DNA of 22,050 nt, taken from positions 1 to 22,050 of IMG/VR virus record IMGVR_UViG_3300025674_000457; one strand, given 5' to 3'. A model generated the notes under the pieces. The model saw only the letters and a list, made by a program, of their open reading frames with translations. It did not search any database and was not told the origin of the DNA. Origin of the DNA: a virus. A program made the position numbers and the translations under genes. Positions within the stretch are counted from its first letter, which is position 1; the number at the start of each line of letters is the position of its first letter. Below, one piece after another: positions 1-22,050 of the stretch.

Positions 1-36
1 GAATTCGTTAAAACCTTTAAAGCCTTCTAAAGCCAC
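1..36 (-). CDS. Start of a further late gene, cut by the window edge (GTG start)
   Basis: Reading leftward, a GTG codon at 36-34 opens a frame of 12 codons (MALEGFKGFNEF) with no stop before the window edge. A strong Shine-Dalgarno sequence, AGGAGG, lies at 46-41, four bases before the GTG and overlapping the end of the preceding gene, whose stop is at 47-45. The placement continues the tight head-to-tail packing seen across the window. The product is not identifiable from 12 residues. By position it is probably another internal virion or late protein. Confidence 0.6.
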   Translation of the reverse strand, partial: MALEGFKGFNEF

Positions 37-44
37 TAGACCTC

Positions 45-1487
45 CTATCCTCTAGTTGGAGGTATTACTAAATTAACTCCATATTTGGTATTGAAGCTAT
101 TTACATCATCTTGAGTTCTAATGTATGCAAATTCTTGTAGAGCTTCTTCACTATTTGATAATAAACTAACAACATCGTCAGTAATCTCTTGAGGTAATCT
201 ATCTCTTAATTCTTGATAACTTAATCTTTGTACTGGTTCACTGACTGTTTGAGAGCCACTACCTTCACCAATTTTTTCTACTGCCATTCCAACAGTATTG
301 TCGCTTGCTTGCATATCAGTGTCTTCTTCTTCTGAAACATCTCCACCGATTGCTTTCATAACTCTACCACCATATTTATAACCTAAAGATTCCTTAACAC
401 CCGGATAAATACTTTCAAATTCAGGCATTTTTATTAAAAACTCTAATTGAGTTTTTTGTTGTAATATTTCATCTACAATTTGTTCTTTTCTTTTTGGTTT
501 TGCAGTTTTTGATTCAATATTTAATCTAGCTATTCTATCTGCTACATTTTTTATTTCTCCTGCTGTCTGTGGAGATTTTAATATATTAACTCTAGCTTCA
601 GCTGAACCAGACATTAATTCTCTATATATTTGATCTGCTGTTTTATCTTTATATCCTGGTGTACCTACTAAACTATTTGCTCTCTCTTTGTAAAATCTAA
701 TAGTATCAGAATCTTGACCATATCTTGTCTCATACTTTTCTTTTTCTTTAGCAGCTTTGTATGCAGCAAGAGTAATTGCTTTATCTTCTTCTCTACGTTT
801 TCTAGCTATCGGTAATGAAAGTTCTCTAGCTTTATCTAATTTTGCAGCAATACCACCTGGTTCTTTTAATGCACCAGCTATAACTAAAGCTAATTCACCT
901 TTTGAATAATCTTCATCTTTTAATAATTTTCTTAACAATTCTGATTCTTTTACTACTTCGTCTTCAATATTAGAAGCTTTATAAGTTGGTTTATCTTTTT
1001 CACCTGTATCTTTGTTTTCATTATCGTTAGCAGCTTTATTTATCGCATCTATCGCAGCCTGATTTGCTTTTATATTTGCATCTTCAGTATCAAAACTACC
1101 TGTATCTACAGCCATTCCAGTATCACCTGAACCTGTACCTGTACCAGTTATATTAGCCGTGATTCCTGTTCCATAAGTCTTAGGACCAAAATTCATAAAA
1201 CCAAAACCAGTATTTGTTGAAAAGAAATTTTTAAATGGTGATTGATAATTAGGATCCGTGAACCTTGGTCCTAAAAAGAAACTAGGTTGATTTCTTATAT
1301 TTTCAATTCTTTGTTGATTTGCTAATTTAAAAGCTTCTATTTCTGATTGATCAGGTTGTCTAGGTAAACCAAAATTTGGAAAACCTGTTGCAGCTTTTAC
1401 TCTAGGTTCAACATGTGACATGATTCCTGTACCAGTGGTAGAACCACCCCTTTTAAACATAGGTCTTTTAAAAACGTTATATGCCAT
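45..1487 (-). CDS. Putative internal virion protein with Gly/Thr-rich stretch and GGRV motif
   Basis: This is a 480-residue protein that I do not recognise by name. The N-terminus is basic and glycine-rich, with a short GIM..PR element at about 21-29 that resembles one near the start of the 750-residue protein two genes upstream. Residues 104-128 form a Gly/Thr-rich low-complexity run. Residues 140-260 are charged and probably helical. A GGRV motif at 373-376 is followed by an acidic patch (EEEDTD, about 386-391). The start codon overlaps the stop of the upstream gene by one base (TAATG). Position among late genes after the tail nozzle suggests an internal or ejected virion protein; this is inference from context only. 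Confidence 0.6.
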   Translation of the reverse strand: MAYNVFKRPMFKRGGSTTGTGIMSHVEPRVKAATGFPNFGLPRQPDQSEIEAFKLANQQRIENIRNQPSFFLGPRFTDPNYQSPFKNFFSTNTGFGFMNFGPKTYGTGITANITGTGTGSGDTGMAVDTGSFDTEDANIKANQAAIDAINKAANDNENKDTGEKDKPTYKASNIEDEVVKESELLRKLLKDEDYSKGELALVIAGALKEPGGIAAKLDKARELSLPIARKRREEDKAITLAAYKAAKEKEKYETRYGQDSDTIRFYKERANSLVGTPGYKDKTADQIYRELMSGSAEARVNILKSPQTAGEIKNVADRIARLNIESKTAKPKRKEQIVDEILQQKTQLEFLIKMPEFESIYPGVKESLGYKYGGRVMKAIGGDVSEEEDTDMQASDNTVGMAVEKIGEGSGSQTVSEPVQRLSYQELRDRLPQEITDDVVSLLSNSEEALQEFAYIRTQDDVNSFNTKYGVNLVIPPTRG

Positions 1488-2371
1488 TATCTGCCTCCAA
1501 ATAAACTACCTAAACCATAGACAGTTGCTGCTCCTGATAAAGCTTGACTCAATGGTCCAACAGTTGCTGCTGCAGGTTGTTGTTGAGTTGTCATATATGG
1601 TTGAGGGTATCCTGACATTAATCCACCAATTGTAGAACCTAAGAATTGCATTCTTTGATAAGGTTCATAAGCTGATTCTCTTCCTCCAGCTGCTGCTGCA
1701 TCTAGAACTGCTTGTTGATAAGCTAAATCTGAAGTTCCTGCTGCACCTAACTGTTGAATATTAGATTGTACTAAACTCGGCTGTAATGAAGCAAGACCTG
1801 CTTGTTGAGCTTGAGCTTGAGCTGCCGCTTGTTGAGCTTGTGCAAATCCTTGTGATCTTAACTGTGCTTCTAATAAAGCTCTATCTTGTAAACTTTGTGC
1901 TGCAAATTCTCCTTCTGCAATTTGTCCTCTACCTTGACCAAATGCTCCTTGAGCAACTTGAGTTCCCATTAATTGTTGTCTTGCAATTTGTCTCTGTTTG
2001 TCAAATTCACCTAAAGAAGTATCAATCACTTCTTGTTGATAAGGTGACATAAATTGTTGATAAGCTTGTGGTCCAGAATATGCAGCTGCTTGTTGTAAGA
2101 ATGGTTGATAACCTGCAACACCAGTTCCTGCGCCAACTCCAGTCACCGCTCCTGTTGTTGGATCAAAAGTTAATGCTCCAAGTCCAGCTTGAGTTGCTGC
2201 CTGTTGTTGAGCCTGTTGTGTTAAAACATTTTGTCCTGCAACACTTGGAGCAAATGCACCGACATCAACTGGCTTTGCAGCAAGTTGTGATGCTAAATCT
2301 AAATACTTTTCACCAGCTGCTTCTAAATAGGGAGCCGGTCTTGATATTTGAGTTGTTGTTGATTCTGCCAT
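1487..2371 (-). CDS. Ala/Gln-rich putative internal (ejection) virion protein
   Basis: This 294-residue protein is dominated by Ala, Gln and Gly. An Ala/Gln repeat occupies about residues 168-195. A conserved-looking helical core (SPYQQEVIDTSLGEFDKQR, about 109-127) is followed by a QGAFGQGRGQ segment. Such Ala/Gln-rich helical proteins downstream of the tail nozzle in podoviruses are often internal core or ejection proteins (T7 gp14-like or P22 gp7-like roles), but no specific family signature is visible, so the role is inference. The start overlaps the previous stop by one base (TAATG), suggesting translational coupling. The C-terminus (YGLGSLFGGR) is glycine-rich. Confidence 0.6.
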   Translation of the reverse strand: MAESTTTQISRPAPYLEAAGEKYLDLASQLAAKPVDVGAFAPSVAGQNVLTQQAQQQAATQAGLGALTFDPTTGAVTGVGAGTGVAGYQPFLQQAAAYSGPQAYQQFMSPYQQEVIDTSLGEFDKQRQIARQQLMGTQVAQGAFGQGRGQIAEGEFAAQSLQDRALLEAQLRSQGFAQAQQAAAQAQAQQAGLASLQPSLVQSNIQQLGAAGTSDLAYQQAVLDAAAAGGRESAYEPYQRMQFLGSTIGGLMSGYPQPYMTTQQQPAAATVGPLSQALSGAATVYGLGSLFGGR

Positions 2372-4623
2372 TATACTACCTTATTTTCTAATTGTTTCAT
2401 TAATGCATACATTTTTTGTGCACCTTTATTTACACTTCCTCCACCTGCAGCTCTTACTGCATCAGCGGTAAATACAAATTCATTATTAGATAACATTGCA
2501 GGAATGTCATCTGCCTTTTCTTTTATACCAATTGGCGGCACAAATCCACCACTTTGTCTAAAATCCATCTCCTTGGTCCCTGCTTCATTCTGCCTGATTG
2601 GCACTTCAGAACCCATTGCATATTGAATTCTACCACCTTTTTTAAACCCAAAATCTCTTGAATCAATATCAGCTTGAATCTGTTTAGATACTTTTTTATC
2701 TTCTTCACTTTGATTGATTCCAGCGTCATCATAACCAAATATCCTATTTTCAATAGTTTTAATAAGATCTCTATCATCTCTACCAATAGATCTCTTTAAT
2801 CTTCTAAGTCTAGTCTCATCATCAGTTAAATTTTTTTCAGGTGCAAATCTTTCTAAGTAATATAACGGTTGAATAAATCTTGAAGCATCACCGCTTTCTT
2901 GAACAGTTTTTTTAGCAACATCATAAATACCACCAGCTACATCACCTATTGTTTCTCTAACAGGTTTAGTTAAATCGTATCCTGCTTTTGTTGCAGCAGC
3001 TATTAAACTTGCAGCTTCTTTTCCTGTTTTAGCTACTCCTCTAATAATATCAATTAATGGAGCTCTAACTGTATAACCTATTTTTACAATATCTCCTAAA
3101 GGATCACCCCCTAAATCTGCTTCCCATACATCATCAATAGATCCAGTGTATTTAAATGGTTTATATTCTCCAACTTTAAAATTTTGTAAACCATCTTTAC
3201 CAGGTCCATCTTTTAAACCAACTCTACCACCAGTAGCTTTCTTCTCTAATTTAATACTAGGAATACCAGACTCAGTCATTTCGTCTTTTAATTCTTGTAA
3301 TAAATATTCAAATGATTCAGGTTCTAACATACCTTTTGCTTCCATTAATCTTTTCATTCTACCTTCAAAAACCATTTCTTTTGGTTTAGGCATAGGTAAT
3401 ATTCTTTTTCTAGTTTTAGGTTCACCTAAAGGTTTACCTTCCATATCAGTTAACACTTGATCTTCTAATGGCATTTCATCAAAAGCTTTCATAGCTTCTG
3501 CTTTAGTAATTGGATTACCTTCTGGATCTCTGTAAATAACACCTGATTCATCATCTGTGTAAGAAATAAATTCTTCTGGAATATCTCCATTTGCTTTCAT
3601 TTTTCTTAATGAAATAATACCACCATCTTTTAATCCAAAAGATTCTGGAGTTAATATTTTTGAATAGTAATCTTTATATCTAGCTTTATCTGCTTCATAC
3701 ATTTCTTCAGTGTATTGATCTTCATCATCAACAAGTTCTGCTTCTTTAGCTAGTTTTCTAGCTTCTATATAAGTAGTAGCACCTGCAATCGTTGCACCTA
3801 CAGCTAGTTTATCAATTTGGTATTCGGTCTTACCATCTATAGTTACTGGTTTTGTGTAAATATCTTTTAATGCTTTACCACCAAGATCTGTAATCGCTTG
3901 AGTTCTTTCACCTAATGTTGCGTCAGGGCTAATAACTTTACTAAATAAATCTTTATAACCACCTACTACATTTCCCGATGATCTTTCTGCAAAAGTTTTA
4001 CCTGCCTCTAGAGACATCTGTTTACTTAACTGTGAGCTTGTTAATTTACTTGGATCTGTTTTATATAAGAAAGATTCAATGTCTCCACCTGGACCAACTA
4101 TTTCATCTAAACTTGCACCAACATTTGCTTGACCAACATTTGCTATATCTTGACCAGCTTTAAATGCTTCTGATCCAGGACCACCAAATAATTTATATTG
4201 ACCTAATTGTAATCCAGTTTGTGTTCCAATTGGTGAAGTAAATAAACTTCCAAGTCCTGACATAATACCACCAGAAAAATTAGCTCCCGCAAATGGATTA
4301 ATACCTTGTTGGAATCCTGCACCACCAATATATCTTCCAGCTTGACCTAATCCGTAATTAATTAATCCGGATTTAACTCCTGCACTAATACTTCCTGTTT
4401 GATCAAAAGTACCAATACCAGACATTGCTCCTGCAAGAAGAGGATTAAATGGAGCAACAAAAGGTGCTGCTTTAACTGCTATATCAGCAACTTCGTTAGG
4501 TATGATATTTCTAACAAATTTTTTAAGTTTACTTCCTAAACCAAATTTTTCTCTTGGGGCTAGGTTCATGATGCCTCCCCCTGCTCTTAATTGTCTATAC
4601 ATTTGCATTCTAGATATCGCCAT
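2371..4623 (-). CDS. Large putative internal/structural virion protein with conserved C-terminal IPAMLS motif
   Basis: This 750-residue protein has a basic, glycine-rich N-terminus (RAGGGIMN, 13-20) and a hydrophobic Gly/Ala-rich segment at about 45-145. An acidic central part lies at about 295-400. GG motifs recur: LKDGGII at 331-337, GGRV at 465-468 and GGRI at 663-666. The last 50 residues carry DDIPAMLSNNEFVFTADAVR (705-724) followed by AAGGGS, a C-terminal module I recall from many marine phage virion proteins of unknown role. Amphipathic stretches at 505-565 could insert into membranes. It follows the largest gap in the window and lacks a clear Shine-Dalgarno before its ATG. It is likely a virion internal or tail-associated protein; exact function unknown. 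Confidence 0.65.
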   Translation of the reverse strand: MAISRMQMYRQLRAGGGIMNLAPREKFGLGSKLKKFVRNIIPNEVADIAVKAAPFVAPFNPLLAGAMSGIGTFDQTGSISAGVKSGLINYGLGQAGRYIGGAGFQQGINPFAGANFSGGIMSGLGSLFTSPIGTQTGLQLGQYKLFGGPGSEAFKAGQDIANVGQANVGASLDEIVGPGGDIESFLYKTDPSKLTSSQLSKQMSLEAGKTFAERSSGNVVGGYKDLFSKVISPDATLGERTQAITDLGGKALKDIYTKPVTIDGKTEYQIDKLAVGATIAGATTYIEARKLAKEAELVDDEDQYTEEMYEADKARYKDYYSKILTPESFGLKDGGIISLRKMKANGDIPEEFISYTDDESGVIYRDPEGNPITKAEAMKAFDEMPLEDQVLTDMEGKPLGEPKTRKRILPMPKPKEMVFEGRMKRLMEAKGMLEPESFEYLLQELKDEMTESGIPSIKLEKKATGGRVGLKDGPGKDGLQNFKVGEYKPFKYTGSIDDVWEADLGGDPLGDIVKIGYTVRAPLIDIIRGVAKTGKEAASLIAAATKAGYDLTKPVRETIGDVAGGIYDVAKKTVQESGDASRFIQPLYYLERFAPEKNLTDDETRLRRLKRSIGRDDRDLIKTIENRIFGYDDAGINQSEEDKKVSKQIQADIDSRDFGFKKGGRIQYAMGSEVPIRQNEAGTKEMDFRQSGGFVPPIGIKEKADDIPAMLSNNEFVFTADAVRAAGGGSVNKGAQKMYALMKQLENKVV

Positions 4624-4638
4624 AGTTTAATAGTTTAT

Positions 4639-4704
4639 ATTATAATTTAGCAGGGAATGATACCTGGAATGTGTTAATTTACTAGCTTTTATTGAACTAG
4701 TCAA
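4639..4704 (-). promoter_or_regulatory. Possible promoter in the largest intergenic gap
   Basis: The 73-base gap before the 750-residue protein gene holds two sigma-70-like signals on the minus strand. TTGACT at 4704-4699 is followed after 17 bases by TAAATT at 4681-4676, a weak -35/-10 pair. Separately, a perfect TATAAT lies at 4644-4639 but lacks a recognisable -35 at standard spacing. A weak ACTAG/CTAGT inverted repeat (4681-4685 and 4697-4701) overlaps the first pair. In DNA this AT-rich such matches occur by chance, so the call rests mainly on this being the only sizeable gap. Confidence 0.25.
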
Positions 4705-5593
4705 TCTTTTTAGTAAAGCTTAAATCATCCATCAAACGACCTGTAAACTTATATTCACCTACATGGGTAATATAATCATCAACTAAAATATGGCATTTAC
4801 CATCTATTTCGGCCCATCTTTTACAGAAACCAAAATCCTCTCCATAATACCTTTTAGTCTCAGGTTCATGATAAGTATCAAAGAAATTATAGAAGTATTT
4901 TTTCTCTACCTGTTTACCATTGATAATGGTAGGTTGACTTATTTTTTTATCTGGAAAAGCTTTAATCATCTTTTCAAACACTTGTTTTTTAATCAGCATA
5001 CAGCCTGTTGGTGCATGAGATACTTCAGCTACACCATTTATAACTTGTATCTCACTTCTATCTTCTATTTTAACTGGCCAAGTAAAACCGTGATGAGACA
5101 TAGTTTTACCATCTTCAATATTTCTAGTTTTGGTTCTATGGGCTACTTTGTCCCAATCAATGTGCTTTAAAGGATAAGGAGCAGCTATTAATTCTTTATC
5201 AGCAACTACCATTTTCATTATAGTTTTGAATGAAAATTCAATATCCGAATCTATAAATAAAAAATGTGTATATGGTACTTTTTCACATTCTTCTAAAAAA
5301 TTAGATACTGATAGGTTTCGTCCTTGAGTAACTAATGAAGATTTCAATAATGAAAAAGAAACTAATATTCCTGACTGCATACACTCTTGTTGAAATTTTA
5401 ATAGTGATTGAGTGTAATGAATAGAACATTGATCATGTACTGGTGTGGCTACAAATATAACAGGTTTTTTATTAACTGCGTTATTTATAACTGGTTTATT
5501 TATCCAGATAGGTTTAGTTGGATCTTGCACGTTTGTATTTAACTCCTTTATAGTTTGATAAGTATCTTCATTTCCCCATACTTTGTCTTGCAT
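4697..5593 (-). CDS. Putative GT-A type glycosyltransferase
   Basis: This 298-residue protein has GT-A glycosyltransferase features. After an N-terminal extension, a core strand (KKPVIFVATPV, 42-52) starts the nucleotide-sugar fold. QGRNLSVSNFL (90-100) is followed by FLFIDSDIEF (111-120), whose DSD (115-117) fits the metal-binding DxD. Later come TGCMLIKK (196-203), GEDFGFCKRW (251-260) with a candidate catalytic acidic pair, and a His at 277 that could be a metal ligand. Family knowledge predicts transfer of a sugar from a nucleotide-sugar donor; donor and acceptor are unknown. It overlaps the upstream glycosyltransferase gene by 26 bases and has a GGAG ribosome binding site 7 bases before its ATG, so the two are likely co-translated. 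Confidence 0.75.
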   Translation of the reverse strand: MQDKVWGNEDTYQTIKELNTNVQDPTKPIWINKPVINNAVNKKPVIFVATPVHDQCSIHYTQSLLKFQQECMQSGILVSFSLLKSSLVTQGRNLSVSNFLEECEKVPYTHFLFIDSDIEFSFKTIMKMVVADKELIAAPYPLKHIDWDKVAHRTKTRNIEDGKTMSHHGFTWPVKIEDRSEIQVINGVAEVSHAPTGCMLIKKQVFEKMIKAFPDKKISQPTIINGKQVEKKYFYNFFDTYHEPETKRYYGEDFGFCKRWAEIDGKCHILVDDYITHVGEYKFTGRLMDDLSFTKKID

Positions 5594-6512
5594 CTAAAGC
5601 TCCTTGTAAAAATCTAGTCCAAGCATTACCTTGCTTATTCCAATTATAATATTGATTCACATAATCTATTTGAAATTGTAAATGTTTCTTAACACCTTCT
5701 GAATTTAATCTAGAAGCTGCTGCTTCAATAGCATATGCAAAATTATTTGCTAAATTTAAATAATTTTTTTGATACGGAATATAAGAACTAAATTCAGCAC
5801 AAGTTTCATATAAAGCTCCAAAGTTTGTGGTAATTATATAACAGCCTGCAGCCATTGCTTCTAATGCTGATATACAAAATGTTTCTTCCCATATATTTGG
5901 GTAAGCGAATATATGATATTTATGTAGATTTTCTTTTATATATTCATTAGGTTTATATCCTATGTAATTTACATTAGGTAATTGTTTTGCCTGTTCATAT
6001 AACTCTTGATAATGTTTATCATTAGCATCTTTAAAAGATTGACCATATACTTCAGTAGAAGAATAAACATCTAATTCGATATTAGGATTTTTAATATATT
6101 GCATAGTAGCTAACATAACATTTAATCCTCTCCATGGTGTTGGATGGAATATAAGTTTTATTTTATCTACTGGTTTATTTAAATCTCTAGAAGGTATATT
6201 ATCTACACCATTTTTTATAACTAAACATTTTTCAGTTGGTATATCAAATACCATTCTAAATTTTTCAAAATTCCAATGGCTATTAAATATATACCAATCA
6301 TATTTATGATGATTAGATTTATCTTTAAACCATGGTGCTAAATTACCTTGATCGTAAGAATTCTTTTGCCATAGAATATTCATTTTTGTTGGATGTAGTG
6401 GAATCTTTTCAGGTACGGATGTACATATTTGTACTTGATCCAATAACTTTGAATCAACATATTTTCTTAAATATTCAAACTGTAACTCGGTACCACCTCG
6501 TGGTGCTTGCAT
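5568..6512 (-). CDS. Glycosyltransferase, GT-B fold (GT4-like)
   Basis: This 314-residue protein looks like a GT4-type glycosyltransferase. The N-terminus enters directly at the glycine loop (RGGTE, 5-9). NGVD (101-104) precedes the second domain, IFHPTPWRGL (121-130) supplies a likely phosphate-contacting Arg at 128, and the EX7E motif is present as E210 and E218 within a TFCISALEAMAAG stretch. These features predict transfer of a sugar from a nucleotide-sugar donor with a GT-B fold. The protein is short for the family because there is little sequence before the glycine loop. It partners the overlapping GT-A gene downstream. The acceptor is unknown; a phage virion protein or host surface glycan are the obvious candidates. 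Confidence 0.85.
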   Translation of the reverse strand: MQAPRGGTELQFEYLRKYVDSKLLDQVQICTSVPEKIPLHPTKMNILWQKNSYDQGNLAPWFKDKSNHHKYDWYIFNSHWNFEKFRMVFDIPTEKCLVIKNGVDNIPSRDLNKPVDKIKLIFHPTPWRGLNVMLATMQYIKNPNIELDVYSSTEVYGQSFKDANDKHYQELYEQAKQLPNVNYIGYKPNEYIKENLHKYHIFAYPNIWEETFCISALEAMAAGCYIITTNFGALYETCAEFSSYIPYQKNYLNLANNFAYAIEAAASRLNSEGVKKHLQFQIDYVNQYYNWNKQGNAWTRFLQGALDARQSMGK

Positions 6513-6514
6513 AA

Positions 6515-6706
6515 TTACTTTCTTCCCATTACTTTCTGTAATAAGTCTAATCCTTTATTTGTTACTGTTACTATTGTATCAACAGCTAAATCATTTTCTT
6601 GATGAAACTTTAAAAATTCTTCTTTAGATTCATAAGTTTTATTTGTGGACTTACTTCTAAATGTGTGTGTTGTTTTAGTTTCTATTTTTACTGGTTCTTT
6701 ATCCAT
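6515..6706 (-). CDS. Small hypothetical protein
   Basis: This is a 63-residue, charged protein with no family I recognise. The segment THTFRSKSTNKTYESKEEFL (about 14-33) looks like a short beta-hairpin followed by a helix, and the C-terminal half is helical. The gene overlaps the end of the upstream gene by 8 bases and ends two bases before the glycosyltransferase start, so it belongs to the same unit. The coupled arrangement supports it as a real gene. Confidence 0.6.
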   Translation of the reverse strand: MDKEPVKIETKTTHTFRSKSTNKTYESKEEFLKFHQENDLAVDTIVTVTNKGLDLLQKVMGRK

Positions 6707-7034
6707 TCTCTTGCGATCTATCTATCATAAGATAGCTAACTTGTCCAGAGGCTTTGCCAGCAACACTTGCTTTTACTTTTAAAACATCTCCTGCTTCCAT
6801 ATTAATAACATCTATTGCAAAATTTTCTGTAGTTTTATTTAAAAGTTTATGGGCTATCTCTACATCAGAACCTCCTGATTTTTTTAGAATTACATCTATA
6901 TCAACATTGGTATTATCTATCACTGCAGTTTGCACTGCTTTTACAATAGCAATTGAGCTCGTGTTAATTGTTAACACCGTTGTTAAATTAGTTGTTGTTA
7001 AACTGAATGTTTCACTTTTATAAAAATTTGCCAT
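6699..7034 (-). CDS. Small beta-rich putative virion (decoration-like) protein
   Basis: This 111-residue protein has alternating Thr/Val/Ile strands throughout (FSLTTTNLTTVLTINTSSIA at 10-29, later VDIDVILKKS), no cysteines, and a predicted all-beta fold. Small proteins of this type, with a Thr-rich start leading into an 'IAIVKAVQ' strand, are common among phage structural genes, and a head or tail decoration role is plausible but unproven. The start overlaps the stop of the 54-residue gene upstream by one base (TAATG), and the gene follows the nozzle protein directly. Confidence 0.6.
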   Translation of the reverse strand: MANFYKSETFSLTTTNLTTVLTINTSSIAIVKAVQTAVIDNTNVDIDVILKKSGGSDVEIAHKLLNKTTENFAIDVINMEAGDVLKVKASVAGKASGQVSYLMIDRSQENG

Positions 7035-7198
7035 TAGCTAAAAAACCAGTTTTTACGATCTTCTTCATTTCGAAGATCTTGTTGATATCCAAAGTTAAGT
7101 TCATTTTTTAAAGTATCTAAACCATCTCGTAATTGCCTTTGGTTGGTTTCTTGATATTCAGGAGTTGGTTCAGGAATAATTGCAGTAATCTTTGCCAT
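7034..7198 (-). CDS. Very small hypothetical protein (54 aa) after the nozzle gene
   Basis: A 54-residue frame (starts MAKITAIIPEPTPEYQETNQ, ends DRKNWFFS) exactly fills the space between the nozzle gene and the 111-residue gene. Both of its ends use one-base TAATG overlaps: its ATG shares a base with the nozzle gene's TAA, and its own TAA shares a base with the next ATG. Leaving it out would create an unexplained 163-base hole in an otherwise gapless array. It is hydrophilic and probably helical. The function is unknown; position suggests a small tail-associated or scaffolding protein. Confidence 0.7.
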   Translation of the reverse strand: MAKITAIIPEPTPEYQETNQRQLRDGLDTLKNELNFGYQQDLRNEEDRKNWFFS

Positions 7199-9141
7199 TA
7201 TCTTCTACCTCCAGCTTGAATATCTAATCTCAAAGTTCCATATCTCCAAGATTGATTAACTGCATCATTTTCTATTTTTAAACTTACTTGTCTTCCTCTA
7301 ACTCTTGTACTATGAAAAGTTGTAGTAGTATTACATGTAAATGGACCAGTAATCAAGGGACCATTAGAATCTGATTGTTCTGTTTGACCTGGATAGTTTC
7401 TAAAAAACATAGTAACTTTTGCATTGCCAGATAAATTTTTAAAGTCGGGTATAAATCTAGATACTCTCATAATGTTTTCTCCATCTCCTGCAATCCCTTG
7501 TTGTGCAGATATATCATAATCACCTGATTGGATATAAGATGTAATAGCTGTTGATACTCCATTTGCATCTACTTCATTCACTCCAGTTTCATGAGCCCAA
7601 AATTTAGATGAGCCATAAGTATTTGTCACACCATTAATAGTTGGGAAACTTGGTGTGCCATTAGTTGTAAACTGTGAAGCATAAGGTAATGCGTAAGTAT
7701 GGTTATCTGAATATGCAGTTCTAGATAAAGAACCTGTTGTCCAGGTATTTTCTAAAAAATTAAATACAACATTTCTATTTATTTGTTGAGAACCCGATGC
7801 TGCATAGAACCAACCCACTTCATTATATAAAGAGTTGTGATACCCATATGCAATTTGATTTGCATCTGCATTATATCCTAAATTATCTCCTTGTGTTGTA
7901 AATACAAAATCTTCAACTAATGATGGGAGTTGTTTAACCGTACCATCAAACATAAAAAAGCCTCCACCAAATCCCATCCAGAAAACCGCTCCTTGTGCAT
8001 ACACTGCTGCATGTTGACCTAAACATCCACAGTTAGAACCTACTTGTCTAATACTAAATGTAAAAGGTGAACCCACAAACTGTATTTGATAAGCTGCTTG
8101 ATCCGTGAGTACTAATATATAATCCTTACCTTGAACTGCAGTTATAATTTCATTACCTTGGTCAATTAAAAATGTACCTGCAGTATTAGTTGCTGTAGGT
8201 TGCCATGTATTAATATCTTCTTGATTAGAGAATCTTATAAACATTTTGTTTTGAGAAGTTGAATCTGATAAGTTATCTAAAGTTCCCATTAAAAATAAAT
8301 GTCTATCTCTATCAGAAACTAAACTCATTAAAGATGTTGTGGGAGCTCCTGATACAATTGATGCTCTAGTTTCCAATGCTCCAGAACCTGAAGGACTCCA
8401 GGTATAAGTTGCACCATTTCTAACAGTTGCAACTAGCAACTGGCCGTAATTATCGAGTGACCAGGAGCCAGGATCTAATTGAACGTTAGTTGTTGAAGCA
8501 GCATCGCCCCAACCCTGACCTGCTGCAGCCCAAACATCCACACCCCAACCATATGCTGGTGTTTGAAACACTGGGCCAATTGTAATATATGAATTTAAAG
8601 TTGCTGAACCTTGAGTTGACATACCTGTGCCGGTTTCATTTGATGGCATGGTAATTGTAAAAGTATTTCCTGTAGGTACTGAAATAATTTCAAATACATT
8701 CGTTGTAAAATCTGCTGTGGTATATCCAGTTACTCCACCGCCAGGTAAAGTAACGGATTTAAATTTAAAATAATCACCAACAGATAAACCATGTGAAGTT
8801 AAATTAACTGTTACTGTCGCTGAACCTGTTGTTGAATCAAAAGTACATCCTGTTTGATCTGCATTAATAGGTGTAATATCATAAAAACCACCTTCATAAT
8901 AAATAACTAAAATTTTAGCAGTACCTAAAGCTGCATATTTTCTTCCTTGTAAATCTGTCCAAGTATGTTGATTTCTGACAGGTCCTGATAATGTATTATT
9001 AACTAGTTCTTGCCAACCACCTATTTTTTCGGGTTGGCCATATCTAAAACGTACATTATCTCCATCTACCCATTGCCCTTCGGCACCGGTTTCTGTAGCT
9101 TGTTTATTAAAACCTGGCTTAAATTGTATTTTTTGCAGCAT
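7198..9141 (-). CDS. Tail hub/nozzle protein, P22 gp10-like / T7 gp12-like
   Basis: This 647-residue protein opens with FKPGFNKQATETGAEGQWVD (7-26) and then a GDNVRFRYGQPEKIGGWQ stretch, the N-terminal signature I associate with podovirus tail nozzle or 'packaged DNA stabilisation' proteins. The rest is beta-rich with many Gly, Thr and aromatic residues, as expected for the propeller-bearing nozzle that forms the lower tail tube. Length fits that family (roughly 500-800 residues). The gene resumes the structural module directly after the accessory island, and its start lies 23 bases inside the end of the nucleotidyltransferase gene. It would act in the mature virion as a gate for DNA exit. 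Confidence 0.75.
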   Translation of the reverse strand: MLQKIQFKPGFNKQATETGAEGQWVDGDNVRFRYGQPEKIGGWQELVNNTLSGPVRNQHTWTDLQGRKYAALGTAKILVIYYEGGFYDITPINADQTGCTFDSTTGSATVTVNLTSHGLSVGDYFKFKSVTLPGGGVTGYTTADFTTNVFEIISVPTGNTFTITMPSNETGTGMSTQGSATLNSYITIGPVFQTPAYGWGVDVWAAAGQGWGDAASTTNVQLDPGSWSLDNYGQLLVATVRNGATYTWSPSGSGALETRASIVSGAPTTSLMSLVSDRDRHLFLMGTLDNLSDSTSQNKMFIRFSNQEDINTWQPTATNTAGTFLIDQGNEIITAVQGKDYILVLTDQAAYQIQFVGSPFTFSIRQVGSNCGCLGQHAAVYAQGAVFWMGFGGGFFMFDGTVKQLPSLVEDFVFTTQGDNLGYNADANQIAYGYHNSLYNEVGWFYAASGSQQINRNVVFNFLENTWTTGSLSRTAYSDNHTYALPYASQFTTNGTPSFPTINGVTNTYGSSKFWAHETGVNEVDANGVSTAITSYIQSGDYDISAQQGIAGDGENIMRVSRFIPDFKNLSGNAKVTMFFRNYPGQTEQSDSNGPLITGPFTCNTTTTFHSTRVRGRQVSLKIENDAVNQSWRYGTLRLDIQAGGRR

Positions 9142-9478
9142 TCAACTTCCTTATTTTTGTAGCAGAAATAGCCTGTATTTTATCAGGTAATACTATTTCT
9201 TCAACCTTATATCCTACGTCTCTACCATAGCATATATTGGTTATATTTGGAACTTGAATTATTTCAAATTTTCCTTTGTATTCTCGTAAGGCATACTTAA
9301 TTTTTTCTTTAACTTGCTCAAAATCATAAGGATTGTTTTCAGATATAGGCATTGATCTAACCATAATAATTACTTGCCCTGTCTTTTCTAAAGATTTTTT
9401 AAACAATTCTTGATGTCCTTGATGCCAAGGTTGCCATCTTCCTAACATCAATGCTGTCGGTTTATCCCAATCTATCAC
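9119..9478 (-). CDS. Small HxGH-motif nucleotidyltransferase (ATP-sulfurylase-like or NMN adenylyltransferase-like)
   Basis: This 119-residue protein has a clear nucleotidylyl transferase fold signature: GRWQPWHQGH (13-22), with the HxGH histidines at 19 and 22, and a C-terminal ISATKIR (104-110) matching the ISxTxxR nucleotide-binding motif of this superfamily. Such enzymes transfer AMP or CMP from a nucleotide triphosphate to an acceptor. Candidates are sulfate (ATP sulfurylase activity), nicotinamide mononucleotide, or a sugar or polyol phosphate. It overlaps the APS-kinase-like gene by 17 bases, and sulfotransferase genes lie in the same island, so sulfate activation is attractive. However, the protein is far shorter than true ATP sulfurylases, and the NENPF-like segment (ISENNPYDF, 45-53) also resembles NMN adenylyltransferases. 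Substrate is unresolved. Confidence 0.75.
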   Translation of the reverse strand: MIDWDKPTALMLGRWQPWHQGHQELFKKSLEKTGQVIIMVRSMPISENNPYDFEQVKEKIKYALREYKGKFEIIQVPNITNICYGRDVGYKVEEIVLPDKIQAISATKIRKLNAAKNTI

Positions 9479-9851
9479 GAAGTTCCTTTATAATTTTATC
9501 ATAATCATAGTCATCTATAATGTAATTTGGGTTTAAAGGTCTTTCAAATATTTGATTGGTGTCTTCATATCTTCCAGATTCAATAGTATTCATCCAAATT
9601 GTAATATCATAATATTTTCTATAGTCATCAAAAGGACATATAAAATCTACTACACAATTTTTAGTTGTTAGTTTAGTTAACCTTTCCATTCGAATTGCTT
9701 GTCTAGTTCTAGCAGCTGGAGCAAAATCCCAATCACTAAATATAGTTCTTATTTCATCAGCATTAAAATAAGCAACATTTAAATCTTTACATAATTTTTT
9801 AGCAAAGGTTGTTTTTCCAGATCCAGGTAATCCATATATTAATATATTCAT
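9462..9851 (-). CDS. Miniature APS-kinase-like P-loop kinase
   Basis: This 129-residue protein begins with a Walker A motif, GLPGSGKT (7-14). FNADEIR (29-35) sits where APS kinases carry their DGDN.R substrate loop. VDFICPFDDYR (68-78) resembles the F-I-S-P-x-x-x-x-R segment of APS kinases, and ERPLNPNYII (103-112) resembles their conserved E-x-P-x-x-P stretch. APS kinase phosphorylates adenylyl sulfate to PAPS, the donor for sulfotransferases, two of which are encoded 3 to 5 kb upstream in the same array. The protein is markedly shorter than usual (about 170-200 residues) and I do not see the canonical KGLYxKA lid motif. A different small-molecule kinase remains possible. Its ATG shares one base with the previous stop. 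Confidence 0.7.
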   Translation of the reverse strand: MNILIYGLPGSGKTTFAKKLCKDLNVAYFNADEIRTIFSDWDFAPAARTRQAIRMERLTKLTTKNCVVDFICPFDDYRKYYDITIWMNTIESGRYEDTNQIFERPLNPNYIIDDYDYDKIIKELRDRLG

Positions 9852-10384
9852 TATGGATAAAAATTAAAATTAATAACTATTCTACAGTTTTTATCAGTGC
9901 AGCTTGTTCCTGAATGAGGAGTATTTGCATCAAAAAAAACTATTTTATTTTCTTCACTGTTTACTTTTGTCTTACCTATTTTAGTGTAACCATTACAAGT
10001 ATTTATATAATATACAGCAGTGACCATGCCTTTTAAACTTGTTTGAGATCTATGAATTTTATCTATTGTCCCTATTTCAATATTATCAGCTATATTAAAA
10101 TCTGTATGTTCTCCATGTACACAAATTTTATTTGTTTTTGTCAATAAGTTAGCTTTAATTCTAACAATTGAAGTAGGTTTTATTTTATCTATAATAGGGA
10201 CTAAATCATCAACGTGTTCTGATTTAGGAGAATATTCATCATAAAAAGTATGAACAAGTTGAAAATGACCGTCATCATATCTTGTAACTCCTTCAACAAA
10301 AGTCCAGTTAAATAAGTGACTAGTCATTTTATTTTTAAGTGCACTAAATTGTTCGTAAGGTAAAAAATTTTTTATAATCTTCAT
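9851..10384 (-). CDS. 2-oxoglutarate/Fe(II)-dependent oxygenase, HxD type
   Basis: This 177-residue protein has the double-stranded beta-helix signature of 2OG/Fe(II) oxygenases. GEHTDF supplies H93 and D95, FFDANTPHSG supplies the distal H157, and R168 in CRIVINFNF is the likely 2-oxoglutarate salt-bridge residue. The MKIIKNFLPYEQF start is typical of prolyl-hydroxylase-like members. The predicted reaction is hydroxylation of a protein or small-molecule substrate with decarboxylation of 2-oxoglutarate to succinate. It overlaps the upstream oxygenase gene by four bases (ATGA) and the kinase gene by one. The substrate is unknown. It is one of six such proteins in the island. Confidence 0.8.
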   Translation of the reverse strand: MKIIKNFLPYEQFSALKNKMTSHLFNWTFVEGVTRYDDGHFQLVHTFYDEYSPKSEHVDDLVPIIDKIKPTSIVRIKANLLTKTNKICVHGEHTDFNIADNIEIGTIDKIHRSQTSLKGMVTAVYYINTCNGYTKIGKTKVNSEENKIVFFDANTPHSGTSCTDKNCRIVINFNFYP

Positions 10385-10929
10385 ATTTTTATATTGTCAC
10401 TTTTTACAAAATTTAAATTTAAAGAGAAAATAGATTTTCTATTATTACTTTTATTAATAGGTGATCTATGTAAAAGATAAGATGGAAATATTATAAAATC
10501 ACCTTCTTTTAATTTTGTTGTTTTTAAAATAGATTTTGTTTTATAATCTAGTATCTCTGTTTTCATATTAGAATCTTTTAACTCTAGGTAATATACACTA
10601 CTGTAATTACAGTCTGGATGCGTGTGCCAATCATGAAAATTATTTTTTGTGTATTGTTGAAACCAAGATTTTATAATTCTTACATGCTCACAATAAAAAA
10701 ACTTAGCTGTTTCTAATAAATAAGGTGTTAACATTTTATATAAAGTATCTACATATTCTCTTTTAGTATTACTATCTATATTCCAATCAGTCTTATAAAT
10801 ATTTTGATGTTGTTGATCTATTTTTGATTTAGGTGTTTGTTCAATTAAAGATAATAATTTTTCTTTATATTGATTGTGCTCTTTAACATGATGCACAAAA
10901 TAGTAACTATTTATATCTTTTATAATCAT
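10381..10929 (-). CDS. 2OG-Fe(II) oxygenase-like protein, HxH type
   Basis: This 182-residue protein shows WHTHPDCNYSSVYYLEL (101-117), then GDFIIFPSYLLHRSP (143-157) and RKSIFSLNLNF (164-174). Candidate metal ligands are H102 with H104, and H154, with R164 for 2-oxoglutarate. The arrangement matches the putative 2OG-Fe(II) oxygenase family seen in many marine phages (PF13759-like), in which HxH stands where classical enzymes have HxD/E. The fold is predicted to be a jelly-roll. It is flanked by two more oxygenase genes with ATGA overlaps at both ends. The substrate is unknown. Confidence 0.75.
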   Translation of the reverse strand: MIIKDINSYYFVHHVKEHNQYKEKLLSLIEQTPKSKIDQQHQNIYKTDWNIDSNTKREYVDTLYKMLTPYLLETAKFFYCEHVRIIKSWFQQYTKNNFHDWHTHPDCNYSSVYYLELKDSNMKTEILDYKTKSILKTTKLKEGDFIIFPSYLLHRSPINKSNNRKSIFSLNLNFVKSDNIKI

Positions 10930-11516
10930 TTATCATTCACATAGGATAGCGCTGACATATCTCCAAAACTTTCAAAAATAAAAGTATTAAAAGATAAACT
11001 AAACCTTACTAATTCCGTATGGTTTACAGGAACCTGATGTTGTATATTTGATGGAAACAATATTAACTCTCCATCTTTAATTTCAAATAACATATTAGAG
11101 TAATTATAAGGAGTATTTTTTCCAGAAAATATAATCTGTTTTTTATCACTAGTAGAAAAAACAATAGGACATCCAGTTCCCTCTACTTTAAAATAGAATA
11201 CGCCGCTAAGAATACTATTTGGGTGATAGTGAGGATGATGCTCAGAACCTTTATTATTTTGATTACACCAAGACTGCGTAATTTTTAAATTATGAGACAC
11301 ACCTAAAACTTCTTTAGAATAATTTTTAATTGATTCATCAAAAAAAGTTTTTAGTTTTTTTAATTTTTTATTACTTAAAATAAAAGAATCTTGACTTTTA
11401 TAATTGGAAACATTTTTAATGTATTCAACTGATTGAATATATTTAAATTCTTTATCAAAATTATCTTGATATCTAAAGACTCCAACCGTAGTTGGAAACA
11501 TATTTATAAGTTCCAT
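10926..11516 (-). CDS. 2OG-Fe(II) oxygenase-like protein, HxH type
   Basis: This 196-residue protein carries EHHPHYHPNSILSGVFYF (92-109), LILFPSNIQHQVP (151-163) and VRFSLSFN (170-177). H96 and H98 (or neighbouring His 93/94), H160 and R171 are the candidate iron and 2-oxoglutarate residues. The 'HPNS-LSG-FYF' and 'FPSNIQHQV' strands are hallmarks of the PF13759-like putative 2OG-Fe(II) oxygenases. The N-terminal MELINMFPTTVGVF start is also typical of that family ('FPtpv' opening). It begins a run of three consecutive oxygenase genes with four-base overlaps. The substrate is unknown. Confidence 0.8.
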   Translation of the reverse strand: MELINMFPTTVGVFRYQDNFDKEFKYIQSVEYIKNVSNYKSQDSFILSNKKLKKLKTFFDESIKNYSKEVLGVSHNLKITQSWCNQNNKGSEHHPHYHPNSILSGVFYFKVEGTGCPIVFSTSDKKQIIFSGKNTPYNYSNMLFEIKDGELILFPSNIQHQVPVNHTELVRFSLSFNTFIFESFGDMSALSYVNDK

Positions 11517-11522
11517 ACTTTC

Positions 11523-11864
11523 TTAGTAGGTACAAATATTATCTGTGTTTTCCTCCGGATGTATTGTGTACCAAATTTTTTTAGCAGCTTGATTCCAGTT
11601 AAAAGGAACTGGAGTATCAGGAGCATCCCCTAGTGGATTTCCTGGTTGTGTTTCATCAGCTGGCATTAAAGTTTGTAAATGAGTTTCTATATCTGCAATA
11701 GAAGTTAATTCACCATCTCCATTATTTGATGGATTGTCTACCGATAAACCTATCGCAGGTCTAGTATTTTGATCTAATAATCTAACGTCTTGAAAAAAAG
11801 TTTTTTCTATATAATCAGGCGCTTCATTACCTGTCATAGTGAATTTAAGTATTTTCTTTGCCAT
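11523..11864 (-). CDS. Hypothetical protein within the accessory island
   Basis: This 113-residue acidic protein belongs to no family I recognise. It begins MAKKILKFTMTGNEAPDYIE, has an Asn/Asp/Pro-rich centre (residues 45-90) and ends with an aromatic-containing tail (AAKKIWYTIHPEENTD, about 93-108). No metal-binding or nucleotide-binding motif is clear. Its start lies 20 bases inside the end of the coiled-coil gene upstream, so the two are likely expressed together. It could be a small partner of that protein. Confidence 0.55.
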   Translation of the reverse strand: MAKKILKFTMTGNEAPDYIEKTFFQDVRLLDQNTRPAIGLSVDNPSNNGDGELTSIADIETHLQTLMPADETQPGNPLGDAPDTPVPFNWNQAAKKIWYTIHPEENTDNICTY

Positions 11865-12732
11865 TTTTTTTACCTGTGTTTTTAGTAGCTAAAGAAGACT
11901 TATCCATTATATTAAAGTTTTTATTTTTAACATTTAAAATAACGTCATCTTTAAAAATGTTATAACATTTCTCTAAAAATTGTAAAGTCATCTTTTGAGT
12001 AGGATATTTGCCTTCTTTTAATAATTCTTCCTCTTGTATTAAATAGTCTGTCAAAAGGGTTTGAGCAGTAGCTCCATTTACACCAATATCAAAAAGGTAT
12101 ATATAATTACCTTCATCTATTCTACCTCCACTTGCTCTGGCTGCATGTAAGGCTTGTTTCATAGCAGTATATATATGATGTTTTATTTCTCCTTTTTCAT
12201 ACTCTTCTTCAGTAATATCTTTTTTACCTAAATTTTTTAATAAAGTTTCATATTGATTAGTAAAAAAATTTAACTTTCTAATCCCACCTCTAATGTATTT
12301 CATAGCATTTTTATTACCTACTTCCATATGAAGTATCCTTGCTTCTAACATTTCTTTTTCTAAATCATCTTTAGTTTCAAGTAATTTTCTTCTTCTTTGA
12401 TTAATCATAATCTCAGTCTTTTTTATATTTAACATACCTTCTTCAATACCGTTTTTAGTTTGTTCTATTTCTGCAAGAAGACCATACATTTGTCTCTCAG
12501 GGGTAAGGTAAGTTACATCAACACTAACTTCCATAAACTGAGATTTAGCCTTATAAAAATTTTCTAAAGTTTTTGAAATAGCAGGCATTTTTTTATTGAT
12601 ATTTTTTATCATGCCTTTGTACTGTTTACTAACTTGAGGAAGATGTGTTTGAATATCTTTAATAACTAAATCAGAAGAATGTTCTTGATTAGATAGTAAA
12701 TTACTTACTGATTTATTTTTCTTTTTACTCAT
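11845..12732 (-). CDS. Coiled-coil protein of unknown function within the island
   Basis: This 295-residue, Lys/Glu-rich protein has a long predicted coiled coil at about residues 79-170 (heptad-like stretches such as LLAEIEQTKNGIEEGMLNIK). A non-coiled, conserved-looking segment follows, ASGGRIDEGNYIYLFDIGVN (200-219), and then a short helical tail that is Lys/Asn-rich. I recall the 'GGxIDEGNxIYLFxxGxNG' segment from other marine phages, where it is also uncharacterised. The gene overlaps the second sulfotransferase gene by 8 bases and the small acidic gene by 20. It may be a scaffold or structural protein rather than an enzyme; function unknown. Confidence 0.6.
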   Translation of the reverse strand: MSKKKNKSVSNLLSNQEHSSDLVIKDIQTHLPQVSKQYKGMIKNINKKMPAISKTLENFYKAKSQFMEVSVDVTYLTPERQMYGLLAEIEQTKNGIEEGMLNIKKTEIMINQRRRKLLETKDDLEKEMLEARILHMEVGNKNAMKYIRGGIRKLNFFTNQYETLLKNLGKKDITEEEYEKGEIKHHIYTAMKQALHAARASGGRIDEGNYIYLFDIGVNGATAQTLLTDYLIQEEELLKEGKYPTQKMTLQFLEKCYNIFKDDVILNVKNKNFNIMDKSSLATKNTGKKNGKENT

Positions 12733-13321
12733 CGGTTATAACCTTTCCTAATTGCCAATACCAAAACTTATTACTTTTTAAAATTTGTTGATATATAAAA
12801 TAATCTATTTCAAGGTATTTTTCAAGAGATGTTTTAAAATTAATATTGTTATTAATAAATTTATTTATTTTATTTTTAATAGTTGAAGATCCTTTATTTT
12901 CGTGAAACACGGTATTAAAATTAATTTTTAAAAAATCATTTAAATCTTCATGTTTCACAAACATATTAACCTTACTGCCTATTAAATAAGTAGATTGTAA
13001 TATAGTTAAAGGAATTAAAGATATAGATCTTAATTCAAAATCAATGGTATTAAACAATAATTGTTTTAAATTTAATTTATTCAAATCTATATTTGAAATA
13101 GATAGATTATGAGCAAGTCCAGATACAAATCTTTCTTTAGGATCTCTAAAAATGGTCCAACAAAACTTACCACTTTGTAAATTTTGATTCATGGTCCAAT
13201 TAATTTTTTTATTTTCTAAAGTCTTAAATACAGACTGACAACCTGTTTTATGTATTAATAAATATTCAAAATTTTTAGTTTCTATAAATTCTAAATTTTG
13301 AACAAACATATTATTTTTCAA
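12725..13321 (-). CDS. Sulfotransferase-like protein (carbohydrate sulfotransferase type)
   Basis: This 198-residue protein has two hallmarks of the membrane-type carbohydrate sulfotransferase superfamily. IHKTGCQS (23-30) stands where these enzymes have the K-x-x-x-T/S PAPS 5'-phosphosulfate loop, and FRDPKERFVSG (58-68) matches the R-D-P-x-x-R-x-x-S 3'-phosphate-binding motif. Predicted role: transfer of a sulfo group from PAPS to a hydroxyl on a glycan or protein. The C-terminal half is Asn/Lys/Ile-rich and more diverged. No membrane anchor is evident. It overlaps an oxygenase gene upstream by 11 bases, and the PAPS-producing candidates lie downstream in the same array. Confidence 0.7.
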   Translation of the reverse strand: MKNNMFVQNLEFIETKNFEYLLIHKTGCQSVFKTLENKKINWTMNQNLQSGKFCWTIFRDPKERFVSGLAHNLSISNIDLNKLNLKQLLFNTIDFELRSISLIPLTILQSTYLIGSKVNMFVKHEDLNDFLKINFNTVFHENKGSSTIKNKINKFINNNINFKTSLEKYLEIDYFIYQQILKSNKFWYWQLGKVITDE

Positions 13322-13781
13322 AACTTTTAAAAGCTAAAGTCACTCTTGGAGTATTTATTTCTTTAGGTGCTCTACCTCTATGTTTCTTTTTAGCATCAAA
13401 AATAACTAGTCTATTAGCAACAAAATCTATTTTATTTATTTTATCTGTCTTAATCTCAAACTGCCCAGAACCTTTAGACAAGGTAGGAGAAATCATAACT
13501 AACGCTGTTTTAGTTCCAGGATCCACATGCCAATCTCCATCCATACCATTAAACTGCATATTTGTATAACAACCTTCAAATTCTTTAAAATCTGTATGAG
13601 GTAAAATTTTTTTAGCTATAAAATTTAAAGTGGGATCTTTAACATTTAAAGAAGCAATAAAAAATGTATTACCATTTTCGTCAACAGAAGTTTGAGAATA
13701 TTTGTAATTAGCTTCATAAATCAATAAATCTTGAATATGATTAAAAAAATCTAATTCTAAAAAATTATCTATAATCTTCAT
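13311..13781 (-). CDS. 2-oxoglutarate/Fe(II)-dependent oxygenase, HxD type
   Basis: This compact 156-residue protein has a classical 2OG-Fe(II) oxygenase signature: DWHVDPG with H85 and D87, VIFDAKKKHRG with H134, and PRVTLAFK with R146. The MKIIDNFLELDFFN opening is shared with other prolyl-hydroxylase-like phage proteins and with the HxD oxygenase downstream at 9851-10384. Predicted reaction: hydroxylation coupled to 2-oxoglutarate decarboxylation; substrate unknown. Its start overlaps the upstream gene by four bases (ATGA) and its end overlaps the second sulfotransferase gene by 11, so it sits directly between two candidate modification enzymes. Confidence 0.8.
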   Translation of the reverse strand: MKIIDNFLELDFFNHIQDLLIYEANYKYSQTSVDENGNTFFIASLNVKDPTLNFIAKKILPHTDFKEFEGCYTNMQFNGMDGDWHVDPGTKTALVMISPTLSKGSGQFEIKTDKINKIDFVANRLVIFDAKKKHRGRAPKEINTPRVTLAFKSFEK

Positions 13782-14446
13782 ACAATTCTATGACATGTTC
13801 CAATAGGAAAATAAGGAGCGACAATTTCTTGAAAAAATATAACCATCGTTAATCTTTCTTCTTCATCAGTACCGTAACCATCTGCAGCGTGCCATTGAGC
13901 GGCATCAAAAGAAATAGCTCTGTTATAAATTCCTTTAAAAGTTGTAGTTTTTTCAAATTGATCATTACTCTCTTTTAAAGCATTAACATGTTCTTTAGAC
14001 ACGTTTTTATTTCCATAAAGTAAAGAGGAGTTCCATTCGCCATGTAATTCTTCTGCAAATAATTTTTTAGGTCTATATATAGAAGTTCCTTTTGTACAAT
14101 TTTTCGATAAATAAATTATTGATGAAAGCATGTTTGGTATATCTCTATGTACCCATCCAGTATTTATTTCTTCATTAAATTTTTCTATTTTTTGAAAATA
14201 ACTTGCCGCTTGAAAATGTATAATTTGATTAGAGAAAGCGGTGGTTCTAAAAGGATAATACATACTTAAAACTTTCATACAAACGTAGTTATGAAAAGTA
14301 GGGTTTAAAATATGCAAACTTTCAGTTCTTTCTCCAGGCCAATAGTCACCTTTAGTTTTCCTTTTATATTTTAACGTTGAAGCATAATTTTTAACTTCAT
14401 CAGGTCTATCAAAAAAATTATCTATACACAAAGATGGAAAATTCAT
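13778..14446 (-). CDS. DUF6445-like 2OG-Fe(II) oxygenase-related protein
   Basis: This 222-residue protein shows WVHRDIPNMLSSIIYLS (98-114), with H100 and D102 as an HxD pair, then ISFDAAQWHAADGYG (178-192) with H186, and ERLTMVIFF (197-205) with R198. This is the pattern of the DUF6445-type, 2OG-Fe(II) oxygenase-like family, and includes the 'GTSIYRP' strand (120-126). The start is set by a GGAG Shine-Dalgarno sequence 8 bases before the ATG, lying in the end of the upstream sulfotransferase gene; the stop and start are directly abutting (TAAATG). The substrate is unknown. Confidence 0.7.
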   Translation of the reverse strand: MNFPSLCIDNFFDRPDEVKNYASTLKYKRKTKGDYWPGERTESLHILNPTFHNYVCMKVLSMYYPFRTTAFSNQIIHFQAASYFQKIEKFNEEINTGWVHRDIPNMLSSIIYLSKNCTKGTSIYRPKKLFAEELHGEWNSSLLYGNKNVSKEHVNALKESNDQFEKTTTFKGIYNRAISFDAAQWHAADGYGTDEEERLTMVIFFQEIVAPYFPIGTCHRIV

Positions 14447-15226
14447 TTACAAAGCTCCTTTTTTAAAAGCCGTAATAATAGATTCTTCCAATACTTTAGA
14501 TGCATATTTTTTAACAGGTTTTATTTTTTTATCTATTTTATATAGATTCTTGCCTAATAAAAAATTATTGTAAGAAATATTATTTGGTTTGAAGTCTTTT
14601 AAATTATTAAAATCGTGTTTAAAACTTTTTATATTTAAAAAATGATATATTTTATTTATTTCTTTATCTGGATTTTTAGTTAAATCATAAAAATTTATAA
14701 ATAAAGAATTTTTGTTTTCTTTTTCTTTTAGATAACTTATCACATTCCATTCAGTTTTTATAAAACCTTCATCACTCATCATAAATTTACATTTATAAAA
14801 ATCGTTAGTTAATTGTTCAATTTGATTTAAATATGCAGTAGGTTCTTTTTTAGACCATTTAATTAAAGAAGCTAATACTTCTAAAATATCTCTTTCTAAT
14901 ACGATAAATTTTATTTTTCTATCTGGATAATACTCTCTTAATCTTAAAATAATATCAGGACTTAAGGTCGTTCTTTGAATAATATATTTAGCTTTCCAAT
15001 CTTTATAATAAAGATCAATACAATTTTTTATAATATTATTGATAGAATTATGATCAGGATAACTTACAAATATTTCTGATAATTTATAATCTACTAATTG
15101 ATTAAATAAAGGACTTATAAAATTATGAGAGGTTACCTCTACTTCTTTATTTTGTTGAAATATAGATCCAAGTAATGAATGACCTGATCTTGGTAATCCG
15201 ACTAAAAATATTAAATCTCTTTTCAT
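14447..15226 (-). CDS. PAPS-dependent sulfotransferase family protein
   Basis: This 259-residue protein has both PAPS-binding motifs of the sulfotransferase superfamily. The 5'-phosphosulfate loop is VGLPRSGHSLLGSIF (9-23), and the 3'-phosphate-binding segment is FIVLERDILEVLASLIKW (107-124), with R112 and S120 as expected contacts. Predicted role: transfer of a sulfo group from PAPS to a hydroxyl or amine acceptor. The length is normal for bacterial and phage sulfotransferases. The sequence is strikingly AT-rich, with Lys, Ile and Asn-heavy content. The start overlaps the upstream oxygenase gene by four bases (ATGA). The acceptor is unknown. Confidence 0.85.
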   Translation of the reverse strand: MKRDLIFLVGLPRSGHSLLGSIFQQNKEVEVTSHNFISPLFNQLVDYKLSEIFVSYPDHNSINNIIKNCIDLYYKDWKAKYIIQRTTLSPDIILRLREYYPDRKIKFIVLERDILEVLASLIKWSKKEPTAYLNQIEQLTNDFYKCKFMMSDEGFIKTEWNVISYLKEKENKNSLFINFYDLTKNPDKEINKIYHFLNIKSFKHDFNNLKDFKPNNISYNNFLLGKNLYKIDKKIKPVKKYASKVLEESIITAFKKGAL

Positions 15227-15771
15227 ATATTTTTTGAACTTTTAAAATTTCTACTAAGAATGTCCCAATTCCAAACCATAGAAATTCTTTCTTTTTCTTT
15301 GATTGGATTAACCCAGTGAGTTAAATAACCTGGAAAAGTTAAAATTAAACCTTCCTCAATTTCAAATACACCTGCTTCTGTTCTAAAAGGTTCGCCTTTA
15401 GAGAAGTATAATGTAGAAGAAAATTCAGCGCTACCATGTACATGTTCTTGTACATAATGACCTTTATTTAAAATATTACCCCATGCAGCCATGATTCTCA
15501 TTTCATATAATGAAGAATTTTCATGACTTATATTATTTGCTGAAAACATTCCGGGTAAAAATTTTTTATTAATAAAATCTAAAAACTTTTCATCTTTTAA
15601 AAAAGAATCAAATAAACTCATTTGACCTTTTACATTGGTTACAAAATTATTTGCACCTACGTCTTTTTTTATTTTGTTTTTAAAATAATTTAAAAGTTTT
15701 TTATCATCAATAAATGATTTATAAATTTCTATTTTTTTATTAATTACAAAACCGTGCTTTTCTACTTTCAT
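15223..15771 (-). CDS. 2OG-Fe(II) oxygenase-like protein, HxH type; first gene of the island
   Basis: This 182-residue protein shows EHVHGSAEFSSTLYF (109-123), GLILTFPGYLTHWVNP (141-156) and ERISMVWNWD (161-170). Candidate residues are H110 with H112, H152 and R162. The layout matches the PF13759-like putative 2OG-Fe(II) oxygenases, with HxH in place of HxD/E. It is the first gene of the accessory island, preceded by a 41-base gap containing two small hairpins, and its ATG has no visible Shine-Dalgarno sequence, unlike the structural genes just upstream. Predicted reaction: oxygenation with 2-oxoglutarate; substrate unknown. Confidence 0.75.
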   Translation of the reverse strand: MKVEKHGFVINKKIEIYKSFIDDKKLLNYFKNKIKKDVGANNFVTNVKGQMSLFDSFLKDEKFLDFINKKFLPGMFSANNISHENSSLYEMRIMAAWGNILNKGHYVQEHVHGSAEFSSTLYFSKGEPFRTEAGVFEIEEGLILTFPGYLTHWVNPIKEKERISMVWNWDILSRNFKSSKNI

Positions 15772-15775
15772 TTGG

Positions 15776-15796
15776 TGAGTTATATATCATAACTCA
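15776..15796 (-). promoter_or_regulatory. Hairpin immediately before the first island gene
   Basis: A perfect 8-base inverted repeat, TGAGTTAT and ATAACTCA, with a 5-base loop ends four bases before the ATG of the first oxygenase gene. No purine-rich ribosome binding site is visible there. It could limit translation, act as an RNA processing site or mark a transcript boundary. Which of these applies cannot be told from sequence alone. Confidence 0.45.
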
Positions 15797-15804
15797 AATA
15801 AAAT

Positions 15805-15818
15805 GTCTAGGTTTAGAC
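15805..15818 (-). terminator. Weak terminator-like hairpin at the end of the repeat-fibre gene
   Basis: A 5-base inverted repeat, GTCTA and TAGAC with a 4-base loop, overlaps the stop codon of the 319-residue fibre gene. On the minus strand it is followed by ATTTTATTT. The stem is short, so at most it would be a leaky terminator or attenuator at the structural/island junction. Confidence 0.3.
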
Positions 15819-16772
15819 GGTATTTCCACCTGTATTAGTACAGGCCATATTACCACCACCATTTTGTCCTGTAGTTCCAAAAGTCGTGAAACTTCCTGTA
15901 GATGCAATTGTACATTTTTGCATTGCCGAGTTACCATCTCTAAAAATACCTACAGTTACAGAACCCCCTTGTTGAGCTCCTTCAAAACCCCTTATAGTAT
16001 CAAAAGTTGTTGCGTTACCTGTAGATGCAATAGTAACATATCCCGCTACAGTTTGTTGAGCTCCGATGGCTCTTGTCGTACTTGAACAAGCTCCTCCACC
16101 TCTAGAGTTTTGAGAGTCTCCAAATGCAGTAGAGTTTCCAGTTGAAGCAATTGTAATGTAATCAATATCGTTTCTTGCAGGGCCATGTACGTTTCCAAAT
16201 CTACCCCAATAAATTCCTCTAGTTGGACTGCCTGCTCCACCTACAATTCTTCCGTAAGGAGTTAAGTCTCCAAACTTAACAGCATTACCTAATGAAGCAT
16301 AATCAACATAATCAATATTAGAATTCCAAGTTCCAGGAGGAAAAGTTGAAGAGTTAGTTTGTCCCGCCCAGCAAGATCGTGTTGTGCTTGTGGCTGTTCC
16401 TACTGAACTGTTTCCACCAGTGTTAGCTCCGCCACCACCAGTTCTAGCTACAACATAACCAAAAAAATTAGCATTCCCTGTAGATCTCATAGTGATATAT
16501 CCACCACCATTGTTTTGAGCAAAGCTGCCCGCTGAAAAAAATACTCCTCTAGTTGAGCTTGAACTACCAGAATTATCACAATTACCAATTGAAGGAGCAA
16601 TGTCGCCAAAATAAGCAAAATCAGAAAGGTCTTCTACAATCATGTATTGCATGGTTCTTGTACCACCAACATCATGACCAGAACTAACAAGTACACTTCC
16701 TTTTAAAAGTGCTAATCCTGCAAAACCAAAACCTCTGTTTGATCCGCCTCCTCTAGAACCTAAAATTGGCAT
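15813..16772 (-). CDS. Repeat-containing putative tail fibre protein (propeller-like repeats)
   Basis: This 319-residue Gly/Ser/Thr-rich protein is built of about six degenerate repeats. Their cores begin near residues 43, 92, 155, 205, 245 and 286, with consensus Y-x-T-I-A-S-T-G-N-A-T-x-F-G-D (for example YITIASTGNSTAFGD). In most repeats a 'S-T-T-R-G-I/V' strand follows 20 to 30 residues later. This spacing suggests a kelch- or RCC1-like beta-propeller, a fold used in virion receptor-binding proteins; the fold is inference. A glycine-rich N-terminus (SRGGGSNRGFGFAG) may anchor it. AGGAGG lies about 10 bases before the ATG. It is the last virion gene before the accessory island. Confidence 0.65.
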   Translation of the reverse strand: MPILGSRGGGSNRGFGFAGLALLKGSVLVSSGHDVGGTRTMQYMIVEDLSDFAYFGDIAPSIGNCDNSGSSSSTRGVFFSAGSFAQNNGGGYITMRSTGNANFFGYVVARTGGGGANTGGNSSVGTATSTTRSCWAGQTNSSTFPPGTWNSNIDYVDYASLGNAVKFGDLTPYGRIVGGAGSPTRGIYWGRFGNVHGPARNDIDYITIASTGNSTAFGDSQNSRGGGACSSTTRAIGAQQTVAGYVTIASTGNATTFDTIRGFEGAQQGGSVTVGIFRDGNSAMQKCTIASTGSFTTFGTTGQNGGGNMACTNTGGNTV

Positions 16773-16790
16773 CTTTCTATAATCCTCCTA

Positions 16791-17867
16791 TTATGCAAAC
16801 TGTGTTTGCGATGCTAATACTGTAAAAGTAGAAGATGCTGTTTTAATAGCAGTATATGTATAAACATCATTTGATGACACGTTTCCACCTGTAGGCGCAG
16901 ATCCACCTTGCCATACTGGAGTTACAGTTGAACCATCTACTTGTACTGTAGTATTGTAATAAGCTGTTGCGTTTTGTTTTGTAATAACTGCTAAAGTTAC
17001 AGATTCACCTGTATCCATAGACGCATCTAAAGAGTTTGAACCATCACCTCTTAAATTAACTGTAAAGTTTGCAGAAGCTGCTGCAGTATATAAAACTACA
17101 CCTTGTGTATTTGTATCAACGTTAATATCTGAATCAAAAGAACCAGTTACAGTTACTTTTTCTGCAAGACCATTAATCTTACCATTACCATTTAATGTAA
17201 CTCTTCCAATACCTTTTGGTGTTAAATTTAAATCAATATTTGTATCTGTTCCAACCGCTGCAACATCTGGAGGTGATCCAGTTGCTTGGTTAGTTACATC
17301 CAAAAAGTTTACAGCTGAAGCTGTTTTTTGAAATCTAATGTATGGATTGTTTGCATCATCTTCAATTGCACCCGCATCATCAATAACAATATCGTTTCCA
17401 TTTGTATCTAGTATTCCAGATAGTGATGGAGAAATATCGTTTGAAACTTTTCCAATATTTGAATCTGCAACATCAGTTCCATTTACGTATACAAGTTTTG
17501 CACCTTTATCAGTAGCTGAGAAAGTTACACCTGTTTGACCAGAAACTTTTACAGTTACAGTAAAAGCACCTGATGTGCTGTTTTTAACAATGTAAACTTT
17601 ATTAGTTACACTCGTTGGAATAGTAACATCAACATTACCTGTGATTGTTCCAGTTAATTCGATAACTGCATTTTTACCATTTGAAGTTGCTGCGTTTGTA
17701 AATGCAAGAGTTGCACCTGTTGTTGCGTTTAATGCAACTTGTTCAAAACCAGCGATAGCTTGTTGTAAAATTACTAAATTTGTATTTGTGATGTCACCCC
17801 ATAAACCAGCTTTTTCACCGGTAACCATCAACTCTAGTTTAAGATCTGTTGAATAACTTGATGCCAT
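16791..17867 (-). CDS. Putative tail fibre protein with conserved N-terminal anchor
   Basis: This 358-residue protein starts with SYSTDLKLELMVTGEKAGLW (4-23), followed by GDITNTNL, an N-terminal module I recognise from many marine phage tail fibre proteins; it probably attaches the fibre to the virion. The remainder is Thr/Val/Asn-rich beta structure (for example TLAFTNAATSNGKNAVIELT), typical of trimeric fibres. No cysteines or catalytic motif stand out. AAGGAA precedes the ATG by about 9 bases. It lies between two repeat-rich fibre-like proteins, supporting a shared role in host recognition. Confidence 0.75.
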   Translation of the reverse strand: MASSYSTDLKLELMVTGEKAGLWGDITNTNLVILQQAIAGFEQVALNATTGATLAFTNAATSNGKNAVIELTGTITGNVDVTIPTSVTNKVYIVKNSTSGAFTVTVKVSGQTGVTFSATDKGAKLVYVNGTDVADSNIGKVSNDISPSLSGILDTNGNDIVIDDAGAIEDDANNPYIRFQKTASAVNFLDVTNQATGSPPDVAAVGTDTNIDLNLTPKGIGRVTLNGNGKINGLAEKVTVTGSFDSDINVDTNTQGVVLYTAAASANFTVNLRGDGSNSLDASMDTGESVTLAVITKQNATAYYNTTVQVDGSTVTPVWQGGSAPTGGNVSSNDVYTYTAIKTASSTFTVLASQTQFA

Positions 17868-17902
17868 AATTTTTAATTCCTTATTTTATTAATTTACTAA
17901 TT

Positions 17903-18853
17903 TTAAGCGGCCGTGTCAATAATATTCCAAGTGACATTTGAACCGGTATCGACAATCTGCCAAGCTTGAACATTAATGCTATTAATTTCTACTGTCAAGC
18001 CAATTCCTGTTAAAGGTACCTCGGCTGAAGCACCTGCTACTGCACTATTTAAACTAATATTTAACTGTTGTCCAGTAGGTTCTGCAATAGTTACAGCATC
18101 TAATACTGCTGTTCCTAAATTAACTGTTAATTCTATGCCTGTAACATCTATGTCAGCAGTCCCTGAAACACTACCTAATCCAACTCCTACAGTCATACCA
18201 ATACCTGTAACTGTAGCATCTGGACTTGGATCTGCCGTTCCTTCTTCTGCTATTAAACCTATTCCTGTTGGTGATGCAATAGTAACGGGTTTCGCTTCAA
18301 CTGTTCCAAGATTAGCTGTTAAACCTATTCCAGTTGTTTCACCAAAAGCCCAGAAACCAGAAGCTCCCCAAACTTCTTCTCCCCAATAAGTTCTTCCCCA
18401 ACCTTCTTCGTTATATGCTTCTAAATTTCCTGTAGATAAATTTTGTTGTTGACCAGTAACTAAAGCATCTGGCGCAGGATCTACAATACCCTCTGAAATT
18501 GTTAAACCTTGTAATGGATTATTTTGTAAAAATACTTCTACTGCAATATCAATTCCAACATTATTTAAAGATATATTTAACTGTTGACCTGCTAATTCTG
18601 GTGCAACATCAATTGTAACTGAACCTGTTCCAATACCAACATTTAATCCAATACCAGTGACTGCAACATCACCAGCAATACCCCAGGCGTTTTCACCCCA
18701 GGTTAATCTTCCCCAACCTTCATTTATTTCTGCTGAAACTCCAACATTATTTTGAGCACAACTTAACTGTTGTCCAGTTAAGGAAACAGAAGCGTCATTC
18801 TGTAATCCCCATGAACCTGTACTCCAACTTAGTTCGCCCCAAGCATTGGCCAT
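17903..18853 (-). CDS. Repetitive fibre-like protein with Trp-Gly motifs and TGIGL repeats
   Basis: This 316-residue protein has two intermixed repeats. A Trp/Gly motif of the form WGxLxWGxxxWG occurs at about residues 5-16, 47-58 and 152-163. Around it are about eleven copies of an 18-to-22-residue unit beginning TGIGL or TGQQL (for example LTGQQLSC, VTGIGLNV, PTGIGLIA). The periodicity suggests a regular beta-solenoid or shaft. Similar proteins are common and unnamed in marine phage fibre modules. The ribosome binding site lies inside a hairpin just before the ATG (18853-18874), so translation probably depends on the upstream gene. Confidence 0.65.
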   Translation of the reverse strand: MANAWGELSWSTGSWGLQNDASVSLTGQQLSCAQNNVGVSAEINEGWGRLTWGENAWGIAGDVAVTGIGLNVGIGTGSVTIDVAPELAGQQLNISLNNVGIDIAVEVFLQNNPLQGLTISEGIVDPAPDALVTGQQQNLSTGNLEAYNEEGWGRTYWGEEVWGASGFWAFGETTGIGLTANLGTVEAKPVTIASPTGIGLIAEEGTADPSPDATVTGIGMTVGVGLGSVSGTADIDVTGIELTVNLGTAVLDAVTIAEPTGQQLNISLNSAVAGASAEVPLTGIGLTVEINSINVQAWQIVDTGSNVTWNIIDTAA

Positions 18854-18874
18854 AATAGGAAGTCCCTCCTATTA
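18853..18874 (-). promoter_or_regulatory. Hairpin enclosing the ribosome binding site of the TGIGL-repeat gene
   Basis: A perfect 8-base inverted repeat (TAATAGGA and TCCTATTA, 6-base loop) spans the junction of two genes on the minus strand. Its first three bases are the stop codon of the upstream gene, its last base overlaps the A of the next ATG, and the AGGAGGG ribosome binding sequence lies in the stem and loop. Ribosomes finishing the upstream gene would be expected to open it, giving coupled translation. Confidence 0.5.
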
Positions 18875-19315
18875 CGCGTTACCAATTCTAAGAATCGCTG
18901 CTGAAGTTGTAAAGTTAGGAAACTGAATTGTAAATGTTCCTGAAGTTGCTGTTTTGTCTGCACCAAAATTTAATACTGCAACTGCTGAATTTGAGTTTGA
19001 AGTATTGTAAATTAATGCACCTCTAGCTGTCAATGTTACCCCAGTAAAAGATAAATCAGCAAAGTCCACAATTGCAACACCTGATGCAACTGAAGTACTT
19101 GGATTTGGTTTTACTAGAGCTCCACCACCTGCAGTATATTGACCACTAGCTGAAACTTCACCAGTAGTTGTGTATGCTGTAGTAGTAGAGTTTAACGTTG
19201 CAGTAGAGACATACAAAGCAAGTTTAAATGCAGAACCACCAGAGAAAGCAAAATCATGCTTACCTTCTAATAATTCTTTTTTAAAACTATTTGCAACCGC
19301 TTGTGTTATTGCCAT
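18872..19315 (-). CDS. Conserved small phage virion protein
   Basis: This 147-residue protein resembles a family of short phage structural proteins found beside neck and tail genes. It begins MAITQAVANSFKKELLEGKH, continues with FKLALYVSTATL (30-41), and has ARGALIYNTSNSNSAVAVLN (97-116), DKTATSGTFTIQFP and a final ILRIGNA. I recognise the 'ITARGALIYN ... AVAVLDFG' pattern from many tailed phages, without a firm biochemical role; a tail or fibre-associated role is likely. It is Thr/Ala-rich and probably all-beta. AAGGAG precedes the ATG by 9 bases. Confidence 0.7.
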   Translation of the reverse strand: MAITQAVANSFKKELLEGKHDFAFSGGSAFKLALYVSTATLNSTTTAYTTTGEVSASGQYTAGGGALVKPNPSTSVASGVAIVDFADLSFTGVTLTARGALIYNTSNSNSAVAVLNFGADKTATSGTFTIQFPNFTTSAAILRIGNA

Positions 19316-19331
19316 TTTATTTACTCCTTAA

Positions 19332-19997
19332 TTATTTTTGTTGACGAATACGAGGACTACCATCTTGATATTCATCTCGTCTTCTTCTACCCATTTGCTC
19401 AATTGAAAACCCTTGTGCTGCTTCAGCATATTTTTTTTCATAAAACTGAATCATATCTGCAGGACCTTTTAAAAATCCATAAGCTTCAATTAAGCATGCA
19501 TACAGCAAACCGTTTGAAAACTGTTTACTTAAGTATGTAGTTGTATTACTAGCCGATAATCCAGCAGGTTTCAAGATATAATTTATCTGCATGTTATAAT
19601 TTTGATCAGGAGTTGGAGCCAGGACAATTGTGTTTTCATCCCAATATGAGTAGTATTTAGGTAATCCCTGGGTTCCTTCTCCATTATATTCAGATATAAA
19701 ACTTGTGTCTCTGTATTCTAAAAAAGCTCTATTTGAATTGTCAGCACCACCTGTAGAATTAGTGATTTGAGCTGATCTAATGATTAAAGTTTCATCATTA
19801 ATTAATGGAGTATTTACATATCTTTGACCTGCAATAATATCAGCTTGTGCATATTGTCGATTATTATCAGAATCTATTTCTCTTAAAATTTTAAGTTCTG
19901 CATCATTAATAAAACCATTTACAATAGTTGATGTAAATACATTTGCATCTACTTCACAATAATCTCTAATTTTTGTTACTAATTCCGCGTATGTCAT
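19332..19997 (-). CDS. Head-tail adaptor-like protein
   Basis: This 221-residue protein begins with helices typical of phage connector or adaptor proteins: MTYAELVTKIRDYCEVDANV, then FINDAELKILREID (30-43). A beta-rich middle section follows (LEYRDTSFISEY, LAPTPDQNYNMQINYILKPA) and a C-terminal helix (MIQFYEKKYAEAAQGF). This layout matches the adaptor class that includes T7 gp11 and SU10-type adaptors, which form a ring beneath the portal. It lies between a conserved neck-like gene and small virion genes. The start overlaps the previous stop by one base (TAATG). The assignment is by pattern, not by a decisive motif. Confidence 0.6.
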   Translation of the reverse strand: MTYAELVTKIRDYCEVDANVFTSTIVNGFINDAELKILREIDSDNNRQYAQADIIAGQRYVNTPLINDETLIIRSAQITNSTGGADNSNRAFLEYRDTSFISEYNGEGTQGLPKYYSYWDENTIVLAPTPDQNYNMQINYILKPAGLSASNTTTYLSKQFSNGLLYACLIEAYGFLKGPADMIQFYEKKYAEAAQGFSIEQMGRRRRDEYQDGSPRIRQQK

Positions 19998-20551
19998 TAT
20001 GCTTGTAGGTTAACCGGACCCGCCGAACAACCATTTCCTCCCCCACTTACATTTCCATTTGTAGCTGTGCTAGCACTTTGAAAATAAAAATAATTTGTTG
20101 TATTAGATACATTACCACTTGAATCTATTTTGCCAACCGTAATTGTAAAACCTGACGCACTTGAAATATCCGAAACATTATCAAATGTTGGAACATTATT
20201 GAATCCTGTTGGATTTGTTGCCCCTCTAAATCTGACTACAGCACCAGTAGTTCGGTTATGATTTGGTGAATAAACATTAATGTAGGTATTGCCTGAATAT
20301 TTAATTGTTTCAAAAGGATTTGTTTGTAATAAAATTAATACAGGTGGTTCAGTTCTATCTGGTCTTGCTTTTGGCAATCCTTGTCCATCAGCCGTGAACC
20401 TTCTAGGTTGTAGTTGTGGATGTTTAGACTCGAACTCTGAATAATGGACAAAGGCCCCATTCCATTCAGTCACCATTTCAGAATAAGGAAATTCCATTCC
20501 TGATCTATCTGATATCGCTCTTGCAAATTTTCCTTTAGATAAATTTGTCAT
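19997..20551 (-). CDS. Conserved structural (neck-associated) phage protein
   Basis: This 184-residue protein has an N-terminal segment widespread in tailed phages: KGKFARAISDRSGMEFPYSE (6-25), MVTEWNGAFVH (26-36), then KHPQLQPRRF (43-52) and ARPDRTEPP (62-70). A Thr/Ser/Asn-rich beta region forms the C-terminal half and ends in a glycine-rich tail. I recognise the N-terminal pattern as a virion protein of unknown exact role, usually near adaptors. Both ends use one-base TAATG overlaps with its neighbours. Confidence 0.6.
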   Translation of the reverse strand: MTNLSKGKFARAISDRSGMEFPYSEMVTEWNGAFVHYSEFESKHPQLQPRRFTADGQGLPKARPDRTEPPVLILLQTNPFETIKYSGNTYINVYSPNHNRTTGAVVRFRGATNPTGFNNVPTFDNVSDISSASGFTITVGKIDSSGNVSNTTNYFYFQSASTATNGNVSGGGNGCSAGPVNLQA

Positions 20552-21054
20552 TACATATCTCTTGTTTCTGAAGGTAATGATTTATCCATTAACCCTTCTG
20601 TTTGTTTTAATTTTGCAAAATCTTCTAGTTTCATATTCATCTCATCAGAATTAGCTGGAGTAGATTGTAAAAACATAGTTACTGTTGCAGCAGGTAAACT
20701 AGTTAAAATATTTAAACCTTTCATCGCTAAAGGTGTTAAAGATCCAGCTCTTGCTAAGATAGTTTGTAGTACATCTGTTTTTGCTTTACCAAGTAATTTT
20801 GGGTCTTTTATATTAACTTGAAAATCTGAACCACCTAGTTTTTCAAATAAATCTTTTGGTATTTCTAATTTTTTTACTGTACCTTTTAAATCTCCAATAA
20901 GTTTATTTGCTGATTGTGAACCACCTTGGGCCATGTATTTAGCAAGATCTTTATCTTTTGTATAATAAGTTCCTCTTAAATCCCCAAAATCCATATTAAA
21001 TCTTGAAGGAGCTTCTCCTCTATATAATGTAACTAAGTCTTCAATTCCTGCCAT
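20551..21054 (-). CDS. Small protein with ADP-ribosyltransferase-like N-terminus and hydrophobic segment
   Basis: This 167-residue protein opens with VTLYRGEAPSRF (8-19), RGTYYTKDKDLAKYMAQG (27-44) and GTVKKLEIPKDLF (58-70). The order, Tyr-Arg-Gly, then a Tyr/Thr strand, then 'A-x-Y-M/A', then a 'G-x-V-x-x-L' strand, resembles the first half of ADP-ribosyltransferase-fold domains found in some phage virion proteins. I see no confident catalytic glutamate, so activity is uncertain. Residues 103-121 are hydrophobic and could insert into a membrane. It sits between the gp4-like adaptor and a neck protein, so it may be carried in the virion. An unrelated structural role is possible. Confidence 0.45.
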   Translation of the reverse strand: MAGIEDLVTLYRGEAPSRFNMDFGDLRGTYYTKDKDLAKYMAQGGSQSANKLIGDLKGTVKKLEIPKDLFEKLGGSDFQVNIKDPKLLGKAKTDVLQTILARAGSLTPLAMKGLNILTSLPAATVTMFLQSTPANSDEMNMKLEDFAKLKQTEGLMDKSLPSETRDM

Positions 21055-21056
21055 AT

Positions 21057-21785
21057 TTATACATTCGGATAATAAGTTTTTGGAGTTATAAAAGAACTAG
21101 ATGAAGAACCATCTTCTTCAAGAGCTCTTTGTAATTCATCTTCATATAATAATTTTAATTCTTGTGTTCTTTGAGGCGCTTTTTTAATTGCCAAATAATA
21201 AGCAAGGCCCGCGCACATACAAGGAACGAACCTATAAGGTACATCGGTTGCGTTTGTATAAGCTCCAACATCTTGAATCCTTTTCACATAATAATAGTTA
21301 ATAAAGTTTCCGGCTTCAGAAGATCCTGGAGTAAGGTATAAAGTTATTGTAACTTTGTCTATAAATCTTTGTACAAAATATTGTACAGGTTGTCCTTCAG
21401 ATGATTTGTTTGATAAAGCTTGATAAGCTGATCTATTAATTTTTGTTAAAGGTGTATCTATAGAAGATGCATTCCTATAAGAGCACTCCAATATATCGTC
21501 AACACCGTATACAGCAGTCGCGTCGGATGTGCCATCACCAGTTGAACGATACATCGTATAAGTTGCTTGACCATCTACTAAAGTTATTGAATTGTTTGCA
21601 ACTTCCCAATAATGCAAACCTCGGTTTGCCCATTCTTGAAATAGAATATTTAAAGATCGTCGCGCGGTTTTAATATCATAACCGGCATTAGGTTGCAATC
21701 CAATTCTTTCATAAGCCTCTTCTATGATCTCATCGATCTGAAAATTCTTATCAAAGATATACGTACCTGAAGTAGTGTTAGCCAT
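21057..21785 (-). CDS. Head-tail adaptor, P22 gp4-like
   Basis: This 242-residue protein begins with a helical region, IDEIIEEAYERIGLQP (17-32), then TARRSLNILFQEWANRGLHY (40-59) and WEVANNSITL, the pattern of P22 gp4-type adaptor ('DNA stabilisation') proteins, where a helix pair precedes a beta-sandwich. VPYRFVPCMCAGLAYYLAIK near the C-terminus and an ELKLLYEDELQRAL helix follow the same family layout. It would bind beneath the portal and receive the nozzle protein encoded 12 kb downstream. A strong AGGAGG lies 5 bases before the ATG. Confidence 0.7.
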   Translation of the reverse strand: MANTTSGTYIFDKNFQIDEIIEEAYERIGLQPNAGYDIKTARRSLNILFQEWANRGLHYWEVANNSITLVDGQATYTMYRSTGDGTSDATAVYGVDDILECSYRNASSIDTPLTKINRSAYQALSNKSSEGQPVQYFVQRFIDKVTITLYLTPGSSEAGNFINYYYVKRIQDVGAYTNATDVPYRFVPCMCAGLAYYLAIKKAPQRTQELKLLYEDELQRALEEDGSSSSSFITPKTYYPNV

Positions 21786-21793
21786 TTAGCCTC

Positions 21794-22050
21794 CTACTTA
21801 TCTAACAATACAGTTACTGTTCCTGTTAGTGAAGAAATACTAATTCCACTTTCAAATAATACTCCATCTTCTGGAATATTAAATGCAAAGACATCACCTA
21901 CTGGAGCATCTGCTTGGAAGTATATATTTGTAGTTCCACCATTAACTAATGTAACAGCTCCTACAGTTGTAGCATTTTCTGCACCAAGAATAATTCCTCT
22001 TAGTCTAGTTCTTCCAGCAAATACAACACCAGTTGTATTTCTTCTTATTG
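21794..22050 (-). CDS. C-terminal part of a small conserved virion protein (partial)
   Basis: An open frame enters from the right edge and stops with TAG at 21796-21794, giving about 84 residues. It reads as beta-rich: AGRTRLRGIILGAEN, then VGAVTLVNGGTTNIYFQADA, and FNIPEDGVLFESGISISSL near the end. This strand order (RxRGI, then AGxVxLxxGG, then 'IPxxGVLF') is one I recall from small phage virion proteins of about 100 residues found beside adaptor genes. Its start lies outside the window. Function unconfirmed; virion surface or neck association is likely. Confidence 0.6.
   Translation of the reverse strand, partial: IRRNTTGVVFAGRTRLRGIILGAENATTVGAVTLVNGGTTNIYFQADAPVGDVFAFNIPEDGVLFESGISISSLTGTVTVLLDK

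Follow-up and report, generated by a model that had tools for sequence, protein, structure and literature searches.

Two solutions to sulfate activation, the ATP sulfurylase Sat (PF01747 with PUA_2) and CysDN, and the APS kinases CysC and the kinase domain of PAPS synthetase (PF01583) are the described systems closest to the locus reported here. Canonical Sat stands together with CysC and a sulfotransferase in two gene islands (L275 and L276). SAR11 bacteria have an AprAB route for sulfite, yet most lack ATP sulfurylase, according to a 2023 paper (PMC10356861), and the role of phage sulfotransferases is called unclear in PMC10580990. The closest annotated phage family is phrog_10255 (230 aa), which is labeled only as a kinase, with no sulfate role stated. 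Among the literature matches listed, with preprints and most subscription papers outside the scope, there was no description of a comparable gene pair or of a sulfurylase of the kind proposed below. We describe a virus that probably carries a two-enzyme kit turning sulfate into PAPS for its own sulfotransferases.

The sequence studied is IMGVR_UViG_3300025674_000457, positions 1 to 22,050 (hereafter the window, meaning this whole 22,050-nt stretch), and sequence comparison links its virus to phages that infect the ocean bacterium SAR11. A structural gene (stabilization or tail; 7198..9141, on the minus strand as are all features described here) is 55.9 and 53.2% identical over its full length to genes of Pelagibacter phages HTVC023P and HTVC027P, respectively, which places the virus with these two phages. 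HTVC023P resembles the window in having 2OG oxygenase genes before this 56% identical tail-region gene and, after it, a closely similar series of small genes plus a glycosyltransferase; in the window, two genes (4697..6512) replace the glycosyltransferase region, and the one at 5568-6512 has weak glycosyltransferase matches. Unlike the window, HTVC023P is absent from the records matching kin or nt (see below), and it has no annotated sulfotransferase in the 20 kb examined.

Four ORFs named in the original prediction were confirmed at their coordinates: nt (9119..9478), kin (9462..9851), st2 (12725..13321), and st1 (14447..15226). The nt gene, which shares 17 nt with kin, begins at a GTG, 4 nt ahead of which a ribosome-binding-like GGAA (9483..9486, read directly) lies within the 3′ end of kin. 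Adjoining kin is a phrog_274 gene (9851..10384; family label DNA endonuclease V) with a weak match to the 2OG-Fe(II) oxygenase family PF13640 (23.5 bits, cut-off 27), and beyond it are two 2OG-Fe(II) oxygenase genes of phrog_81 (10381..11516, comprising 10381-10929 and 10926-11516; PF13759, 40.6 and 68.9 bits, above cut-off). A second phrog_274 gene (13311-13781) and a DUF6445 gene (13778-14446; PF20043, 51.8 bits; phrog_1644, labeled minor coat protein) occupy the interval between st2 and st1 (13311..14446), and another phrog_81 oxygenase (15223..15771; PF13759, 38.8 bits) is directly upstream of st1. All four ORFs are genuine, conserved genes, and kin and nt cannot be chance ORFs since their catalytic motifs show little or no variation across 76 and 78 aligned sequences, respectively.

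Both sulfotransferases had been predicted from PAPS motifs, and for st1 this assignment held. Its scores exceed the gathering cut-offs of PF00685 (45.3 bits, cut-off 22) and PF13469 (38.2 bits, cut-off 27), and of its PAPS-motif residues, R13, G15, R112, and S120 are kept in 25, 26, 25, and 26, respectively, of the 26 sequences that were chosen by hand from 79 phage hits and aligned, counting that of the window. Based on these sequence features, st1 is a PAPS-dependent sulfotransferase. The TTG-initiated st2 had no Pfam match at E<=10, and a viral scan for relatives returned only the window's own near-identical contig. One distant relative (32% identity) was found in L101, where it is the second gene after a kin-nt pair; it bears PKNGSTS and REPxDRxxSG and scores 16.1 bits (E 0.013) against PF03567, Sulfotransfer_2, below the cut-off of 22. 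By way of this relative, st2 is likely, though not proven, to be a second sulfotransferase, of the Sulfotransfer_2-like type.

The protein at 9462..9851, kin, had been described as APS-kinase-like, and the family and structure searches agree. It matches positions 2-102 of phrog_10255 (E 2e-20) and is above the gathering cut-off of Pfam APS_kinase (PF01583; 24.5 bits, cut-off 21.1), although four general AAA models give slightly better scores and it is far below the NCBIfam apsK equivalog cut-off (TIGR00455; 23.4 against 138.7 bits). For two SAR11 kin proteins that were scanned, APS_kinase was the best Pfam family (42.5 and 32.0 bits). The best single-domain solved matches to residues 3-80 are APS kinases (E 1.4e-6 to 1.8e-6). 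The predicted kin model gave the same result: the best 18 Foldseek matches are all APS kinases or their domains, and the best 30 VIA matches (Z 15.6 to 12.8) are either APS kinases or larger chains containing an APS-kinase domain, with gluconate kinase next (Z 12.3) and the rows at the border tied. There are 27 invariant columns in the alignment of 76 sequences. Alongside the fold and P-loop shared with the CysC domain, DGDxxR is kept as NADxxR, FISP as FxCP, and YExP as FExP, and the R of DRxxN is retained. Unlike CysC, kin has only 129 aa, Gln replaces a conserved APS-kinase Asn, and the substrate segment KGLYxxARxGxIxxFTGI is mostly deleted, with GR and F/Y-EDTN remaining. Motif order and predicted fold identify kin as a shortened APS kinase.

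The assignment of nt is less direct. The original prediction of an HxGH nucleotidyltransferase overlapping kin stood with regard to the overlap and the motif (H19-x-G21-H22), which is invariant in 78 of 78 sequences along with R14, Q16, P17, R41, N49, P50, N78, Y84, and G85. This 119-aa protein matches positions 124-226 of phrog_10255 (E 2e-26) and exceeds the PF01467 cut-off (24.2 bits, cut-off 21). With Sat it shares the HxGH motif and the proposed reaction, but it is about one third the size, scores only 15.4 bits against PF01747 (gathering cut-off 24.3), and lacks QxRN, the sulfate-binding motif of Sat, in whose place GRWQPxH occurs. Canonical Sat was absent among the best 50 matches in the Foldseek and VIA searches, which says nothing against kinship with Sat. 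CysDN is an enzyme type unrelated to nt. Judged by sequence and predicted fold, nt is nearest to NadM/PPAT and not to Sat or CysDN: both structure searches assign the predicted model to the NadM/PPAT type, it combines the NadM fold with a GRxQPFHxGH-type motif, and the closest solved homologs are NMN and phosphopantetheine adenylyltransferases, led in sequence by the NMN adenylyltransferase MJ0541.

This is the grouping that the original prediction had itself named as evidence against a sulfate role, and it raises the alternative of a pair that makes NAD or CoA, with nt as a NadM- or CoaD-like nucleotide adenylyltransferase and kin as a nucleoside kinase or a dephospho-CoA-like kinase. The two-domain NadR proteins are a precedent for such a pair, and in the cultured-phage record of Stenotrophomonas phage Bhz60 an annotated NADAR gene adjoins a fused kin-nt gene. 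We consider this explanation improbable, as the fold and motifs of kin are those of an APS kinase and nt is far below the cut-offs of the NadM-type models (22-35 bits for the best-matching models, with cut-offs of 127 to 449; the best three NCBIfam scores are 35.4, 33.9, and 32.6 bits against 397, 127, and 181). Although nt and MJ0541 share a scaffold, MJ0541 has 168 residues and other gene neighborhoods, and the HMMER match between them stops at residue 74, with an insignificant stretch restarting at 107. Moreover, nt is missing from 37 of 147 Pelagibacterales genomes, whereas NadD-type matches occur in 145 (94 over cut-off), and the recurrent cellular neighbors of nt are genes for APS reductase and assimilatory sulfate reduction, as described below.

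In phages, kin and nt are closely linked: in 46 of 49 clusters nt lies beside kin or forms a fusion with it, and the two are one ORF in 23 of the 49 (the kin and nt profiles were built from separate alignments, given these fused ORFs). The window proteins correspond to the two halves of phrog_10255, but as separate overlapping genes. The survey of relatives called for by the original prediction placed a sulfotransferase directly upstream of kin far above chance, at 77 of 156 phage loci (8.1 expected) and, with sequences clustered at 80% identity, in 10 of 46 clusters (1.2 expected); the cluster count is the safer, because one contig recurs among the loci and two loci contribute two rows each. 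At L154, for example, a sulfotransferase (80 bits) precedes a fused kin-nt gene and further genes. Together with the family and structure searches, these neighborhoods support the predicted combination of donor-making and donor-using steps, and we consider it quite likely that kin and nt are a minimal sulfate-activation module serving phage sulfotransferases. Counting against this reading is the 4.6 kb that separates st1 from kin in the window, where they are not adjacent.

A sulfotransferase is not an obligatory partner of the pair. A PF13469 match was missing in 28 of the 36 virus records tested, most fused kin-nt records among them, and as six of the eight positive records had been chosen for having a sulfotransferase, the remainder gives 2 of 30; none of the three cultured-phage records viewed had a match. 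Sulfotransfer therefore cannot be the only use of kin-nt. A dependence of kin on sulfotransferases in SAR11 genomes was also considered, and the association is weak (PF13469 genes in 59 of 99 Pelagibacterales genomes with kin and 21 of 48 without; p 0.08). The idea that the pair activates a non-sulfur compound for glycan decoration, with sulfotransferases nearby because both sit in glycan-gene islands, draws on the epimerases, glycosyltransferases, and SAM synthetases (2-3 members each) among neighbors at phage loci without a sulfotransferase (90 of 111 genes scanned; 62 of 104 for genomes), but leaves the cellular neighborhoods and the mutual exclusion with CysD unexplained and is very hard to credit.

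The cellular relatives of nt are associated with sulfur metabolism. In three alphaproteobacterial contigs (L125, L145, and L162), kin-nt closes a sulfite reductase-CysH operon; the order in L125 is TP_methylase, sulfite reductase, CysH, kin, nt, with the same gene sizes in the other two, and kin-nt thus occupies the place after cysH, in keeping with a role proposed to be that of CysDN. All three CysH proteins carry CC and CxxC, which presumably mark the APS-reducing type, and if they do reduce APS the operon needs nt and not kin. A tblastn search of 948,353 bases of the genome of L145 (G023) detected no CysD, Sat, or canonical CysC, and there was no PF01747 match. The genome of L162 additionally holds canonical Sat, which counts against nt as the sulfurylase.

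In the 147 Pelagibacterales genomes, nt was found in 110 (omitting one weak hit, E 9e-4), aprA in 108, and both in 101 (Fisher p 8e-17, uncorrected for kinship, as are our counts in general); nine genomes with nt have no aprA over cut-off, and seven with aprA have no nt. Of 80 genome loci, 46 have apr genes following nt, and aprM, aprB, and aprA are all present at 44 of the 46 (998 bits for aprA and 188 for aprB at L135), while L140 and L159 retain nt and are missing aprMBA there. Sat occurs in only six genomes, five of them among the 108 with aprA. CysD and nt never occur together: the nine genomes with CysD have neither nt nor aprA over cut-off, so that none of the 108 has CysD. The nt tree, which rests on few columns, interleaves phage and SAR11 rows. 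In wider sampling, nt was limited to the SAR11 center and one other alphaproteobacterium (398-genome phylum sample, E<=1e-15), with seven matches, four of them strong, in a 142-genome class sample (E<=1e-3).

Where nt is within 3 kb of aprA, the arrangement varies with kin. In 31 genomes the two genes are on opposite strands (gap 372-644) and all have kin; in seven they are on the same strand and none has it. The latter, where nt stands without kin in a setting in which APS is consumed, suit an alternative in which nt handles APS without being an ATP sulfurylase, e.g., by transferring the adenylyl group from APS onto phosphate or a different acceptor; it would then serve sulfite oxidation only, and the phage kin would use host APS. 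HxGH enzymes use NTP and pyrophosphate, though, the operons in L125, L145, and L162 need APS to be made, and G023 shows no other sulfurylase in 948 kb, and we rate this alternative as quite unlikely. Genome context instead points to nt being a non-orthologous ATP sulfurylase.

One part of the original prediction did not hold in the form given, namely that a PAPS source of the phage's own would make particular sense in a SAR11-like host because such a host lacks assimilatory sulfate reduction. Both kin and nt are present in 98 of the 147 Pelagibacterales genomes (kin in 99, omitting 16 with weak P-loop hits only), and as most of those sampled carry kin-nt, the phage copies a host pathway. In our proposal nt, built on a NadM/PPAT-like scaffold, would form APS from sulfate and ATP, and kin would phosphorylate APS at the 3′ position; the resulting PAPS may feed st1, and probably st2, for sulfation of an acceptor, possibly a glycan component or the virion. 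In SAR11, the nt family may work with AprBA, freeing sulfate and ATP from the APS of sulfite oxidation. With somewhat less assurance than for the phage module, we think it likely that nt is a third, independently evolved ATP sulfurylase of ~120 residues that forms a miniature PAPS synthase with the reduced APS kinase, that it is the main enzyme by which SAR11 activates sulfate and completes sulfite oxidation, closing the gap left by AprBA without Sat, and that phages carry the pair with sulfotransferases to sulfate host or virion glycans in infection.

If this is correct, nt would join Sat and CysDN as a third way of activating sulfate, and phage sulfotransferases would gain a donor produced by the virus that encodes them. 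The scoring of sulfur metabolism in marine metagenomes would also change, as the Sat and CysD models miss nt. For SAR11 itself, nt seems to be the sulfate-activating enzyme that had appeared to be missing, and as a small, concrete candidate for the ATP sulfurylase reported missing in most of these bacteria it makes that question directly testable.

The long open reading frames around 9 to 16 kb of the 22,050-base window lie on the minus strand, and this AT-rich block holds three 2OG-Fe(II) oxygenase genes above the Pfam cut-off, two phrog_274 genes whose oxygenase matches are sub-threshold, a DUF6445 gene, two sulfotransferase-like genes (st1, 14447-15226, and st2, 12725-13321, the latter tentatively assigned as a sulfotransferase), the APS-kinase-like gene kin (9462-9851) and the small HxGH adenylyltransferase gene nt (9119-9478). 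Sulfotransferases and 2OG-Fe(II) oxygenase genes stand in one block at 9851-15771. The host of the virus is likely SAR11-like. In HTVC023P, a Pelagibacter phage whose culture host is Ca. Pelagibacter HTCC1062, the counterpart of the window's structural gene (7198-9141) is 56% identical along its length and is followed by nearly the same small genes; the phage also has a glycosyltransferase and its own 2OG-Fe(II) oxygenase genes, at the same place as those of the window but without kin and nt.

The original prediction was that the four products could together turn sulfate into PAPS and use it for sulfotransfer; nt would make APS and kin would make PAPS. In descent, kin is an APS kinase. The top two ranks in a profile search of solved structures went to giant multi-domain chains, via repeated P-loops, and the next three matches (kin residues 3-80) were APS kinases with E values of 1.4e-6 to 1.8e-6, versus 0.007 at best for L-seryl-tRNA(Sec) kinases. 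For the predicted model (pLDDT 90.9, pTM 0.86), APS kinases filled Foldseek rows 1-18 and VIA rows 1-30. When kin is aligned to a CysC (canonical APS kinase) domain from the same bacterial order, the motif order is kept and most of the KGLYxxARxGxI stretch is deleted; by this alignment F43 and F95 may be the counterparts of the APS-kinase adenine clamp.

Homology places nt outside the known sulfurylases. Its best sequence neighbors are NadM-type NMN adenylyltransferases, with scores well under those families' cut-offs, and its predicted model (pLDDT 89, pTM 0.81) resembles PPAT (Z 11.4) as much as NMNAT (Z 10.7). The stretch NITNICYGRxVGY is strongly conserved and particular to the nt family. 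It is unlikely that nt is the NAD enzyme of the cell, because NadD-type matches occur in 145 of 147 Pelagibacterales genomes (94 above cut-off).

The two genes belong together. One half of phrog_10255, a 230-aa phage family labeled "kinase," is matched by kin and the other by nt. Our viral survey covered 169 loci with 167 kin genes, which formed 49 clusters at 80% identity; nt adjoined or was fused to kin in 46 of the 49 (fused in 23). Among the 46 clusters in which the gene immediately upstream of kin is known, it was a sulfotransferase in 10, versus 1.2 expected from gene numbers (per locus, 77/156 versus 8.1, a raw count ignoring kinship), and a sulfotransferase lay within three genes of kin in 14/49. 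The three upstream genes scanned all exceeded Pfam sulfotransferase cut-offs, and the sulfotransferase-kin-nt order is preserved in L027, L032, L034, L075, and L096 despite inversion relative to the tail-region gene. A PF13469 match was absent from 28 of the 36 virus records tested, including all three cultured-phage records tested; without the six chosen for having PF13469, it was present in 2/30. In viruses with kin-nt and no detected sulfotransferase, the product must have another use or rely on host enzymes. Another use is suggested by a cultured Stenotrophomonas phage (L102:7553-8729), whose fused kin-nt gene is directly preceded by an annotated NADAR-domain gene. In some phages ~460-510 nt, enough for one more gene, separate kin and nt (L004:4773-5236, L050:4132-4639).

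The strongest context for nt comes from cells. A genome-collection scan with the nt alignment returned at least 579 relatives; of the best 80, whose loci were read, 77 were titled Pelagibacter, Pelagibacteraceae or Pelagibacterales. In 46 of these 80 loci nt is followed by apr genes (aprM, aprB, and aprA in 44), usually with a TauE-like gene next. Gene labels were based on similarity to L135, where, as in L261, aprA and aprB are above equivalog cut-offs. By raw counts that ignore kinship, 110 of the 147 Pelagibacterales genomes have nt and 108 have aprA over cut-off (both, 101; nt only, 9; aprA only, 7; neither, 30). Classical Sat was found in six of the 147 and CysD in nine; five aprA genomes have Sat and none CysD, and nt was found in none of the nine CysD genomes. 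Among genomes in which no more than 3 kb separates nt from aprA, kin is present in none of the seven same-strand genomes and in all 31 opposite-strand genomes, the latter arrangement being convergent in both loci read (L261, L263). The other 72 nt genomes include 67 with kin and 63 with aprA elsewhere.

In both SAR11 arrangements the gene after aprA is a conserved one of 116 aa (L261:6963-7310, L135:13599-13946); searches with the L261 copy found nothing in Pfam at E<=0.01 or in NCBIfam at E<=1e-10. At L140:9980-11497 and L159:8853-10370 nt is kept and aprMBA is gone from between nt and the TauE-like gene. At L172:6737-14643 a SAR11 kin-nt is clustered with a Rieske oxygenase, an M24-family gene, a HalD-like gene and an SBP56 gene, parts of which cluster recur in other loci.

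A CysH setting points to nt working in the forward direction. The gene order in L125 (titled Pelagibacteraceae) is TP_methylase, sulfite reductase, CysH, kin, nt, and gene sizes in L145 and L162 (titled Alphaproteobacteria) match this row. In the 948,353 bases available for the L145 genome (an assembly that may be incomplete), tblastn found the L125 CysH, sulfite reductase, kin and nt at 81-91%, no match at E<=1e-4 to a SAR11-order CysD, two Sat and one CysC protein, and only three matches to CysNC (24-28% identity). Sat is present elsewhere in the L162 genome. The CysH proteins of these operons carry CC and CxxC, which we take to mark the APS-reducing type; reduction would then need only nt, and kin would have a different purpose.

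Canonical CysC, Sat and sulfotransferase islands occur in Pelagibacterales genomes (L275:3631-6945, its sulfotransferase just under cut-off, and L276:5543-9357), and in L154 a sulfotransferase directly precedes a fused kin-nt; this contig is titled Euryarchaeota, yet the tree groups it with SAR11 and phage sequences. From these cellular parallels we infer that the phage sulfotransferase-kin-nt trio would repeat cellular logic with a different sulfurylase. Published papers describe ATP sulfurylase as missing from most SAR11 (PMC10356861), treat the AprBA of Pelagibacter (PMC2211403) and call the role of phage sulfotransferases unclear (PMC10580990); our literature searches did not find a description of the kin-nt pair. 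The pathway is known, and what would be new is the enzyme type for one step and the carrier.
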